64,000 nt of DNA from Parolsenella catena (GTDB lineage Bacteria > Actinomycetota > Coriobacteriia > Coriobacteriales > Atopobiaceae): the NCBI RefSeq assembly GCF_003966955.1, contig NZ_AP019367.1:1240001-1304000 (forward strand), given 5' to 3'. This document shows positions 1-64,000 of the stretch, one piece after another. Below the pieces are notes generated by a model. The model was not told the DNA's origin. It saw only the letters and a program-made list of their open reading frames with translations, and searched no databases. How positions within the stretch are numbered: position 1 is the stretch's first letter; each line of letters opens with the position of its first letter. Position numbers and translations under genes: made by a program.

Positions 1-926
1 ACCGAGTCGCTCATCTTGGTCTTGGAGACGTGGACGGTCAGGAAGTCCTTCTTGCCGGCGATGCCCGTGATGACCGGGTCGTCCTCGCTCGACTCGACGC
101 GCTCCTGGATGATCGTGCCGCGCTCCTCGGGGTGGTTCGTGTTGAGGATGGCGATGGGGATGTTGGCCTCGCGCACGGGGAAGATTGCCTCCTCGTGCAG
201 GACGCTCGCGCCCATGTAGGACAGCTCGTGCATCTCGTCGAACGTGATGCGGCGGATGGAGCGCGGGCGCTTGACGATGCGGGGGTCTGCCGTGAGGAAG
301 CCCGAGACGTCAGTCCAGTTCTCGTACAGGTCGGCGTTGAGGGCGCGCGCCACGATGGCGCCCGTGATGTCGCCGCCGCCGCGGCTGAACAGGCGGACGT
401 CGCCCTCGGCCGTGGCGCCGTAGAAGCCCGGCAGCACGAAGCTGCCCTCGCGCACCACCAGGTCGTGGATGCGGTCGCACGTGCGCTGCATGTCGAGCGT
501 GCCGTCGTGATGGAAGCGCACGTAGTCAGCGGCGTCGGCAAACGGCAGCCCCAGGTACTCGCTCATGAGCTGGGCCGTGAAGTACTCGCCACGGCTCACG
601 ATGTACTCGGTGGTGTAGCCCTTGATGTTGGCGGCGAACTCGTCGAACTTCTCGGCCATGGGGTACTTGAGGCCAAGCTCGCTCGCAATGCCCACGAAGC
701 GCTGCTTGATGTCCTCGAGCAGCGGCGTGCAGTCCACGTGGTAGGTGCGGTGCGCGTCCACCAGGTAGAGCAGGTCCGTGATCTTGTTGTCATCAGAGTT
801 GCGCTTGCCGGCCGCCGACACCACGACGAACCTGCGGCCCTCGTCGGCCTCGATGATGCGCTTGACCTTCTTGAACTGCCCGGCGTCGGCGACGCTCGAG
901 CCTCCGAACTTGGTGATCTTGATCAT
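1..926 (-). CDS. lysC: Aspartate kinase (3' end outside window)
   Basis: This gene makes the first enzyme of the aspartate pathway, phosphorylating aspartate towards lysine, threonine and methionine. The protein opens with MIKITKFGGSSVADAGQF, the kinase N-terminal KFGGSS signature, followed by VVVSAAGKR, and later FSRGGGDITGA and WTDVSGFLTADPR, all typical of the family. About 308 codons are present; the family runs to about 440-460 residues, so the C-terminal ACT domains are cut off by the window edge. The ATG at 926 is the natural start because the family begins this way. It is transcribed divergently from thrC across 171 bp, which fits joint control of threonine synthesis. The KKV-KRIIEADEG type resembles the Firmicutes third aspartokinase more than the usual actinobacterial LysC; that comparison is from memory. 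Confidence 0.93.
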   Translation of the reverse strand, partial: MIKITKFGGSSVADAGQFKKVKRIIEADEGRRFVVVSAAGKRNSDDNKITDLLYLVDAHRTYHVDCTPLLEDIKQRFVGIASELGLKYPMAEKFDEFAANIKGYTTEYIVSRGEYFTAQLMSEYLGLPFADAADYVRFHHDGTLDMQRTCDRIHDLVVREGSFVLPGFYGATAEGDVRLFSRGGGDITGAIVARALNADLYENWTDVSGFLTADPRIVKRPRSIRRITFDEMHELSYMGASVLHEEAIFPVREANIPIAILNTNHPEERGTIIQERVESSEDDPVITGIAGKKDFLTVHVSKTKMSDS

Positions 927-1097
927 GTGGCCCGCTTTCGTCCGCTGTGCCGTCAGGGCGTCACCCGAGGTTTCCATACTGTCTCATATGTGGTTGCCGG
1001 GTCCCGGCTTATGCCCTTCCGGCGCTACTATGGACGATACGCACAGATGGGGCGGCGCCCCGTCTGCCCAATCGCTCACGATGCAAGGAGAAGAGCA

Positions 1098-2579
1098 GTG
1101 ACAACGTACCATAGCACGCGCTCGCGAAACGAATCCTTAACAAGCAAGCAGGCGATTCTCGAGGGTATCGCCCAGGACGGCGGCCTGTTCGTGCGCGACG
1201 ACGTTGCCGCGGGCGCGCCTTCGCTCGAGCAACTCCTCGCCGGCACCTATCAGGACCGCGCCCGCCTCGTGCTGGGGCACCTGCTCGACGACTTCACGGC
1301 CGAGGAGATCTCGACTTGCGTCGAGGCAGCCTACGGCGCCAACTTCGACTCCAAGCTCATCACCCCCGTGACGCCGTGCGGACAGGACTGGACGCTCGAG
1401 CTGTGGCACGGCCCCACGAGCGCGTTCAAGGACGTGGCACTGCAGATGCTGCCGCAGCTCATGCGCGTCTCGCGCGCCGGCGACGGGCGTCGCGTCATGA
1501 TCGTCACCGCCACGAGCGGCGACACCGGCAAGGCCGCGCTCGAGGGCTTCGCCGACGTCGAGGGCACGGGCGTCACCGTGTTCTACCCGCACGGCAAGGT
1601 CTCCGACATCCAGCGCCTGCAGATGGCCACGCAGCGCGGCGCCAACGTCGCCGTCTGCGCCATCGAGGGCAACTTCGACGACGCCCAGTCCGAGGTGAAG
1701 CGCATCTTCGCCGACGAGGCCCTGCGTGCCCGCCTCGCCGAGCGAAACGTCGTGCTCTCCAGCGCCAACTCCATCAACGTCGGGCGCCTCGTGCCGCAGG
1801 TCACCTACTACTTCGACGCCTACGCGCAGCTCGCCGCCGCCGGCGCCCTCAAGCCCGGCGACGCCATCGACTTCTGCGTTCCCACGGGCAACTTCGGCGA
1901 CGTGCTCGCCGGCTACTACGCCAAGCTCATGGGCCTGCCCGTGCGCACGCTCGTCGTGGCCTCGAACGCCAACGACGTGCTCACGGACTTCATCACCACC
2001 GGCACCTACGACCGCCGCCGCCCGTTCCACAAGACGATCTCTCCGTCCATGGACATCCTCGTGTCCTCGAACCTCGAGCGCCTGTTGTTCTACCTCTCCG
2101 ACGGCGACTGCGAGCTCGTCTCCTCGCTCATGGCCGACCTCGCCGAGAAGGGCGCCTACACCGTGCCGCCCACGCTGCTGACACGCCTGCACGAGACGTT
2201 CGCCTGCGGCCGGGCCGACGACGCGGCCACGCGCGAGACCATTCGGGCCGTCTGGGACGAGCACCACGTGCTGCTCGACCCGCACACGGCCGTGGCCCGC
2301 CACGTGCTCGACGCGCGCCCCGCTGACGGCGTGGCCCGCGTGTGCCTGTCCACGGCGAGTCCCTACAAGTTCTCCGCCGACGTGCTCGCAGCTCTTGGTC
2401 ACGACGTGTCCGGCATGGGAGGCTTTGCCTGCATGGACGCGCTCTCCGAGCTCACGGGCACCGAGCCCCCGGCGGCGCTGTCCGCCCTGCGCGACGCCGA
2501 GGAGCGCTTCGACGACGTCGTGAGCGTCTCGGACATGAACCGCTACGCGGAAGACTCGGCCGTGAGGGTCCTCGCATGA
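1098..2579 (+). CDS. thrC: Threonine synthase
   Basis: This PLP enzyme converts O-phosphohomoserine to threonine, the last step of threonine synthesis. The 493-residue protein starts like other ThrC proteins (TYHSTRSRNESLTSKQAI), carries the PLP lysine in TSAFKDVALQMLPQL, and has the phosphate-binding TATSGDTGKAALEGF and NSINVGRLVPQ segments. The start chosen is the GTG at 1098, seven bases after AAGGAG; the reading frame is open far upstream but the extra part has no family match and runs over the divergent aspartate kinase. Its stop overlaps the thrB start by four bases, so the two are translationally coupled. Confidence 0.95.
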   Translation: MTTYHSTRSRNESLTSKQAILEGIAQDGGLFVRDDVAAGAPSLEQLLAGTYQDRARLVLGHLLDDFTAEEISTCVEAAYGANFDSKLITPVTPCGQDWTLELWHGPTSAFKDVALQMLPQLMRVSRAGDGRRVMIVTATSGDTGKAALEGFADVEGTGVTVFYPHGKVSDIQRLQMATQRGANVAVCAIEGNFDDAQSEVKRIFADEALRARLAERNVVLSSANSINVGRLVPQVTYYFDAYAQLAAAGALKPGDAIDFCVPTGNFGDVLAGYYAKLMGLPVRTLVVASNANDVLTDFITTGTYDRRRPFHKTISPSMDILVSSNLERLLFYLSDGDCELVSSLMADLAEKGAYTVPPTLLTRLHETFACGRADDAATRETIRAVWDEHHVLLDPHTAVARHVLDARPADGVARVCLSTASPYKFSADVLAALGHDVSGMGGFACMDALSELTGTEPPAALSALRDAEERFDDVVSVSDMNRYAEDSAVRVLA

Positions 2580-3457
2580 TTCGCATAAGCGTACCCGCCA
2601 CGAGCGCAAACCTCGGCATCGGCTACGACACGCTGGGCATGGCCGTCTCGCTGTACTCGCACTTCACGTTCGAGCGCGCCGAGAAGCTCACCATCACGGG
2701 CTGCCCCGAGGAGTTCCAAAACGAGGACAACCTCGTCTATGTCTCGCTCGTGGACGCCCTGGCCGAGTGGGGCGAGAAGCCCTTCGGCGTGGCGATAGAC
2801 ATTCAGACGGACGTCCCCGTCGCCCGCGGCCTGGGCTCGAGCTCGACGTGCGTCGTCGCCGGCATCATGGCCGCGGCGGCGCTCACGGGCCACACCGTGA
2901 CGCGCGAGGAGCTCGTCGCCATGGCCACGCGCGTCGAGGGCCACCCGGACAACGTCGCGCCCGCCATTCTCGGCGCCGCCGTGTGCTCGTTCACGCCCGA
3001 GGGGCAGCTCCCCCGCTGCCTTCGCTATGACGTGAGCAGCCGCCTGCGGTTCCTCACGATCATCCCGCCCTACGAGGTCCACACCGCAGACGCGCGCAAG
3101 GTTGTGCCCCAGCAGGTCGCGCTCTCCACGGCCGTGTGGCAGATGGGCCGCATCGCGGGCCTCACGCGCGGGCTGGAGACGGGAGACACCGCGCTCATCG
3201 CCGCCGCGAACGACGACCGCATCCAGGAGCCCTACCGCCGCGCCCTCATCCCCGACTACGACGCCATACGCGAGACGTGCCTTGAGGGTGGCGCCGCCAC
3301 GATGTGGATCTCTGGGTCGGGGTCTACGCTCATGGCAGTGACCGACGACACCATCGTGGCCAAGTTCTTGCAGGTGCGTCTGCAGGAGCGCTTCCCGCAG
3401 TGCGCCACGCACATCCTCACCTGCGACACCGAGGGCGCGCAGATCGAGTACCTCTGA
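2576..3457 (+). CDS. thrB: Homoserine kinase
   Basis: GHMP-family kinase that phosphorylates homoserine, giving the substrate of the threonine synthase just upstream. The 293-residue length is normal. The protein begins MIRISVPATSANLGIGYDTLG, has the GHMP ATP loop PVARGLGSSSTCVVAGI around residue 80, and a C-terminal ISGSGSTLMAVTD motif. The ATG lies inside the thrC stop (ATGA), so both genes form one operon. The 3' end overlaps the convergent VanZ-like gene by 41 bp. Confidence 0.95.
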   Translation: MIRISVPATSANLGIGYDTLGMAVSLYSHFTFERAEKLTITGCPEEFQNEDNLVYVSLVDALAEWGEKPFGVAIDIQTDVPVARGLGSSSTCVVAGIMAAAALTGHTVTREELVAMATRVEGHPDNVAPAILGAAVCSFTPEGQLPRCLRYDVSSRLRFLTIIPPYEVHTADARKVVPQQVALSTAVWQMGRIAGLTRGLETGDTALIAAANDDRIQEPYRRALIPDYDAIRETCLEGGAATMWISGSGSTLMAVTDDTIVAKFLQVRLQERFPQCATHILTCDTEGAQIEYL

Positions 3458-3893
3458 TAGCGGCGACGAGGGCCATGCCGCACGCGACGCCACAGCAGTC
3501 GAGCGCAATGTCTGCGATTTGGCCCGAGCGACCGGGCACGAACAGCTGAATGGTCTCGTCCGCAGACGGGACGAGCACGCCAAGGAGGGCGCGGGGCCAC
3601 AAGGGACCCGTGCCCTCCTCTCTTGTGAGTGCGAGCAGGACGCCGAGCACGAGGTACTCGAGGAAGTGCGCTGCCTTGCGCACGATGAAGGTGCACGCCG
3701 AGAACTCATGGACGCCGAGGGCCGCAAGGGCGGGCCTCAGAAGCTCGGCGACGACGTTGCTCTGGGCGCTCGACTCCGGGCCGTCACACAGCGACCTGCT
3801 CCAGACGAAGCAGGCCCAGGCCGCCACGGCAAGCCAACGGACCCATGCGGCAATGCGTGGGCCCGTGGAGTGGCTTGGCTTGTCCTCGCCCAT
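3417..3893 (-). CDS. VanZ-like family membrane protein
   Basis: Small integral membrane protein of 158 residues with the VanZ signature: RKAAHFLEYLVLGVLLA in the middle and DETIQLFVPGRSGQIADI followed by a last hydrophobic helix. About four membrane helices can be seen. VanZ relatives include a teicoplanin resistance factor, but most are of unknown function, so no role is assigned. It begins two bases after the stop of the preceding unknown membrane gene and is probably co-transcribed with it. Its end overlaps thrB on the other strand. Confidence 0.8.
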   Translation of the reverse strand: MGEDKPSHSTGPRIAAWVRWLAVAAWACFVWSRSLCDGPESSAQSNVVAELLRPALAALGVHEFSACTFIVRKAAHFLEYLVLGVLLALTREEGTGPLWPRALLGVLVPSADETIQLFVPGRSGQIADIALDCCGVACGMALVAAIRGTRSARPRCRR

Positions 3894-3895
3894 GC

Positions 3896-5251
3896 CTATG
3901 CCTGGTTTGCCGCGAGGTGACGGGCGCCCGTGATGTCGCCCGTGCCGTCAATCACCTTGAAGTAGTCGCGGATCTTGTGGCGCGCGAGCCTGCGGACGCT
4001 TGCGCTCTCGTTGCGCGCGAGCTCCTGGTCCACGAGAAGGTCCACGTAGCTGTCCGTGTCCACGACCTCGGGATGGCCCGCCTGGGGCCTGAACGGAATG
4101 AAGGCGGTGTCTGCCGCAAGGCCCTCGGGCTCGTCGAGCATCTCTGCGCTCGCGGGCATCGGCGCGGGCGCGGGAGCGGGAGCCGCCATGTTGACCTGCT
4201 CCTCGTAGCGCTCGTCGAGCGCGGCGAGCGCAACGGCCCATAGGTCCTGCTGCTCGTCCGTGTAGCGTTTCTTCTCGGGGAAGGCCTCCTCGGGGTTGCC
4301 GAGGCGCGCATCCAGCTCGTCTCGAACCGAGCGCGGCCGGGCCTGGGCCTGCTGCCGGACAGTGGGCGCGTCGGACGCCGGGGCCGTGGGCCGGGGTGCG
4401 GGCGTTCCCTGAGAAGCGGTGGGCGCCTGGGGCTCGGCCGCCGGCTGGGGCGTGCCCGGCTGCTGGGACTGCCAGACGGCGCGGGCGGCAGCGGCCTCGG
4501 CAGGGGTCTGGGCCGTGAAGAGCACGGCGCTGTTGCCCGCCATGGTGTCCTCGACCGACTGGCCGCCGAACGAGGCAGAGGCCACCGTGCGGACGTCTGC
4601 GCCGAACGCCTCGTCCCACCAGCTCTCGCCCACATCGCCCACCGAGCCGTCAGCGCGGGCAATCACGGGCAGGCCGTCCATCTTCGCGGCGCCGAGGCGC
4701 TCGGACAGCACGTTGGCGACGCCCTTGGCGCGGGCACTCATGCGCTCGGCGAACGTGCGTGTGCGCACATACCCTTCCGCAACGTCGACGTAGTCGCTCG
4801 AGGCCTTGGCACCTGCCTCCCAGGCGCTCCAGGCGTCCTCGATGGCCGCCTCCGCCTGCTCGGAGTCGGAGACGGACTGGACGCGGATGTTGCCGGTCTG
4901 CTCCCACTCGCGCATGGCCGAGGGACGGGACTGCGCGGAGCGCGCGGCCGTCTCGTCGGCAGCGGGCGCGGAGGCGCCGGCGGTGCGTCGCACGGGCTCG
5001 TGCGCGGCGGCCATGGCCGAGGCAACCTCGTCACGTGCGGCGCGGGAGGCCACGGCGTGAGACACGACGGCCGAGATGCCACCTGCGACGACGGCACCGA
5101 CGACGCAGCCGGCGGCAAACGTGAACGCAGGGTCAGACGTGGGAACCTCGTGGCCCATGACCGTAAGCGCCTGCGCGCACGTGGGGACGCCCCATGCGCA
5201 AGCTCCGGCCAGGCCGGCATAGATGGCAGGATTTGCTCGCCTGCTCGTCAT
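3896..5251 (-). CDS. Unknown membrane-anchored protein, Ala/Pro-rich
   Basis: I do not recognise this 451-residue protein. The N-terminus has two hydrophobic stretches (about residues 9-30 and 42-62), so it is probably anchored in the membrane with the rest soluble. The middle (about 235-300) is rich in Ala, Pro, Gln and Thr and looks disordered. The C-terminal third contains a more ordered part ending in ASVRRLARHKIRDYFKVIDG. The ATG at 5251 follows GGGAGG at about nine bases. It is followed directly by the VanZ-like gene. The 348 bp between it and rho hold the rho terminator and otherwise nothing I can name. Confidence 0.7.
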   Translation of the reverse strand: MTSRRANPAIYAGLAGACAWGVPTCAQALTVMGHEVPTSDPAFTFAAGCVVGAVVAGGISAVVSHAVASRAARDEVASAMAAAHEPVRRTAGASAPAADETAARSAQSRPSAMREWEQTGNIRVQSVSDSEQAEAAIEDAWSAWEAGAKASSDYVDVAEGYVRTRTFAERMSARAKGVANVLSERLGAAKMDGLPVIARADGSVGDVGESWWDEAFGADVRTVASASFGGQSVEDTMAGNSAVLFTAQTPAEAAAARAVWQSQQPGTPQPAAEPQAPTASQGTPAPRPTAPASDAPTVRQQAQARPRSVRDELDARLGNPEEAFPEKKRYTDEQQDLWAVALAALDERYEEQVNMAAPAPAPAPMPASAEMLDEPEGLAADTAFIPFRPQAGHPEVVDTDSYVDLLVDQELARNESASVRRLARHKIRDYFKVIDGTGDITGARHLAANQA

Positions 5252-5548
5252 GACCCAACGCCTCCCTGTGAGGCGACGGCAGCGAGTCCTCAGACGCTAT
5301 TGCGGCGACGGCCCGAGCGCCTAACGGGCTACTCGGCCAATCGGGCAACGGTGTGGTCTGGTTTGGGTGCGTGTACCGTCGCTCGTACGAATTTCCTAGG
5401 TGGACGCAACGCGTCCGTCAGAAGCACTATACAGCAGTTTCATTGCCATTTTCATGCGAGGCTCATTCGCGGGGCGTTTTTGCATGCCTAGCACCTTGCC
5501 GTAGCGTTATTGCACGCTCACGCGGCCCCAGCGCGAAAAACGCCACGT

Positions 5549-5592
5549 GAAAGAGAGGCGGGGACGAGCCGGCGTCGCCAGCCCGCCCCCGC
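5549..5592 (-). terminator. Terminator of rho
   Basis: Just after the rho stop, a 16-bp GC-rich hairpin with three G-T pairs and a three-base loop (5558-5592) is followed on the minus strand by CTCTCTTTC. It is a good intrinsic terminator shape. The rest of 5252-5548 shows no gene. Confidence 0.65.
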
Positions 5593-5599
5593 ACATCGC

Positions 5600-7285
5600 C
5601 TACAGCGGATCGGAGTACTCGCTCTGCTGGGCCTTCTTGGCCGAGCGAATGAGGAACTCCTCGTTGTTAGAGGTGGCCTTCAGGCTCTTGATGAGTGAGT
5701 TCTCAGCGCGCTCGATGTTGTTCATGTTCGCAAGGATGCGGCGCAGGCCCCACACGAACGGCTGGAGCTCGGGGTCGATGAGCAGCTCCTCGTTGCGCGT
5801 TCCGGAGGCAACCGGGTCGATGGCCGGGAAGATGCGCTTGTCGGCCAGCTCGCGATCGAGCTTGAGCTCCATGTTGCCCGTGCCCTTGAACTCCTCGAAG
5901 ATGACCTCGTCCATCTTGGAACCCGTCTCGACGAGCGCCGAGGCCAGGATCGTGAGCGAGCCACCGTTCTCGATGTTGCGCGCGGCGCCCAGGAACTTCT
6001 TGGGCGGGTAGAGCGCCGAGGCGTCCACGCCGCCGGACAGGATGCGTCCGCTCGCCGGCTGGGCGAGGTTGTAGGCGCGGGCGAGGCGCGTGATGGAGTC
6101 GAGGATGACCACGACGTCGCGGCCCATCTCCACGAGACGCTTTGCGCGCTCGATGACGAGCTCGGAGACGGCCGTGTGGTTGTCCGCGGGCATGTCGAAC
6201 GTAGAGGCCACGACGTCGCCGCGGATGGAGCGTTGCATGTCGGTGACCTCCTCGGGACGCTCGTCCACGAGCAGGCAGATGAGGTGCACCTCGGGGTTGT
6301 TGGCGGCAATGGACTCGCATATGCGCTTGAGCACCGTCGTCTTGCCGGCCTTGGGCGGACTCACGATGAGGCCGCGCTGGCCCTTGCCGATGGGCGCCAC
6401 GAGGTCGATGGCGCGTCCGGTGATGGAGTCGCGGCCGTGCTCCATGGTGAGGCGCTCGTTGGGATAGACGGGCGTGAGGTCGCGGAAGCGCGGACGCGAG
6501 CGAAGCACCTCGGGCAGAAGGCCGTTCACGGAGGCGACCTTCTGCAGCGCCGGGTACTTGTCGTTGGGACGGCTGGGGCGCACGGTGCCCTCGACCCAAT
6601 CGCCACGGCGCAGGCCCATGTGCTTGATGAGCTGCTGGGGGACGAAGGCGTCGTCATCCCCGGGCATGTAGTTGCCCGTGCGGACGAAGCCGTAGCCCTC
6701 GTTCGTGAGGTCAAGCACGCCCGCGACGTCGCGGAAGCCCTCCGCGCGCGCAGAGGCAACGTAGACGTCCTCGACGAGCTGGGCCTTCCTCACGCCAACG
6801 TACTCGACGCCCAGGCCGGCGGCGTGCACGCGCAGCTCGGCGACGAGCATGGACGAGAGCATCTCTCGGGACAGCTTGGGCTCCACGATGCCCTGTCCGG
6901 CGTTGTTGCTGCCATGGCGGCCGCGACGCCTGTTGTTCTGGTACTGCTGGTTGCGACCCTGCTGGCTGCGGCCACCGCGGTTGTCACGATTGTCGCGGTA
7001 GTCGCGGTTCTCGCGCTGGACATGGCCTCGCTGGGGCTTTGGCTGCTCGCGCTGCTGGGACTCGCGGTCGCGGGTGGGCGCGGCCTCGTGGTCCGCCGTC
7101 TCGGCGTCCTTGTGCTGACGCGTGCGACGGCGCTTGGGCTGCGGAGCATCCTCGGACTGCTTGGGCGCGCCGGTCTGCTTGGGACCGGCGGCCTGCGGAG
7201 CAGCCGCGTCCTCGCCCTGGGGCTTGCGTTGACGGGTACGACGGCGCTTTGGCGCCTGGACGTCCTCGTTCTTCTCTTCTGTCAC
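5600..7285 (-). CDS. rho: Transcription termination factor Rho
   Basis: Hexameric RNA-dependent ATPase that ends transcription. The 561-residue protein is about 140 residues longer than E. coli Rho because of an N-terminal extension (1-135) that is basic, with two KRRRTRQ blocks and an Arg/Gln/Asn-rich run (85-125), as is common in actinobacterial Rho. It continues with the Rho N-terminal helical domain (about 139-182), an RNA-binding cold-shock-like fold (187-255), the P-loop SPPKAGKT (309-316) and Walker B ILDSITRLARAYN (about 394-406). The ATG at 7285 is the first codon of the acidic MTEEKNED leader. Upstream 7286-7450 carries two adjacent inverted repeats. Confidence 0.97.
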   Translation of the reverse strand: MTEEKNEDVQAPKRRRTRQRKPQGEDAAAPQAAGPKQTGAPKQSEDAPQPKRRRTRQHKDAETADHEAAPTRDRESQQREQPKPQRGHVQRENRDYRDNRDNRGGRSQQGRNQQYQNNRRRGRHGSNNAGQGIVEPKLSREMLSSMLVAELRVHAAGLGVEYVGVRKAQLVEDVYVASARAEGFRDVAGVLDLTNEGYGFVRTGNYMPGDDDAFVPQQLIKHMGLRRGDWVEGTVRPSRPNDKYPALQKVASVNGLLPEVLRSRPRFRDLTPVYPNERLTMEHGRDSITGRAIDLVAPIGKGQRGLIVSPPKAGKTTVLKRICESIAANNPEVHLICLLVDERPEEVTDMQRSIRGDVVASTFDMPADNHTAVSELVIERAKRLVEMGRDVVVILDSITRLARAYNLAQPASGRILSGGVDASALYPPKKFLGAARNIENGGSLTILASALVETGSKMDEVIFEEFKGTGNMELKLDRELADKRIFPAIDPVASGTRNEELLIDPELQPFVWGLRRILANMNNIERAENSLIKSLKATSNNEEFLIRSAKKAQQSEYSDPL

Positions 7286-7402
7286 GTGGGTGATCCTTCG
7301 TGTCTGGCGAACTTTTCGCCTCCCGGCACATGGCAGGACTTGGGGACGGGTCTGGAATGCAACCGCACCTGGGCGAAGCTGTCATGCTGGGGACATGGAA
7401 GA

Positions 7403-7437
7403 GCGCCGATATGCGGCGCAAATGGGTCATTTGACCC
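7403..7437. repeat. Two adjacent inverted repeats upstream of rho
   Basis: GCGCCG-ATATG-CGGCGC (7403-7419) lies next to GGGTCA-TT-TGACCC (7424-7437). They sit between the tandem-MarR gene and rho, about 118-150 bp before the rho start. They may be operators or a weak terminator of the MarR gene; the sequence alone does not decide. Confidence 0.4.
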
Positions 7438-7450
7438 TTATCGACCGTGA

Positions 7451-8146
7451 CTATAGCACTGAAGGGCTGTTCGCGCGAGCATGACCGACTCGAAGCGACT
7501 CGAGCTGCTCCTCAACCTGCCTCGCGCGCCGCCTGCCCGCGTCCGCGAGGCACACGCCGGCGATGCCGCGCGCATCCGGCTCGGAGCGACCGGCGAGGCC
7601 GGCCTTCTCGAGGGAAGAGACGGCCATGGACACCGTCGGCTGCAAAAGGCCAAGGTAGGAGACGAGCTCGCTTACCGTACGGCCACGCTCGTTGTCAGCC
7701 GTGTCGGCAAGGGCCATGAGCACCATGTCGGCAGAGGACACGGTGGCCCTCGCGCACTCGTCGATGATGAGCGACATCCTGCGAGGGGTGCAGCGGCACA
7801 GGGGCATGCCGGCCGTGATGTTGCGACAGACGCCCGTGACGATGCGCCTGACCTCGCTCACGCCCGCGTCCGTCAGGGAGCAGCAGACGCTCCTGCGGTC
7901 GGTCCGACCCATGCGACGCTCGATGAGGCCAAGCTCGGAAAGGTGCCAGGCCCTGTGCGTCATGGTTGGTCTGAGCACTCCCTGGTGCTCGGCTATCTCC
8001 GAAGTGCGGAGCGGCTTGCCCACGTTCGCGAGGTGGCACATGATGCCGAGCTCGTCGAACGTGACGCGGCCGGAGGCAGGCGTGGACTGGCGCACCAGGC
8101 CAAAGGCCCGGCGTACGGATAGATACTCACACACCTTCAACGACAA
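7451..8146 (-). CDS. Tandem-domain MarR-like transcriptional regulator
   Basis: A 231-residue protein that appears to hold two winged-helix units. The first (about 25-95) has RTSEIAEHQGVLRPTMTHR as recognition helix and LIERRMGRTDRRSV as wing; the second (about 135-215) has VSELVSYLGLLQPTVSMAV and LAGRSEPDARG. MarR proteins normally carry one such unit and dimerise, so this may act as a monomeric pseudo-dimer. The start shown is a TTG after GGGGG; an in-frame TTG at 8140 has better spacing. A palindrome, CTAAATTTAG at 8209-8218, lies 63 bp upstream and could be its own operator. No adjacent gene suggests a target. Confidence 0.7.
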   Translation of the reverse strand: MSLKVCEYLSVRRAFGLVRQSTPASGRVTFDELGIMCHLANVGKPLRTSEIAEHQGVLRPTMTHRAWHLSELGLIERRMGRTDRRSVCCSLTDAGVSEVRRIVTGVCRNITAGMPLCRCTPRRMSLIIDECARATVSSADMVLMALADTADNERGRTVSELVSYLGLLQPTVSMAVSSLEKAGLAGRSEPDARGIAGVCLADAGRRRARQVEEQLESLRVGHARANSPSVL

Positions 8147-8247
8147 GACCCCCGAGAAGCAGCGTACTAGCTCATTCCTAGGATACCCCTAATTATCTCC
8201 GTTGAGCGCTAAATTTAGGGATAGTAGCCGAATTTGTTGCTCGGCAA

Positions 8248-8280
8248 TGAAAAAGCCCGGCACATGACATGTGTCGGGCT
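8248..8280 (-). terminator. Terminator of argS
   Basis: A 13-bp hairpin with arms AGCCCGGCACATG and CATGTGTCGGGCT (8254-8280) is followed on the minus strand by five T residues. It lies 36 bp after the argS stop. It is a strong intrinsic terminator. Confidence 0.85.
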
Positions 8281-8316
8281 TCAAAGGTTCAATGAGCGGA
8301 CGTTGCGGCGCGTGCG

Positions 8317-10158
8317 CTACATGCGCTCCGGGGCGCTGACGCCGATGAGCGAGAGCGTGAGCGCGAGCACGCGACGGCAGGCGTCGCAGGCGGCGAGTCG
8401 GGCCGTGGAGACGACCGCGTCGACCGGGCGTCCCTCGCTGGGCAGCACCTGGCAGACGGTGTAGAAGGCGTGGAACGCCGCGGCGAGCTCCTGCGCGTAG
8501 TGCGTGAGGCGGAACGGAGCGCGGTCGCGGGCGCACCCCTCGACGAGCTCCCCGAACTCGCCGAGCTTGCGGGCAAGCGCGGCCTCGGTGGGGTCGGTGA
8601 GCACGGACAGGTCGCAGTCGATCGGGCAGGCGCGCAGGGCAACCTCGTTCATGCCGAGCTTGGCGGCCTGCTCGGCCGTCACGCCGGCGGCGCGGCGCAG
8701 GATGGAGCAGATGCGCGCGTGGGCGTACTGGACGTAGTAGACGGGGTTCGTGTTGTCCTGGCGCTTCACGGCCTCGATGTCAAAGTCGATCATCTGGTTG
8801 GAGCTCTTGGACACGAGCGTGAAGCGCGTGGCGTCGGCACCCACCTCGTCGAGCAGCTCGCGCAGCGGGACCATGGTGCCCTTGCGCTTGCTCATCTTGA
8901 CGGGCTGGCCGTTGCGCAGCAGGTTCACGAGCTGGCCGAGGAGCACCTCGAACTTGCCCTCGTAGCCCAGGGCATCGGTGGCGGCGCGCACGCGGGCGAT
9001 GTAGCCGTGGTGGTCGGCGCCCCACACGTCGATGACGTGGTCGACGCGCTCGTACTTGTTCCAGTGGTAGGCCACGTCGGAGGCAAAGTAGGTGTAGGCG
9101 CCATCGGCCTTCACGAGCACGCGGTCCTTGTCGTCACCGAAGTCGGTGGAGCGGAACCACAGGGCGCCGTCCTTCTCGAACAGGTATCCCTGCTCGCGCA
9201 GGCGTGCGAAGGCACGGTCGACGGCACTCGTGCCGTTTGCGTCCTTCTCGTAGAGGGAACGCTCGGAGAACCACTGGTCAAAGTCGGTGCGCATGTCCGT
9301 GCAGGTCTGGCGGATGTCGTCGAGCATGAGCTTGTAGCCGCGCTCGCGGAACGACAGCATGCGCTCCTCGGCGTCCGCGCTGACCCAGCGCGTGCCGTCG
9401 GCCTCCATGAAGTGGGCGGCGAGGTCGATGATGTAGTCTCCGCCGTAGGAGTCGGCACCGAGCTTGGCGCGGAAGGCGTCCATGTAGGGGTGGGAGTCGG
9501 GGTGCTCGTCGGCCTCGTCCTCGACGAAGGCGCTCCAGTCGGCGATGAGGGCCTCGTGGGCGGCGTGGGCGTCGACGCCCTTCTCGTCCATGATCTGGGC
9601 GAGCTGCAGGTAGCGCTCGGACACGGAGTTGCCGAACGTGTTCATCTGGTTGCCGTGGTCGTTGACGTAGTATTCGCGCTCCACGTCATAGCCCGCGTGC
9701 TCGAGGACGCGGGAGAGCGAGTCTCCCAGGGCCGCCCAGCGTCCGTGGCCGATGTGCAGCGGGCCCACGGGGTTGGCCGAGACGAACTCCACCTGGACGC
9801 GCTGGCCGGCGCCGAGGTCGGAGCGGCCGAAGTCGGCGCCCTGGACGCGAGCCGTGCGAAAGACCTCGTTGCCGGCGGCCACGGACAGGTAGATGTTGAC
9901 GAAGCCGGGTCCGGCGACGTCCACGTGGTCGACCTCGGGCGAGTCGGGCAGGTGCTTGGCGATGGCCTCGGCGATGGCGCGGGGCGCCATGCGGGCGGCC
10001 TTGGCGCTGCGCAGGGCAACGGTGCTCGTCCAGTCTCCGTGCGAGGAATCGGCCGGGCGCTCGAGACCGAGGTCAGCGACCTCGAACTGAGGCAGCTCAC
10101 CGGCCGCCTGCGCCTCCTCGACCGCTGCGCGGACCAGCTTCTCGATCGTCTCGACCAC
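8317..10158 (-). CDS. argS: Arginyl-tRNA synthetase
   Basis: Class I synthetase that charges tRNA-Arg. The 613-residue protein shows the N-terminal tRNA-recognition domain, the HIGH motif in VGPLHIGHGR (135-138), the KMSKR motif in PVKMSKRKGTM (421-425) and the C-terminal DALR anticodon-binding domain. The start is the GTG at 10158, six bases after AAGGGA. Transcription is probably from a promoter at about 10195-10220, with the 42-bp tandem repeats just upstream of it. A strong terminator follows. Confidence 0.97.
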   Translation of the reverse strand: MVETIEKLVRAAVEEAQAAGELPQFEVADLGLERPADSSHGDWTSTVALRSAKAARMAPRAIAEAIAKHLPDSPEVDHVDVAGPGFVNIYLSVAAGNEVFRTARVQGADFGRSDLGAGQRVQVEFVSANPVGPLHIGHGRWAALGDSLSRVLEHAGYDVEREYYVNDHGNQMNTFGNSVSERYLQLAQIMDEKGVDAHAAHEALIADWSAFVEDEADEHPDSHPYMDAFRAKLGADSYGGDYIIDLAAHFMEADGTRWVSADAEERMLSFRERGYKLMLDDIRQTCTDMRTDFDQWFSERSLYEKDANGTSAVDRAFARLREQGYLFEKDGALWFRSTDFGDDKDRVLVKADGAYTYFASDVAYHWNKYERVDHVIDVWGADHHGYIARVRAATDALGYEGKFEVLLGQLVNLLRNGQPVKMSKRKGTMVPLRELLDEVGADATRFTLVSKSSNQMIDFDIEAVKRQDNTNPVYYVQYAHARICSILRRAAGVTAEQAAKLGMNEVALRACPIDCDLSVLTDPTEAALARKLGEFGELVEGCARDRAPFRLTHYAQELAAAFHAFYTVCQVLPSEGRPVDAVVSTARLAACDACRRVLALTLSLIGVSAPERM

Positions 10159-10194
10159 GATGTATCCCTTCTACGTGCGCGATGTAACTGGTTG

Positions 10195-10223
10195 ATTCTA
10201 GCAGATGCGCAAGGGCGGGCGAA
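10195..10223 (-). promoter_or_regulatory. Putative argS promoter
   Basis: On the minus strand, TAGAAT (10195-10200) is a good -10 element with TTCGCC 17 bp upstream as a weak -35. It predicts a leader of about 30 bases before the argS GTG. Its -35 touches the edge of the repeat array. Confidence 0.45.
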
Positions 10224-10376
10224 CCAAAGGGGACGGGTCCCGTTGGCACCTTGTCAGGTTCGGGACCAAAGGGGACGGGTCCCGTTGGCACCTTGTCAGG
10301 TTCGGGACCAAAGGGGACGGGTCCCGTTGGCGCCTTGTCAGGTTCGGGACCAAAGGAACCCGTCCCCTCTGGCGCC
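10223..10376. repeat. 42-bp tandem repeat, three and a half copies
   Basis: Three consecutive 42-bp units begin at 10223, 10265 and 10307, with the third differing by one base (CGCC for CACC). A partial fourth unit begins at 10349. Each unit contains the palindrome GGGAC-GG-GTCCC and a small ACCT-TGTC-AGGT hairpin. The fourth copy runs into an inverted version of the core (AACCCGTCCCC). The array occupies most of the gap between argS and pncB. It has no open spacers, so it is not CRISPR. Confidence 0.95.
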
Positions 10377-10393
10377 CCCCCTGGCGCCGGCGG

Positions 10394-11872
10394 CTAGGCC
10401 CGCTGGGCCGTGCGCTCCTCGCGCACGAGGCGCTGGCGCAGGCGCGAGAGCTCCGCCTCGATGCCCACGGGATAGACCTGCGGGTTCAGGAAGCGGCGAA
10501 CGGCCGGGTCAAGGTGCATGAGGGCATCCTTGCACGCGCGCTTGGACTCCTCGAGGGTCGGAGCCTCGCCCGCGCGCACGCCGCCGCGCACGACGGGGAC
10601 GAGAAGGTCTTGGCACTCGTAGCCGGCAAAGTCATAGGTGGTCTCGGCGTCCATGACGTCAACGGCGGCGCTCGGGGTGGCCTGGGGCATCGTCTCGTCG
10701 TAGATGACGTCTCCCACCGGGCAGCCCGCCTCGTCATAGAAGCGCGCCACCTGCTGGATGCCGGGGATCGTGCGCTTGTAGGCAACCTCGGACAGCTTCA
10801 TCGTGGGGCGCCAGGAGCTCTCACCGGCCTTGCGGACGGCGCTGAGCTTGTAGACGCCGCCGAGCGAGGGCTGCGGGTCGCACGTGGCGAGCTTGGTGCC
10901 CACGCCAAACGAGTCGATGGGCGCACCCTGGGCAAACAGCGACTGGATGGTGTACTCGTCGAGGTCGTTGGAGGCCGACACCCTCACGTAGGGAAGGCCC
11001 GCCTCGTCAAACGCCCTGCGCGCGAACTTGGAGAGCTTGGCGAGGTCACCCGAGTCGATGCGCACGGCCGCAAGGCGCTCGCCCGCCGCCTCCATCTCCT
11101 TGGCGACGGTGATGGCGTTGGCCACGCCCTGGTGGACGTCGTAGGTGTCCACGAGCAACACGCAGTTCTTGGGGCTCGTGCGGGCAAAGGCGCGGAAGGC
11201 CTCGAGCTCGGAGGGAAACGCCATGACCCAGGAGTGGGCGTGCGTGCCAAAGACGGGGATACCGTAGATCTTGCCCGCAAGGCAGTTGGACGTGGAGCTC
11301 GCGCCGCCCACGTAGGAGGCGCGGGCCACGGCAAGGCCGCCGTCCGGCCCCTGGGCGCGGCGCAGGCCAAAGTCGGAGACCGCATGGCCCTCGGCGGCCT
11401 GGACCACGCGCGCGGTCTTGGTGGCCACGAGCGTCTGGAAGTTCACGAGGTTGAGCAGGGCGGTCTCGATGAGCTGGCAGGCGGCCATGGGTCCCTGCAC
11501 GCGCACGAGCGGCTCACGCGGGAACACGACCTGCCCCTCGGGCACGGCCCAGACGTCGACGTCCATCGCAAAGCCGCCCAGCCACTCGAGGAATGCTGGC
11601 TTGAACAGCGCGCCGCCACCCGGAGCCTGGATGGAGCCAAGGTAGGCGATGTCCTCGTCCGTGTAGCGGAAGTTCTCGACCAGGTCCGCGATCTGGCCCG
11701 TGCCGCAGGCGATAGCGTAGCCGCCGTCGAACGGTGCGTCGCGGAAGAAGACCGTGAAGCACGCCTCGGCGTCCACGAGGCCGCTCTCCCAGAATCCCTG
11801 GGCCATCGTGAGCTCGTACAGGTCCGTGTTGAGCGAGACGTCCGTGGGCCTCGTTGCGTCCGTGAGCGACAT
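10394..11872 (-). CDS. pncB: Nicotinate phosphoribosyltransferase
   Basis: This enzyme salvages nicotinate by joining it to PRPP, giving nicotinate mononucleotide for NAD synthesis. The 492-residue protein starts with the family's NTDLYELTMAQGFWESGL and carries SDFGLRRAQGPDGGL, SNCLAGKIYGIPVFGTHAHS and VRIDSGDLAKLSKFAR, which form the active site including the histidine that is phosphorylated. The ATG at 11872 follows GGGGAG at four bases. It lies downstream of the small coiled-coil membrane protein gene with an 84-bp gap. The reaction is known for the family; substrate choice (nicotinate rather than nicotinamide) is inferred from the family. Confidence 0.95.
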   Translation of the reverse strand: MSLTDATRPTDVSLNTDLYELTMAQGFWESGLVDAEACFTVFFRDAPFDGGYAIACGTGQIADLVENFRYTDEDIAYLGSIQAPGGGALFKPAFLEWLGGFAMDVDVWAVPEGQVVFPREPLVRVQGPMAACQLIETALLNLVNFQTLVATKTARVVQAAEGHAVSDFGLRRAQGPDGGLAVARASYVGGASSTSNCLAGKIYGIPVFGTHAHSWVMAFPSELEAFRAFARTSPKNCVLLVDTYDVHQGVANAITVAKEMEAAGERLAAVRIDSGDLAKLSKFARRAFDEAGLPYVRVSASNDLDEYTIQSLFAQGAPIDSFGVGTKLATCDPQPSLGGVYKLSAVRKAGESSWRPTMKLSEVAYKRTIPGIQQVARFYDEAGCPVGDVIYDETMPQATPSAAVDVMDAETTYDFAGYECQDLLVPVVRGGVRAGEAPTLEESKRACKDALMHLDPAVRRFLNPQVYPVGIEAELSRLRQRLVREERTAQRA

Positions 11873-11956
11873 TGCGCTCCCCTCTTTCGTGTGTTGCGTT
11901 GCGCCGGATGTGTTGCGCGCGTGGCACCCGCCGCACCGATGCGGGCGGCTGTGACC

Positions 11957-12268
11957 CTAGTTGGCGATGAGGCCGCCGCCTACGACGCTGATGACGAACA
12001 GCGCCACGATGACGGCGAGCGCGAGCAGGACGATCTTCTGGCCAACGGGCATCTTGAGGTCGTCGTCGGGCTCCATGTACTCGCGGGCGCGCTCGCGGCG
12101 CTGGGCATCGAGCGCGTCGCGCTCGGCCTCGGCCTTCTCGACGCGCAGGCGCTCGAGCTCGACCTTCTGCGCGGCGTCTGCCTGGGCACGCTCGCGGGCG
12201 GCCTTCTCGGCACGCAGGCGCCGGAGCTCCTCGCGCTCCTCGTCGGTCAGGGGTGTCTCGTCTGCCAT
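11957..12268 (-). CDS. Small coiled-coil protein with C-terminal membrane helix
   Basis: I do not recognise this 103-residue protein. It begins MADETPLTDEEREELRRLR, has a charged coiled coil rich in Arg, Glu and Ala (about 8-65) and ends in one membrane helix (about 76-98) with only a few residues after it. It is therefore a tail-anchored type. The ATG at 12268 is preceded by GAGGAG at six bases; an upstream ATG at 12292 lacks a site. Confidence 0.7.
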   Translation of the reverse strand: MADETPLTDEEREELRRLRAEKAARERAQADAAQKVELERLRVEKAEAERDALDAQRRERAREYMEPDDDLKMPVGQKIVLLALAVIVALFVISVVGGGLIAN

Positions 12269-12350
12269 GGATGCTCCTCGTGTCTGCCCCATGGGGCATG
12301 GTTTGGTTGGCTGGGTTCTCGGCCTTTAGTCTAGCCGTTCCGGGTGGGCG

Positions 12351-13304
12351 CTAGTCGCGCCGGGGCAGCTCCAGCTCCGGGCCATCGACGCCCGTCATGT
12401 CAAAGGCCGGCACGAAGCTCTCCGAGACCGTGCCGCCCTGCTGCCACCACATGCGCTCGAATCCCAGGTCGTCCGCATGGTCGAGCACGAGCTCGTACTC
12501 CTCGTCCGTAACGGCGCGTGCTAGCTCCCCGCCGTGGGCGCGGCACGCCTCGTTTGGCGTGTACTGGTTCATGACGGAGATGTCCACGTCGTTGCCGGCA
12601 AGCTCCCACACGCGGTCGAGCACGGCCATGGAGTCCTGCGCATGCCCCGGGAGCACGAGGTGGCGGACGATGATGCCGCGCAGCATCCTGCCGTCCTGCC
12701 CATTGGCGGCGCCACCGCAGGCGCGCACGCTCTCGAGCATGGCCGAGAGGGCGCGCGAGGCCACCTCGGGATAGTCGCGGGCGCGGGAAAGCCTGGCGGC
12801 AAGGTCTGCGCTCGCGTACTTGAAGTCCGTGAGCCACACGTCCACGACCTGCGAGAGCAGTCGGACGCACTCGGGCGTCTCGTAGCCGCCCGTGTTGCAC
12901 ACGATGGGAATGGAGAGGCCGGCCTCGCGGGCCAAGCGCGCCGCCTCGACGACCTGCGGCGCAAAGTGGCCGGGGGTCACGAGGTTGATGTTGAGCGCGC
13001 CCTGGTCCTGGAGCTCGAGCATCATCTGGGCCACGCGGGCAACGGAGATGTCCGCCCCGAAGTTGCCCGAGCTGATCTGGGCGTTCTGGCAGAAGACGCA
13101 GCGAAGCGTGCAGGCCGAGAAGAAGATGGCGCCGGAGCCGGCCTCGCCCGAGATGGGCGGCTCCTCCCAGAAGTGCAGGGCCGAGCGGGCCACGCGCAGG
13201 CTCGACGTGGCCCCGCAGGCTCCCCGCGCCCCCGCGGCACGGTTTGCCCCGCACGAGCGCGGGCAGAGGTGGCAAGAGGCGTATTCGCGCGGCATCTGCT
13301 CCAT
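12351..13304 (-). CDS. Radical SAM activase-like protein (PflA/AmmeMemoRadiSam-type)
   Basis: A 317-residue radical SAM protein. The cluster motif CTLRCVFCQN (CX3CX2C) is near residue 70, after an N-terminal CHLCPRSCG pair of cysteines near residue 10 that may hold a second metal site. The later segments VCNTGGYETPECVRLL and VWLTDFKYA resemble pyruvate formate-lyase activating enzyme-type proteins, and the family is often annotated as such; the actual target is unknown. The ATG at 13304 has GGGAGG four bases upstream; a longer reading would run into the tRNA terminator. The gene follows tRNA-Ala and its terminator, so it probably has its own promoter. Confidence 0.8.
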   Translation of the reverse strand: MEQMPREYASCHLCPRSCGANRAAGARGACGATSSLRVARSALHFWEEPPISGEAGSGAIFFSACTLRCVFCQNAQISSGNFGADISVARVAQMMLELQDQGALNINLVTPGHFAPQVVEAARLAREAGLSIPIVCNTGGYETPECVRLLSQVVDVWLTDFKYASADLAARLSRARDYPEVASRALSAMLESVRACGGAANGQDGRMLRGIIVRHLVLPGHAQDSMAVLDRVWELAGNDVDISVMNQYTPNEACRAHGGELARAVTDEEYELVLDHADDLGFERMWWQQGGTVSESFVPAFDMTGVDGPELELPRRD

Positions 13305-13346
13305 GGGGCCTCCCAACGGCCCCGCCGCCACGACGAGGCTCGATAC

Positions 13347-13376
13347 AAAAAGAGCGGACCACATCGTGGCCCGCTC
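13347..13376 (-). terminator. Terminator of tRNA-Ala
   Basis: An 11-bp hairpin with a three-base loop (13352-13376, arms GAGCGGACCAC and GTGGCCCGCTC with one G-T pair) is followed on the minus strand by TTTTTG. It lies ten bases after the tRNA. Confidence 0.9.
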
Positions 13377-13385
13377 GGCAATTCC

Positions 13386-13461
13386 TGGTGGAGACGAAGG
13401 GAATCGAACCCTCGGCCTCTGCCATGCGACGGCAGCGCTCTCCCAGCTGAGCTACGTCCCC
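13386..13461 (-). tRNA. tRNA-Ala (anticodon CGC)
   Basis: The minus strand folds into a full cloverleaf: acceptor GGGGACG with CGTCTCC, D arm GCTC-GAGC, anticodon stem CTGCC-GGCAG with loop GTCGCAT giving anticodon CGC (codon GCG), and T arm GAGGG-TTCGATT-CCCTT. The CCA end is encoded. Confidence 0.96.
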
Positions 13462-13531
13462 AGGCGCGTTTGCGCGAGGGCTATTGTACCGTGACGAGAG
13501 CCCCTGTCAAACGAGAAAGTGCATGAGGCGA

Positions 13532-13706
13532 CAAAAAACAACGTCGCTCCCCGCAGGTGCGATAATGAACCCACCTCTCAGAAGGTGGGTGCCCTCGCCG
13601 GCTGTTCCAGCTTCCCCCGAGCGGAGGATGCCTGTACTGAGCTCGGTATATGGGCTCCCAGGAAACGCTTGTCGGTTCACCCAGTTTGCCCTGCGGGGAG
13701 CTGACA
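13532..13706 (-). ncRNA. ssrS: Structured ncRNA, probable 6S RNA
   Basis: About 175 bases on the minus strand have all the marks of a stand-alone RNA gene: a promoter, a perfect 12-bp closing stem joining both ends (13690-13701 with 13546-13557), a T-rich end (TTGTTTTTTG) and no convincing reading frame. Inside are a small hairpin with CCCACC and GGTGGG arms near the 3' side (13570-13589) and an apical CCGAGC-GCTCGG stem. A long rod with a central open region and a small 3'-side hairpin is the shape of 6S RNA, the regulator that binds RNA polymerase holoenzyme. The SRP RNA signature loop, the tmRNA ends and the RNase P core motif are not seen. The 6S name is an inference from shape and size. 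Confidence 0.6.
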
Positions 13707-13711
13707 TCTCC

Positions 13712-13740
13712 ACTATACCCAAGCCGTTCGTCTATGCCAG
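13712..13740 (-). promoter_or_regulatory. Promoter of the 6S-like RNA
   Basis: TATAGT (13712-13717) is the -10 and CTGGCA (13735-13740) the -35, separated by exactly 17 bp. A start about six bases after the -10 puts the 5' end close to the closing stem of the RNA. Confidence 0.6.
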
Positions 13741-13866
13741 TCTTGACATGAGGCGGCGCTCGGTTTTGCCCCCTGAGCCAGCGACAACAAGCTGGTATCA
13801 TAGATATGTTTCATCGATTGGAAACCTTGTGCCGGCGATGCCCGCGACTGCGAAAGGCTGCACGTT

Positions 13867-15090
13867 TTGGTGAGAGAGTGGATCCCGTATGCGTCCCTGT
13901 TCGTCACGGCGCTCGTCGTGACGCTCGTGGCGACGCCGCTCGCCCGCATCATCGCCACGCGCCTGGGCGCCGTCGACAAGCCCAGCAAGCGCCGCATCAA
14001 CAAGAGAACGATTCCCCGCATGGGCGGCATCGCCATCTTCCTCGCGCTCGTCGCCGCGGCGGCGGTCCAGATCATGGGCACCAGATGGCTCGGCTGGCCC
14101 AGCGTGCTCACGCCCGGCAGGTTCTCCACCGTCAACTACCCGCTGCTTGGCGTCTCGTTCCTCGTGATCTTTCTCACAGGGGCCATTGACGACGTCGTGC
14201 AGCTCAAGCCGCTCGCAAAGCTTGCGGGCCAGGTCTTGGCCGCCATCATTGCCGTCATGGCCGGCCTCACCGTGGGCGCCATCGTCAACCCGTTTGCCCC
14301 GGGCGAGGTCGTGCTCGGCTGGGTGGCGTGCCCCATGACGGTCATATACCTCGTTGCCTACGTGAACATCATCAACCTCATCGACGGGCTCGACGGCCTG
14401 GCCTCGGGCATCACGTTCATCTCGAGCTGCACGCTGTTCTTTCTGGCCACGCAGTCCGGCCGGCTCGACGCCGCCGCCGTCTCCATCGCCGTTGCCGGCG
14501 CCACGCTCGGCTTTCTGCGCTACAACTTCAACCCGGCATCCATCTTCCTCGGTGACTCCGGCTCGCTGCTCCTCGGCTTTGCCCTGGGCGCGGTATCGCT
14601 GCTCAACGTGAGGCGCGTGGCCGGCCTCACGACGATCATCGTGCCGCTCGTCATCTCGTTCGTGCCCATCATCGACACGTTCTCGGCCATCATCCGACGC
14701 AAGCGCGCCCACGTGAGCGTGGGCCAGGCCGACAAGGGCCACATCCACCACCGCCTCATCCAGGACGGTTACAACCAGCGCCAGGCCGTGCTGCTCATGT
14801 ACCTGTGGACCGCCATGCTGAGCGGGGGCGCCATCTTGATGACCAAGATCGAGACCGCCCCCAGGATCATCGTGTTCTGCGTGCTCATCGGCGCCTCTTT
14901 TGGCTTCGCCGCGCACCTTCACCTGTTCGACCCGGTCCTTTTGCACCACTACAACCCCAAGAGCGGCGAGGACGAGCTCGTCTCCCCCGATGACCCGGCC
15001 TTCGCCGTGGAGCAGGCCCGCCGCGAGGAGAAGTCCGAGGAGCGCCGCGAGGAGTTCGTGGACCGCCTTCTGCATCACGACGACGAGTAG
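13867..15090 (+). CDS. WecA/TagO-type undecaprenyl-phosphate sugar phosphotransferase
   Basis: Membrane enzyme that moves a sugar-1-phosphate, usually GlcNAc-1-P, from UDP-sugar to undecaprenyl phosphate, starting a cell-envelope polymer. The 407-residue protein has about ten membrane helices. It carries the MraY/WecA family motifs: DKPSKRRINKRTIPRMGGI after helix 1, the acidic FLTGAIDDVVQLKP, NIINLIDGLDGLASG, FNPASIFLGDSGSLLLG and the cytoplasmic His motif KGHIHHRLI. The HHRL motif is that of WecA/TagO rather than MraY. The C-terminal 60 residues are charged and look cytoplasmic. Start is TTG at 13867 or GTG at 13870; both sit after AAAGG. The gene stands alone, so the polymer it feeds cannot be told. 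Confidence 0.9.
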   Translation: MVREWIPYASLFVTALVVTLVATPLARIIATRLGAVDKPSKRRINKRTIPRMGGIAIFLALVAAAAVQIMGTRWLGWPSVLTPGRFSTVNYPLLGVSFLVIFLTGAIDDVVQLKPLAKLAGQVLAAIIAVMAGLTVGAIVNPFAPGEVVLGWVACPMTVIYLVAYVNIINLIDGLDGLASGITFISSCTLFFLATQSGRLDAAAVSIAVAGATLGFLRYNFNPASIFLGDSGSLLLGFALGAVSLLNVRRVAGLTTIIVPLVISFVPIIDTFSAIIRRKRAHVSVGQADKGHIHHRLIQDGYNQRQAVLLMYLWTAMLSGGAILMTKIETAPRIIVFCVLIGASFGFAAHLHLFDPVLLHHYNPKSGEDELVSPDDPAFAVEQARREEKSEERREEFVDRLLHHDDE

Positions 15091-15254
15091 AGCGCGGGCG
15101 TTTGCGCGTCGCCGCGCCGCGCCCAAATGGCACAGCCTGCCTGCGAGCCAGTGATGCGCAAATCCGCGCGTTTGTCACATTCTGGCGTACACAACGGCGC
15201 AGACGTAACGATTACGCTGTTGTGACGCAGAAGCGGACACGCCAAAGACATCTC

Positions 15255-15283
15255 GTCCCAGAGGCATCTGACACCTTTGGGAC
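15255..15283. repeat. 29-nt palindromic intergenic element, copy A
   Basis: GTCCCAGAGG and CCTTTGGGAC form an imperfect inverted repeat around CATCTGACA. A near-identical element is at 47575-47603. The gap 15091-15353 otherwise holds only the rplT terminator. Confidence 0.8.
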
Positions 15284-15290
15284 ACTCCCA

Positions 15291-15330
15291 GAAACAAAGA
15301 GAGGCCCGCACGCGATTGCATGCGGGCCTC
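15291..15330 (-). terminator. Terminator of the infC-rpmI-rplT operon
   Basis: A 13-bp hairpin with arms GAGGCCCGCACGC and GCATGCGGGCCTC and a four-base loop (15301-15330) is followed on the minus strand by TCTTTGTTTC. It lies 23 bp past the rplT stop. Confidence 0.88.
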
Positions 15331-15353
15331 GAAGCCACGAATATGTGGGTCGC

Positions 15354-15719
15354 TTACTCGGCGTCGGCGAGGGCCTTCTTGGCGACCTCGGCCAGGGCGG
15401 CGAACGCAGCCTCGTCCTCGTAGGCGATCTGCGAGAGGACCTTGCGGTCCAGCTCGACGCCGGCGAGCTTCAGGCCGTGCATGAACGTGGAGTAGCTCAT
15501 GTCGTTCATGCGGGCGGCGGCGTTGATGCGCTGGATCCAGAGACGACGGACGTCGCGCTTCTTGTTGCGGCGGTCACGGTACTGGTACTGCAGGGAGTGC
15601 TGGACCTGCTCCTTCATGCCGCGGAAGGTGCGGGAGGAAGTGCCGTAGTAGCCCTTGGAGAGCTCCTTGAGGGTCTGACGCTTCTTACGGCCAGCAACGG
15701 CGCGCTTGACTCGTGCCAT
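15354..15719 (-). CDS. rplT: Large ribosomal subunit protein bL20
   Basis: Ribosomal protein of the 50S subunit, needed for early assembly. The 121-residue protein is full length and starts [20 protein letters not shown], with the basic N-terminal helix and the compact C-terminal RNA-binding domain. It is the last gene of the infC-rpmI-rplT operon and is followed by a strong terminator. Confidence 0.98.
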
Positions 15720-15765
15720 GTTAGATCAACTCCTAGTGAAAAAAGAACGGACAGGCGCGAGTGCG

Positions 15766-15960
15766 CTACTTGCCCATGCGGGACGAAACGACCTTGACGT
15801 CGGCCTTGGCGAGCTCGGTCTCCTTGCGGAAACCGCGGATGCGCTTCTGGGACTTCTTGGTCAGGATGTGGCTCTTGAAAGCCTTGGCGCGCATGATCTT
15901 GCCGGTGCCGGTGCGGCGGAAACGCTTGGCCGTACCCTTGTGCGTCTTCATCTTAGGCAT
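15766..15960 (-). CDS. rpmI: Large ribosomal subunit protein bL35
   Basis: A 64-residue basic ribosomal protein beginning [20 protein letters not shown], which is the conserved bL35 start. The ATG at 15960 is fixed by that motif. It lies one base after the infC stop and 46 bp before rplT, in the standard operon order. Confidence 0.98.
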
Positions 15961-15961
15961 G

Positions 15962-16540
15962 CTAGTTCTCCTTCGTATCCTTCTCGCTCGCCTCGGCGGC
16001 CTTCTCATCGAAGGCGCCCTTGATCGGCGCGACGAGCATGTGCATGTTGCGGCCCTCCATCTTCGGCTGGCTCTCAACCGTGGCGTAGGGCTTGAGGTCG
16101 GCGGCCAGTCGCTCGAGGACGTTGAGACCCTGCTCGGGGTGAGCCATCTCGCGACCGCGGAACATGATGGTCACCTTCACGCGCGCGCCCTTCTTGAGGA
16201 AGCGCATGACGTGGCCCTTCTTGGTCTCGTAGTCGCCGGTGTCGATCTTGGGACGGAACTTCATCTCCTTGACCTCGACCTTGGCCTGCTTCTTGCGAGC
16301 CTGCTTGGCCTTGATCGCCTGCTCGTACTTGTACTTGCCGTAATCCATGACCTTGCAGACGGGCGGCTCGGCGTTCGGGGCGATCTCGACAAGGTCGAGA
16401 CCCTGCTCGGAGGCGATGCGGAGGGCATCACGGACACCGAACTGACCAAGCTGGGAGCCGTCGACGCCAATCAGGCGGCAGACTCGAGCGGTGATCTCCC
16501 CGTTAATACGGGGACCTTCGGACTTTGCTATCTTACACAC
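15962..16540 (-). CDS. infC: Translation initiation factor IF-3
   Basis: IF-3 binds the 30S subunit and checks the start codon. The N-domain [19 protein letters not shown], the linker rich in Lys and Ala, and the C-domain [23 protein letters not shown] are all present. The start is unclear: GTG at 16540 gives 192 residues with AGGGA seven bases upstream; ATA at 16531 gives [11 protein letters not shown] with a GGAAGG eight bases upstream. Rare start codons (AUU, AUC, AUA) are usual in infC and allow IF-3 to limit its own synthesis, so ATA is a real option. A leader with a terminator-like attenuator precedes the gene. Confidence 0.93.
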
Positions 16541-16637
16541 CTTCCCTTCCCTGCGGCGTGCCTTGCGGGCACCTCGCCGCTTGCGTGACGTGCGACCCTG
16601 TGCCGCGCGTCGCAATGCCGCGGGCCTGGACCCGCAA

Positions 16638-16671
16638 CGAAAAACCGGAGCTGCGCTTGGCACAGCTCCGG
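16638..16671 (-). terminator. Attenuator hairpin in the infC leader
   Basis: A perfect 9-bp hairpin with arms CCGGAGCTG and CAGCTCCGG (16645-16671) is followed on the minus strand by TTTTTCG. It lies about 100 bases before the infC start and well inside the predicted transcript, so it probably works as an attenuator. Firmicutes have an L20-dependent leader at this operon; whether this one answers to L20 is inference. Confidence 0.75.
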
Positions 16672-16806
16672 CAAGATTCAGGCTTGGGCACCCACGCTGG
16701 GATGCGATTCCTTTGTCCGACCAGACAGCTGCCCGCAGGCGCCGTTCAGGTGGGGCCACAACCTCTGACCCACTTGGCGTGCGCGACCTCTCGGCCACAC
16801 GAATTG

Positions 16807-16837
16807 ATAGTATTGCACGCAGGAGACACACGTGCAA
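16807..16837 (-). promoter_or_regulatory. Putative promoter of infC-rpmI-rplT
   Basis: TTGCAC (16832-16837) and TACTAT (16807-16812) are separated by 19 bp, slightly long. A start near 16800 gives a leader of about 260 bases, most of 16541-16800, which holds the attenuator and no gene. The divergent methylase gene begins only a few bases away. Confidence 0.45.
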
Positions 16838-16845
16838 GGAGAAAT

Positions 16846-17892
16846 ATGAGCAGCAGGCAACGCGCGCACAAGGCCACCACACGAGCAAACCGCCAGGCGA
16901 GAAGGCCGCGCGAGCAGACCCACGAGCCGCAGACGCTCGACGAGCAGACGGGGCTGCCCACCCACCTCGTCGAGGCGGTCAGGGCGTCTGCGGGACCCCT
17001 TGCGGACACCATCATAGCCGGATGGGGCCAGGAGCGCCCCGTGACCATGCGCGTCAACACGCTGCGCTCAAGCCTTGCCGACGTCACGCGCGAGCTGGAC
17101 GAGGCGGGCATCGGGTGCGCACGCGTCCCGTGGTACGCGGACGCGCTCGTGCTTGCCGACGACGTCCGCGAGAGAGACGTCTGGGGCCTTAACGCCTATG
17201 CCCAGGGGAAGGTGTACCTCCAGAGCCTCTCCTCCATGCTGCCACCGCTCGCCCTGCGCCCGCAGCCGGGCACCGATGTGCTCGACATGTGCGCCGCCCC
17301 CGGCGGAAAGACGAGCGAGCTCGCAGCGCTTGCCCCCGCGCGTAAGGGCGTGCGCGCCGCGCGCGTCACGGCATGCGAGCTTTCCGCGCCACGTGCCGAG
17401 AAGCTCGAGCACAACCTCGCGAAGCTCGGCGCCACGAACGTCCAGGTCATGCGCGTGGACGCCCGTAGGCTCGATGACTGGTTCTCCTTCGATCAGGTGC
17501 TGCTCGACGCCCCCTGCACGGGCTCTGGCACCGTGTCCCTCCACGACGGGCACGCGGCCCGCTACCTCACGCCCGAGCTCGCAAACCGCGTCGAGCGCTC
17601 GCAGCGCGCGCTTCTCGACCGGGGCCTCACCGTGCTCAAGGCCGGGGGCAGCCTCGTGTACTCGACGTGCTCGATCCTGCCGCGCGAGAACGAGGACGTC
17701 GTGGAGTGGGCCCTCGCGCGCCATGCGGACTGCGAGCTCGTCGACGTGGCGCTGCCGCACGCAGTAGCCGGCGAGGACACGGACGACGAGGCGCCCCTGG
17801 CACTGCCGAACCGGCTGCCCGGCACGCTCACGGTGTGCCCAAGCCGCCTCTACGAGGGCTTCTTTGTCTCAAGGATCGTGAAGCGCGGCTAG
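16846..17892 (+). CDS. RsmB/NOP-family rRNA (cytosine-5) methyltransferase
   Basis: SAM-dependent methylase that puts a methyl group on C5 of a cytosine in RNA, most likely 16S rRNA. The 348-residue protein has the SAM loop DMCAAPGGKTSELAAL (about 146-160), the motif IV cysteine in LLDAPCTGSGTV and the catalytic motif VI cysteine in VYSTCSILPRENE. The first 45 residues are basic and look disordered. A long N-terminal NusB domain like that of RsmB is lacking, so the exact target (RsmB-like or RsmF-like) is open. The ATG at 16846 follows AAGGAG; the longer open frame upstream covers the infC leader. Confidence 0.88.
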   Translation: MSSRQRAHKATTRANRQARRPREQTHEPQTLDEQTGLPTHLVEAVRASAGPLADTIIAGWGQERPVTMRVNTLRSSLADVTRELDEAGIGCARVPWYADALVLADDVRERDVWGLNAYAQGKVYLQSLSSMLPPLALRPQPGTDVLDMCAAPGGKTSELAALAPARKGVRAARVTACELSAPRAEKLEHNLAKLGATNVQVMRVDARRLDDWFSFDQVLLDAPCTGSGTVSLHDGHAARYLTPELANRVERSQRALLDRGLTVLKAGGSLVYSTCSILPRENEDVVEWALARHADCELVDVALPHAVAGEDTDDEAPLALPNRLPGTLTVCPSRLYEGFFVSRIVKRG

Positions 17893-17938
17893 CGCGCGGT
17901 GACGGGAGGCACGAGGCGAGAGGGGTGCGCCACTCTCG

Positions 17939-18436
17939 TCACTCGTCCCCGAGCGCGTGCCCGCGCGAGGCGAACATGGCCTCGACGTCCTCGGGCGTCG
18001 TGTCAAGCGCGCAGGCAAGCTCCTCGAGGGAGCGATCGCGGGCGTCACGCAGGACGCGGATGAGGTAGGAGCTGGGCTTCTTGGAGCCTGCCTCCGCCTC
18101 GGCGATGCGGGCACGCATCGTCTTCACGACGAGCACCGAGTCTGGCACGCCGTGCTTGAGCAGCTTCTTGAAGTGGCTCTCCTCCAGCCCGGAGTTGCGG
18201 TCCGTGAACGTGTCGCACGCGAGGTCCGCGTAGCCGTCGATGACGGCAAGGGCCTCCTCGCGGCCCACGGGCGGGTGAAGGTTCTTCTCGGCCTGGGCGG
18301 CGGGGTACATGAGACGCGTGGCGCCGCGGCCGGAGCCGGTCTCGAGGATGAGCATGGGAGCGGGCGAGTCCTGGAAGCCGACGACCGTGCACAGTCCCTG
18401 TCCGGGATGGACGACACGCTCACCAACAGAAAACAG
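17939..18436 (-). CDS. CarD-like transcription factor
   Basis: CarD proteins bind the RNA polymerase beta subunit and stabilise open promoter complexes. The protein starts FSVGERVVHPGQGLCTVVGF, which is the CarD RNAP-interacting domain, and has the basic/helical C-terminal domain (about 90-165). The start chosen is the CTG at 18436 because GGAGG lies five bases upstream and family members start just before FSVGE; no ATG, GTG or TTG with a good site exists in frame (a TTG at 18481 would add 15 hydrophobic residues). The protein would then be 165 residues. It stands alone between the rRNA methylase and tRNA-Leu. Confidence 0.85.
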   Translation of the reverse strand: MFSVGERVVHPGQGLCTVVGFQDSPAPMLILETGSGRGATRLMYPAAQAEKNLHPPVGREEALAVIDGYADLACDTFTDRNSGLEESHFKKLLKHGVPDSVLVVKTMRARIAEAEAGSKKPSSYLIRVLRDARDRSLEELACALDTTPEDVEAMFASRGHALGDE

Positions 18437-18612
18437 CGCTACCTCCGCACCGATGGCCAACAGAAATAAGATTACCACCAAAAAACGGTATAACCGCAGG
18501 TAAATTCATAGGTTTCACGCAAATCGGACGCAATGACGAGCACTCTCGCCGCGCGGTGACAAAACGACCCCGTCCCCAGCCGTCACGCTTACGGTATACT
18601 TGTCCGACACTG

Positions 18613-18696
18613 GCCCGAGTGGTGGAATGGCAGACACGGAGGTCTCAAAAACCTCTGGGGAAACCCGTGCGAGTTCGACCCTCGCCTCGGGCACCA
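18613..18696 (+). tRNA. tRNA-Leu (anticodon CAA)
   Basis: A class II tRNA of 84 bases with long variable arm. Acceptor GCCCGAG pairs with CTCGGGC, the anticodon stem GAGGT-ACCTC holds loop CTCAAAA with anticodon CAA (codon TTG), and the T arm GCGAG-TTCGACC-CTCGC is intact. CCA is encoded. Confidence 0.95.
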
Positions 18697-18705
18697 GAAC
18701 ATGGC

Positions 18706-18745
18706 AAGGCCCGGACGAGCACGCGCTCGCCCGGGCCTTTTCTTT
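18706..18745 (+). terminator. Terminator of tRNA-Leu
   Basis: AAGGCCCGG (18706-18714) pairs with CCGGGCCTT (18731-18739) and is followed by TTCTTT on the plus strand. It overlaps the last codon of the convergent metallohydrolase gene by one or two bases. Confidence 0.85.
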
Positions 18746-19451
18746 ACGCACACGTGCGGCTCGCCGCCTGCAGGTAGGGGTTGGACCGCAGCTCCCAGCC
18801 AATCGTCGTGTCGTCGCCGTGGCCGGTGAGGACGTGCGTCTCGCCCGGGAGCTCGCGGGCGAGCGTGCCCAGAGAGGACAAGAGCGCGGCGGGGTCGCCA
18901 CCGGCAAGGTCGGTGCGGCCGGCGCTTCCCGCAAACAGCGTGTCACCCACGAAGGCAAGGCCCGCCGCCGTCCCCTGCCCCACGAGCGTGACGCCGCCCG
19001 GCGTGTGACCCGGCGTCGCGACCACACGGAAACGGGCCTCGCCCACGCCCGTGGTACCGCCCGGCACGAGAAGCTCGTCGGGCTCGGGCGCGTCATCGTC
19101 GTACTCGATGCCAAACGCGCGGGCACGGCGCGCATGGCGCGCGAGGTCGGCGTCGGCCGCGTTGATGGCAAAGCGCGCGCCCGTAGCCGCGATGAGCGCC
19201 GCCACGCCTCCCACGTGGTCCGCGTGACCGTGCGTGGCCACGACGAGCTCAACGTCCACGTCAGAGAGCGCCTCGGCGATGCGGGCGCCCTCGGCGCCGG
19301 GGTCGACGACCATGGCCTTGCCGCAAGAGACCACGGCATAGCAGTTCGTCGAGAACGGCGACACGACGAAGCGCCTCAGCTCAAGCGCGGCGTCCGCCAT
19401 GCCGGCGACGTCATCGAAGGCCATCCGCCCCGTGTTCCAGAACTCGCCCAT
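18744..19451 (-). CDS. Metallo-beta-lactamase-fold hydrolase (glyoxalase II-like)
   Basis: A 235-residue hydrolase of the MBL fold. The zinc motif THGHADHVGG (HxHxDH) is near residue 75, with further ligands in TPGHTPGGV, FVGDTLF and a C-terminal TGHGDDT. The small size and TNCY start of the domain are like glyoxalase II-type thioester hydrolases, but the substrate is not known. The ATG at 19451 follows GGGAGG, which lies in the last codons of relA; only one base separates the relA stop from it, so the two are coupled. Confidence 0.88.
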   Translation of the reverse strand: MGEFWNTGRMAFDDVAGMADAALELRRFVVSPFSTNCYAVVSCGKAMVVDPGAEGARIAEALSDVDVELVVATHGHADHVGGVAALIAATGARFAINAADADLARHARRARAFGIEYDDDAPEPDELLVPGGTTGVGEARFRVVATPGHTPGGVTLVGQGTAAGLAFVGDTLFAGSAGRTDLAGGDPAALLSSLGTLARELPGETHVLTGHGDDTTIGWELRSNPYLQAASRTCA

Positions 19452-19452
19452 G

Positions 19453-21810
19453 CTACCTCCCATGAATCGAGTTGGCGCCCTCGCCGGGCATGATGCGGCG
19501 CGCGTCGTAGACGGAAGGCACGCGGCTCACCGTGGCAAGCAGGGTGTCGAGCAGGTTCGCGTCGCTGATGGCGACGAGGAAGCGCAGCTTGGCGACGCCC
19601 TGGGGGCTCGTGTTCGTGGCGGCGGAGAGGATGTTGCCGCCCGCCTCGCCCACGGCGATCGTGACGTCCTTGAGAAGGCCCATGCGGTCCGTGGCCTCGA
19701 CCATGATCTCCACCTGGAACTGCGTGGCACCCGAGGTGTCCCACTCGACCTCGATCATGCGCTCGGGATGTGCCATAAGGCCCTTGACGTTGGGGCAGCT
19801 CGAGCGGTGCACGGACACGCCGCGGCCACGCGTGATGAAGCCCACGATGTCGTCGCCGGCCACAGGGTTGCAGCAGTGCGCGAGGTGCACGAGCAGGTCG
19901 GCATCGCCCTTGGCGACCACGCCACAGCTCGCGCGGCGGCGCTTGGCAGAGCCCTTGGGGGCGCGGGCCTGGCGCGGTGCGCTCATGGGCTTGGAGCCGC
20001 CCTCGAAGAACTCCTCGCGCGCGGCGTTCGCCTCGGCGTTGGCGCGCTGCTGGGCCGCGAGCATCTCGGCCGGGGACCCCTCCTCGAGCACGGCCTGGAC
20101 CTTGTTGGCCACCGACTTGGCCGTCACCTTGCCGTTGGCGATGGCGGCGAGCATGTCGTCGGTCTCCTTGAACGACAGCTCCTCGCTCACGCGCGCGAGC
20201 GCCTTGGCCGAGCGCGGCGTGGAGATGCCGTAGCCGCGCTTGCGCAGCTCGCGGCCGAGCTCGCCACGGCCCGCCTCGGCGTCGTCGGACTTCGTGGATG
20301 CCGCGAAGTACTTGCGGATCTTGGAGCGCGCCGAGGGCGTCGCCACGATGTTCATCCAGTCTCGCGAGGGCTTGGCGCTCTTGTTCGTAAGGATCTCCAC
20401 GCGGTCGCCGGTGGCGAGCGGCTTGGTGAGCGAGACCACCGAGCCGTTGACCTTGGCGCCCACGCAGTGGTTTCCCACCTCGGTGTGGACGGCGTAGGCA
20501 AAGTCGAGCGGCGTGGAGCCGGCACGCAGGTTCATGACCTCGCCCTTGGGCGTGAACACGAAGATCTCGTCGCCGAAGAGGTCCACGCGCAGGTCCTCGA
20601 GGAACTCGTGCGGGTCCTCCATGTCGCCCTCGACCGTCCAGTCGAGGCTGCGGCGGATCCAGGAGATCTGGCGGTCGACGCTCTTGTCGTCGGCGCTCAT
20701 GTTGCCCTGCGAGTTGCCCGCGCGCTTGTACAGCCAGTGGGCGGCGATGCCGTACTCGGCCTGCTCGTGCATCTCTACCGTGCGCAGCTGGATCTCGATG
20801 GGACGGGCCTCCGGGCCCACGACCGTGGTGTGGAGCGACTGGTAGCCGTTGGGCTTGGGCGTGGCGATGTAGTCCTTGAAGCGGCCGGGAAGCGGGTGCC
20901 ACAGCGAGTGGACGGCGCCCAGGGCCGAGTAGCAGTCTCCCACCGTCTGCAGGATAACGCGCAGCGCGATGAGGTCGTAGATGTCGGAGAACTCCTTGCC
21001 CTTGCGCTTCATCTTGAGGTGGATGCTCCACAGGTGCTTCGGGCGGCCCGTGATCGTGAAGCCGTCGAGGCCAACGCGGCGCAGCTCGTCGGTGAGCGTC
21101 TTGATGGCCTCCTCGGTGTCGCGCTCGCGCTGGTCTCGGGAGTCCTGGACCATGCGCGCGATGCGCTGGTACTCCTCGGGCTCGAGGTAGAAGAACGCGA
21201 GGTCCTCGAGCTCCCACTTGAGCGAGGAGATGCCGAGGCGGTCTGCGAGCGGCGCGTAGACGTCCATGGTCTCATGGGCCTTGAACGTGCGGCGGTCGGG
21301 CGGAAGCGCCGCGAGCGTGCGCATGTTGTGCAGGCGGTCGGCGAGCTTGATGATGACGACGCGGATGTCGCGGCTCATGGCGAGGAACATCTTGCGCAGG
21401 TTCAGCGCCTGCTTGGCGTCCATGGAGTCGACCTCGATCGAGGTGAGCTTCGTGACACCGTCCACGAGCTCGGCGACCGTTTCGCCAAACAGCTCGGAGA
21501 GGTCGGAGAGCGTGGCCGGGGCGTCCTCCACGGTGTCATGGAGCAGCGCCGCACAGATCACGTCCTCGTCCATGTGAAGGTCATGGGCCAGGATGAGCGC
21601 CACCTCGACGGGATGGTTGATGTAGGGCTCGCCGCTGCGGCGCCGCTGGTCGCGGTGGAACTCGGCGGCAAAGCGGTAGGCCTCGTCGACCTTTGCCATC
21701 CCCTCGGCCGAGAGGTACCTCGAGCAGGTCTTCCTCAGCAGCGGGTAGTCGTCGGCCCCAACCTCCGGGGCCCCCTCGGGCGGTGCCGCGACGTGCTTGG
21801 TCTCTGACAT
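19453..21810 (-). CDS. relA: Bifunctional (p)ppGpp synthetase/hydrolase
   Basis: Stringent response enzyme that makes and probably breaks down (p)ppGpp. The 785-residue protein has an HD hydrolase domain (about 45-200, with INHP, ALLHDTVED and KLADRLHNMRTL intact), a synthetase domain (about 245-365, GRPKHLWSIHLKM, YDLIALRVI, PIEIQLRT), a TGS domain (about 395-460), the helical and zinc-finger region (CCNPVAGDDIVGF) and a C-terminal ACT domain (about 700-775). Both catalytic sites look whole, so it is probably bifunctional. The ATG at 21810 follows GGAGTGA, which includes the recJ stop. It lies within the secD-recJ-relA-hydrolase operon. Confidence 0.96.
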   Translation of the reverse strand: MSETKHVAAPPEGAPEVGADDYPLLRKTCSRYLSAEGMAKVDEAYRFAAEFHRDQRRRSGEPYINHPVEVALILAHDLHMDEDVICAALLHDTVEDAPATLSDLSELFGETVAELVDGVTKLTSIEVDSMDAKQALNLRKMFLAMSRDIRVVIIKLADRLHNMRTLAALPPDRRTFKAHETMDVYAPLADRLGISSLKWELEDLAFFYLEPEEYQRIARMVQDSRDQRERDTEEAIKTLTDELRRVGLDGFTITGRPKHLWSIHLKMKRKGKEFSDIYDLIALRVILQTVGDCYSALGAVHSLWHPLPGRFKDYIATPKPNGYQSLHTTVVGPEARPIEIQLRTVEMHEQAEYGIAAHWLYKRAGNSQGNMSADDKSVDRQISWIRRSLDWTVEGDMEDPHEFLEDLRVDLFGDEIFVFTPKGEVMNLRAGSTPLDFAYAVHTEVGNHCVGAKVNGSVVSLTKPLATGDRVEILTNKSAKPSRDWMNIVATPSARSKIRKYFAASTKSDDAEAGRGELGRELRKRGYGISTPRSAKALARVSEELSFKETDDMLAAIANGKVTAKSVANKVQAVLEEGSPAEMLAAQQRANAEANAAREEFFEGGSKPMSAPRQARAPKGSAKRRRASCGVVAKGDADLLVHLAHCCNPVAGDDIVGFITRGRGVSVHRSSCPNVKGLMAHPERMIEVEWDTSGATQFQVEIMVEATDRMGLLKDVTIAVGEAGGNILSAATNTSPQGVAKLRFLVAISDANLLDTLLATVSRVPSVYDARRIMPGEGANSIHGR

Positions 21811-21814
21811 GGCG

Positions 21815-24800
21815 TCACTCCCCCTCCTCTCGCACCATCGTCCCGAACCCCGGGACGATGGGCCTGTTGATGTGGTCGAGAAGCTCGCCGGGCGTGGCGG
21901 CAAGCACCCAGTCGCAGAAGGCGTGGAACTCCTCGCCGCTGCGCTTGCCCTCGAGGTAGCGGATGGAGCTGTCGAGCTCCATGTGGCCCGGCGAGGGCAC
22001 CATGACGATGCGCCTGCCCGTCCCGTAGCCCTCGACCTCGAGGAACCCCAGGTCGCGGAAGATGGCGATGCCCGCCGACACCGAGCGCTCCTCGAGGGTG
22101 GTCGCCGGCGCCGTCTGCAGGCACGCCTCGAGGATCTCTGCGTTCGTGCGCCCGATCGCGCCGTCCGAGTCCTGGGAGGCGCGGGCCGCCAGGCTTCGCA
22201 GCGTCCTCCACAGGCAGACGAGCTCTTCTCGGCCCGGGGCGTAGGAGGACAGGATGCGCTCGTTGACGTGGGCGTCGCGCGAGCCGAACAGCAGGTGGAT
22301 CGTGGCGGGCTTGCCGTCGCGGCCGGCGCGGCCGCTCATCTGGTTGAACTCGATGGCACCGAACGGCATGTGGTAGAGCACGACGTGGCGGATGTCTGGC
22401 AGGTTGACGCCCTCGCCGAACGCGCTCGTGGAGATGACGCACGTGAGCGCGCCGGAGCGGAACGCCCGCTCCACACGGTTGCGCTCCTGGCGCGTGAGGC
22501 CGGCATTGTAGAACGCGATGCGCTGGCCCAGCTCGGGGTTTGCCTTCCTCAGCGCGCGGGCGAGCACGACGGACTGCTCGCGCGAGTTCACGTAACACAC
22601 GCACTTCTCGCCCGTGCTCGCAATCGAGACAAGCGCGGCCTCGCGGTCATGCAGCTCGCGCTCGTCGTCGAGCACGAGGTTGGCGCGGCGCGTGTCGTCC
22701 ACGATGACGTCGTCGATGCCGGCAAGCTCGCAGATCTGCCTGGCAACGGGCTCGGCGGCCGTCGCCGTGACGGCAAGCGTCACGGGATGCCCGAGCTCGC
22801 CCAGCACGCGGGGCAGCTCCCGGTAGGTCGTGCGCGAGCCACCGTCCGAGGTGCCGGCATGGTGGGCCTCGTCGATGACGACGAATCCGATGCGGCCCGA
22901 GGCGGCGAAGCGCCCCGAGTGGATGGCGAGGAACTCCGGCGTCGTGAGCACAACGTCCACGGTGCCCGCCGCAAGGCCGCCAAAGACCTCCTCGCGAACC
23001 TCGGGCGAGCTCTCACCCGTGAGCACGCGGGCGGACAGGCCGAGCGCGGCGAGCTCGCCGGTGATGTGGAAGCTCTGGTCCGCGACGAGGGCGCGCAGCG
23101 GGTAGACGAAGACGCTCGCACGGCTCCGGGCAAGCGCGAGGCGCGCGGCGTGCACGTGGAAGACGAGCGACTTGCCGCGTCCCGTCGCCATGACGCACAG
23201 GGCGCTGCGACCGGCCGCGAGGGCGTCGAGCGCGGCGCGCTGGGCGCCCAGCAGCTCGTGGTCCCCGATGAAGCGGTGCACGAGGCGGTCCGTGAGCTCG
23301 GCCTCGCTCATGCCGGCGGCCTGCTCGCGGGCGTCGGTGCTCGCCGGCTCGGGCGGCTCGTGGGTGTCGGAGGCGAGAATCTGCGGCACGCGGCCAAACA
23401 GCTCGGAGACGACCTCGGGTGTGCTCACGCCGGGCGTAGCCTCGCGGTAGATGATGTCGCGCACCATGAGCTTGGGCTTCGTGCGGCCCTGCCACGTCTC
23501 GGCGACCGCCTCGAACACGAGGTCGACGGCGCCCTCGTAGTCGCAGGCGCGCTCGACGTCGGGAGTGCGGAACATGATGGCCGGCACGGAGCTCACGCCG
23601 TCTGTCGCCAAGAAGCGCAGGTGCTCGCCGGAGCGGCCCACACGGCTGCGTGCGCGCATGACCACGCCCGTGGCGGCAAGAAGCGGCACCTTGTTGCCCT
23701 GGCCGAACGGCTTGAGGGCGCCGAGCGACTCGATGGTGGGTACGTCGAGCTCGTCGAGCCCCACGACGGCCGCGACCTCGCCGGTGTCGACGAACTGCTC
23801 GGCGGGAAGCTCGTCGAGCACGGCCTCGAGTCGGGCACGGAACGCGTCGATGTTCTCGGCATCGATCGTGACGCCCACCGCACCGGCGTGGCCGCCAAAG
23901 CGCACGAGCAAATCGCCGCAGCGCTCGACGGCCTCGAACAGGTTGACCGAGCCCACGGAGCGGCCCGAGCCATGGGCCACGCCGTCGGAGATGGAGAAGA
24001 GGATGGCGGGCACGTGATAGCGGTTAACGACGCGGCTCGCGACAATGCCCTTCACGCCCTCGTGCCAGCCCTCGCCGCCCACGACGATGGCGCGCCCCCC
24101 GTCATAGGTCTCCTCGACCATGGCCATGGCCTGGTCGGCAAGGTCGCGCTCGATGTCGCGTCGGTTCTGGTTGATGGTCTCGAGCTGGGCGGCCAACGAG
24201 GCGGCCTCGGTGGCGTCGTTGGAGACGAGCAGATTGAAGGCAACGTCAACGTCGCCCATGCGGCCGGCGGCGTTCAGGCGCGGGACGAGCGAGAACGGCA
24301 GGCCGTCCGCCTCGATCTGCGAGAGGTCGCAGTTGGCCACCGCGGCCAGCGCCACGATGCCGGGGCGCTGCGTGTGGCGCATGCGCTCGATGCCGTCCGT
24401 GACCAGGGCGCGGTTCTCGCGCGTGAGGTTCATCATGTCCGAGATGGTGCCGAGCGTGGCGACGTCGGTGTAGGAGCGCCACAGCTCGGGGACCCCCATG
24501 CGCCGCCCGAGCTCCTGCACGAGCTTGAGCGCCACGCCGGCGCCGGCAAGGTCGCAGCTGGGGCAGTCGTGGTCGAGCTTGGGGTCGCAGACGGGGACAT
24601 CCGCGGGAACGAGGTCGGAGGGCTCGTGGTGGTCCGTCACGACGACGTCTATGCCCTGGGCGCGCACCATCTCGACCTCGGCGGCGGCGGCGATGCCATT
24701 GTCCACCGTGACGATCAGGTCCGGGTGGCAGCCCTCCACGACGCGCTCGAGCGCCTCGGCCGACAGCCCGTAGCCCTCGCCGAAGCGCCTCGGGATGTAG

Positions 24801-25147
24801 GGGTGCACCTCGGCGCCGAGCTCGCGAAGGCCCAGCGTGAGCAGACACGTCGAGCTCATGCCGTCCACGTCGAAGTCACCGAAGACGGCGATGACCTCAT
24901 GGTTGCGCACGGCCCGCTCGACGCGGTCCGCCGCGGGCACGAGACCGGGCAGCTCGCGCGGGTCCAGCCAGTCTCGCTCGAGCGACGGCGTGAGGAACTC
25001 GCGCGCCTGGGCGGCCGTGCGGATGCCGCGCGCCACCATGACGCGGGCCGCAAGCGGCGTGACGCCCGTGGCGGCGCGGACCTCGTGCTCGGCGACGGCA
25101 TCGCCGGTAAGGACGTGCCAGCGGTCGCTCTCTCTCAGGCCGCTCAT
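21815..25147 (-). CDS. recJ: RecJ exonuclease fused to a RecQ-like DEAH helicase
   Basis: A 1110-residue two-part protein. Residues 1-590 are RecJ, the 5'-3' single-strand DNA exonuclease: DHH motif FGDFDVDG (89-96), TVDNGIA, TDHHEPSD (171-178), PRLNAAGRMGD and DHHA1 motif FGGHAGAVG (417-425), then the OB fold. Residues 605-1110 are a superfamily 2 helicase: Walker A ATGRGKS (654-660), VVIDEAHH (757-763), TATAAEP, and motif VI NQMSGRAGRDG. Motif I has R where RecQ usually has T or S. E. coli RecJ is about 580 residues and uses RecQ as a separate partner; here both are one chain. It starts three bases after secD and ends four before relA. Confidence 0.93.
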   Translation of the reverse strand: MSGLRESDRWHVLTGDAVAEHEVRAATGVTPLAARVMVARGIRTAAQAREFLTPSLERDWLDPRELPGLVPAADRVERAVRNHEVIAVFGDFDVDGMSSTCLLTLGLRELGAEVHPYIPRRFGEGYGLSAEALERVVEGCHPDLIVTVDNGIAAAAEVEMVRAQGIDVVVTDHHEPSDLVPADVPVCDPKLDHDCPSCDLAGAGVALKLVQELGRRMGVPELWRSYTDVATLGTISDMMNLTRENRALVTDGIERMRHTQRPGIVALAAVANCDLSQIEADGLPFSLVPRLNAAGRMGDVDVAFNLLVSNDATEAASLAAQLETINQNRRDIERDLADQAMAMVEETYDGGRAIVVGGEGWHEGVKGIVASRVVNRYHVPAILFSISDGVAHGSGRSVGSVNLFEAVERCGDLLVRFGGHAGAVGVTIDAENIDAFRARLEAVLDELPAEQFVDTGEVAAVVGLDELDVPTIESLGALKPFGQGNKVPLLAATGVVMRARSRVGRSGEHLRFLATDGVSSVPAIMFRTPDVERACDYEGAVDLVFEAVAETWQGRTKPKLMVRDIIYREATPGVSTPEVVSELFGRVPQILASDTHEPPEPASTDAREQAAGMSEAELTDRLVHRFIGDHELLGAQRAALDALAAGRSALCVMATGRGKSLVFHVHAARLALARSRASVFVYPLRALVADQSFHITGELAALGLSARVLTGESSPEVREEVFGGLAAGTVDVVLTTPEFLAIHSGRFAASGRIGFVVIDEAHHAGTSDGGSRTTYRELPRVLGELGHPVTLAVTATAAEPVARQICELAGIDDVIVDDTRRANLVLDDERELHDREAALVSIASTGEKCVCYVNSREQSVVLARALRKANPELGQRIAFYNAGLTRQERNRVERAFRSGALTCVISTSAFGEGVNLPDIRHVVLYHMPFGAIEFNQMSGRAGRDGKPATIHLLFGSRDAHVNERILSSYAPGREELVCLWRTLRSLAARASQDSDGAIGRTNAEILEACLQTAPATTLEERSVSAGIAIFRDLGFLEVEGYGTGRRIVMVPSPGHMELDSSIRYLEGKRSGEEFHAFCDWVLAATPGELLDHINRPIVPGFGTMVREEGE

Positions 25148-25150
25148 CCG

Positions 25151-26536
25151 CTACTCACCGCTCTTTGGCGCGGGCTGCTCGTCCTCGTCCTCATCGGACT
25201 CGAGGTCTTGGGCATCCTGAGCGCCCTTGGCGACGTCAGCTGCCGTGTAGAGCGCAAGCTGCGTGGGAACCGCCACGGCAAGCGCATAGACGAGCGCGCC
25301 CATGCCGCAGGCGAGCGAGACGGCGAACTCGCGGACGTGACCGGGCAGAAGGACCGCCGCGACCACCGCCGCGACGAGCACGACGCCCGCGACGCCCATG
25401 AGGCAGTTGCGCTCGTGGCCGCAGGCAACCTGCTGGGACTTGCGCACCGAGGCGCCGGCGTCACGCTCGGAGCGATAGCGCACCGCCACGCGCACGCCCG
25501 CGACGAGCGCGCACAGCTCGGTTACGGCCAGGCCCGCGAGCTCCATGCGGCCGAGGACGACGACGTCGAAGCGCGCCACGAGCGTGAGAATGCCAAGCGC
25601 GATGATTACGGAGACGGTTGCGGCTTCCGCGCAGACCCCGCCGGCCGCCCCGAGCCTGCGAGCAGCGACGAGGCAGGCCACGAACGACACGACGATAAAT
25701 GCCGCCAGGACAAGGACGGGCGCGTCATCGCCCAGCGTGGCGCCGACCTCGGCGGGCTCGGTCTGCGAGAGGGAGCACCTCAGCCGGCCGCCGGCGATGG
25801 CCGAGGCGTACGCATAGGCCTGGTCCTCGGTGAAGCCGCCGGAGATGTTGATCTTGCCGCCCTCGATCTTTTCGCTCACGGACGGCGAGGCAATGATGGT
25901 GCCGTCCATGACGACGGCGATCTGGCCCGAGGCCCCGTCCTGGGAGAGGTCCTCCGTGGCGTCCGAGAGCGCCGAGGCGCCGCTGGCGTCCAGGGAGACG
26001 GAGATGCCGTAGTAGGTCATGCCGTAGTAGTTCTGGGAGACGACGCTTGCGCCCTTGACCTCGTCGGACGTGACGAACGCGTCGTAGGAGCCCTGCTCGA
26101 GCTCAATGTTCGAGGCGTTGTTCTGGAGCTTCTGAAGCACGTCGGCGTCGGAGATGGAGTCAACACGCACGAGCTCGAGGGCACCGCCTCGCGTGAGGGC
26201 GTCTGCCACCGAGGCGGCGTCATAGTTGGAGGGGACGCGCAGCTCGAAGGTGTCGTCGCCCGTCTGGGAGACCTGCACGTCATGCTGCTCGAGCGCGTCG
26301 GCGCGCCGGCGGAGCACGGTAAGGACGTCGGCGGCGCCCGTGCCGTCCGCGTAGTCTGTGGCCGTGAGGGTCACGGCGTTGCCACCGGCGAGGTCGACGC
26401 CCAGCGGAATGCCCCACATGGGCAGGAAGAGCGCCACGAGCGAGGCCACGAGCAGGACCGCCGTGAGCGCGATGGGACCCGCGAGCCGCTTCTTCTCGGC
26501 CGATATCCTTGCCTTGAACCTCTCGTCCCGCTTCAT
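25151..26536 (-). CDS. Divergent SecD-like protein
   Basis: A 461-residue membrane protein related to SecD of the Sec translocon. It has an N-terminal helix (about 18-40), the VDLAGGNAVTLTA start of the periplasmic domain, the RRRADALEQHDVQVSQTGDD segment, GGFTEDQAYAYASAIAGGRL before helix 2, and a C-terminal membrane part of five helices. The conserved DANVLI and D-x-N-x-TT charged motifs of SecD helices 4-5, needed for proton-driven function, are not seen. No secF is next to it. It may be a degenerate or specialised copy. The ATG at 26536 follows AAGGGGG. It leads the recJ-relA operon. Confidence 0.75.
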   Translation of the reverse strand: MKRDERFKARISAEKKRLAGPIALTAVLLVASLVALFLPMWGIPLGVDLAGGNAVTLTATDYADGTGAADVLTVLRRRADALEQHDVQVSQTGDDTFELRVPSNYDAASVADALTRGGALELVRVDSISDADVLQKLQNNASNIELEQGSYDAFVTSDEVKGASVVSQNYYGMTYYGISVSLDASGASALSDATEDLSQDGASGQIAVVMDGTIIASPSVSEKIEGGKINISGGFTEDQAYAYASAIAGGRLRCSLSQTEPAEVGATLGDDAPVLVLAAFIVVSFVACLVAARRLGAAGGVCAEAATVSVIIALGILTLVARFDVVVLGRMELAGLAVTELCALVAGVRVAVRYRSERDAGASVRKSQQVACGHERNCLMGVAGVVLVAAVVAAVLLPGHVREFAVSLACGMGALVYALAVAVPTQLALYTAADVAKGAQDAQDLESDEDEDEQPAPKSGE

Positions 26537-26597
26537 GGAAACCCCCTTGCGCGGCGCGGGCGAGAAGCCGGCGCCACAGTCGTCGTTTAACCTTTTG

Positions 26598-26603
26598 ATT
26601 GTA
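26598..26603 (-). promoter_or_regulatory. Putative -10 of the secD operon
   Basis: TACAAT on the minus strand, about 62 bp before the secD start and just after the tgt terminator. The -35 side (TTCGCG at 17 bp) is weak and overlaps the terminator T-run. Confidence 0.4.
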
Positions 26604-26622
26604 CCTAAAACGGCAGGTAGCG

Positions 26623-26669
26623 CGAAAAGCCGCAGCCCCGCGGACCCAATGGGAGCGCGGGGCTGCGGC
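26623..26669 (-). terminator. Terminator of tgt
   Basis: A perfect 14-bp hairpin with arms GCCGCAGCCCCGCG and CGCGGGGCTGCGGC (26629-26669) is followed on the minus strand by TTTTCGC. Confidence 0.88.
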
Positions 26670-26734
26670 ACCAAGGCGGGCTTGGGCTTTTGGGACTGCC
26701 CCCGATCGGTCTGACGGGACGCCGCCGGAGGCGC

Positions 26735-27925
26735 CTAGAAGTCGTTTGCGGCGGGAGAGTCCATCCAGTCTCGGTAGAACTGCTCGTAGCGACCCTGCGC
26801 GATGGCGGCGCGCACGCGCTCCATGAGGGCGAGCAGGTAGCGAATGTTGTGCTGCGACAGCAGGATGCCGCCGAGCATCTCCCCCTGGCGCACGAGGTGG
26901 TGGATGTAGGCGCGCGTGAAGCCGCCCGCGCACGCCGGGCAGTCGCAGTGCTCGTCGAGCACGCGCTGGTCGTGCTTGAAGCGGGCGTTCTTGAGGTTCA
27001 GGCGTCCCTCGCTCGAGAAGGCCGTGCCCATACGCGCGGTGCGCGTGGGCAGCACGCAGTCGAACATGTCGACGCCCGAGGCGACGGCGCGCACGAGCGT
27101 GGTGGGGTTGCCCACGCCCATGAGGTAGCGCGGCTTGTTCTTGGGCATGTGCTCCGCCACGAGCGGCTCGAGCGTCTCATACATCGTCTCGTGGTCCTCG
27201 CCCACGGAGTAGCCGCCGATGCCGTATCCCGGGAAGTCGCCGCACTCCTCGAGGTGAGCGAGGCTCCTCAGGCGCAGGTCCATGTGCATGCCGCCCTGGA
27301 CGATGCCAAAGAGCGCCTGGTCTGGGCGCGTGTGGGCGTTCCAACAGCGCTCGCCCCACATGCTGGAGAGCTCGACGGCGCGCGCCACGTAGGCCTTCGT
27401 GGCCGGGTAGCCCGGGCACTGGTCGAGCTGCATGCAGATGTCGCTGCCGAGCTTCTCGGCGATGGCCATGTTGTCCTCGGGCGTCCAGCGGATGCGCGCG
27501 CCGTCGTACTCGATGGCCCGGAAGCTCACGCCCTCGTTCGTGAGCTTCATGAACTCGTTGTGCGAGAACACCTGGAACCCACCCGAGTCCGTGAGGATGG
27601 GGCCGTTCCAGCGCATGAACTTATGCACGCCGCCCATCTCGGCCACGAGGTCGGCGCCGGGGCGCATGGCGAGGTGGTAGGTGTTGTTGAGAATGATCTT
27701 GGCGCCAAGGTCCGCCACCTGGGAGGGCATGAGGCCCTTGACCGTGGCCTTTGTGCCCACGGGCATGAAGATGGGCGTGGGGACGTCGCCGTGGGCGGTG
27801 TGGAAGACGCCGCAGCGCGCGTGGGTCTTGGGGTCTTGCGCCGTGATGTCGAAGTGGAACAGGTTGTCTGGGAGCTCGCCGGGCTGCGGCCAGGCCGCGC
27901 GCAGCGAGTCGTCGGAAAGCGTCAT
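26735..27925 (-). CDS. tgt: Queuine/preQ1 tRNA-guanine transglycosylase
   Basis: Exchanges the guanine at the wobble position of GUN-anticodon tRNAs for preQ1, in the queuosine pathway. The 396-residue protein has the catalytic aspartates in ILTDSGGFQVFS and GVDMFDCVLPTRTAR, the substrate loop GIVQGGMH and the zinc site CDCPAC plus a later His. The ATG at 27925 is seven bases after AAGGGG; an ATG at 27931 (two codons longer) is almost on top of that site. queA and queH lie nearby on the same strand. It diverges from the coiled-coil gene at 28072. Confidence 0.96.
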   Translation of the reverse strand: MTLSDDSLRAAWPQPGELPDNLFHFDITAQDPKTHARCGVFHTAHGDVPTPIFMPVGTKATVKGLMPSQVADLGAKIILNNTYHLAMRPGADLVAEMGGVHKFMRWNGPILTDSGGFQVFSHNEFMKLTNEGVSFRAIEYDGARIRWTPEDNMAIAEKLGSDICMQLDQCPGYPATKAYVARAVELSSMWGERCWNAHTRPDQALFGIVQGGMHMDLRLRSLAHLEECGDFPGYGIGGYSVGEDHETMYETLEPLVAEHMPKNKPRYLMGVGNPTTLVRAVASGVDMFDCVLPTRTARMGTAFSSEGRLNLKNARFKHDQRVLDEHCDCPACAGGFTRAYIHHLVRQGEMLGGILLSQHNIRYLLALMERVRAAIAQGRYEQFYRDWMDSPAANDF

Positions 27926-28071
27926 GCTCATACCCCTTGTCCGTGGCCGCGGGCGGCGGCCGTTGTATAACCTTGAATTGTCGCACAACGCGTGAATGCC
28001 GCGCGCAATCGCACATACTGTCCGCGCGATGGTCCACAATGGGTCTCCAGAAGAGACGAGAGCGAGGACGC

Positions 28072-29553
28072 ATGGCAGACGAGACGGAAGAGACCAAGGC
28101 CGAGGAGCACCTCGAGCAGGCGGAGACCGAGGAGCACGCCGAACAGGAGGAGCCCGAGGCGAGCGAGGAGTCGGACGGCAATCGCGGGCCGGCCGATGGA
28201 CCCGCCAGCCTCGAATCGCAGGACGAGCCCAGGGCAGACTCCGAGCAGGGCGGCGGGCCCGAGGACGGCGACGAGGCAGACGCCGAGCAGGGCACTGAGC
28301 TCACCGACGACACCGAGCCCGCCGACGCCTCCGAGGAGAACGACGAGCCGGCCGAGCCCGTCACCGAGCCCACCACGGAGCCCGTCTCACCGCAGCAGAG
28401 AATCATCGACACGGCACAGCGGGCCGCCCAGGCGGGGACGGCGTCCGTGACCGAGGGCGTCTCGGCCGTCCGTGAGCTCTCCGCCGCCAGGCGCGCCCAC
28501 GCCACGGCGTTCAAGGAGCTCGAAACGCTCGAGAGGGACACGAAGCGGCTCGCCGAGCAGCTCGAGCACCGCCGCGACGTGGAGAGCAACTACGAGCGCA
28601 TCGTCGAGGTGCAGACGGCAGAGATCGAGGACGCGGGACGCGCGCTCGAGCGTGCGCGCGTGCGCAGGGCAAACCTCGAGTCCCAACTCGAGGGCAAGAA
28701 CAACGAGCTCAAGCGCCTCAAGGAGGCAAACAGCCAGAAGATGGCCCCCTCCCGCAAGCTCATGGAGCAGGCAAAGGACGCGCTCGCCAAGGCCGAGCGC
28801 GCACAGGCCGAGGCTCGGCGCGCCCTCAAGAACGCCCAGGCCCAGGCAGACGAGGCCACGGCAAGCCGTGACTCGAAGCTGCAGGCGGCCAAGCGCGCGG
28901 CAGACACCGCCTCCGCCAAGCTCGCCCGCCAGCAGGACCAGCTCACCGAGATGCGACGCGACCCCTCGGCGGGCGCCAAGGGCCTCTCCCAGGCAAGCAG
29001 CTCGGTGGCGGCGGCCCTGGCCCAGCTCGAGAACGCGCGCGAGAACGTCGCACGCGTCAACCAGGAGACGGGGCAGGCCGTCCAGATCGCGCAGACGCAC
29101 CTGTACACGCAGCGCAAGTCTCTCGAGGAGGCCGAGACCGACCTCGCGCAGGCCCGCGCGCGCGAGGAGGAGCTGCGCGGCGCCTACGACGCAAAGCGCT
29201 CGGAGGCAGACGAGCAGGAGTCAGCCGTGTCCTCGAAGACCTCCGAGCTCGAGAAATCCCTCGAGCAGACCAGGGACGACGAGGCCGGCGCCCGCGGACG
29301 CGGGCAGGCCGCCCAGGCCGCGCTCGAGGAGGCACGCGACATCCACGCCCACCCCGAGCTCACCGACGAGCTTAGCGAGCGCTGCCAGGAGAGCCGCGCG
29401 AGGACGGAGGAGCAGCGCAGGCTCGTCGAGCGCCTTGCCACCGAGGAGCGCATAGTCCGCGAGCGCACGCAGCGCACGCGCAAGGTCTTCTACGCGCTCG
29501 TGGCCGCGGCCGTGGTCATCGTGCTGCTCGCGGTCCTTCTCGCGTTTGGCTGA
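28072..29553 (+). CDS. Unknown acidic coiled-coil protein with C-terminal membrane anchor
   Basis: I do not recognise this 493-residue protein. Residues 1-105 are very acidic (runs of Glu and Asp with Ala, Pro, Ser). Residues 125-465 form a long coiled coil rich in Ala, Arg, Glu and Gln. The last 23 residues, VFYALVAAAVVIVLLAVLLAFG, are a single membrane helix ending at the stop, so it is tail-anchored with the coil in the cytoplasm. The ATG at 28072 follows GCGAGGACGC. It could be a cell-shape or membrane-organising protein, but that is a guess. A GC hairpin follows at 29554-29584. Confidence 0.7.
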   Translation: MADETEETKAEEHLEQAETEEHAEQEEPEASEESDGNRGPADGPASLESQDEPRADSEQGGGPEDGDEADAEQGTELTDDTEPADASEENDEPAEPVTEPTTEPVSPQQRIIDTAQRAAQAGTASVTEGVSAVRELSAARRAHATAFKELETLERDTKRLAEQLEHRRDVESNYERIVEVQTAEIEDAGRALERARVRRANLESQLEGKNNELKRLKEANSQKMAPSRKLMEQAKDALAKAERAQAEARRALKNAQAQADEATASRDSKLQAAKRAADTASAKLARQQDQLTEMRRDPSAGAKGLSQASSSVAAALAQLENARENVARVNQETGQAVQIAQTHLYTQRKSLEEAETDLAQARAREEELRGAYDAKRSEADEQESAVSSKTSELEKSLEQTRDDEAGARGRGQAAQAALEEARDIHAHPELTDELSERCQESRARTEEQRRLVERLATEERIVRERTQRTRKVFYALVAAAVVIVLLAVLLAFG

Positions 29554-29584
29554 GTTGGCAGGGGGGGGAACAACCCCTGCCAAC
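29554..29584 (+). other. GC hairpin after the coiled-coil gene
   Basis: GTTGGCAGGGG and CCCCTGCCAAC form a perfect 11-bp stem with a nine-base loop, starting one base after the stop. No T-run follows, so it is not a classical terminator but may protect the mRNA end or stop with Rho. Confidence 0.5.
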
Positions 29585-29695
29585 CGCACTAGAGGAACAG
29601 CTTTATTCCCAGGGTTCTTGTCGGCGCATGGCGAAGTGGGACAAGGCGCGCACGACAAGGAGCACCCCCCCAGCGTCATGCGCGCCAATGCCCGG

Positions 29696-30922
29696 CTACT
29701 CGATGAGCATGGCGTCACCGAAGCTCAGGAAGCGGTAGCGCTCGCGCATGGCCGCGGCGTAGGCGTCCATGATCTGGTCGTGGGTGGCAAGCGCGCTCAC
29801 GAGCATCATGAGCGTGGAGCGCGGCACGTGGAAGTTCGTGATGAGGGCGTCCACCACGTGATACGTGCTGCCCGGCATGAGGTAGAGCTGCGTGGTGGCG
29901 TTCTCGCGCACCACGATGTCACCGCGGCCGAGCGTGTCGGCCGAGTCCTCGCGACCCGCAAAGCCGCGCGCCACCATGGGCGGCTCGGCGGCCGGCGCCT
30001 CGGCGTCAAAGGCGCTCTCCAGCGAGCGCACGGCCGTGGTGCCCACGGCGACCACGCGGTGTCCCGCCGCCTTCGTGGCGTGCACGGCGTCGATGACGTC
30101 TCGCGTCACGTGGTAGCGCTCCGTGTGCATGACGTGCTGGGTGGGGTCGTCCTCCTCGACGAGGCGGAACGTGTCGATGCCCACCTCGAGCTCCACCGTG
30201 GCCCAGCCGATGCCCTTGGCCTTCAGGCGCTCGATGAGTTCGGGCGTGAAGTGCAGGCCTGCCGTGGGCGCGGCGGCGGAGTGCTCCTCGTGCATGGCGT
30301 AGACGGTCTGGTACTTCTCGGGGTCGCCCTCGTAGCTCGTGATGTAGGGCGGCAGCGGCACGTGGCCCGCCGCATGGATCGCGGCATCGAGCGTGCGCGG
30401 CTCGCCGGTGGCGGGGTCCTCCCCCTTCGGCTCGAAGCGCACGAGCCTGCCTCCCTTGGAGTCCTCCACGAAGTCGACGACCTCTCCCGTGAGCACAACC
30501 GGCGAGCTCTCGGGGGCATGCAGGCCGCCGGCGCGGTACTCGATGAGCGCGCCGGGCTTCAGGCGCTTGCCGGGATTGACGAGGCACTCCCAGACGTGAC
30601 CCATGGCGTCCAAGTCCTCGCGACGCTTGAGCAGCAGGGTCTCGGCGACGCCACCCGTCTTTGCCTTGCGGCCCACGAGGCGCGCCGGCATGACGCGCGT
30701 CTTGTTGGCCACGAGCAGGTCTCCCGGCTCGAGGTAGTCCGCGATGTCGTAGAAGTGGCGGTGCTCCACCGAGCCACCGTCGGCGATCGCCTCGGCCTCG
30801 CCGGTGACGCCCGCCCCGCCGCCTCGGTGCAGCACGAGCAGCCTGCAGGAGTCACGGGGGTCTGCGGGGGCCTGGGCGATGAGCTCGTCGGGCAGGGGAT
30901 AGTCAAAGTCATCGGTGCGCAT
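29696..30922 (-). CDS. queA: S-adenosylmethionine:tRNA ribosyltransferase-isomerase
   Basis: Moves the ribosyl part of SAM onto preQ1 in tRNA, giving epoxyqueuosine. The 408-residue protein begins MRTDDFDYPLPDELIAQAPA and has the usual family blocks DLLVANKTRVMPARL, PLPPYI, AAPTAGLHFT and TNFHVPRSTLMMLVSA. It is slightly longer than the usual 340-350, because of inserts around 150-220. The ATG at 30922 is set by the family start. A terminator for the SDR gene sits upstream, so queA has its own promoter. Confidence 0.95.
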   Translation of the reverse strand: MRTDDFDYPLPDELIAQAPADPRDSCRLLVLHRGGGAGVTGEAEAIADGGSVEHRHFYDIADYLEPGDLLVANKTRVMPARLVGRKAKTGGVAETLLLKRREDLDAMGHVWECLVNPGKRLKPGALIEYRAGGLHAPESSPVVLTGEVVDFVEDSKGGRLVRFEPKGEDPATGEPRTLDAAIHAAGHVPLPPYITSYEGDPEKYQTVYAMHEEHSAAAPTAGLHFTPELIERLKAKGIGWATVELEVGIDTFRLVEEDDPTQHVMHTERYHVTRDVIDAVHATKAAGHRVVAVGTTAVRSLESAFDAEAPAAEPPMVARGFAGREDSADTLGRGDIVVRENATTQLYLMPGSTYHVVDALITNFHVPRSTLMMLVSALATHDQIMDAYAAAMRERYRFLSFGDAMLIE

Positions 30923-30981
30923 GGGTACTCCTTCTCGCGTGTTCAGCGCTCCCCAGTGTAGTTCTCGCGCGCGATGGCCGC

Positions 30982-31020
30982 AAAAAGAGGCGGGGCCGGG
31001 CGCCAACGTCCCAGCCCCGC
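30982..31020 (-). terminator. Terminator of the SDR gene
   Basis: GCGGGGCCGGG (30990-31000) pairs with CCCAGCCCCGC (31010-31020) with one G-T pair, followed on the minus strand by CTCTTTTTG. Confidence 0.82.
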
Positions 31021-31107
31021 TCGCTCGGTTCGAGCATATCGGACGCAATGGCGGGGCGAAGACGGCCAAAGGGGTCGAATCGTCCCGGCGCCCGCATCCC
31101 TGGGGCG

Positions 31108-31908
31108 CTACGGCCTCTGACCCATGCCACCCTCAAGCGTGACGGTCTCGCCGTTCATGTACTTGAAGTCCGGGCCGCACAGCTGCACGACGACGCGACC
31201 GATCTCGCGCTCGACGTCACCGTAGTGGCCGGCGGGCGGCATGTGGACGTTGGCGGCAAACGCCTCGGGATAGGCCGCCTGGAAGTTCTCGAGCTGGGCC
31301 GTCCAGGCAAGCGGGCAGACGATGTTGACGTTCACGCCGTCGGCGCCCCACTCGTTGGCGGCCACGCGCGTGAGACCGCGGATGCCCTCCTTGGCGGCGG
31401 CGTAGGAGCACTGGCCGTAGTTGCCGAACAGGCCGGCGCCCGAGGCGAAGTTCACAACCGAGCCCCTCGTCTCCTTGAGGTGCGGGTAGGCCTTCTGCAT
31501 GTAGAGGAACGTGGCGTACAGGCCCGAGTAGATGGCGAGGTCGAACTGGTCCATCGTGTGGTCGGCGATCGTGACGCCGGAGGCCGAGGCCTGCGCGTTG
31601 TTCACGAGCGCGTCGATGCGGCCGAACTTGGCGATTGCTTGGTCGATGACGTTTTGGACCACGGCCTCGTTGTCCTGGCCGGCGGAGACGTCGGCGGCAA
31701 CGGGGAGCACGCTCACGCCGTACTCGGCCTCGAGCGACTCCTTGGCCGCCTCGAGCTTGGCCACGTTGCGGCCCGTGATGACGAGGTTCGCGCCCTCCTT
31801 GGCAAACGCGATGTCGATGCCGTAGCCGATCGACCCGGCGCTTCCGTCCTTGAGCGTTGCCTTGCCGCCTCCGGTGACGATGACGGTCTTTCCAGTGAAC
31901 AGGCCCAT
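31108..31908 (-). CDS. Short-chain dehydrogenase/reductase
   Basis: NAD(P)-dependent oxidoreductase of the classical SDR fold, 266 residues. The cofactor loop is VTGGGKATLKDGSAGSIGYG, longer than the usual TGxxxGIG by several residues. NNAQASA, the serine in VVNFASGAGLF and the YAAAK catalytic motif are present. The C-terminal YMNGETVTLEGGM is usual. Substrate unknown; gut Coriobacteria use SDRs on steroids and sugars but nothing here shows which. The ATG at 31908 follows AAGGAGG. It stands alone, with its own terminator. Confidence 0.88.
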   Translation of the reverse strand: MGLFTGKTVIVTGGGKATLKDGSAGSIGYGIDIAFAKEGANLVITGRNVAKLEAAKESLEAEYGVSVLPVAADVSAGQDNEAVVQNVIDQAIAKFGRIDALVNNAQASASGVTIADHTMDQFDLAIYSGLYATFLYMQKAYPHLKETRGSVVNFASGAGLFGNYGQCSYAAAKEGIRGLTRVAANEWGADGVNVNIVCPLAWTAQLENFQAAYPEAFAANVHMPPAGHYGDVEREIGRVVVQLCGPDFKYMNGETVTLEGGMGQRP

Positions 31909-32077
31909 GGGGTCCTCCTTGCTCGCCGGCTCCAAGCGCATCTGCGTGGTTCGCCAGGGCTTTCCACCCTATCCGCCGAGGCGTCAGGAGGTCGAGGGAC
32001 AATCGGGCGGGCGGGGCGGCACGGCGTGCGAGCGGGCACGCCAGCCAGGCGAGCGGTGCCTCGGCGCCCGTGAGCGG

Positions 32078-32731
32078 CTACCCCTGTGCCACGACGCCCG
32101 CAGCGGCCCGCCTCGCGGCCTTCTCGCGCTTGCGCTCGTCACGGCGCTCGTGGCGCTCGATGGCGGCCTCCGCGGCCGAGAAGCGACAGCCGCAGTAGTT
32201 CTGGCGATACATCCCACGCTCACGGCTCTCGCGCGTGGCCTGCGGGTAGAGGGGACGCCAGTCGCGGGTGACGGGCACGAGGCCGCAGGCGCGCGCCGTG
32301 CGCTCGAGGATGGCCGAGCAGTCGTCGAACAGCTGGTAGGGCGAGACGGCAAGCGTCGTGGAAATGTGCGTGAAGCCCAGCTCGGAGGCAGCCTTGCACG
32401 CGTTTGCAAGGCGGATCGCGTAGCAGGCGCGACAGCGCGCCACGCGCTCGAACCCGTGCGGGGCCACGGCGCGCTCCCATGCGAGCCGCTGCTCGGCGAG
32501 CGTGGCCGTGGAGCTCACGCCCGAGCCGGCGCCGCGCTCGCAGCGGATGACGGGCACATCGACGTCATCGGCCCAGGCAAGCAGCGTCTCAAGACGCACG
32601 TCATGCTCGGCGGCGGACTGGATGTTGGGGTTGTCCCACAGGATGGTGGGCTCAAAGCCCTCCTCGCGAAGGCTCGCCACGGGCATGAGCGAGCAGGGGC
32701 CGCAGCAGGCGTGCAGGGCAAGCGGCGTCAT
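32078..32731 (-). CDS. queH: Epoxyqueuosine reductase QueH
   Basis: Reduces epoxyqueuosine in tRNA to queuosine, replacing the unrelated QueG. The 217-residue protein has the QueH cysteine pattern: HACCGPCS near the N-terminus, RCRACYAIRL in the middle and YCGC near the end, which bind an Fe-S cluster and a metal. The C-terminus is basic. It overlaps the nitroreductase stop by four bases (ATGA), so the two are one transcript. Together with tgt and queA it makes three queuosine genes within 6 kb. Confidence 0.93.
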   Translation of the reverse strand: MTPLALHACCGPCSLMPVASLREEGFEPTILWDNPNIQSAAEHDVRLETLLAWADDVDVPVIRCERGAGSGVSSTATLAEQRLAWERAVAPHGFERVARCRACYAIRLANACKAASELGFTHISTTLAVSPYQLFDDCSAILERTARACGLVPVTRDWRPLYPQATRESRERGMYRQNYCGCRFSAAEAAIERHERRDERKREKAARRAAAGVVAQG

Positions 32732-33549
32732 CGGGCCTTGCCCTCCCCCGCTGCGTCGGGCGCGGCGCCTGCCGTGGCGGCCGGTTCCTCCAGCGTGCCG
32801 TTCGCCGCGTAGGTGAAGTCGGCGAGCGTGCGCGCCACCGAGGCGCTCATCTCGCGCGAGAAGCCCGAGTTCCACTTGCGGCGGCAGAAGGCGGCAAGCC
32901 ACGCCTCGAAGCCGTCGTCCGGGTCCGCGGTGTGGCCCTCCTTCTGGGCGAGCAGGGCACGAAGGTCCTCGTCGCTGAGGTCCTGGTAGCGATTCTCGAA
33001 CACGACGCCCTCCAGCTCGAAGCGGCGCGGCTTTCTGCGCGCGAGCTGGCCGGGCGTGGGATGCCCCATGACGAGCATGGCCGCGGGCACCACGTAGCGC
33101 GGACAGCCCAGCAGGCTTGCCTGCTGCTCGCGGCGCTCGAGGATGTCGCCGATGTAGCACGAGCCGATCCCCAGCGAGCCCGCCGCCACGACGGCGTTCT
33201 GCGCCGCGCACATGACGTCCTCGAGGGCGAGCAGCGCGTCTCCGACGCCCGGGTCGCGGGGATCTGCGCCCACGAGGCCAAAGCCGCGCCACCAGCGGCG
33301 CACGTCGATGCAGAAGACGAGCACGAGTGGGGCGCGGGCAATGAAGGGCTGGTCGTCGCACGTATGGGCGAGCGCAGCCTTAAGCGCGGGATCACGCGCC
33401 ACGATGATGCTGTAGAGCTGCTGGTTGCCGGCGGTGGGCGCCTGGCACGCCGCCTCGAGGATGGCGCGCTCGTCTCGCTCGGAGATGGGCTCGTCGGTGA
33501 AGGCGCGCGTCGACGTGCGCGCCGTGAGCTGTGCCATGACCTCGTTCAT
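32728..33549 (-). CDS. Nitroreductase-family protein
   Basis: FMN-dependent oxidoreductase of 273 residues. It begins VMAQLTARTSTRAFTDEPIS, the typical nitroreductase start with RSxRxF for FMN phosphate binding, then QAPTAGNQQLYSIIV, and CYIGDILERREQQASLLG in the middle. The C-terminal 40 residues (rich in Ala, Glu) are extra. The substrate is unknown. The ATG at 33549 follows GGGGGAG. It is coupled to queH; a shared role is not proven. Confidence 0.88.
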   Translation of the reverse strand: MNEVMAQLTARTSTRAFTDEPISERDERAILEAACQAPTAGNQQLYSIIVARDPALKAALAHTCDDQPFIARAPLVLVFCIDVRRWWRGFGLVGADPRDPGVGDALLALEDVMCAAQNAVVAAGSLGIGSCYIGDILERREQQASLLGCPRYVVPAAMLVMGHPTPGQLARRKPRRFELEGVVFENRYQDLSDEDLRALLAQKEGHTADPDDGFEAWLAAFCRRKWNSGFSREMSASVARTLADFTYAANGTLEEPAATAGAAPDAAGEGKAR

Positions 33550-33674
33550 CGTGTCTCCCCCGTCTGCGGACCGTTTGCCCTGACAGTAGCGTGACCATGG
33601 TGCCGGGGTCAACCGTCACCACCCCGCGGCAATCCGCCCGCCATGCTGACCGTAAGAGTTCCTTTTCATGTTTG

Positions 33675-33704
33675 TTAACGTCCGCTCCATGAAACACATA
33701 TGCA
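33675..33704 (+). promoter_or_regulatory. Putative promoter of the plus-strand small RNA
   Basis: TTAACG (33675-33680) and TATGCA (33699-33704) with an 18-bp spacer on the plus strand. Fair at best. It is supported by the RNA-like structures and terminator that follow. Confidence 0.35.
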
Positions 33705-33710
33705 ACGTTG

Positions 33711-33844
33711 CGCAGGGATTATTCAGCCAAGCGCGGCGTGCGGAGAGGTTTTTACCCTTCCTCCCTTCCCTCTCCGCACGCCGCACGCTTGCCTCGAGCG
33801 AACCGACAAGGCCGAGCCTCCGCGAGAGGCCCGGCCCTTTTCTT
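33711..33844 (+). ncRNA. Candidate small RNA with a 21-bp stem and C/T-rich loop
   Basis: The plus strand between two minus-strand genes carries a long hairpin: CAAGCG plus a 15-bp arm (33728-33748) pairs with 33769-33791, broken only by a two-base bulge. The 20-base loop is nearly all C and T (TTTACCCTTCCTCCC). After a short linker comes a terminator (33810-33844) ending in TTTTCTT. No plus-strand gene lies upstream for 4 kb, and no reading frame with a ribosome site is visible, so this looks like an independent RNA gene of about 134 bases. Pyrimidine-rich loops often pair with ribosome binding sites. It matches no RNA I know. Confidence 0.6.
33810..33844 (+). terminator. Terminator of the small RNA
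   Basis: GGCCGAGCCTC and GAGGCCCGGCC form an 11-bp stem with one A-C mismatch and loop CGCGA, then CTTTTCTT on the plus strand. On the minus strand the T-run is poor, so plus is the likely direction, although it may also serve the superoxide reductase gene. Confidence 0.7.
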
Positions 33845-33874
33845 GTATGCATGTGATGCGCACGGCGGCGCCCG

Positions 33875-34270
33875 CTATGCGGGATAGCTCGCCTTCCACA
33901 GCCCGTGGAGGTTGCACAGCTCATAGACGTCTGCCGCCTCGCACCCGTGCAGGCAGAACTCCACGACGGGCTCATCGCCAGGGCTCAGGCGCCGCACCTC
34001 GACCGTGCCGTCCCCACGCGCGATCGCGACGAGCTGGATGTAGTGGTTGGGAAGCATTGGGTGAATGACCTCGCCCACGCTTACGCGAATGCGCTTGCCC
34101 TCGCCCGCCGGCTCGATCGCCGGAACGTGCTTCTCGTGCGCGCCGTCCGTGGTATTGGCCACGAGCAGCTCCATGGGCTCGCCGCAGCACGTGGGCACCA
34201 CGCCCGTCTCCACCACCTCGAGGACGACCTTGCCGCACCTCTTGCAACGGAAGAACTTGAGATCTGCCAT
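33875..34270 (-). CDS. dfx: Desulfoferrodoxin (superoxide reductase)
   Basis: Reduces superoxide to peroxide without making oxygen, a typical defence of anaerobes. The 131-residue protein has both domains: a desulforedoxin-like N-terminal FeS4 site (CKRCGK and CCGEPM) and the catalytic site formed by EKHVPAIE, HPMLPNHYI and CNLHGLWK (four His and one Cys). It is therefore the two-iron class. The ATG at 34270 has GAGAGGAGCGTCTC upstream. It stands alone between dnaE and the small RNA. Confidence 0.96.
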   Translation of the reverse strand: MADLKFFRCKRCGKVVLEVVETGVVPTCCGEPMELLVANTTDGAHEKHVPAIEPAGEGKRIRVSVGEVIHPMLPNHYIQLVAIARGDGTVEVRRLSPGDEPVVEFCLHGCEAADVYELCNLHGLWKASYPA

Positions 34271-34354
34271 GAGACGCTCCTCTCTTCTGCGAGACGACCT
34301 GCCGCGCCGTCGCAGGCGCGGCCCTCACCCTGTATCTTCCCGCTGGCAGCCGAC

Positions 34355-34388
34355 GAGAAACGCCGCCCGACATATTGCCGGACGGCGT
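34355..34388 (-). terminator. Terminator of dnaE
   Basis: A 10-bp hairpin with a nine-base loop (34360-34388, arms ACGCCGCCCG and CGGACGGCGT) followed on the minus strand by TTTCTCG. Confidence 0.75.
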
Positions 34389-34435
34389 CCGCGAGCGTGC
34401 GATATGAGGCCGCGGGCGGCGCCCGCCGAACGGGC

Positions 34436-37400
34436 CTACGACACGACGTGGGCGATGCCCTTGCCGGCGATGAGGTCCTGGACGCGGGCCATGAGCATCA
34501 CGTTCTTGGCGTCCACGCGCGTGGGTACCTCCATGCGCAGGTGGTCTCCGCTCGCCGACTCCACGAACAGCTCTACGCGGTCCAGGCCCGGGTGCAGGCC
34601 GAACACCTTCTGCAGTTGCTCGAGCAGAAGGCGCGACAAGGCGCTCGGCTCGAGCATGACCTCGAGGACCTTGGGCTTGTTCGTCTTCTCGGACAGCTCG
34701 AGCGGCTCGATGGCCGTGGCGAGGAACTGGTCGCCACGATCAGAGCGGTCGATGCGGCCGAGGATGCGCACGAACACGTCGCCGATCTGCTCGCCCGTCT
34801 GCTCGTCGGTCTGCCCCGCGAGCACCGCGGCGCTCTTCTTGTACGCCTTGGGGAACACGACGACGTCGAGCTCGTTCTCCATGTCCTCGAGCTGCACGAT
34901 GGCCATGGGGTCGCCGTTCTTCGTCGTGCGCTTCTGCAGCCCCGAGACCATGCCAGCGACCCACACCGGCTTCTCGCCGCCGACCTCGACGTGGCGCACC
35001 TCGCCGGTGGCGCTCGTCTTGTCGTAGCCGTTCAGGACCTCGCCAAGCGTGAAGTCGCGCGCCTTGGACAGCGCGTACTCGTAGGGGCGCAGCGGGTGGT
35101 CTGAGACGTAGAGGCCCAGCACCTCGCGCTCCTGGGCGAGCTTGAGCGTACGGTCCCACTCGACCGGGCTCGGCTCCGGTGCCTCGTTCTCGAACCCCGA
35201 GCCCTCGACGTCACCGAACAGGTCGAACATCGAGCTCTGGCCGGCGGCACGGTCTTTCTGGCGCTTCGCGGCCGCGTCGAGGATGTTCGCGGGGTTGTTC
35301 TTGTCCACAAACTCCATGAGCTGGCGGCGCGGGTAGCCCGTCGAGTCGAAGGCGCCTCCCTTGATGAGGGCCTCGATGACGCGGCGGTTGCACGTGCCCG
35401 TGTCCACGCGGTCCACGAGGTCGTGCAGGTTCTTGAACGCGCCGCCGCGCTCGCGCTCCTCGATGATGGCGTCTGCCACGCCCTCGCCCACGCCGCGGAT
35501 GCCGGCGAGGCCAAAGCGCACGCCCTCCTTCGTGGCCGTGAACTCCTTGCCCGACTCGTTGATGTCTGGCGGCAGCACCTGGATGCCGTCCTGGCGACAC
35601 GCGGATACGTAGTGGACGATCTTGTCGGTCTTGCCCGTGTAGCTCGTGAGCACGGCCGCCATGTACTCGTTGGGGTAGTGGGCCTTGAGCCAGGCCGTCT
35701 GCATGACGAGGATGGCGTAGCCCGCCGAGTGCGACTTGTTGAACGCGTAGGAGGCGAACTCCAGGACGTCGTCCCAGATCTTCTGGGCGGTCTCGCGCGA
35801 GTAGTCGTTCTTGACGGCGCCGTTCATCCAGTGGTCATAGGTGGTCTCGTCCGAGCCGTCCTCCCAGTGCAGCACCGTGGACGTGAGGAGCTTGATCTTC
35901 TTCTTGGCCACGGGCTTTCTGATGCGCGAGTCGGACTCGCCCTTGGAGAAGCCGCACATCTCGACCGAGATGTTCATGACCTGCTCCTGGTAGACCATGG
36001 TGCCGTAGGTCTCGCCGAGGATGCCGTCCAGGCGCGGGTCATAGGAGACGGCCGGCTCCTTGCCGTTCATGCGGTTGATGTAGGACGAGACCATGCCCGC
36101 GCCCAGCGGGCCGGGGCGGTACAGGGCGATGAGTGCCACCACGTGCTTGTACTCTGTGGGCTTCATGTTCTTGATCGTGGCCGACATGCCCGCCGACTCC
36201 ACCTGGAACACGCCGGCCGTGTGGCCCGAGCCCATGAGCTTGAAGATCTTCGGGTCGTCGAAGGGGATCTTGCTCTCGTCGATGTCGATGCCGTAGTTGG
36301 CCTTGATGTTGGCCTTTGCCTTCGAGATGACCGTGAGGGTGCGCAGTCCCAGGAAGTCCATCTTGAGCAGGCCCATGTCGGCGACCGTGTGGCCCTCGTA
36401 CTGGGTGATCTCCACGCCGCCCTTGGTGTCGAGCTTGGTGGGGCAGTGCTCGTTGACGGGGTCTCGGCAGATGAGGACGGCGCAGGCGTGCACGCCCTCG
36501 CCGCGGATGAGGCCCTCGAGGGAGAGCGCCGCGTCGATGATGCGGTGGGCGTCCGGGTCCGAGTTGTAGGCGTCCACGAAGTCCTGCGAGTACTGGTCCT
36601 CGCGGCCGTCGACCTTGTTCATCGTGGCCTTGAGCGTGGCGTTGGGCGCGGAGCTGATCATCTTGGAGAGGCGCTGGCCCACGTAGACGGGGTAGTCGAG
36701 CACGCGCGCGGCGTCGTTGACGGCCTGCTTGGCCTTGATCGTGGAGTAGGTGATGACGTGCGTGACCTTCTCGGGGCCGTAGAGCTGGCGCACGTGCTCC
36801 ACGACCTCGAGGCGACGCTCATCGTCGAAGTCCATGTCGATATCGGGCATCTCGGTGCGCTGCGGGGACAGGAACCTCTCGAACATCAGGCCGTTCTCGA
36901 GCGGGTCGAACGCCGTGATGTTCATGGCGTAGGCCACGATGGCGCCGGCGGCCGAGCCTCGGCCGGGCCCGACGCCGATGCCGTTGTCCTTGGCCCACTG
37001 CACGTACTCGGCCACGATCAGGAAGTAGGCCGCGAAGCCCTTGTCGCAGATGACCTTGTACTCGTACTCGAAGCGCTCCTTGATGTTCACGCCATTGATC
37101 TCGCGCGTGGCCCAGTCGTCGCCGTAGTGCTGGCGCAGGCCCTTCTCGCACTCGCGGCGGAACTGGCTCTCGTGCGTCTCGCCCGGGTCGAGCAGCGGGA
37201 AGCGCGGCAGGATGATCTGGTCCCAGTCGAGCTCGACGTTGCACTTCTCGGCGATCTCGAGGGTGTTGTCGCAGGCCTCGGGGCACCAGGAGAACAGTTC
37301 GCGCATCTCCTGCTCGGTCTTCATGTAGAACTCGCTGCCCTCCATGCGCATGCGGTTCTCGTCATCGACCTTGGCGTTCATGCCGATGCACATCATGAGG

Positions 37401-38236
37401 TCCTGCGTGGGGGCGTCGTCACGCGTGAGGTAGTGGAAGTCGTTCGTGGCGATGACCTTGAGGTCGAGCGAGCGGGCCAGCTCCACAAGCTGCTCGTCGA
37501 GCTGGCGGTCCGTCATGCCGTTCTCGAACGTCAGGCCGTGGTCCTGGATCTCTATGTAGAAGTCGCCGGGGGCAAAGACCTCCTTGAACGTGCGCGCCCA
37601 CTTGAGCGCCTCGTCGGGCTGGCCGCGCAGGATGGAGCGCGGGATGATGCCCGAGACGCACGCCGCCGTGGCGATGATGCCCTCGGAGTGCGCGCGCAGC
37701 ATCTCAAGCGTCGTGCGCGGCTTGTAGTAGAAGCCGCGCACGGCAGCGTCGCTCATCATCTGCATGAGGTTGACATAGCCCGTCTGGTTCTTGGCGAGCA
37801 GGATCATGTGGTAGAGCTCGGGCTTGTGGTCGCGCGAGAGGGAGTCGTCGGGCGTGAAGTAGGCCTCGCAGCCAAAGATGGGCTTCACGAGCGGGCGGGG
37901 CTTGACCTCGTCGAGGTCGCGGCCGGCCTCGTGGGCGGCGACGTCTGCCTCCCACTGGGCGTGGGCCACCGGCTCCTTCTCGGCGTCAGGCTCGACGATC
38001 TGACGGCCCTTCTCGTAGTTCTCCTTGTCATGGAACCACTGCTGCCAGTCGGCCTGCTGGTGGTTGTACTTGGCGCACTCGAGGTCGAGGTCGGGCACGC
38101 CGTACATGTAGCCGTGGTCCGTGATGGCCACGGCAGGCATCTTCTGGTCTACGGCGCGCTTGACCATGTCAGACACGCGCGTGGCGCCGTCGAGCATGGA
38201 GTAGTCGGTGTGGTTGTGCAGGTGTACGAAGGCCAT
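34436..38236 (-). CDS. dnaE: DNA polymerase III subunit alpha
   Basis: Main replicative polymerase, 1266 residues, normal to long for the family (about 1160-1200). The N-terminal PHP domain begins FVHLHNHTDYSMLDGATR; the palm has PDIDMDFDDERR with the catalytic aspartates and GPGRGSAAGAIVAYA; the finger region has SHSAGYAILVMQTAWLKAHYP, then the HhH part and an OB fold (about 1075-1150). Its PHP metal ligands appear complete, so it may have proofreading activity. An insert of about 50 residues (70-120) after the first PHP block explains the extra length. A long palindrome lies upstream (38358-38438). Confidence 0.97.
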   Translation of the reverse strand: MAFVHLHNHTDYSMLDGATRVSDMVKRAVDQKMPAVAITDHGYMYGVPDLDLECAKYNHQQADWQQWFHDKENYEKGRQIVEPDAEKEPVAHAQWEADVAAHEAGRDLDEVKPRPLVKPIFGCEAYFTPDDSLSRDHKPELYHMILLAKNQTGYVNLMQMMSDAAVRGFYYKPRTTLEMLRAHSEGIIATAACVSGIIPRSILRGQPDEALKWARTFKEVFAPGDFYIEIQDHGLTFENGMTDRQLDEQLVELARSLDLKVIATNDFHYLTRDDAPTQDLMMCIGMNAKVDDENRMRMEGSEFYMKTEQEMRELFSWCPEACDNTLEIAEKCNVELDWDQIILPRFPLLDPGETHESQFRRECEKGLRQHYGDDWATREINGVNIKERFEYEYKVICDKGFAAYFLIVAEYVQWAKDNGIGVGPGRGSAAGAIVAYAMNITAFDPLENGLMFERFLSPQRTEMPDIDMDFDDERRLEVVEHVRQLYGPEKVTHVITYSTIKAKQAVNDAARVLDYPVYVGQRLSKMISSAPNATLKATMNKVDGREDQYSQDFVDAYNSDPDAHRIIDAALSLEGLIRGEGVHACAVLICRDPVNEHCPTKLDTKGGVEITQYEGHTVADMGLLKMDFLGLRTLTVISKAKANIKANYGIDIDESKIPFDDPKIFKLMGSGHTAGVFQVESAGMSATIKNMKPTEYKHVVALIALYRPGPLGAGMVSSYINRMNGKEPAVSYDPRLDGILGETYGTMVYQEQVMNISVEMCGFSKGESDSRIRKPVAKKKIKLLTSTVLHWEDGSDETTYDHWMNGAVKNDYSRETAQKIWDDVLEFASYAFNKSHSAGYAILVMQTAWLKAHYPNEYMAAVLTSYTGKTDKIVHYVSACRQDGIQVLPPDINESGKEFTATKEGVRFGLAGIRGVGEGVADAIIEERERGGAFKNLHDLVDRVDTGTCNRRVIEALIKGGAFDSTGYPRRQLMEFVDKNNPANILDAAAKRQKDRAAGQSSMFDLFGDVEGSGFENEAPEPSPVEWDRTLKLAQEREVLGLYVSDHPLRPYEYALSKARDFTLGEVLNGYDKTSATGEVRHVEVGGEKPVWVAGMVSGLQKRTTKNGDPMAIVQLEDMENELDVVVFPKAYKKSAAVLAGQTDEQTGEQIGDVFVRILGRIDRSDRGDQFLATAIEPLELSEKTNKPKVLEVMLEPSALSRLLLEQLQKVFGLHPGLDRVELFVESASGDHLRMEVPTRVDAKNVMLMARVQDLIAGKGIAHVVS

Positions 38237-38357
38237 GTGGCTGGACGCTCCCCCATCGTGTGTTTGCCATCTGAGGATAGCGCAGGCACCGGACAGGAAT
38301 TGGGGCGGCGGCGGGCGCCCACGTAGCGTTCATGTGGCGTTCGACCGTGCGATGGCC

Positions 38358-38438
38358 TTGCGCTTCAGGTGTCGATTTGCGGGCATTACGTGCCAGGTTT
38401 TGGTGTCAACCAGCCGTATTTCGGCACCTGAAACGCAA
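38358..38438. repeat. 81-bp imperfect palindrome between dnaE and kdgT
   Basis: TTGCGCTTCAGGTGTCGA (38358-38375) pairs with TCGGCACCTGAAACGCAA (38421-38438): 16 Watson-Crick pairs, one G-T and one mismatch. The 45 bases inside hold two smaller hairpins, GGCA-TTACG-TGCC and TGGT-GTCA-ACCA, giving a three-way branched shape. A TTGACA lies inside it on the minus strand (about 38403-38408) and may be part of the dnaE promoter. No gene is seen in 38237-38495. Confidence 0.8.
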
Positions 38439-38468
38439 AGCGCCCGCCACCACGGGGGTGACGGGCGC
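38431..38468 (-). terminator. Terminator of kdgT
   Basis: GCGCCCGCCACC (38440-38451) pairs with GGTGACGGGCGC (38457-38468) with one mismatch or wobble, followed by TTTGCGTTT on the minus strand. It abuts the 81-bp palindrome. Confidence 0.65.
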
Positions 38469-38495
38469 GCATCAGGCGCGAAAAGAGCGCTGCGG

Positions 38496-39482
38496 CTAGG
38501 CGGTTGCGGCTGCCTTCTTGGCATCCTTGGCCGCAAAGTACTTGTGAACCCAGCTCGTGACGAGCGGCGTGAGGATGGCCGTCACGATGGCGCAGGCGGC
38601 CACCTGGGCCGTGGCGAGCGCCAGCACCTCGCCGCCGTAGAGGGCCTCGTTCACGTTTGCCATGGCAGCGGGCGTGGCGACGTTGGCACCGGCGCAGCTC
38701 GAGATGGCCGCACCCGCCGTGCCCGTGCCGCCGGTGGCGCGGTCGGCAAGGACCGTCGGGATGGCAAAGACGACCGAGCAGATGACACCGAGCAGGATGC
38801 CCGGGACGCCGCCGGCGATGAGCTGGCCAAACGTCATGGACGAGCCCATGGCGAAGAACGTGAGCACGATGACGCCGGTGAGGGCGGGGGCCATCATCTT
38901 CTTGAAGCTCGGGAACAGGTTGCCCAGGATGATGCCCACGACGATGGGCAGGATGGCGCCGACGAGCGTCCAGCCGATGGGCGCCTGGCCGGCAGCGCCG
39001 AGCACGATCATCGTGACGGGCGGGCCCACGACGAGCGTCGTGATGGCCACGGCGCCGCGCTCGACCTCGTTGCCCATCGTGCCCATGAGGCCGGCGTACA
39101 TGGCGTTGTTGGCGCCGGTGCACGCGGCCAGGATCACCATGGCGGAAAGGCCGCAGAAGTTGTCACCCGTGGCAAGCACGAGAAGCGCCACCGCAATGAC
39201 GACGACCTGCTTCACGATGATGATGATCGCGCCGCGAGCGGCTGCGGCGGGCGCGCTCTTGAACGAGATCGTGGTGCCCACGATCAGCAGGAACGCGCCG
39301 ACGAGCGCGCTCGAGCCATTCTTGGTCATGCCGAGGGTAAAGCTGCCGAGCGTGTCGAACAGGCTCGGGAACAGCGTGTTGAGCAGACACCCCAGCAGAA
39401 GCGGCACGAGAATCGTGGCGCCTGGGATGGAGGACATCTTGAAGAAGGGCTTCTTCTCCTCCACGGCAGTTGTTTCACTCAT
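38496..39482 (-). CDS. kdgT: 2-keto-3-deoxygluconate permease family protein
   Basis: A 328-residue membrane protein with about ten helices and strong match to the KdgT family: SSIPGATILVPLLLGCLLNTLFP at the start, LAACTGANNAMYAGLMGTMG and SSCAGANVATPAAMA in the paired core motifs. KdgT imports 2-keto-3-deoxygluconate, a product of pectin and uronate breakdown. Substrate here is inferred from the family. The SDR gene 155 bp upstream may form the same unit. Confidence 0.92.
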   Translation of the reverse strand: MSETTAVEEKKPFFKMSSIPGATILVPLLLGCLLNTLFPSLFDTLGSFTLGMTKNGSSALVGAFLLIVGTTISFKSAPAAAARGAIIIIVKQVVVIAVALLVLATGDNFCGLSAMVILAACTGANNAMYAGLMGTMGNEVERGAVAITTLVVGPPVTMIVLGAAGQAPIGWTLVGAILPIVVGIILGNLFPSFKKMMAPALTGVIVLTFFAMGSSMTFGQLIAGGVPGILLGVICSVVFAIPTVLADRATGGTGTAGAAISSCAGANVATPAAMANVNEALYGGEVLALATAQVAACAIVTAILTPLVTSWVHKYFAAKDAKKAAATA

Positions 39483-39586
39483 GGAAAGGACTCGCTTTCA
39501 TGCACGCGCGCGGTGCGGGCGGCCGGCCCGGGGCACGCTTCGCGGACGGTCGGTCTGGCCGCCCGCCCTTACAAGAGCAGAAGAGA

Positions 39587-39615
39587 GGCCGCGCCCACCT
39601 CGCGCGGACGCGGCC
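39587..39615 (-). terminator. Possible weak terminator between the SDR gene and kdgT
   Basis: GGCCGCG and CGCGGCC pair around a 15-base loop and are followed on the minus strand by TCTCTTCTG. It may reduce read-through from the SDR gene into kdgT. Confidence 0.35.
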
Positions 39616-39637
39616 GTAGGTCTCGCACAGGCGACGA

Positions 39638-40387
39638 TTACCCGTCCAAGACGATACCACCGTCGCAGTCGCCGATCTCGCCGTTGACGAAGCTCGCCTG
39701 GTCGGAGGCAAAGAACAGCACCATCTGCGCGGGCTCGCTGGCCTGGGCGGCGCGGCCCAGAGGAATGCCGGCGATGATGCGCTGGGAGTTCTCGTCGGAG
39801 AGGATCGACGTCATGTCCGTGAGGGTGAGCGACGGGCACACCGCGTTGCAGCGGATGCCGAACTTGCCGCCCTCCTTGGCCACGGCCTTCGTGAGGCCGT
39901 TGACGCCGGCCTTGGAGCTGGCGTAGGCCGCGGTGCCGAGAAGGCCGCCGCCGATCTTGCCCGCCACGCTCGAGACGTTGACGATCGTGCCGGCATGGGC
40001 TGCCTTGAAGTGCGGGTAGACGGCAGACATCATCGTGAACACGCCGTTGAGGTTGATGTTGATCGTGCGCGTCCACTCCGCGTCGTCGATCTCGTCGAAC
40101 TTCTTCGTGGAGATGACGCCGGCGCAGTTGATGAGGATGTTGACGCCCGGGACCTCCTCGAAGATCTTCTCGACCGTCTCGCGGGCCTTCGCCGTGTCAG
40201 AGACGTCGAGCTGGTAGAAGTGGTTGCCCTCGCCGAGCTTGGCGACGGCCGCCTCCCCCTTGTCCTTGCTGCGAGCGATGAGCACGACGTGGCCGCCGCC
40301 CTCGACGATGCCCTTGGCGATCTCGAGGCCGATGCCCTGGGTGCCTCCGGTTACGATCGCGGTCTTTCCGTTGAAGTCAAAGGCCAT
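39638..40387 (-). CDS. SDR oxidoreductase, KduD-like
   Basis: Classical SDR of 249 residues: VTGGTQGIGLEIAKGIVEGG binds NAD(P), then NCAGVIS, the serine in VNVSSVAGK and the YASSK catalytic motif, with C-terminal GGIVLDG. Because it lies just before a KdgT-type permease it could be a 2-dehydro-3-deoxygluconate 5-dehydrogenase (KduD) or another sugar-acid dehydrogenase; the sequence alone fits several SDR types. The ATG at 40387 has GGGGAGAGAACC upstream. Two 23-bp direct repeats at 40519-40569 precede it. Confidence 0.85.
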   Translation of the reverse strand: MAFDFNGKTAIVTGGTQGIGLEIAKGIVEGGGHVVLIARSKDKGEAAVAKLGEGNHFYQLDVSDTAKARETVEKIFEEVPGVNILINCAGVISTKKFDEIDDAEWTRTININLNGVFTMMSAVYPHFKAAHAGTIVNVSSVAGKIGGGLLGTAAYASSKAGVNGLTKAVAKEGGKFGIRCNAVCPSLTLTDMTSILSDENSQRIIAGIPLGRAAQASEPAQMVLFFASDQASFVNGEIGDCDGGIVLDG

Positions 40388-40518
40388 GGTTCTCTCCCCT
40401 TTTCTGACCTCTGCGCACGTACCGGGAGCCCCCTCCCGGTGCACTCGCGCGCCTTTCGCCGCGAAAGGATAAGAGCTTCAGAAATGGAGGGATAGACTCA
40501 TTCTTGAGAACTTTGTGA

Positions 40519-40569
40519 ACGGCTTGAATTATTCGGTAAACGGTAGACGGCTCGAATTCGTCGGTGAAC
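40519..40569. repeat. Two 23-bp direct repeats upstream of the SDR-kdgT unit
   Basis: Two copies (40519-40541 and 40547-40569) match at 19 of 23 positions with a period of 28 bp, each with the core GGCTYGAATT and TCGGT. They lie 130-180 bp before the SDR start. A further GTTCAC follows at 40580. They look like operator sites for a sugar-acid regulator. The rest of 40388-40760 shows no gene. Confidence 0.6.
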
Positions 40570-40760
40570 GTAGGCAAATGTTCACGATATCCTGCACATT
40601 TATGGACAGGTTATGAATATGTGGGGCCTTTAGCTGCGGCTTAGGCAGTGCACCTTACTTGCCGCCCCATCGGTGAGCGGTCATTCGTCGCGAAGCGTGG
40701 CCGTTGGACCGAGGGACGGCATATTCGCACATTTGTCTCAGACACTCGAATATGCCCGCG

Positions 40761-41720
40761 CTATGCCGTCTGCTCGGCCTCGCCCGCCACACGGTTGATG
40801 AGCGAGCCGAACGCGCCGGCAAGCACCTGCTGGAACAGCGTGCCCATCATGACCGGGAACACCACCTCGCCGGGGAAGAACTGCGCCGCGAGAACCGCAC
40901 CCGCGGAGACGTTGCGAATACCCGTGCAGAAGCACGACGTCACGAGCCGTCCGCGCCCAATCCCACGCACCCGCGCGATGAGCAGGCCCATCGCGAACCC
41001 GCACGACGCGTAGACGAGGATGAACAGTGCCATGCCGAGAAGCTCGGGCGTGAGGTGGCGCATGTAGTCGCTCATCTGCGAGGAGTTGGACGCGATGATG
41101 ACGATGAGCAGCATCTTCACGGCGGGTGACATCACGGGAGAGAGCGTCTTGTGCCCCCAGCCGTGGGTCAGGTCGTTCACGAGCATGCCGGCAACCGCCG
41201 GCAGCGCAATCATGAACACCATGTTGGACATCATGCCAAGCACGTCCACCTGTACGGTGGCGCCCAGCAAAAGCTTGAGCGAGAGGGGGATCGTGAACGG
41301 CGAGAGCACGGTGGACACGAGGATGCAGGCGAGCGCCAGCGACAGGTCGCCGCCGTACATGCCGCACCACATGAAGCTCACCACGCCCACGGGCACGCAG
41401 TACTCGAGCGTGGCGCCCGTCACGAGGTTGGAGTCGTTGCCAAAGATGAGGCTCGCGAGCGCATGCGCCACGACGGGCATAGCGACGATCGACATCCCCA
41501 GCACGAACAGCATGTCCTTGGGATGGCGGAACTGGTTGGCCACGGAGCGGAAGTTGTTGTTGAGTGAGCCCTGGAACGTCATGATGGCGAACAGGATGGG
41601 CACTGCATGCTCCGTGACACCAAATACCTGCGGAAACAACACGCCAGCAAGCACGCACACCGGAGCGATGAGGGGCATGTGAGACCCTATCGCCTTGCCA
41701 AACCTCGTCCACTTATCCAC
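40761..41720 (-). CDS. BASS-family (bile acid:sodium symporter-like) transporter
   Basis: A 319-residue membrane protein with about ten helices. The family blocks are visible: ILFAIMTFQGSLNNNFRSV in the first half, EYCVPVGVVSFMWCGMYGGDLSLA in the core, and SCFCTGIRNVSAGAVLAAQFFP in the second half. BASS proteins carry bile acids, pantoate, pyruvate or other organic anions with sodium; the substrate is not decided. It diverges from the suf operon over 84 bp with a shared inverted repeat between. Confidence 0.87.
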   Translation of the reverse strand: MDKWTRFGKAIGSHMPLIAPVCVLAGVLFPQVFGVTEHAVPILFAIMTFQGSLNNNFRSVANQFRHPKDMLFVLGMSIVAMPVVAHALASLIFGNDSNLVTGATLEYCVPVGVVSFMWCGMYGGDLSLALACILVSTVLSPFTIPLSLKLLLGATVQVDVLGMMSNMVFMIALPAVAGMLVNDLTHGWGHKTLSPVMSPAVKMLLIVIIASNSSQMSDYMRHLTPELLGMALFILVYASCGFAMGLLIARVRGIGRGRLVTSCFCTGIRNVSAGAVLAAQFFPGEVVFPVMMGTLFQQVLAGAFGSLINRVAGEAEQTA

Positions 41721-41738
41721 GCAAAACGCCTTCCTCGG

Positions 41739-41767
41739 GATAATCCCACTTCCAGTGGGGTATTATC
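41739..41767. promoter_or_regulatory. Inverted repeat and -10 between BASS gene and suf operon
   Basis: GATAATCCCAC (41739-41749) and GTGGGGTATTATC (41755-41767) form an imperfect palindrome around TTCCA. The right arm contains TATTAT (41761-41766), a good -10 for sufC. It is a likely operator; the Rrf2 regulator encoded at the end of the operon is a natural candidate to bind it. Confidence 0.55.
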
Positions 41768-41804
41768 GACAAGGCTCTTTCCTCAAGCAAGGTAAGGACG
41801 ACAA

Positions 41805-42575
41805 ATGGAACACCTCCTTAACATTAGCGGCGTGAGCGCGAGCGCCGACGAGAAGCCCATCCTGCACGGCGTGGACCTCGCGATCGACGCCGGCGAGTGC
41901 CACGTGCTCATGGGCCCCAACGGCGCCGGCAAGTCAACGCTCGGCCACGTCATCATGGGCGATCCGGTCTACCGCACCACGTCCGGCACCATCGGGTTTG
42001 ACGGCGCCGACCTCACGGACGCCTCGCCCGACAAGCGCTCACTCGCGGGCATCTTCCTTTCCTACCAGGCACCCGTCGAGATCCCGGGCGTGCCGCTGTA
42101 CAGCTTCCTGCGCACGATCTGCCAGAAGCGCCCCGAGCTCAAGATGACGGCCAAGCAGTTCCGTCGCCGCGTGGGCGAGCTGTGCGAGCAGCTCGACATG
42201 GACTCGTCCTACCTCACCCGCGAGCTCAACGTGGGCTTCTCGGGTGGCGAGAAGAAGAAGGTGGAGATGCTGCAGCTGCTGCTCCTGCAGCCCAAGCTCG
42301 CCATCCTCGACGAGACGGACTCCGGCCTGGACGTCGACGCCCTGTCCGTGGTCTCGCGTGGCATCACGGCCTACCGCGAGCAGTGCGGAGGGGCGCTTCT
42401 CATCATCACGCACAACACGCGCATCCTCGAGCGCGTCGACGTCGACCGCACGCACGTCATGGTCCGCGGCCACCTCGTCGCCGAGGGCGGCCCCGAGCTC
42501 ATCGGGCAGATTGACACGAACGGCTTCGAGCGCTACGAGGCCGCCGAGGCCAAGCTCGAGCAGGCGGGGGCGTAG
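41805..42575 (+). CDS. sufC: Fe-S cluster assembly ATPase SufC
   Basis: ABC-type ATPase of the SufBCD scaffold complex. The 256-residue protein has Walker A MGPNGAGKSTLGHV (around residue 37), the Q-loop, signature FSGGEKKKVEM and Walker B LAILDETDSGLD. First gene of sufCBDSU-rrf2, with its start 38 bp after the -10. The ATG at 41805 is preceded by AAGGACGACAA. Confidence 0.97.
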   Translation: MEHLLNISGVSASADEKPILHGVDLAIDAGECHVLMGPNGAGKSTLGHVIMGDPVYRTTSGTIGFDGADLTDASPDKRSLAGIFLSYQAPVEIPGVPLYSFLRTICQKRPELKMTAKQFRRRVGELCEQLDMDSSYLTRELNVGFSGGEKKKVEMLQLLLLQPKLAILDETDSGLDVDALSVVSRGITAYREQCGGALLIITHNTRILERVDVDRTHVMVRGHLVAEGGPELIGQIDTNGFERYEAAEAKLEQAGA

Positions 42576-42577
42576 AG

Positions 42578-44053
42578 ATGGAGCGCGAGAGCAACGCGGC
42601 CGTCGACGTCACGGCAGGCGCGGACATCCCGGGCGAGTCGCCCGAGCGCCACCGCGCCGAGGTTGGCGACGTCGACCGCAGCATGTATGACTTCGTGAAG
42701 CCCGAGAGCGGCTACGAGCGCTTCGCCGACGGCCTGTCCGGCGACGTCGTCGAGGAGATCAGCCGCAAGAAGGACGAGCCGGACTGGATGCTCCAGATGC
42801 GCCTCAAGGCCCTCGAGACCTACGAGCGCATGGAGATGCCCAAGAACTGGGGCCCCGCCATCGGCGGCCTGGACATGAGCACGATCTCCACGTACGTGGC
42901 GAGCGGCGCCAAGCAGGCCGAGAGCTGGGACGACGTGCCCGATGACATCAAGGACACGTTCGAGCGCCTTGGCATCCCCGAGGCGGAGCGCACGAGCCTC
43001 GCCGGCGTGGGCGCCCAGTACGACTCGGAGATCGTCTACCACAACATGAAGGATGAGGTCGCCAAGTCCGGCGTCGTCTACACGACGGTCGAGGACGCCA
43101 TGCACTCGGGCTACGAGGATATGATCCGCGAGCACTTTGGCACGCTCATCCCCATGACCGACCACAAGTTCGCCGCGCTTCACTACGCCGTGTGGAGCGG
43201 TGGCTCGTTCGTCTACGTGCCCGCCGGCGTGAAGCTCGACTTCCCGCTGCAGAGCTACTTCCGCCTGAACGCCGCGGGAGCCGGCCAGTTCGAGCACACG
43301 CTCATCATCGTGGAGCCGGGCGCCGATCTGCACTTCATCGAGGGCTGCTCCGCACCCAAGTACAACGTCGCCAACCTGCACGCCGGCGCCGTCGAGCTGT
43401 TCGTGGGCAAGGGGGCGCGCCTTCGCTACTCGACCATCGAGAACTGGTCGAAGAACATGTACAACCTCAACACGAAGCGCGTGCGCGTCGAGGAGGACGG
43501 CAAGGTCGAGTGGGTCTCTGGCTCGTTCGGCAGCCACGTCTCCTACCTCTATCCCTCGAGCCTTCTCGTGGGACCGCGCGCGAGCTGCGAGTTCACCGGC
43601 ATCACGTTCGCCGGCGCCACGCAGAACCTCGACACGGGATGCAAGGTGACGCTCGCCGCGCCCGACACGCGCGCCTCGGTGGACACCAAGTCGCTCTCCA
43701 AGGGCGGCGGCATCTCCACGTTCCGCAGCTCCGTCGTCGTGACGAAGAAGGCCGACCGCGCCCGCGCGTCGGTGAGCTGCAGCTCCCTCATGCTCGACGA
43801 CATCAGCCGCTCGGACACGATCCCGGCCATGGACGTGCGCAACGCCACCGCGAGCGTGGGCCACGAGGCCACGATCGGCCGCATCTCCGATGACACGATC
43901 CTGTACCTCATGAGCCGCGGCTGCTCCGAGCAGGAGGCCCGCACGATGGTCGTGAACGGATTCGCAGACCCCGTGTCCAAGGAGCTGCCGCTCGAGTACG
44001 CCGTCGAGATGAACAACCTCATCAAGCTCGAGATGGAAGGGGCGATCGGCTAG
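42578..44053 (+). CDS. sufB: Fe-S cluster scaffold protein SufB
   Basis: Core scaffold on which clusters are built, 491 residues. It has the SufB blocks EIVYHNMKDE, GGSFVYVPAGVKLDFPLQSY, FIEGCSAPKYNVANLHAG, ENWSKNMYNLNTKR, and the C-terminal GHEATIGRISDDTILYLMSRG with cysteine and aspartate/glutamate residues used in cluster assembly. It starts two bases after sufC and abuts sufD. Confidence 0.97.
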   Translation: MERESNAAVDVTAGADIPGESPERHRAEVGDVDRSMYDFVKPESGYERFADGLSGDVVEEISRKKDEPDWMLQMRLKALETYERMEMPKNWGPAIGGLDMSTISTYVASGAKQAESWDDVPDDIKDTFERLGIPEAERTSLAGVGAQYDSEIVYHNMKDEVAKSGVVYTTVEDAMHSGYEDMIREHFGTLIPMTDHKFAALHYAVWSGGSFVYVPAGVKLDFPLQSYFRLNAAGAGQFEHTLIIVEPGADLHFIEGCSAPKYNVANLHAGAVELFVGKGARLRYSTIENWSKNMYNLNTKRVRVEEDGKVEWVSGSFGSHVSYLYPSSLLVGPRASCEFTGITFAGATQNLDTGCKVTLAAPDTRASVDTKSLSKGGGISTFRSSVVVTKKADRARASVSCSSLMLDDISRSDTIPAMDVRNATASVGHEATIGRISDDTILYLMSRGCSEQEARTMVVNGFADPVSKELPLEYAVEMNNLIKLEMEGAIG

Positions 44054-45244
44054 ATGGCTCTCACGCTTACGGGCGTCGACCGCACGCCCGCTCAGACCTG
44101 GAACTGGCTCAAGACAAACGACTGCGAGCTCAAGGTTCCCACCCCGCCCGCAGCCGACCCCGCCGCCGAGGTACCGGCGGCTGCCCGCCGCATCGCGTGC
44201 GGCGCCGGGGCCGCGGCCACCCAGTGGCTTGACGCCGCGGCAACCCAGCGCCGCTGCGTCGTCGTCCCCGCAGGGTCCACTGGCGAGCGCGTGGCCGTGG
44301 ACCTCGACTGCTCCCTGGGCTCCGTGGCCCAGACGAGCGTGTTCGTGCGCCCGGGCGCCGAGGCGCATGTGGACGTCGTGGTGGCAGACGGCCTGGGCAG
44401 CGCGCCCAGACAGGCCGACGAGCGCGAGCACGCCGAGGCAAACGAGGACGTGGCCCGCGCCGCGGACCTGCCCCGCCCTGCCGAGGACGCGCCCGCCACG
44501 AGCGGCCACGCCCTTCGCATCCATGCCGAGGCCGGCAGCCGCGTTCACGTGACGCTGCTCGTGGCCGCGACGGCAAGCGAGCAGTACCTCGACAGCCTCG
44601 GCATCATCGCCGACGACCGCGCCGAGGTCACGGTGCGCCAGTACGTCATCGGCGCCGCCACGTGCGCGCTCGGCGCAAACGTGGAGCTCACGGGCAACCG
44701 CAGCCGCCTCGACCTCACGCTTCGCTACCTCGCGGGCGCAGGCGAGAGGCTCGACCTCGGTTACTCCGTGCCCGTGCGCGGGGCCAAGGCGCGCGCGAAC
44801 CTCGACATGACGGGCGTGCTCTCCGATGACGCCCGCAAGGCCCTGCGCGCCACGATCGACCTCATGCACGGCTGCAAGGGTGCAAAGGGCTCCGAGAACG
44901 AGACCGTCCTGGTGTGCGGTGACGACGTCGTGAACAAGACGCTCCCCACCATCCTGTGCGACGAGGACGACGTGGAGGGCACGCACGGCGCCGCCATCGG
45001 ATCGGTGAGCCCCGAGCAGCTCGCCTACCTCGCCGACCGCGGCCTCACCGCAAAGGAGGCCGAGGCGCTCATCCGCCGCGCCATCGTCGACGACGCCGCG
45101 AACACGCTGCCCGGCCACGCCCCCGCAGCCGTCATCTCCTGGGCGCGGGAGGCGCTCGGCGCCGAGACGGCCGCAGAGATCGCCGACGCGCTCAAGCTCG
45201 GACAAGACGCAAGCGACGAGGGCTCCACGCCCGAGGAGGCGTAA
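44054..45244 (+). CDS. sufD: Fe-S cluster assembly protein SufD
   Basis: Partner of SufB in the SufBC2D complex, 396 residues. The beta-helix core is seen from about 160 on: EQYLDSLGIIADDRAEVTVR, NRSRLDLTLRYLAG and GAAIGSVSPEQLAYLADRG matching the SufB/SufD C-terminal family. The first 150 residues are less conserved with an Ala-rich stretch. It begins directly at the sufB stop, so coupling is tight. Confidence 0.9.
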   Translation: MALTLTGVDRTPAQTWNWLKTNDCELKVPTPPAADPAAEVPAAARRIACGAGAAATQWLDAAATQRRCVVVPAGSTGERVAVDLDCSLGSVAQTSVFVRPGAEAHVDVVVADGLGSAPRQADEREHAEANEDVARAADLPRPAEDAPATSGHALRIHAEAGSRVHVTLLVAATASEQYLDSLGIIADDRAEVTVRQYVIGAATCALGANVELTGNRSRLDLTLRYLAGAGERLDLGYSVPVRGAKARANLDMTGVLSDDARKALRATIDLMHGCKGAKGSENETVLVCGDDVVNKTLPTILCDEDDVEGTHGAAIGSVSPEQLAYLADRGLTAKEAEALIRRAIVDDAANTLPGHAPAAVISWAREALGAETAAEIADALKLGQDASDEGSTPEEA

Positions 45245-45250
45245 GGCACC

Positions 45251-46477
45251 ATGTCCACAGACATCGCCACGAACCCCTACAAGGCAGACTTCCCGCTGCT
45301 GGCAAGCCACCCCGAGCTTGCATTTCTCGACAGCGCGGCCACGGCGCAGCGCCCGGCCGCGGTGCTCGACGCCCAGCGGAGCTTCTACGAGACGATGAAC
45401 GCCAACCCCCTGCGCGGCCTCTACCAGCTCTCGGTCGACGCCACGCAGGCCATCGAGGACGCCCGCGCCAAGGTGGCCCGCTTCATGGGCGCCACTGACC
45501 CGGCCGAGGTCGTCTTCACGAGAAACGCCAGCGAGTCGCTCAACCTCATCGCAAAGACGCTCGGACCCACGGTCCTGCACGAGGGCGACGAGGTGTGCAT
45601 CTCCATCATGGAGCACCACTCCAACCTCATCCCCTGGCAGCAGGTGTGCCGCGCCGCCGGCGCCCGCCTCGTCTACCTGCGCCCCGATGAGCGCGGCGTC
45701 ATCACAGACGAGGAGATCGCCAACAAGATCGGGCCTAGGACGAGGATCGTCTCGGTGACGCACGTCTCGAACGTGCTTGGCGTTGAGAACCCCGTCCGCG
45801 CCATCGCCGACGCCGCCCACGCTCAGGGCGCCACGGTCATCGCCGACGCCGCGCAGTCGCTGCCTCACGTCCACGTGGACGTGAGGGCCCTCGGCGTGGA
45901 CGCCCTGGCCTTCTCGGGCCACAAGCTCGGTGGTCCCATGGGCATCGGCGGGCTGTGGGGCACCCGAGAGCTGCTCGAGAGCCTGCCGCCATTCCTCACC
46001 GGTGGCGAGATGATCGACTCGGTGACGGAAGACGACGCCGTCTGGGCGCCCATCCCCGAGAAGTTCGAGGCCGGCACACAGGACGCCGCCGGCATCTACG
46101 CCACAGGCGCCGCCATCGACTACATCTGCGAGCACGGCAGGGACGAGCTCGAGGCCCGCGAGCGCGAGCTTGCCGCCTGTCTCTGCGAGCAGCTCCAGGC
46201 GCTCCCGTTCATCCAGATCGTGGGGCCGGCCGACCCGCGCGCCCACGTGGGCGCCGTCTCGTTCAACGTCGAGGGCATCCACCCGCACGACGTCTCGAGC
46301 CTGCTCGACACCAAGGACGTGGCCATCCGCGCCGGGCACCACTGCGCACAGCCGCTGCTCACCTGGATGGGCATCGAGAGCTGCTGTCGCGCGAGCGTGG
46401 CGTTCTACAACGACCGCGCAGACATCGACAAGCTCGTCGATGGCCTGAAGTTCGTCTGGGAGGTCTTCCATGGCTAA
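45251..46477 (+). CDS. sufS: Cysteine desulfurase SufS
   Basis: PLP enzyme that takes sulfur from cysteine for cluster assembly. The 408-residue protein has FLDSAATAQRP, TRNASESLNLIA, the PLP lysine in FSGHKLGGPMGIGGLW and the persulfide cysteine in RAGHHCAQPLL. It is a group II (SufS) type, which needs a sulfur acceptor; sufU overlaps its 3' end by eight bases and fills that role. Confidence 0.97.
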   Translation: MSTDIATNPYKADFPLLASHPELAFLDSAATAQRPAAVLDAQRSFYETMNANPLRGLYQLSVDATQAIEDARAKVARFMGATDPAEVVFTRNASESLNLIAKTLGPTVLHEGDEVCISIMEHHSNLIPWQQVCRAAGARLVYLRPDERGVITDEEIANKIGPRTRIVSVTHVSNVLGVENPVRAIADAAHAQGATVIADAAQSLPHVHVDVRALGVDALAFSGHKLGGPMGIGGLWGTRELLESLPPFLTGGEMIDSVTEDDAVWAPIPEKFEAGTQDAAGIYATGAAIDYICEHGRDELEARERELAACLCEQLQALPFIQIVGPADPRAHVGAVSFNVEGIHPHDVSSLLDTKDVAIRAGHHCAQPLLTWMGIESCCRASVAFYNDRADIDKLVDGLKFVWEVFHG

Positions 46478-46979
46478 CGCAAACGTCTACAGCCGCGCGC
46501 TCATGGACCACGTGAGCAGCCCCGACTACAAGTACAAGATGGATGAGCCCACGCTCTCCCACGAGGGCATCAACCCCAGCTGCGGCGACGACCTGGTGCT
46601 CGACGTCCGCCTGGGAGAGGACGGCACCATCTCCGAGGTCTCCTGGACGGGGCACGGATGCGCCGTCTCGCAGGGGTCTGCCGACATGATGAGCGACCTC
46701 ATGGTGGGCGAGACACCCGAGAACGCCCGCAAGCTCTGCCACCTGTTTGGCCAGATGATCCGAGGCGAGCAGAAGGACCCCGGCGCCCTCGAGGAGCTTG
46801 ACGAGGCCGCCGAGCTCGAGAGCATCTCCCACATGCCCGCACGCGTGAAGTGCGCCGAGCTCGCCTGGCGAACGCTCGACGAAATGCTCGCCCACCCGCA
46901 GGGCTCCAAGACGGCCACGACCACCGAGGACGGAACGGACGAGAACGGCAACCCCGTGGCCGCTCGCGGGCAGGAGTAG
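46470..46979 (+). CDS. sufU: Sulfur transfer protein SufU
   Basis: Zinc protein that takes the persulfide from SufS and passes it to SufBCD. The 169-residue protein has the three conserved cysteines in NPSCGDDL, WTGHGCAVSQGSADMM and RVKCAELAW, and the aspartate of SCGD. The C-terminal 25 residues (Thr, Asp, Asn, Gly) are extra. It overlaps sufS by eight bases and ends two bases before the regulator. Confidence 0.95.
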   Translation: MANANVYSRALMDHVSSPDYKYKMDEPTLSHEGINPSCGDDLVLDVRLGEDGTISEVSWTGHGCAVSQGSADMMSDLMVGETPENARKLCHLFGQMIRGEQKDPGALEELDEAAELESISHMPARVKCAELAWRTLDEMLAHPQGSKTATTTEDGTDENGNPVAARGQE

Positions 46980-46981
46980 CC

Positions 46982-47470
46982 ATGGCGTCCGGCATCTCGA
47001 CAAAGGGACGCTACGCCCTTCGCGTCATGGCAGACCTCGCCATGAGCCAGGGGGCGGACAGCTGGGTGTCGCTCGGCGACATCTCCCAGAGGCAGGGCAT
47101 CTCGCGCAAGTACCTCGAGCAGGTCATGGCGTCGCTTCACAAGGCGAGGTTCGTCACGAGCCAGCGCGGCAAGGGCGGCGGCTATCGCCTGCGCCGCGAC
47201 CCGGCCAACTACACGCTCGGGGAGATCATCCGTGCGGCCGAGGGCAGCTCGCTGGCCCCCGTCTCATGCCTGGACTGCTCGAGCGGGCGTCTCTGCCCGC
47301 GCACCAAGATCTGCCCCACGCTGCCCGTATGGCAGGAGCTGGGTGCCCTCATCAGCGGCTACCTCGACAGCAAGCACCTGTCCGACATCGTGGGTGGCAT
47401 GACCGGCCCCGAGGACAGCGAGGAGATTCTCAAAAGCCTCGAGGGCCTGGGACAGGGCCTGTGCAAGTAG
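46982..47470 (+). CDS. Rrf2-family regulator of the suf operon
   Basis: A 162-residue winged-helix regulator beginning GISTKGRYALRVMADLA, the Rrf2/IscR start, with the recognition helix SRKYLEQVMASLHKA and wing RGKGGGYRLRR. A cysteine cluster CLDCSSGRLCPRTKIC (about 94-110) can bind an Fe-S cluster, as in IscR and SufR, so it probably senses cluster supply and controls the operon it ends. Its likely operator is the inverted repeat at 41739-41767. The ATG at 46982 follows GCAGGAG. Confidence 0.93.
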   Translation: MASGISTKGRYALRVMADLAMSQGADSWVSLGDISQRQGISRKYLEQVMASLHKARFVTSQRGKGGGYRLRRDPANYTLGEIIRAAEGSSLAPVSCLDCSSGRLCPRTKICPTLPVWQELGALISGYLDSKHLSDIVGGMTGPEDSEEILKSLEGLGQGLCK

Positions 47471-47500
47471 CGGGAACACCCCCATCACATAGCGGAAAAC

Positions 47501-47545
47501 ACCGCCCCAGAAGCGCTCACAGCGGCTTCTGGGGCGGTTTCTCTT
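47501..47545 (+). terminator. Terminator of the suf operon
   Basis: A perfect 14-bp hairpin with arms ACCGCCCCAGAAGC and GCTTCTGGGGCGGT, followed by TTCTCTT. It lies 30 bp after the regulator stop. Confidence 0.92.
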
Positions 47546-47574
47546 AGCGCGTGCAGCGTCTCCCGAGGCGCCCC

Positions 47575-47603
47575 GTCCCAAAGGAGTCTGACACCTCTAG
47601 GAC
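47575..47603. repeat. 29-nt palindromic intergenic element, copy B
   Basis: GTCCCAAAGG and CCTCTAGGAC around AGTCTGACA. Same length and same TCTGACACCT core as the element at 15255-15283. It lies between two convergent terminators. Confidence 0.8.
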
Positions 47604-47619
47604 ACAACGCAGCGACAGC

Positions 47620-47651
47620 AAAAGGGCCGACCCGCGAATGCGAGCCGGCCC
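47620..47651 (-). terminator. Terminator of the NlpC/P60 gene
   Basis: GGGCCGACCCGCG and CGAGCCGGCCC arms (47624-47651) with a short loop, followed on the minus strand by CTTTTGC. Some wobble pairs in the stem. Confidence 0.7.
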
Positions 47652-47671
47652 ATGCCGTCAGCGTGATGGCG

Positions 47672-48787
47672 CTACGCCGGAGAGCCGGCGCGCTGGAAGC
47701 TCGAGAGGCTGCCGTACGTGACGCCCACGCTCGGGTTCATGGCCTCGATCGTGGTGCCGCCACCGATGTAGATGCCCACGTGGCCGGGGGTCCACACGAT
47801 GTCGCCCGGCTCGGCCTGGGAGGCGGGCTTGTTACAGTAGCCCGCGAGCGAGACGGAGCTGTGCGGCACGTAGATGCCGGCGGCGGCGTAGCACGCCTGG
47901 ACGAGGCCGGAGCAATCGTAGTTGCTGGGGCCGGAGGCACCGTAGACGTAGCCGCAGCCGATCTTGCTGTAGGCCGTTGAGATGATGGTGTTGCGGGCGC
48001 CAGAGCCCAGGCTCGAGCCGCCGGAAGAGCCGTTGCTGCCGGAGTTGCCGCTATTGCTCGAGCCACCACCGTTGTTCGTGTTGGTGTTCGTGTTCGCGTT
48101 GGAGTTGGTGTTGCCGGCGTTGGCGTTGCCCTCGGAGACGTAGTTGTTCTCCTGGGCGGCCTTCTCCTCGGCGGCCTTGCGCTCGGCCTCCTGCTGCGCC
48201 TCGCGCTCGGCCTGCTCCTTGGCAAGGGCGTCCTGGACCTGCTGGTCAAGCGAGCTCACGTAGCTCTGGGCCTCGTTGACCTTGTCGTTGAGCTCGGCCT
48301 GCTGGGTCTGCTGGTCGGCCAGGAGCTGCTGCTGCTGGCTCTGCTTCTCGTTGAGCTCGTTCTGGATGTCCTTGACCTGCTGGATGATCTGGGCGTCCGA
48401 GTCGCTCACCTTGGAGGCGTATGTGACGCGGTTCACGAGGTCCTCGAAGCTCGTTGAGTCAAACAGGATCGAGGCGAGCGAGACGCCACCGGTCTTGTAG
48501 TTGGACGAGACGCGCTTGCCGAGCGTCTCCTGGGCCTCGGAGAGCTCGGACTGCTTCTGCTCGATCTCCGCGTTGGTGTTGTCAAGGTCGACCTGGGTCT
48601 GGTTGACCTGCTCGCTCACCTGCTCGGCCTGGGAGTACAGGTCGTTCAGATGTGCGTTGGCCTCGTCGAGCTTGGCCTGGAGCTGCTCGGAGGTGTCTGC
48701 CACGGCGAGCGTGGGCAGGCCGGTCAGAACGGTAGCGCCAAGGGCAACGGCCACGGTGGCGCGGGCAAGATGCGTGCGAATCCTCAA
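47672..48787 (-). CDS. Secreted NlpC/P60 peptidoglycan hydrolase with coiled coil
   Basis: Secreted cell-wall endopeptidase of 371 residues. It has a signal peptide (RIRTHLARATVAVALGATVL, cut near AVA-DT), a coiled coil like that of PcsB (about 35-210), a linker of Asn, Thr, Ser and Gly (about 225-270) and the NlpC/P60 domain with catalytic cysteine in NYDCSGLVQACY and histidine in TPGHVGIYIGGG. The start chosen is the TTG at 48787, because AAGGGA lies seven bases upstream and it gives a proper signal peptide; an upstream ATG at 48826 would add a hydrophilic 13 residues without a clear site. The site and start lie in a perfect palindrome (48786-48800). Confidence 0.9.
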   Translation of the reverse strand: MRIRTHLARATVAVALGATVLTGLPTLAVADTSEQLQAKLDEANAHLNDLYSQAEQVSEQVNQTQVDLDNTNAEIEQKQSELSEAQETLGKRVSSNYKTGGVSLASILFDSTSFEDLVNRVTYASKVSDSDAQIIQQVKDIQNELNEKQSQQQQLLADQQTQQAELNDKVNEAQSYVSSLDQQVQDALAKEQAEREAQQEAERKAAEEKAAQENNYVSEGNANAGNTNSNANTNTNTNNGGGSSNSGNSGSNGSSGGSSLGSGARNTIISTAYSKIGCGYVYGASGPSNYDCSGLVQACYAAAGIYVPHSSVSLAGYCNKPASQAEPGDIVWTPGHVGIYIGGGTTIEAMNPSVGVTYGSLSSFQRAGSPA

Positions 48788-48800
48788 GGGATGATCCCTT
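48786..48800 (-). promoter_or_regulatory. Palindrome over the ribosome site of the NlpC/P60 gene
   Basis: AAGGGAT-G-ATCCCTT is a perfect 15-bp palindrome that covers the Shine-Dalgarno AAGGGA and touches the TTG start. In RNA the site could pair with TCCCTT and be hidden; in DNA it could be an operator. Confidence 0.55.
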
Positions 48801-48993
48801 CGTTTGGGTGCAGAATCGGGCGGCATGCCGCCAAAAGCTGTGCATTCCATTCTAGCGTCCGAGGTTTCTCGCTCCAAACACATATGGACGAGCGGTGAAC
48901 GCAGCAGGTGAGCGCCCCGCCCAAAAACGGCTGACGGATACGGCGCAACCAGCTGGGGAACCATGGTTCACGAGAGAACGAAAAGGAGAACCC

Positions 48994-49782
48994 ATGGACA
49001 GACGAGACAGGCACGGCGAGGACACGGACGAGACGAGCGGGCGCAGGGGGCTGCTCGAGGACCTCTCCGTCTCACAGGTGCTCGCAGGCGCGCTTGCCGC
49101 CGTGACGAGCGTGGCGCTCTCTAGCAGGATCGGCATCGCGGGATCCCTCATAGGCGTGGCCGCGGCGTCGGTGGTCTCCACGGTGGCCTCGCAGCTCTAC
49201 CGAGGCATGCTCAGGCGAGCCAACGACAAGATCCGCGAGCTCGCCTCGAGCGATGGCGAGCAGCCGGGCACAGGGGACCAGAACCCCTACGGGCTCGACA
49301 AGCCGCCCCTCTCACACGGGCAGGCCGCAGAGCCCGCAACGAGCACCACATCTGCCCGCATAGCACCCGCCGCGCTTAGGGCCGAGGCCCACAGGCGCCG
49401 CCAGCAGACGATCCACCGCCGAGTCATGGCCGCGGCCGTCGTCTCGTCGCTCGTCGCCGTCGCCATCTCGGCGGGCGTCGTGCTGCTCGTCACGAACGGC
49501 GAGGGCCTGGGCCAGCGCGTGGGCGCCACGGAGGCACGGACGAGCACCGCGACGACCGAGACGGCCGGCACGCAGCACGCCGCCGCGAGCGCGAACGCCC
49601 AGCCGACAACGCAGAGGGCGCCCGAGGCAAGTGCCCAGACAAGCACGGCGGCGCCTAACCAGGACGAGACGGGCACGCAGACGGGATCGGACTCCAAACC
49701 CACAACTGGCAACGCGGGCGACAGCCAAGCCGCAACGGCCGACAAGCCGCAGGACGCCGAGACGGGAGACGCCGCCGAATAG
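48994..49782 (+). CDS. Unknown membrane protein with disordered C-terminus
   Basis: I do not recognise this 262-residue protein. After a charged start it has a hydrophobic pair of segments (about 25-70), a basic stretch, a membrane helix (about 150-173, MAAAVVSSLVAVAISAGVVLLV) and a final 85 residues rich in Thr, Ala, Gln and Glu that look disordered and would lie outside the cell. The ATG at 48994 follows AAAGGAGAACCC. It diverges from the NlpC/P60 gene and converges on mtnN. Confidence 0.7.
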   Translation: MDRRDRHGEDTDETSGRRGLLEDLSVSQVLAGALAAVTSVALSSRIGIAGSLIGVAAASVVSTVASQLYRGMLRRANDKIRELASSDGEQPGTGDQNPYGLDKPPLSHGQAAEPATSTTSARIAPAALRAEAHRRRQQTIHRRVMAAAVVSSLVAVAISAGVVLLVTNGEGLGQRVGATEARTSTATTETAGTQHAAASANAQPTTQRAPEASAQTSTAAPNQDETGTQTGSDSKPTTGNAGDSQAATADKPQDAETGDAAE

Positions 49783-49802
49783 CGCCCCGTCACCCCATGC
49801 CC

Positions 49803-50510
49803 CTACGCCACGCGAGGCAGCGCCGCGAGCACGATGCTCGCGCAGTGGGCCGCCGCGACCCTCTCGAACGTCGGGTAGTCGACGTTGCCCGAGTCATCGG
49901 CCTTGTCGGAGATGGCGCGGACCACGACAAACGGCACGCCGGCGATGTGGCACGCATGGGCGATGGCCGCGCCCTCCATCTCGCAGCACATCCCGCCGAA
50001 CGTCGAGACGATGCGCTCCTTGGCTGCCGCCGAGCCGATGAACTGGTCACCCGAGCACACGCGACCCTCGAAGACGCTCACGCCCTCGATGTCGCGGGCA
50101 GCCTGCGTAACGGCGCCGCGAAGGCCAGCGTCCGCCTCGAAAGCGACGAGGTGGAGGTCTGGGTGCTCGCCAGGGGCATACCCCAGGGCCGTGACGTCCA
50201 TGTCATGCTCGACGGCGTCCGTGGAGACCACGATGTCGCCGATCTCGATGCGCCCGTCGAGCGACCCCGCGACGCCGGTGTTGATGACGCGGTTGCAACC
50301 CAGCACGCTCACGAGCGCCTGCGCGCACATGGCGGCGTTCACCTTGCCCACGCCGCACTTCACAACGACGACGCCCACGCCCTCGAGCGTGCCCTCGACG
50401 AACTCAAGGCCCGCGAGCTCGTGCGTACGGGCCCCCTCGACCTTGGACTTGAGCAGCGCGACCTCCGAGTCCATCGCGCCGATGATGCCCACCTTGACGT
50501 TCTCGGCCAT
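49803..50510 (-). CDS. mtnN: 5'-methylthioadenosine/S-adenosylhomocysteine nucleosidase
   Basis: Cleaves the by-products of SAM use, methylthioadenosine and S-adenosylhomocysteine, releasing adenine. The 235-residue protein begins VGIIGAMDSEVALLKSK, has VVVKCGVGKVNAAMCAQ, NTGVAGSLD, CCEMEGAAIAHACH and the catalytic aspartate in VVRAISDKADDS. The ATG at 50510 follows GGGGAGACGGCA. A TATAGT about 38 bp upstream (50542-50547) may be its -10. Confidence 0.95.
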   Translation of the reverse strand: MAENVKVGIIGAMDSEVALLKSKVEGARTHELAGLEFVEGTLEGVGVVVVKCGVGKVNAAMCAQALVSVLGCNRVINTGVAGSLDGRIEIGDIVVSTDAVEHDMDVTALGYAPGEHPDLHLVAFEADAGLRGAVTQAARDIEGVSVFEGRVCSGDQFIGSAAAKERIVSTFGGMCCEMEGAAIAHACHIAGVPFVVVRAISDKADDSGNVDYPTFERVAAAHCASIVLAALPRVA

Positions 50511-50670
50511 TGCCGTCTCCCCTCTCTTCTCAGCTCGCATTGACTATAGACCAACGCAGGCGGACGCCCCGAGCTGCGCCGTCCCATTGCAGGCCTCGTT
50601 TTACGTGTCCCAGTGGCTTAGTTCACGTACTACGGAGCCGAGAACGACGTGGACACGCAGAAGCCGGCGC

Positions 50671-50708
50671 ACAAGAAAGGGCGACGAGGCCCGAAGACCC
50701 CGCCGCCC
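50671..50708 (-). terminator. Terminator of feoB
   Basis: A 13-bp stem (50679-50691 with 50696-50708) closed by a UUCG tetraloop on the minus strand, then TTTCTTG. Three wobble pairs. It ends the feo operon. Confidence 0.88.
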
Positions 50709-50738
50709 CAAGGCAACGCTCTGCAGCAGGCGACAAGC

Positions 50739-53321
50739 CTACTTCTCGGCCTCCGCAAGGGAGTCGAGGATGTGCTCGTCCTTGCCCTCGAACTTGGGGG
50801 CGGGACGGAACAGCTGGAACAGGATGGCAGCCAGCGCCACGAAGGCCACGACGGTCCACACGCCGAAGTTGCCGAGCACGAACAGCTCCCAGAGCTGGTT
50901 GATGATCATGCCCACGACCCAGCCGAAGCCGCACTGGTAGGCGATGGCGCCCCAGAACCACTTGGGATCGTCCATCTGGCGACGGATGGTGCCGATGGCG
51001 GCGAAGCACGGCGCGTCGAGCATGTTGAACGCCACGAAGGCGCACATGGCACCGGCGTGCATGATGCCGGAGGCGTCCGTGAACATGGAGGCGAACCCGC
51101 CCCACATGGACAGGGAGTTCTCCGTGGCATCGCCCAGGCCGAACAGGACGCCGAACGTGGAGACGAGGTTCTCCTTGGCCACGAGGGCGTTGATGGAGGC
51201 CGCAGCGGACATCCAGTTGTCAGCACCGAGCGGGACAAAGATCCAGGAGATGCAGTCGGCGATGGCCTTGAGCAGGGACTGCTCGACGTTGCCGTCGACC
51301 AGGAAGCCAAAGCCCGCATCCGTGAAGCCGAAGTTGGAGAGGAACCACACAACGACGGAGGCGGCGAAGATGATCGTGCCGGCCTTCTTGATGTAGGCGC
51401 TCACGCGCTCCCAGATGTGCAGCCACCAGGACTTGAGGGACGGGAAGTGGTAGTCGGGGAGCTCCATGACGAATGGCGTGGGCTCGCCGGCGAAGGCCTT
51501 CGTCTTCTTCAGCATGATGCCGGAGACGATGATGGCGGCAACGCCGAGGAAGTAGAACATCGGGGCAACCCACCAGCCGTCGGAGCCACCGATGAGCACG
51601 CCCATGACGAGGGCGATGATCGGCTGCTTGGCGCCGCAGGGAATCATGGTGGTGAGCATGGCCGTCATGCGACGGTCCTTCTCGTTCTCGATCGTCTTCG
51701 TGGCCAGGACGCCCGGGACACCGCAGCCGGAGCTGATGAGCATCGGGATGAAGGACTTGCCGGACAGGCCGAAGCGACGGAACACGCGGTCCATGACGAA
51801 GGCCACGCGGCTCATGTAGCCGCAGTCCTCGAGGAAGCACAGCAGCACGAACAGGACGAACATCTGCGGGATGAAGCCCAGGACCGAGCCCACGCCGCCG
51901 ATGACGCCGTCGACGACGAGCGACTTGACGGCGTCGGAGGCGCCGACGTTGTCGAGCGCTTCAGAGACGGCCGTGGGGATGGAGGGCACGAAGCCGTCGT
52001 AGTCGGCGGCGTCGGGCTCCTCGAGGGAACCCTCGAGGGCGGCCTGGAAGTCGGTGGCGCTGACGGAGTCGATGACCTCGTCGGTGTCGTTGCCGTCCTC
52101 GTCGGTGATGACGACATCGGTGGCGGTCAGGCCGGCGGCCTTGGCCTCGAACTCATCGATCGTGGCGAGGGCGTCGGCGTCCTCGGAGTCCTCCTGGTAG
52201 GCGGCAACGGCGTCGGAGACCTCGGTGGCCTCGTCCTCGTCGATGATGCCATCGTCGGTGGCGGCGGAGATGAAGCCGTCGATCTGGTCTGCGTAGTGGT
52301 TGTCAGACCATGCCTCGGTGTCGGCGTCATACTGCTCGGCACTCGCACCGTTGACGAAGAAGCCGTCGGAGAACAGGTTGTCATTCACCCAGTCGGTGCC
52401 GGCGGTGCCCACCGTGGAGATGGCGATGTAGTAGACGAGGAACATCACGACGACGAAGATCGGCAGGCCGAGGATGCGGTTCGTGACGATCTTGTCGATC
52501 TTCTCGGACGTGGAGAGCTTCTTGGGCGCCTTCACGACGCAGGCGTCCATGACGCGGGCGATCCACTCGTAGCGGTCCGAGGTGATGATGGACTCGGCGT
52601 CGTCCTCACGGGCCTGCTCGACGGCCTTGATGTCGACCTCGAAGGCCTCGAGCTCGGCGTTCGTGAGGCTGAGCGGCTCGATGGCGGCGGCGTCGCGCTC
52701 GAAGACCTTGATGGCAAACCAGCGGTTGAGCGAGGGCTCGCACTTGCCGGCGATGCCAGCCTCGATCTTGGTGAGGGCGGCCTCGACCTCGTCGGAGAAC
52801 ACGCGCACCGGAGCGGCGGCCTGGCCGGACTTGCCGGCCTCGACGGCGAGCTTCACGAGCTCGTCGGTGTTCTTCTCGCGCAGGGCGGAGACCTGGATCA
52901 CCTTGCAGCCCAGCTCGCGGGACAGGGCGTCGACGTCGATCTTGTCGCCGCTCTTCTCGAGCAGGTCAAGCATGTTGAGGCCGAGCACGACGGGCAGGCC
53001 GCACTCGAGGATCTGCGTGGTGAGATAGAGGTTGCGCTCGAGGTTCGTCGAGTCAACGAGGTCGATGACGGCGCTCGGGCGGTTCTTGATGAGGTAGTCG
53101 CGCGAGACGATCTCCTCGGGCGAGTACGGCGAGAGCGAGTAGATGCCGGGAAGGTCGGTGAAGGTGACGGACTTGTCACGCCTCCAGTTGGCCTCCTTCT
53201 TCTCGACCGTGACGCCGGGCCAGTTGCCCACGTAGCCGTTCGAGCCGGTCAGGGCGTTGAACAACGTGGTCTTGCCGCAGTTCGGGTTGCCTGCGAGCGC
53301 GATGTACATGCGGTCTTCCAT
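50739..53321 (-). CDS. feoB: Ferrous iron transporter FeoB
   Basis: Main membrane transporter for Fe(II), 860 residues. The N-terminal G domain has ALAGNPNCGKTTLFNALTG, TVEKKEANW, DLPGIYSLSPYSPEE and GLNMLDLL. The membrane part has the two Gate motifs with cysteines (LISSGCGVPGVLATKTIENEKD and MLTTMIPCGAKQPI) and a later SIG-like core. Between the first membrane helix (about 285-305) and the next conserved block (VVDGVIGGVGSVLGFIPQ, about 468-485) there is an acidic insert of about 155 residues, longer than in typical FeoB. Last gene of feoA-feoA-feoB. The ATG at 53321 follows AAAGGGAG. Confidence 0.96.
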   Translation of the reverse strand: MEDRMYIALAGNPNCGKTTLFNALTGSNGYVGNWPGVTVEKKEANWRRDKSVTFTDLPGIYSLSPYSPEEIVSRDYLIKNRPSAVIDLVDSTNLERNLYLTTQILECGLPVVLGLNMLDLLEKSGDKIDVDALSRELGCKVIQVSALREKNTDELVKLAVEAGKSGQAAAPVRVFSDEVEAALTKIEAGIAGKCEPSLNRWFAIKVFERDAAAIEPLSLTNAELEAFEVDIKAVEQAREDDAESIITSDRYEWIARVMDACVVKAPKKLSTSEKIDKIVTNRILGLPIFVVVMFLVYYIAISTVGTAGTDWVNDNLFSDGFFVNGASAEQYDADTEAWSDNHYADQIDGFISAATDDGIIDEDEATEVSDAVAAYQEDSEDADALATIDEFEAKAAGLTATDVVITDEDGNDTDEVIDSVSATDFQAALEGSLEEPDAADYDGFVPSIPTAVSEALDNVGASDAVKSLVVDGVIGGVGSVLGFIPQMFVLFVLLCFLEDCGYMSRVAFVMDRVFRRFGLSGKSFIPMLISSGCGVPGVLATKTIENEKDRRMTAMLTTMIPCGAKQPIIALVMGVLIGGSDGWWVAPMFYFLGVAAIIVSGIMLKKTKAFAGEPTPFVMELPDYHFPSLKSWWLHIWERVSAYIKKAGTIIFAASVVVWFLSNFGFTDAGFGFLVDGNVEQSLLKAIADCISWIFVPLGADNWMSAAASINALVAKENLVSTFGVLFGLGDATENSLSMWGGFASMFTDASGIMHAGAMCAFVAFNMLDAPCFAAIGTIRRQMDDPKWFWGAIAYQCGFGWVVGMIINQLWELFVLGNFGVWTVVAFVALAAILFQLFRPAPKFEGKDEHILDSLAEAEK

Positions 53322-53421
53322 GACTCCCTTTCTTGGATTCTTGCTGGGGGCGGGGTCGGCCCCCTGGTCCCTTTTGCCGGACCTTTTCAGTTTGGCGCGG
53401 AGGTCCCCATGTGACCGCGCC

Positions 53422-53439
53422 CCCTCGACATGTCGAGGG
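53422..53439. repeat. Perfect 18-bp palindrome between feoA and feoB
   Basis: CCCTCGACATGTCGAGGG is self-complementary over its full length. It lies 32 bp after the second feoA gene, about 100 bp before feoB. The gap (53322-53470) also has a GC-rich hairpin-like GGGGTCGGCCCC. It may be an operator or an mRNA processing hairpin. Confidence 0.75.
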
Positions 53440-53470
53440 CATGCCGGGCGAGCCGGCGACCAGGCGGGCC

Positions 53471-53698
53471 TTAGGCGGGCTCGACCTCGACCTTCTCGGC
53501 CTCGTCCTTGCGGATGGACAGCTCGTAGCCGCGAACGTTGAGCTCGAGCGGGTCACCGAGCGGGGCCACCTTGACCACCGTGACCTTGGCGCCCTTCGTG
53601 AGGCCCATGTCCATGATGCGGCGCTTCACGGCGCCGGTGCCGGTGAGCGACTTCACCGTGCACGAGGACCCAACGGGGATGTCCCTGAGCGTTGCCAC
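53471..53698 (-). CDS. feoA: FeoA-domain protein (second copy)
   Basis: A 75-residue SH3-like protein that helps FeoB: ATLRDIPVGSSCTVKSLTG, then RRIMDMGLTKGAKVTVVKVAPLGDPLELNVRGYELSIRKDEA, the complete FeoA pattern. The GTG at 53698 follows AGAGGGA. It lies between the first feoA and feoB; two feoA genes before feoB are common in Firmicutes and some Actinobacteria. Confidence 0.93.
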   Translation of the reverse strand: MATLRDIPVGSSCTVKSLTGTGAVKRRIMDMGLTKGAKVTVVKVAPLGDPLELNVRGYELSIRKDEAEKVEVEPA

Positions 53699-53813
53699 CT
53701 TGTTTCCCTCTCTTTCCTCTCCCACCGGCCCTTGCGCGGCCGGCATGGTTGAAACCACCTCACGCACCGGGCATGGAGCCCGGCGCCGCAGCGCCCGAGC
53801 GGGCGCGAATGCG

Positions 53814-54050
53814 CTAGCAGACGAAGACGTGCATGCACGTGGCGTGGTCAACGCCGAGCTGGGCGCCCTTGACCTTGACGATGGTGCCCGAGGAGCTGCT
53901 CTGGCTCACGACGTTGACCTCGGCGCCCTCGACGAAGCCGAGGTTCTCAAGGTGACGGCGCATCTCGGTGTTGCCGCTGACCCTCGCGACGCGAACGGCC
54001 TGTCCCTCGTGGGCCATGGCAAGCGGAAGCTGTGCACCCGTGGCTGGCAT
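53814..54050 (-). CDS. feoA: FeoA-domain protein (first copy)
   Basis: A 78-residue FeoA-like protein. It has EMRRHLENLGFVEGAEVNVVSQ and GTIVKVKGAQLGVDHATCMHVFV. The C-terminal Cys-Met-His and final Cys are unusual for FeoA. The ATG at 54050 follows AAGGAG. Leads the feo operon; the promoter is just upstream. The 115-bp gap to the next gene is rich in GC hairpins. Confidence 0.88.
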   Translation of the reverse strand: MPATGAQLPLAMAHEGQAVRVARVSGNTEMRRHLENLGFVEGAEVNVVSQSSSSGTIVKVKGAQLGVDHATCMHVFVC

Positions 54051-54095
54051 GTGACGTTCTCCTTAGCAGAAGTTGTCTGTAGCTAACTCGAAGTA

Positions 54096-54123
54096 GTATG
54101 TGACTAACTTATGTGATAGTCAA
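54096..54123 (-). promoter_or_regulatory. Putative feo promoter with inverted repeat
   Basis: On the minus strand TTGACT (54118-54123) is a good -35. Candidate -10 elements lie 17-19 bp downstream (CATACT or TACTAC). TGACTA (54101-54106) and TAGTCA (54117-54122) form an inverted repeat that overlaps the -35, and AAGTTAG and ACTACTT lie between and after. An iron-sensing DtxR-type repressor is a reasonable candidate to bind here. Confidence 0.5.
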
Positions 54124-54173
54124 CCATGGCAAACCGTTAGGCTCCGTTAACTTTTTGTAAGCGCACGAGCGGC

Positions 54174-54215
54174 ACAAAGAGCGGGCGGCCCGGATCGCTT
54201 GTCCGGGCCGCCCGC
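54174..54215 (-). terminator. Terminator of the DUF523-PNP gene
   Basis: A perfect 13-bp GC hairpin (54181-54193 with 54203-54215), followed on the minus strand by TCTTTGTG. It lies 30 bp past the stop and ends the long minus-strand gene series. Confidence 0.88.
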
Positions 54216-54245
54216 AGGCAACGCGAGTATGTAAGGGGCTCTCCC

Positions 54246-55454
54246 CTACTTGAGCCGCGCGAGGACACCGCGCACGAGGCGCTCGAAGTCAGCCTCGTGC
54301 TGGGCGGCAACCTCCAGCACGCTCTCGTGCGTGACGCCCGCCTCGCCCGCCATGTTGGCGGCGAGCGTGAGGCCAAGCACGTTCATGCCCAGGGCGTGCG
54401 CCATGATCGCCTCGCATACGAGCGACATGCCGGCAAACGACGCGCCGAGGCATCCCAGGGCCGCGACCTCCGCCGCCGTCTCGAAGCTCGGGCCGAGAAG
54501 TCCGGCGTAGACGCCCTGCTGCAGCTCGATGTGCTCCTGTTGCGCCACGTCTGCCGCAAGCTCGCGCAGGTAGGGCGTGTAGGCGTCCGTCATGCCCACG
54601 AACGGGGAGTCCACGCACGCAAGGTCCTCGTCCTCGACGAGGGGGTTGGCGCCCGTGAGGTTGAGGTGGTCCGTGATGAGGCCGAGGCCCACGTGGCCGC
54701 GCCCGGCGATGGCACCCGTGGAGCAGGCGAAGACGATGTCGCGGCACCCGAGCTTGTGGGCGTGGCGCACGAGCGAGGCCACCTCGGCCGGGCCGTAGCC
54801 CTGGTAGAGGTGGACGCGGCCCGGGTAGACGACGACCGGCACGCCGTCGAGCGTGCCGACCGTGGCCTCGAACCTGTGGCCGGGGATGGGGCGCGCGTGG
54901 GCCGGGAACCCCTCGATGTCCTCGTACGGAATGCGGCGCACGGGCTTCACGAGGCCGGCGAGCGCACCAAGGCCGCTGCCAAGCACGATGGCCACCGGGT
55001 GCTCCACGCTCGCGCGGCACCCCTCGATGACGTTCTCATCAACCACGACGATCCCCTCCCTCTCGAGCGCCCGGGCGCACAGCCCAGAGCCGCTCACGAG
55101 TCTCCCTGTGAAGCTCCCATCGTAGACCAGGCCATGGCCGCAGGCGGGGCTCTTGGCCTTCAGGACGGCCAGCGGCGCCAAGCACTCCCGCGCACGGTCG
55201 AGTGCCACCGCAGCTCCCCTCTCGTAGGCGGCCGTCACGTCGGTGCCAGCCGCGGTGACGACGCGCGCACCACGCAGCTCCGCGGGCGGCCTGGGGCATC
55301 CCAGCCCGCCGTCCATCTCGGGGCAAACGCCCATGACGCGCCCGCCCTCCTCGCTCACGCGCCCGCACAGGGCGGCCACGGAAGCAGAAGGGCGAGCGCC
55401 ACCGTCATAGCGGCAGCGCTCGCCCAACAGACATCTGCTGACGATGACGTCCAC
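54246..55454 (-). CDS. DUF523 (TudS-like) domain fused to purine nucleoside phosphorylase
   Basis: A 402-residue two-domain protein. Residues 1-140 are a full DUF523 domain: VSRCLLGERCRYDGG, GVCPEMDGGLGCPRPPAE, KAKSPACGHGLVYDGSFTG. The cysteines C8, C44 and C105 sit where DUF523 protein TudS, a thiouracil desulfidase, binds its [4Fe-4S] cluster. Residues 150-402 are a PNP: VLGSGLGALAGL, IPGHRFEATVGTLDGVPVVV, CSTGAI, DHLNLTGANPL, AGLLGPSFETAAEVAAL and GMSLVCEAIMAHALGMNVLGL. The fusion suggests one enzyme that cleaves and desulfurates thiolated nucleosides, which is inference. The usual N-terminal helix of PNP is replaced by DUF523. The gene starts seven bases after the SurA-like gene. Confidence 0.88.
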   Translation of the reverse strand: MDVIVSRCLLGERCRYDGGARPSASVAALCGRVSEEGGRVMGVCPEMDGGLGCPRPPAELRGARVVTAAGTDVTAAYERGAAVALDRARECLAPLAVLKAKSPACGHGLVYDGSFTGRLVSGSGLCARALEREGIVVVDENVIEGCRASVEHPVAIVLGSGLGALAGLVKPVRRIPYEDIEGFPAHARPIPGHRFEATVGTLDGVPVVVYPGRVHLYQGYGPAEVASLVRHAHKLGCRDIVFACSTGAIAGRGHVGLGLITDHLNLTGANPLVEDEDLACVDSPFVGMTDAYTPYLRELAADVAQQEHIELQQGVYAGLLGPSFETAAEVAALGCLGASFAGMSLVCEAIMAHALGMNVLGLTLAANMAGEAGVTHESVLEVAAQHEADFERLVRGVLARLK

Positions 55455-55461
55455 GTGGCCC

Positions 55462-56337
55462 CTAGGCGCCGAGCGTGGCGATCTGGATGGTGGCGGCAGA
55501 CAGGATGCCGTTCACGTAGTTGGTCCACTCGTTGCTCGAGGAGCTGGCAGCCTGGGCGTACTGCTGGTAGGCCACGGAGTAGGCGATCTGGGCCTGGGCG
55601 TAGGTGGCGGAGTCGGGCGTCCAGGTCTCGTCCTTGAGGGCCTCGTAGTACGGGCCGTCCGTGCGGGCCCAGGTGTTGCTCGAGGAGTCCCACTCGTCAC
55701 CGAGCAGGCCCACGATGTAGGCGCCGTATTCGGCCGTGGCAGCGTCCTGGTTGTCCTCCGCCGGGGCGGTGGGGGCGTCCGGCATGGTGCCGGCGTCCGT
55801 GGAGCACACCTGCTGCTTGAGCTTGTACATCGCGGCGCTCTGGCGGATAGTCTGCTTGGCCTGGTCCTCCGTGAGCCCGTACTGGGAGGCGATGGAGGAG
55901 ATGTCGGAGGAGCCCAGGATCTGCTCGGCGTAGGTGCCCAGCTCGTCGTCGGAGACGGTGATTCCCTCGTCTGCGGCAACCTGCGCGAGAATCTTGTTGC
56001 GGGCCACGGCGAGCGCGGAGTCGGCGTTGGGCAGCGTGTAGTTGCCGCCGCCGTCCTTCACGGCGTCAAGCGAGCTCTGGGACTCGATGGCGTCGCGCAC
56101 GGTGACGTTCTCGGTCTTGCCCTTGTACGTGTAGGTGGCGATGACCTGGTCCAGGTCGCCCTCCGCCACGGTCGTCTTGCCGGAGAACGACGCCGAGAGG
56201 GCGCTGCCACCCAGCACGAAGTGGCCGAGAAGCACGCCCACGATAAGCGCCACCACGACCGCCGCGGCAACGACGGGCATGCCCAGCTGCCTGGGCGAGG
56301 ACGTGCGGGCGCCCTCATCGCTCTGCTTGTTTGCCAT
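55462..56337 (-). CDS. Membrane-anchored SurA/PrsA-like extracytoplasmic protein
   Basis: A 291-residue protein with one N-terminal membrane helix (about 22-44, VVAAAVVVALIVGVLLGHFV) and an outer domain. The segment ALAVARNKILAQVAADEGITVSDDEL, followed by YGLTEDQAKQTIRQSAAMYKLKQQV, is a SurA-N-like helical chaperone fold. No parvulin (PPIase) domain is seen; the C-terminal part instead ends in a Tyr-, Ala- and Ser-rich stretch. It is probably a foldase-like chaperone without isomerase activity. The ATG at 56337 follows GGGAG at eight bases. It precedes the DUF523-PNP gene in one unit. Confidence 0.75.
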   Translation of the reverse strand: MANKQSDEGARTSSPRQLGMPVVAAAVVVALIVGVLLGHFVLGGSALSASFSGKTTVAEGDLDQVIATYTYKGKTENVTVRDAIESQSSLDAVKDGGGNYTLPNADSALAVARNKILAQVAADEGITVSDDELGTYAEQILGSSDISSIASQYGLTEDQAKQTIRQSAAMYKLKQQVCSTDAGTMPDAPTAPAEDNQDAATAEYGAYIVGLLGDEWDSSSNTWARTDGPYYEALKDETWTPDSATYAQAQIAYSVAYQQYAQAASSSSNEWTNYVNGILSAATIQIATLGA

Positions 56338-56363
56338 ACGAGAAACTCCCTGCTCAATCATGC

Positions 56364-56393
56364 GACCGGACGCCCGTGAGCGCCCGGTCGCGA
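56364..56393 (-). other. Hairpin between icd and the SurA-like gene
   Basis: GCGACCGG and CCGGTCGC form a perfect 8-bp stem with some inner pairing. No T-run follows, so it may be an mRNA stabiliser rather than a terminator. The icd stop is 36 bp away. Confidence 0.5.
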
Positions 56394-56428
56394 CTCCCTT
56401 ATTGCGCTTTAGTCTACCCCCGCCGGGC

Positions 56429-57523
56429 CTAGGCGAGCGCGCTCACCGCGCTCGCGACGGCAGCTCCATAGGCGCGCGTGCCCACGGCACCATCCGCGCT
56501 GCCAGTGAGCTGTCGGCGAATGTCTGCCGTGACCTGATCGCCGGCCTGCAGCGTGGAGCGCACGGCCGCGCGGATTCTCGCCGCCGCCTGCCCCTCACCG
56601 AGGTGGTCGAGCATCATGGCAGCGGACAGGATCATGGCCGTGGGGTTGGCGAGGTCCTTGCCCGCGATGTCGGGCGCGCTGCCGTGCGTGGCCTCGAAGA
56701 TGGCCTGGTTGGCACCAATGTTGGCGCCCGGCGCCAGGCCCAGGCCTCCCACGAGCCCCGCGCACAGATCGCTCACGATGTCGCCGTACAGGTTGGGCAG
56801 CACCAGGACGTCGAAGTCGTTCGGGTTCTGCACGAGCCCCATGCACGTGGCGTCCACGATCTTGGCGTCGAAGGCGATGTCGGGGTAGTCCTCGGCGACG
56901 CGCTGGGCCGTGTGCAGGAACAGCCCGTCCGTGCACTTCATGATGTTGGCCTTGTGCACCGCCGTGACCTTGTGGCGGCCGTTGGCGCGGGCGTAGTCGA
57001 ACGCGTAGCGCACGATGCGCTCCGAGCCGCTCACGCTGATGGGCTTGAGCGAGATGGCGGAGTCGGGCTTGATGGTGCCGGCGCCGGCGGAGGCGACCGT
57101 CTCCATGATGGAGTGCGCGCCGTCGCTGCCCTGCTCGAACTCGATGCCCGCGTAGAGGTCCTCGGTGTTCTCGCGCACGATGACGAGGTCCACGTCCTCG
57201 TAGCGGCTGCCGTCGCCGGGCATGGAGGTGCAGGGGCGCACGCAGGCGTACAGGTCGAACGCCCGGCGCAGCGCCACGTTGACGCTGCGGAAGCCCGAGC
57301 CCACCGGCGTGGTGACGGGGCCCTTGATGGCCGTGCCCGTCTCGCGCACGGAGTCCAGGACGCGCTCGGGCAGCGGCGTGCCCTCCTCGTCCATGACCTT
57401 GGCGCCGGCCTGCTGGACGTGCCAGTCGATTCCCACGCCCGTGGCCTCCACGACCTCGCGCATGGCGGCCGAGATCTCCGGGCCGATGCCGTCTCCTGGA
57501 ATGAGCGTTACCTGGTGGCGCAT
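56429..57523 (-). CDS. icd: NAD-type isocitrate dehydrogenase (isocitrate/isopropylmalate family)
   Basis: Beta-decarboxylating dehydrogenase of 364 residues. It has VTLIPGDGIGPEI, GPVTTPVGSGFRSVNVALRR, VIVRENTEDLYAGIEF, the catalytic lysine and tyrosine regions, DVLVLPNLYGDIVSDL and EATHGSAPDIAGKDLANP. The S-x-N before the Arg residues is the isocitrate-type phosphate-loop, and the YACVRPC region resembles NAD-dependent isocitrate dehydrogenase; isopropylmalate dehydrogenase cannot be fully excluded. No leu genes are near. The ATG at 57523 follows GGGGG at five bases. Confidence 0.87.
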   Translation of the reverse strand: MRHQVTLIPGDGIGPEISAAMREVVEATGVGIDWHVQQAGAKVMDEEGTPLPERVLDSVRETGTAIKGPVTTPVGSGFRSVNVALRRAFDLYACVRPCTSMPGDGSRYEDVDLVIVRENTEDLYAGIEFEQGSDGAHSIMETVASAGAGTIKPDSAISLKPISVSGSERIVRYAFDYARANGRHKVTAVHKANIMKCTDGLFLHTAQRVAEDYPDIAFDAKIVDATCMGLVQNPNDFDVLVLPNLYGDIVSDLCAGLVGGLGLAPGANIGANQAIFEATHGSAPDIAGKDLANPTAMILSAAMMLDHLGEGQAAARIRAAVRSTLQAGDQVTADIRRQLTGSADGAVGTRAYGAAVASAVSALA

Positions 57524-57622
57524 GCCGTCCCCCTTCTCGCGTATGTGGTGTCGAGATTGTACGCACGGCCGCGCGCGCCCGCAGGCCTCGCGCCCGCGGG
57601 CGTCACGCGACGGAAACGAACG

Positions 57623-58243
57623 CTACTTGCCGGCCTCCACGGCGTCGGCGATCTTTGCCGAGCAGGTCTTGACGTAGCCGCGGCCACCCGTGACGTCAAA
57701 GCTGATGCGCTCGACGAGCGCCTGCTTGGAGGCGTCGCTTGCGTTTCCCTCGGCAAACTCAAGCAGGCTGTCAAGCATGTCGCGGTAGCCAAGGTCTCCG
57801 TGGAAGCACTGGATGGCCTCGTCAAGCAGCGGCCAGACCTTGTCGGACAGCTCCGGGGAGGAGGCGCCCAGGCGCGCGAGCAGGCGGAAGGCCTCGATGC
57901 GCACGCGGCTCGAGTTCTCGTCGAACAGCGAGGCCTCGGCGCCCTCGTAGGCCTGCGCGGCCAGCTCCGGGTGGCTCGTGGCGACCTCGCGCAGGGCGCC
58001 GAGCGCCTCCCAGCGCGTCTGGGCCTCGGGGCGGTACAGGGCGTCGACGAGCGCCTCGGTGACGCGCTCGACGTCGGGCTCGAGGCGGTCGGCGTGCTCG
58101 CGGGCCATCTCGGCCAGCGTCGAGGCGGCCTCCTGGCGCGTGCGGCGCACGGGGCCTGCGAGCTCGTCGATGAGACGGTCGACGATGGTGATGACGCCCT
58201 CGCCGAGCTTCCTGCGCTGAGGCGTGTTGTTCTCCTCGGTCAT
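57623..58243 (-). CDS. HEAT-repeat protein
   Basis: A 206-residue all-helical protein. Repeating helix pairs such as TRQEAASTLAEMAREHADRL, TRWEALGALREVATSHPEL and RVRIEAFRLLARLGASSPEL are HEAT-like, which form a curved scaffold for binding proteins or nucleic acid. No catalytic motif. The ATG at 58243 follows GGGAG. It starts 13 bp after the NYN-LOTUS gene, so they are co-expressed and may act together. Confidence 0.8.
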   Translation of the reverse strand: MTEENNTPQRRKLGEGVITIVDRLIDELAGPVRRTRQEAASTLAEMAREHADRLEPDVERVTEALVDALYRPEAQTRWEALGALREVATSHPELAAQAYEGAEASLFDENSSRVRIEAFRLLARLGASSPELSDKVWPLLDEAIQCFHGDLGYRDMLDSLLEFAEGNASDASKQALVERISFDVTGGRGYVKTCSAKIADAVEAGK

Positions 58244-58256
58244 GTGTTCTTCTCCC

Positions 58257-59048
58257 TTACTCGCAAAAACCGTCGACAACGGCCGTGCCGCTGCGCTGGT
58301 CGTTATGGATCTTGATGAGCCCCAGGCTCGAGGCCTCGTTGAGCAGCGCCGTGAACGAGCGGAACCCGTACGTGCGCTCCGAGAACTGGGGCTGCTTGCG
58401 GCGCATGGCCCCCTTGAGCAGGGACGCCAGGATGAAGCCGTCCGTCTCGCGCTGCAGGGCGTCGATCGTCTCGAGCAGCAGCTTGTAGCAGGGGCGCTTC
58501 TCGGCCGTCACGCGGCTCTCGTACTCGGGGATGCCGCCGGGCGAGACGATGTCCTCGTAGAAGATGAACTCGTCGCACACCTCGGCGAGCAGCGAGCTCG
58601 TGGACTCGCGCATGCCGACGCCGATGACGGTCTTGTCGAACTCGCGCAGCTTGGAGACGAGCGGCGAAAAGTCCGAGTCCCCCGACAGGATCGCGAACGT
58701 GTCGATGTGGGTCTTGGTGAGGCACATCTCCATCGCGTCCACCGACAGGCGGATGTCGGCCGAATTCTTGCCCGTGTGCGCGCGGTCCGGGATCTCGATG
58801 AGCTCGACGCCCAGCTCGTGCAGCGGCGTCACGGCGCCCTCGAAGCGCTGCCAGTCGCAGTAGGCGCGCTTGGCCACGATGCGGCCCTTGTCGACGAGAC
58901 GCGCCAGTATCGCCTTGACGTCGGGCGCGGGACCGGGCTGCTGATGGCCCCCGCGCCGGCGCTTGCCCGTCCCAAGCGCCAGGTTCTCGTAGTCTATGAG
59001 CACCGCGATCGTTCCCTGCGGCGCCCCGTTCTGGTTCATGTCCTGCAT
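58257..59048 (-). CDS. NYN-domain RNase-like protein with LOTUS/OST-HTH domain
   Basis: A 263-residue protein. The NYN nuclease domain (about 10-165) has AVLIDYENLALG, NSADIRLSVDAMEM and FAILSGDSDFSPLV, the acidic residues of the PIN/NYN active site, so it probably cuts RNA. A basic insert (RRRGG) follows the first motif. The C-terminal part (about 205-263, DGFILASLLKGAMRRK and FGFRSFTALLNEA-like) is a LOTUS/OST-HTH RNA-binding domain. This pair is known from eukaryotic and bacterial LabA-type proteins. The ATG at 59048 lies just after the preceding stop. HEAT gene follows. Confidence 0.88.
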   Translation of the reverse strand: MQDMNQNGAPQGTIAVLIDYENLALGTGKRRRGGHQQPGPAPDVKAILARLVDKGRIVAKRAYCDWQRFEGAVTPLHELGVELIEIPDRAHTGKNSADIRLSVDAMEMCLTKTHIDTFAILSGDSDFSPLVSKLREFDKTVIGVGMRESTSSLLAEVCDEFIFYEDIVSPGGIPEYESRVTAEKRPCYKLLLETIDALQRETDGFILASLLKGAMRRKQPQFSERTYGFRSFTALLNEASSLGLIKIHNDQRSGTAVVDGFCE

Positions 59049-59052
59049 TGCG

Positions 59053-59496
59053 TTACTTGCCCTCTGCACTCTTGCCCTGCTTGTCCTCGCGCGCATCCGC
59101 CACGCTCATGAGCTCGGGCTCGGCGGCGCCGGTCCTGGCGCGCTTGGCGGCGGCCCTCCTCGCGCGAGCACGCTCGCGGTCGCGCTGGCGGGCGGCGGGC
59201 GTCATGAGGCGGTCCACGAACTTCCAGGGGCCCACCGACTCACCGTAGCCAAACTTGAGGCCGGCCACGGCGCCCGCGACGGCGCCGAAGGCGAACATGC
59301 CGAGCACGACGTAGCCCGTGGCCCACACGACCATGAACAGCAGCGAGCCCGCAAGGATGGCGACGACGTTGGCCGTGGCGTAGCGCGCGGTGTTCTCGCA
59401 GCGCGCGCCCGCCTCGTCGCCGAGGTGAAAGCCCACGACGATGCCGAACACCGCGAACAGCAGGCTCACGACCGTGATGGCGAATCCGTCACTCAC
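59053..59496 (-). CDS. Unknown membrane protein with basic tail
   Basis: I do not recognise this 147-residue protein. It has about three membrane helices (5-24, 42-62, 64-82) then a basic cytoplasmic tail with RDRERARARRAAAKRAR that could bind nucleic acid or phospholipid. The GTG start at 59496 follows GAGGGA, which overlaps the stop of the dehydrogenase gene before it. It is followed by the NYN-LOTUS gene after four bases, so it lies in the same unit. Confidence 0.7.
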   Translation of the reverse strand: MSDGFAITVVSLLFAVFGIVVGFHLGDEAGARCENTARYATANVVAILAGSLLFMVVWATGYVVLGMFAFGAVAGAVAGLKFGYGESVGPWKFVDRLMTPAARQRDRERARARRAAAKRARTGAAEPELMSVADAREDKQGKSAEGK

Positions 59497-59499
59497 GCG

Positions 59500-60621
59500 C
59501 TATCCCTCGCAGCCGCATCCGTCGTGGCCGCCGCAGCACTCGTGGCCCTCGCCGTGGTCATGGCCACCGCAGCAGCCGTCGCCGTGGCCGCCGCAGCACT
59601 CGTGGCTCTCGTCGTGATCGTGGCCGCCGCAGCACTCGTGGCCCGCGCCGTGACCGCCGCAGCCGCAGCCGTCGTGGCCATCCGGCTCGAACTGGCTCAC
59701 GTCAAGGCGGCTCCAGTCGAGGCCAGCCGCCGCGGCATCGGCCTGCTCGGCGTACAGCAGGCTAATGGCCTGGGTACCGAGGCGCTCACCGCCGATCTGG
59801 CAGAGCATGTCGTAGAGCGTGAAGGCCGTCTCGGCACCGGGCAGCGTGATCTCGAGGTCCTCGGACTGCTCGATGGCAAGGCGCAGGTCCTTGCGGAAGT
59901 GCTCGACGAGGAAACCCGGCTTGTAGTCGCCCGCGAGCGCCTTGGGGCCAAGGCCCGCGAGCGCGCGGGAGCCGCCCATGCCGGCGCCCACCATGTCGAG
60001 CATGCGCGCGGCGTCAAGGCCACCCTGCTGCGCGAGGGCGAGGGCGTCTGCCATGCCCACCATGCAGCCGGCGAGCGACACCTGGTTGCAGAGCTTGGCC
60101 GTCTGGCCCTTGCCGGCGCCGTCGAAGTAGCACACCTTGGACGAGAACGTCTCGAGCACGGGCAGGATGGGGGCGGCGTCGGCCTCGGTGCAGCCGAGGA
60201 TGAGCGTGAGCGTGCCGTCGACGGCACCCTGCTCGCCACCGGTCACGGGGCAGTCGACGGCGTGCTTGTCCTCGACCTCGGCCGCGTCGTGGATGTCGCG
60301 GGCGAGCTGGGCCGAGGACGTCGTGAGGTCAACGAGCCAGGCACCGGTCTTGGCCGCACGGACCAGGCCGTCGGTGGACAGGTAGACGTCCTCGACGTCG
60401 GAGGGGTAGCCAAGCATCGTGAACACGACGTCGGCGTCGCGGGCGGCATCTGCCGGGCTGCCCGCCCACGTGGCGCCACGTGCGACGAGGGCGTCTGCCT
60501 TGGACTTGGTGCGGTTGTAGACCGTGAGCTCGTAGCCGGCGTCCATGATGTGGCCGGCGATGGGCGCTCCCATGATGCCGGTGCCGATGAACGCGACCTT
60601 GGGCTTGGCGGCTGTGGTCAT
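59500..60621 (-). CDS. Beta-hydroxyacid dehydrogenase with Cys/His-rich metal-binding tail
   Basis: A 373-residue protein. Residues 1-310 are a 3-hydroxyisobutyrate dehydrogenase-family enzyme: VAFIGTGIMGAPIAGHIMDAG (NAD(P) loop), DCPVTGGEQGAVDGTLTLI (substrate motif), the catalytic lysine in GKGQTAKLCNQ and DLRLAIE. The substrate may be 2-hydroxy-3-oxopropionate, 3-hydroxyisobutyrate or succinic semialdehyde. The last 60 residues are made of Gly, His, Cys and acidic residues only (12 Cys, 11 His), in repeats such as GHECCGGHDHDE. This tail is absent from normal family members, which end near 300. The ATG at 60621 follows AAGGGA. Confidence 0.88.
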   Translation of the reverse strand: MTTAAKPKVAFIGTGIMGAPIAGHIMDAGYELTVYNRTKSKADALVARGATWAGSPADAARDADVVFTMLGYPSDVEDVYLSTDGLVRAAKTGAWLVDLTTSSAQLARDIHDAAEVEDKHAVDCPVTGGEQGAVDGTLTLILGCTEADAAPILPVLETFSSKVCYFDGAGKGQTAKLCNQVSLAGCMVGMADALALAQQGGLDAARMLDMVGAGMGGSRALAGLGPKALAGDYKPGFLVEHFRKDLRLAIEQSEDLEITLPGAETAFTLYDMLCQIGGERLGTQAISLLYAEQADAAAAGLDWSRLDVSQFEPDGHDGCGCGGHGAGHECCGGHDHDESHECCGGHGDGCCGGHDHGEGHECCGGHDGCGCEG

Positions 60622-60697
60622 GTGATTCCCTTCTGTGCATGCTGCCGTCACGGGCGCCTGTCCCGTGGCGGCAGACCCAGCTTGTGGGTGCTTGCGG

Positions 60698-61780
60698 TTA
60701 CTTGTTTGCGCGGACGCGGCGCGCGATGCGGTCCGTGAACGAGAGCGTCTCGCGACGGTCCTTGCCCCAGAAGGCGACGGCCACCATGCCCGGGCCCACG
60801 TGCGCGCCGATGACGGGAGACACGGAGCTGTGGATGATGGGGATGTCCTGGCAGCCCGGCTCCTTGCGGAGCTGGTCCTCGAGCCAGCGGGCGTCCTTCT
60901 CGGCGTCTGAGTCCACGATGCCGATGGGCATGTGCGTCACGACGCCGTCCGTCCCGATGTAGTTCTCCTTGAAGTCCGCGAGGATGGCGCGCAGGGCCTT
61001 CTTGCGGCCGCGGCACATGCCGCGCAGCGTGAGGGCGCCATTGATGTCATAGGACAGCTCGGGCTTGATGTCGAGCTTGCCGCCCACCTGGGCGGCCGCG
61101 GGAGGGATGCGACCGCCGCGGGCCAGGGCGTCGAACGAGTCGAGCGTGAAGTAGCCCTGGATGTAGTAGCGGGCCTCCTCCACCCACTCGACGAGCTCGG
61201 CGGCCGAAAGGCCGTTGCCCACCTGGCGGACCGCCTCGATGGCGAGCAGCTCGGCGGCGGCAGACGGGCACAGGTTGTCCACGACGTAGATCTCGTAGCC
61301 CGGGTGGGACTCTCGGACCATGTCGGCCGCCTGGCGCGCGGCGTCGACGCTCGAGGACAGCCCGCGCGTGAAGGAGAGGTAGACGGCAGGCACGCCGGAG
61401 GCGGCGCAGCGCTCGAAGACCTCGAGGTAGTGGCCGGGCGTCACGGCAGAGGTCGTGGCGTGCTCGCCGTTGCGCATGCGCTCGTAGAACTCGTGCGGCG
61501 TCATGGAGTGCCACAGGTCGTCCGCGTGCTCGCCGTCGGCCATCACGAACGGGAAGTGGATGACCTCCACGCCCAGGGCGCGGGCCACCTCGGGGGCAAA
61601 GTCCGCGCACGAGTCAACGATGATGCGGCATTGGCCGTCACGTCGGTAGCTCGCGCCCGCCTCGGCGACGGTGGGCTCGGCGCAAGCCGCCTCGCACGTG
61701 CCGCCTTCGCACGCGACGGCCGCGGGCTCCGAGGAACCCGCGGCCTGGATGTTCGAGTTGTCGTTGGAATCGCTAGTCAT
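60698..61780 (-). CDS. DegV-family fatty-acid-binding protein
   Basis: DegV proteins (FakB) hold a fatty acid for the kinase FakA. The 360-residue protein has the DegV core from about 50: IIVDSCADFAPEVARALGVEVI, TTSAVTPGHYLEVFE, YLSFTRGLSSSVDAARQAADM, LDALARGGRIP-like and HVGPGMVAVAF. The first 45 residues hold a Cys-rich segment (CEGGTCEAAC) that is unusual for this family and may bind a metal. The ATG at 61780 overlaps the hpf stop by eight bases, so translation is coupled. No fakA is seen in this window. Confidence 0.88.
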   Translation of the reverse strand: MTSDSNDNSNIQAAGSSEPAAVACEGGTCEAACAEPTVAEAGASYRRDGQCRIIVDSCADFAPEVARALGVEVIHFPFVMADGEHADDLWHSMTPHEFYERMRNGEHATTSAVTPGHYLEVFERCAASGVPAVYLSFTRGLSSSVDAARQAADMVRESHPGYEIYVVDNLCPSAAAELLAIEAVRQVGNGLSAAELVEWVEEARYYIQGYFTLDSFDALARGGRIPPAAAQVGGKLDIKPELSYDINGALTLRGMCRGRKKALRAILADFKENYIGTDGVVTHMPIGIVDSDAEKDARWLEDQLRKEPGCQDIPIIHSSVSPVIGAHVGPGMVAVAFWGKDRRETLSFTDRIARRVRANK

Positions 61781-62348
61781 CTGGCTCCTCAATCTTGGGC
61801 TTGATGATTCCGTATCCGCCGTTCTTGCGGCGGTAGATGACGTTCACGAGGCCGGTCGTGGCGTTCGTGAACACGTAGAAGTCGTGTCCGATGAGGTCCG
61901 TCTGGACGAGGGCCTCCTCCTCGGTCATGGGCGGAAGGTCGATGACCTTCTCGCGCACGAGCTCGTCGTCCTCCTCCGGGGCGTCGATGAGGTCGGCGAG
62001 GTCTGCGGACGTGGGCGCCACGGGCAGGCCCTGCGTGCGCTGGCGGCGGTCGATGACGCGGGTCTTGAACTTGCGCAGCTGGCGCGTGACCTTGTCAGAG
62101 GCGATGTCGATCGCGGCGTACATGTCGGGGTCAGCGGACTCGACGCGCACCACGTTGTCACGCACGCGGACCGTGACCTCGCACACCGCAGCCTCGGGGT
62201 TCGAGCGGTTCTTCTCGACGCGCAGGACGACGTCGCACGTCATTGGCTGAATGTCGAACACCTCGAGCGCTCCGCCGATCTTCTCGTCAACGTAGCTGCG
62301 AAGGGCATCGGTGACCGTAACCTTGCGCCCAGAAACCTTGATATCCAT
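61773..62348 (-). CDS. hpf: Ribosome hibernation promoting factor, long form
   Basis: Binds idle ribosomes and makes 100S dimers in stationary phase. The 191-residue protein has the N-terminal HPF domain (1-100, MDIKVSGRKVTVTDALRSYV), a linker, and the C-terminal dimerisation domain (MTEEEALVQTDLIGHDFYVF, VIYRRKNGGYGIIKP). The ATG at 62348 follows GGAGG at five bases. Upstream 62349-62542 is a structured leader. It overlaps degV. Confidence 0.96.
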   Translation of the reverse strand: MDIKVSGRKVTVTDALRSYVDEKIGGALEVFDIQPMTCDVVLRVEKNRSNPEAAVCEVTVRVRDNVVRVESADPDMYAAIDIASDKVTRQLRKFKTRVIDRRQRTQGLPVAPTSADLADLIDAPEEDDELVREKVIDLPPMTEEEALVQTDLIGHDFYVFTNATTGLVNVIYRRKNGGYGIIKPKIEEPDD

Positions 62349-62542
62349 TCGTGCCTCCAACCGTCGTGCCCAACACGCCCTTGCTGGAGCGGCCGCTCGC
62401 GGATCCTTTGCCTCGCGGGGCGGCTTCCCCTGTACTGCACTGGTACCCAAACCCCGTCCCTCGCGTCATGGGAATCGAGAATAACCAGTTACCGATTCAC
62501 CCCTTCCATTCCGGGACGAATCGGCTCCGGGCAAGGGAAACG
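62349..62542 (-). other. Structured leader upstream of hpf
   Basis: This 194-bp stretch has no gene but several hairpins on the minus strand: CCGATTC with GAATCGG (62492-62524, 19-base loop), GCCGCCCCGCGAGGC and a 12-bp palindrome GAGCGGCCGCTC (62388-62399). The first may end the upstream lipoprotein gene, though no T-run follows. It could hold the raiA RNA motif known upstream of hpf in Actinobacteria and Firmicutes; that is a guess. Confidence 0.4.
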
Positions 62543-63538
62543 CTAGCCGGCGATGTCGGCGGCGTTCGTGCCGGCCGTCGAGCCGTCCTGGACGCCCGAG
62601 GCCGCGCCCTCCACCTCGGTGGTGTCAGACGTTGCCCCCTCGACCGTTCCCGCGGAGACCTCGATGCCCGAGACCTGCGAGGCGTCACCGAGCGGGGTGA
62701 GGCCGCCCAGCCATCTCGAGCGGACGACGTCGCTCACGCCGTCGGACGTGACCTTGTCGACGGCGGCCTTCACGGCCGACTGCAGCTCCGTGTTCGTGGC
62801 GGCGACGCCTACGCCAACGGACTGCGGCACGTTAAGGGAGCCGCAGAAGGCGATGTCACCGTAGCCTGCCTGCAGGTAGGCCCCGGAGAAGGCGTCGCAC
62901 AGCACGTAGTCGACGATCCCCTGCTCGAGAGCGTCGAACGCATCGTTGAGGTTCTCGAAGGACTCCTGCCTGGCCTCGAGGTCGCTGCGCTTGAGCAGCT
63001 GCTGGGAGGCGGAGCCGTCCTGAACGCCGATGGTCTTGCCGACGAGGTCCTCCTTGGCCGCGACCTGCTCGGAGCCCTTGTGGAAGAACCCCACGGCATC
63101 CTCCGCGTAGGCACCCACGACCGTGACGCCGCCCGTGCTGGAGGCGCTTGCGCCCATGACGACGTCGCACGTCTGGCCAAGGGCCTGCGAGGCGTTCGAG
63201 ACGCTCACGAACTCGACCTGAAGCCCGAGCTCGTCGGCGACGGCGCAGGCCATGTCGATGTCATAGCCCTGCATCGACCCATCGTGGGACGTGAGGCACC
63301 TCGGTGCGCTCGCCGAGGTGTCGAGGCCCACGGTGAGCGTGCCGCCCTTGATGATGGTGGGCGCCGAGAGCTGCGGCTGGACGGCGGCCGCCTGCTTGGC
63401 GCGCGCCTCGGCCACGCTGGGGGTGCCGAACGTCTGCTGGAGCGCCGAAACGGGGTTCGAGCAGCCGGCGAGCGAGACGGCCGCCGCCGCGGAGAGGAGT
63501 GCGACGCCACAGCGTCCGAGCGTCTTGTTGCGTGTCAT
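62543..63538 (-). CDS. Amino-acid ABC transporter substrate-binding lipoprotein
   Basis: A 331-residue lipoprotein. The signal ends in lipobox SLAGC (Cys 26). The binding domain (about 60-285) has TLTVGLDTSASAPRCLT, DGSMQGYDIDMACAVADELG, TCDVVMGA, LVGKTIGVQDGSASQQ and YVLCDAFSGAYL, typical of family 3 binding proteins for polar amino acids. The arginine that holds the ligand carboxylate is not certain. The last 45 residues are Ser/Thr/Gly/Ala-rich and disordered. No permease or ATPase is next to it in the window. The ATG at 63538 follows GCGAGGAGACTCG. Confidence 0.9.
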   Translation of the reverse strand: MTRNKTLGRCGVALLSAAAAVSLAGCSNPVSALQQTFGTPSVAEARAKQAAAVQPQLSAPTIIKGGTLTVGLDTSASAPRCLTSHDGSMQGYDIDMACAVADELGLQVEFVSVSNASQALGQTCDVVMGASASSTGGVTVVGAYAEDAVGFFHKGSEQVAAKEDLVGKTIGVQDGSASQQLLKRSDLEARQESFENLNDAFDALEQGIVDYVLCDAFSGAYLQAGYGDIAFCGSLNVPQSVGVGVAATNTELQSAVKAAVDKVTSDGVSDVVRSRWLGGLTPLGDASQVSGIEVSAGTVEGATSDTTEVEGAASGVQDGSTAGTNAADIAG

Positions 63539-63945
63539 CGAGTCTCCTCGCCTTTTTTTCGATTCGGGCGCCCACGCGCCCGTCGAGGCCCTCCGGGGAG
63601 CGCCTTGCCTTCGGTGTGTCTCGTTCAGCTGACCTGGTATTTGACCCCACACTCGCGCACGGGGACGGTCGCAGCACTCCGCCGCGGCGGCGCCACTACT
63701 GGCCCTCTCGCCCGCGGGGCCTTTTGCCCCTGGCTGAACGGACGGTGCGGCTTACTTCTAGGACGAGCCATGCTCGCTCGGACGCGCACGCCCGAACTTA
63801 CGTGGATCCCTTGGCCCTCGTCTGGCATGGACTTGGGGAGGCTGTTGGCATAGCCAACGAGGTGGGCGCACGGATGCGGCGTCTTTGCCGCGCACGCGAA
63901 CTCGCCTCACCACCCCGCAACCACAGACCTGAATGAGACCTTCCG
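63539..63945 (-). other. Long untranslated leader or unrecognised RNA
   Basis: The 462 bp between the lipoprotein start and the window edge hold no convincing gene. A strong TATAAT at 63946-63951 on the minus strand would begin a transcript of about 400 bases before the lipoprotein ATG. It holds hairpins: GTTGGC-TAT-GCCAAC, GCGGC-CGCCGC and GGCCC-GGGCC. It could be a regulatory leader or a separate ncRNA. I could not match it to any riboswitch or RNA class by eye. Confidence 0.35.
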
Positions 63946-63951
63946 ATTATA
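63946..63951 (-). promoter_or_regulatory. -10 element TATAAT near the window edge
   Basis: A perfect consensus -10 on the minus strand, 408 bp before the lipoprotein ATG. The -35 side is weak (no TTGACA at 17 bp). Confidence 0.5.
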
Positions 63952-64000
63952 GCAGCTCTTTGATGTTGAGCTTATGTAGCAGCGATGATGCGCCCCCTGT

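Follow-up and report, generated by a model that had tools for sequence, protein, structure and literature searches.

An open reading frame in the window, by which we mean the whole 64,000-nucleotide stretch of Parolsenella catena DNA that was analysed, raises the question of what is accomplished by a single chain that joins a desulfidase domain of the TudS family (DUF523) to a purine nucleoside phosphorylase (PNP). A preliminary description had proposed that the chain salvages thiolated nucleosides, by phosphorolysis and desulfuration in one enzyme. The domain names, the cysteine pattern and the conserved fusion stood up to analysis, but the one-enzyme route gained no support from it. The parts of the reading frame, in window coordinates, are:

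54246 to 55454, minus strand: whole fusion reading frame, 402 amino acids, GTG start, stop codon at 54246-54248; orthologues are 55-91% identical
55035 to 55448, minus strand: DUF523/TudS desulfidase domain, residues 3-140 (PF04463, 131.5 bits; 6z92, E 4e-28)
54999 to 55034, minus strand: linker, residues 141-152, within the motif CxxSVEHPVA
54249 to 55013, minus strand: trimeric-type PNP domain, residues 148-402 (PF01048, NF006054, active-site residues and fold)

Both domains are complete, as had been claimed, and are matched by curated models and solved structures. The N-terminal match to PF04463 (DUF523, now named 2-thiour_desulf) passed the Pfam gathering cut-off of 34.7 bits and covered positions 1-139 of the 141 in the profile, and the alignment to 6z92 is to the crystal structure of TudS itself. 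The C-terminal half was matched by PF01048 (PNP_UDP_1) on residues 153-398 with 120.2 bits, against a Pfam cut-off of 25.1, and by the NCBIfam model NF006054 (purine-nucleoside phosphorylase) on residues 148-400 with 227.2 bits, against a cut-off of 218. The full-length chain as modelled by AlphaFold2 had a pLDDT of 93.1 and a pTM of 0.91, and its PNP half superposed on solved trimeric PNPs with Z of about 33 over 246-251 residues; the fold comparison returned PNP chains only, and the identity of the DUF523 half rests on sequence.

The architecture is carried by 80 named genome contigs and by approximately 97 of 396 Coriobacteriia genomes (a tally counted by hand), in syntenic loci, and is therefore neither a chance reading frame nor a misassembly, the latter a danger that the preliminary description had raised. 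Full-length fusions were found in most of the window's family, the Atopobiaceae, and in part of a second family, where the named carriers are Collinsella and relatives; this answers the earlier suggestion that the spread within Coriobacteriia be checked. Among the Atopobiaceae, 85 of the 93 genomes that bear DUF523 have the fusion (one frameshifted and one truncated), and 12 genomes of the Collinsella family have it as well; the carriers span more than 20 genera. Named contigs place it in Olsenella, Parafannyhessea, Tractidigestivibacter, Thermophilibacter, Atopobium and Olegusella, with Kribbibacterium nearby; the surveyed loci are tied to the named contigs by PNP sequences that are the same or almost the same. 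No full-coverage fusion was found outside Coriobacteriales among 296 genomes of the phylum, where the search gave two long partial matches (G664, an ordinary PNP, and G620), nor was a full fusion found in the plasmids searched. In one Atopobiaceae genome (locus L060 of G044) a frameshift splits the fusion into two overlapping reading frames, through either sequencing error or decay. The DUF523-PNP architecture of 54246-55454 is genuine and conserved.

The gene order around the fusion is conserved, and its surroundings in the window comprise the following features:

54181 to 54215, minus strand: strong terminator-like hairpin of 14 pairs, 3' of the fusion
55462 to 56361, minus strand: upstream neighbour, a SurA/PrsA-type secreted foldase-like gene (judged by eye) that ends approximately 8 bases before the fusion start
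56429 to 57523, minus strand: gene of the isocitrate/isopropylmalate dehydrogenase family (PF00180), a neighbour kept in part of the lineages
57623 to 58279, minus strand: HEAT-repeat protein, a conserved neighbour (PF13513 at the cut-off; synteny)
58257 to 59096, minus strand: NYN-OST-HTH domain protein, a conserved neighbour (domain search and synteny)

The conserved order is NYN, HEAT, the dehydrogenase family gene where present, foldase-like gene and fusion. The foldase-like gene, which matched no Pfam or NCBIfam model, neighbours the fusion in 79 of the 80 named loci, as does the HEAT gene (79/80). In the host genome, a single contig of 1.80 Mb, the fusion is the sole DUF523 and likewise the sole PNP-type phosphorylase; the one further gene with PF01048, at 49803-50540, is an MTA/SAH nucleosidase. 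The genome also encodes ThiI, the enzyme that makes 4-thiouridine (s4U) in tRNA, and we infer from its presence that 4-thio-UMP from tRNA turnover should occur in the cell. ThiI is nearly universal in Coriobacteriia (383 of 396 genomes) and could not be used as a phylogenetic contrast.

The residues of the N-terminal half were compared with those of TudS. Its cysteines 8, 44 and 105, noted earlier as following the TudS cluster pattern, align with the [4Fe-4S] ligands C10, C43 and C104 of TudS (PMC10611767) as seen in 6z92, and are encoded at:

55431 to 55433, minus strand: Cys8, [4Fe-4S] ligand by alignment (TudS C10), invariant in 37 fusions
55323 to 55325, minus strand: Cys44, [4Fe-4S] ligand by alignment (TudS C43); Glu46, two residues on, corresponds to TudS Glu45
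55140 to 55142, minus strand: Cys105, [4Fe-4S] ligand by alignment (TudS C104); Ser102 corresponds to TudS Ser101

In the alignment of 37 fusions, C44, C105, E46, S102, R15 and R55 are as invariant as C8. Known TudS substrates are 4-thiopyrimidines, with 5'-nucleotides preferred, and in docking the TudS residue Arg17 touches the phosphate of 4-thio-UMP (PMC10611767). Its counterpart in the fusion is R15, and the invariance of this residue indicates nucleotides as substrates, not the nucleosides used by PNP. One position departs from the pattern. Residue 104, at the place of the second catalytic serine (TudS Ser103), is serine in 34 of the 37 sampled fusions, as it is in every standalone relative that was examined. 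It is alanine in the window's genus, that is, in the window species and its sister; the sequence SPACG is confined to this genus, most others having SPSCG and a few SPTCG. In the tRNA desulfidase RudS, E51, S111, S113 and R60 are each required for activity, and the mutant S113M is inactive (PMC11417400). These four residues are the counterparts of E46, S102, residue 104 and R55 of the fusion.

Within the beginning of the DUF523 coding region there is a strong hairpin at 55390-55425 on the minus strand, 12 of whose 15 pairs are G-C, with a T-rich tail after it, and strong folds occur at the same place in four other loci (L005, L023, L030, L043). Perhaps these are merely a by-product of encoding the motif LLGxxCRYDGGxKP.

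PNPs act on purine nucleosides, and in the C-terminal half the complete active-site set is present by alignment: S160, H193, R213, H215, Y217, E325, S344, N367 and H376, corresponding in order to S33, H64, R84, H86, Y88, E201, S220, N243 and H257 of human PNP. The half thus retains its phosphate, ribose and purine residues, among them the Glu and Asn that recognize the purine. A change in the base pocket specific to the fusion was considered and rejected, as the C-A-T-G loop is found in unfused relatives too. Both halves are under purifying selection: dN/dS was mostly 0.11-0.40 for the DUF523 half and 0.04-0.20 for the PNP half, with values of 0.25 and 0.07, respectively, for the window species and its sister.

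Relatives in which the halves stand apart are informative about how closely the two functions are tied. At this locus in a further family, f9 (L059 and L194), DUF523 and PNP lie side by side as distinct genes that follow the HEAT and dehydrogenase genes. In one Atopobiaceae genus (g13) and several Collinsella the same locus has PNP without DUF523, most of these PNP-only loci retaining the linker motif CxPSxEHPVA; in locus L051 a decayed DUF523 stretch was detected upstream of PNP (tblastn, 4e-12), with a stop codon between them. Two other Atopobiaceae genera (g5 and g15) present the converse, DUF523 without a working PNP, and in L159 and L161 the DUF523 reading frame runs into a shrunken PNP remnant that BLAST did not report, its start and end being recognized as PNP-like by eye. 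Because relatives have lost either half at the same locus, and because a genome has DUF523 in either the fused or the standalone form, one taking the place of the other, the halves are functionally separable. That replacement is seen in the copy numbers. All 93 DUF523-bearing Atopobiaceae genomes have one DUF523 match each, as do the 12 fusion genomes of the Collinsella family except G217, which has two matches, both weaker, and a fusion interrupted at residue 50, probably as the result of a broken assembly; 46 genomes of the latter family that lack the fusion have a standalone DUF523 (counted by hand). In the genomes surveyed from these two families, fused and standalone DUF523 were never found together, as would be predicted if both did the same job. 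Most of the Collinsella with a DUF523-less PNP have a standalone DUF523 that belongs to a different clade, while some species (genus g13 and genome G154) lost DUF523 without replacement, which makes its job non-essential.

Phylogenies are consistent with a simple history. The fused DUF523 domains group together (SH-aLRT 93), with the standalone Collinsella DUF523 in another group, and the PNP tree parts the Atopobiaceae from the Collinsella family as vertical descent predicts, requiring no fewer than four or five switches between the fused and unfused states. Horizontal transfer from Atopobiaceae to Collinsella was hinted at by the DUF523 tree, but the vertical arrangement, a tree with all Atopobiaceae DUF523 together, was not rejected (p-AU 0.46). 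The simplest account is an ancestral adjacent pair of genes, one fusion before the two families split, and then losses of one half or the other on separate occasions.

Two further observations concern the unfused genes. The f9 PNPs (L059, 1838-2626, minus strand; L194, 6263-7093, plus strand) keep the phosphate and ribose residues, but Leu replaces the purine-binding Glu, and Ser or His replaces the Asn; with these residues lost, base specificity has probably changed, and the enzymes may accept another base, possibly that of a thiopyrimidine nucleoside, which would link them to TudS. In some Collinsella (L180, L181, L182) the standalone DUF523 shares its strand with ThiI, from which it is separated by approximately 5 kb that include the ComEA, ComEC and DNA polymerase III delta genes.

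We consider it probable that the fusion is a bifunctional nucleotide-salvage protein, derived from two joined neighbour genes, whose activities, desulfuration of s4U nucleotides and purine nucleoside phosphorolysis, are most likely independent. Independence is suggested because either half has been kept alone and because unrelated standalone copies can take the place of the TudS half. In the salvage route of the preliminary description, PNP would free a thiolated base (6-thioguanine or 6-mercaptopurine, for example) for DUF523 to desulfurate, or the order would be reversed. Two nucleoside enzymes have indeed been joined and conserved, and the f9 genes make their pairing older than the fusion. 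Against this, the substrates reported for TudS are thiopyrimidines, with a preference for nucleotides (PMC10611767), the phosphate-contacting arginine is invariant, the purine-site residues of PNP are kept, either half survives alone at the same locus, and a standalone DUF523 can stand in for the fused one. In addition, we found no report of TudS acting on thiopurines among the papers listed by a weak literature search in which clinical papers were dominant. The fused genes of other lineages also weaken any argument from fusion to shared substrate, since DUF523 is a promiscuous fusion partner: in genomes of family f2 it is N-terminal to DUF5662 (L034, L036, L038, L040) or to a GNAT acetyltransferase (L039). 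We regard single-chain thionucleoside salvage as improbable for these reasons, and give the same slim chance to the idea that a thiolated nucleoside is processed in two genuine steps by the fusion or by the older f9 pair.

Two other explanations assign one half a mainly structural part. In the window's genus the DUF523 half might be catalytically impaired and serve principally as an N-terminus for the PNP trimer. Weak activity is conceivable because of Ala104, which is peculiar to this genus, and the loss of activity in the equivalent RudS mutant S113M (PMC11417400), and DUF523 has been lost repeatedly among relatives. Yet the three cysteines, Glu46, Ser102, Arg15 and Arg55 are all kept, a dN/dS of 0.25 indicates that this half is under selection in the genus, and S113M inserts a bulky methionine, of which alanine may be a milder counterpart; impairment thus seems unlikely, although less so than the salvage route. 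Alternatively, the fusion might desulfurate intact tRNA with the PNP half as scaffold, as RudS is likewise a TudS fusion (PMC11417400). The domain added here, however, is a whole PNP that retains its active site; DUF1722 is absent from the reading frame, Pfam giving PF01048 in its place, and we saw no evidence of RudS-like tRNA binding in the fusion. Action on tRNA is the least credible of these readings.

In the bifunctional protein that we favour, both activities and their substrates are read from the families to which the halves belong. The N-terminal half would hold a [4Fe-4S] cluster by C8, C44 and C105, the free iron of which would take up sulfur from a 4-thiouracil compound, the likeliest being 4-thio-UMP released as tRNA s4U is turned over, and E46 and S102 would drive hydrolysis to UMP and sulfide. 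In the window species and its sister, which have Ala104, this desulfidase activity could be weak. The C-terminal half, as a trimer, would convert inosine or guanosine and phosphate to the base and ribose-1-phosphate. Both reactions would salvage products of RNA breakdown, which would explain an operon pairing that the fusion later fixed. The gain from fusion was probably co-expression and trimerisation of TudS, not the passage of substrate between sites, but the fact that more than 20 genera have retained it could point to a functional link closer than co-expression.

At this locus nature has left a clear record of two genes becoming one and of either half being shed afterwards. Atopobiaceae and Collinsella, which are oral, gut and rumen bacteria, are probable holders of TudS activity, a useful starting point should gut bacteria be tested with thiopyrimidine or thiopurine drugs.

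The closest known systems are TudS, RudS and the trimeric PNPs. Like TudS (PF04463; 6z92-6z96), it has the full domain, the three cluster cysteines and counterparts of Glu45, Ser101 and Arg17, whereas described TudS enzymes are standalone and the domain here is fused to PNP, with Ser103 replaced by Ala in the window's genus. Like the trimeric PNPs (PunA/PNP-I; NF006054; 6tk9, 8swu), it has the whole fold (Z 33) and the active-site residues, being 44% identical to 6tk9 in this half, but approximately the first 20 residues of a trimeric PNP are replaced by the DUF523 domain and linker, and the classical loop NAAGG has become C-A/S-T/S-G-A, a form that the unfused relatives in these lineages also have. 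RudS (TudS-DUF1722) resembles it in having the TudS domain N-terminal in a two-domain protein and differs in its partner, which in the fusion is a complete PNP with catalytic residues. No description of a DUF523-PNP fusion was found in the open-access papers mentioning DUF523 that were searched. Within the TudS family, 58.9% of proteins are standalone and 40.1% are DUF1722 fusions, leaving approximately 1% for others (PMC11417400), and the protein described here adds a two-enzyme architecture to a family in which the known fusions are almost all to DUF1722.
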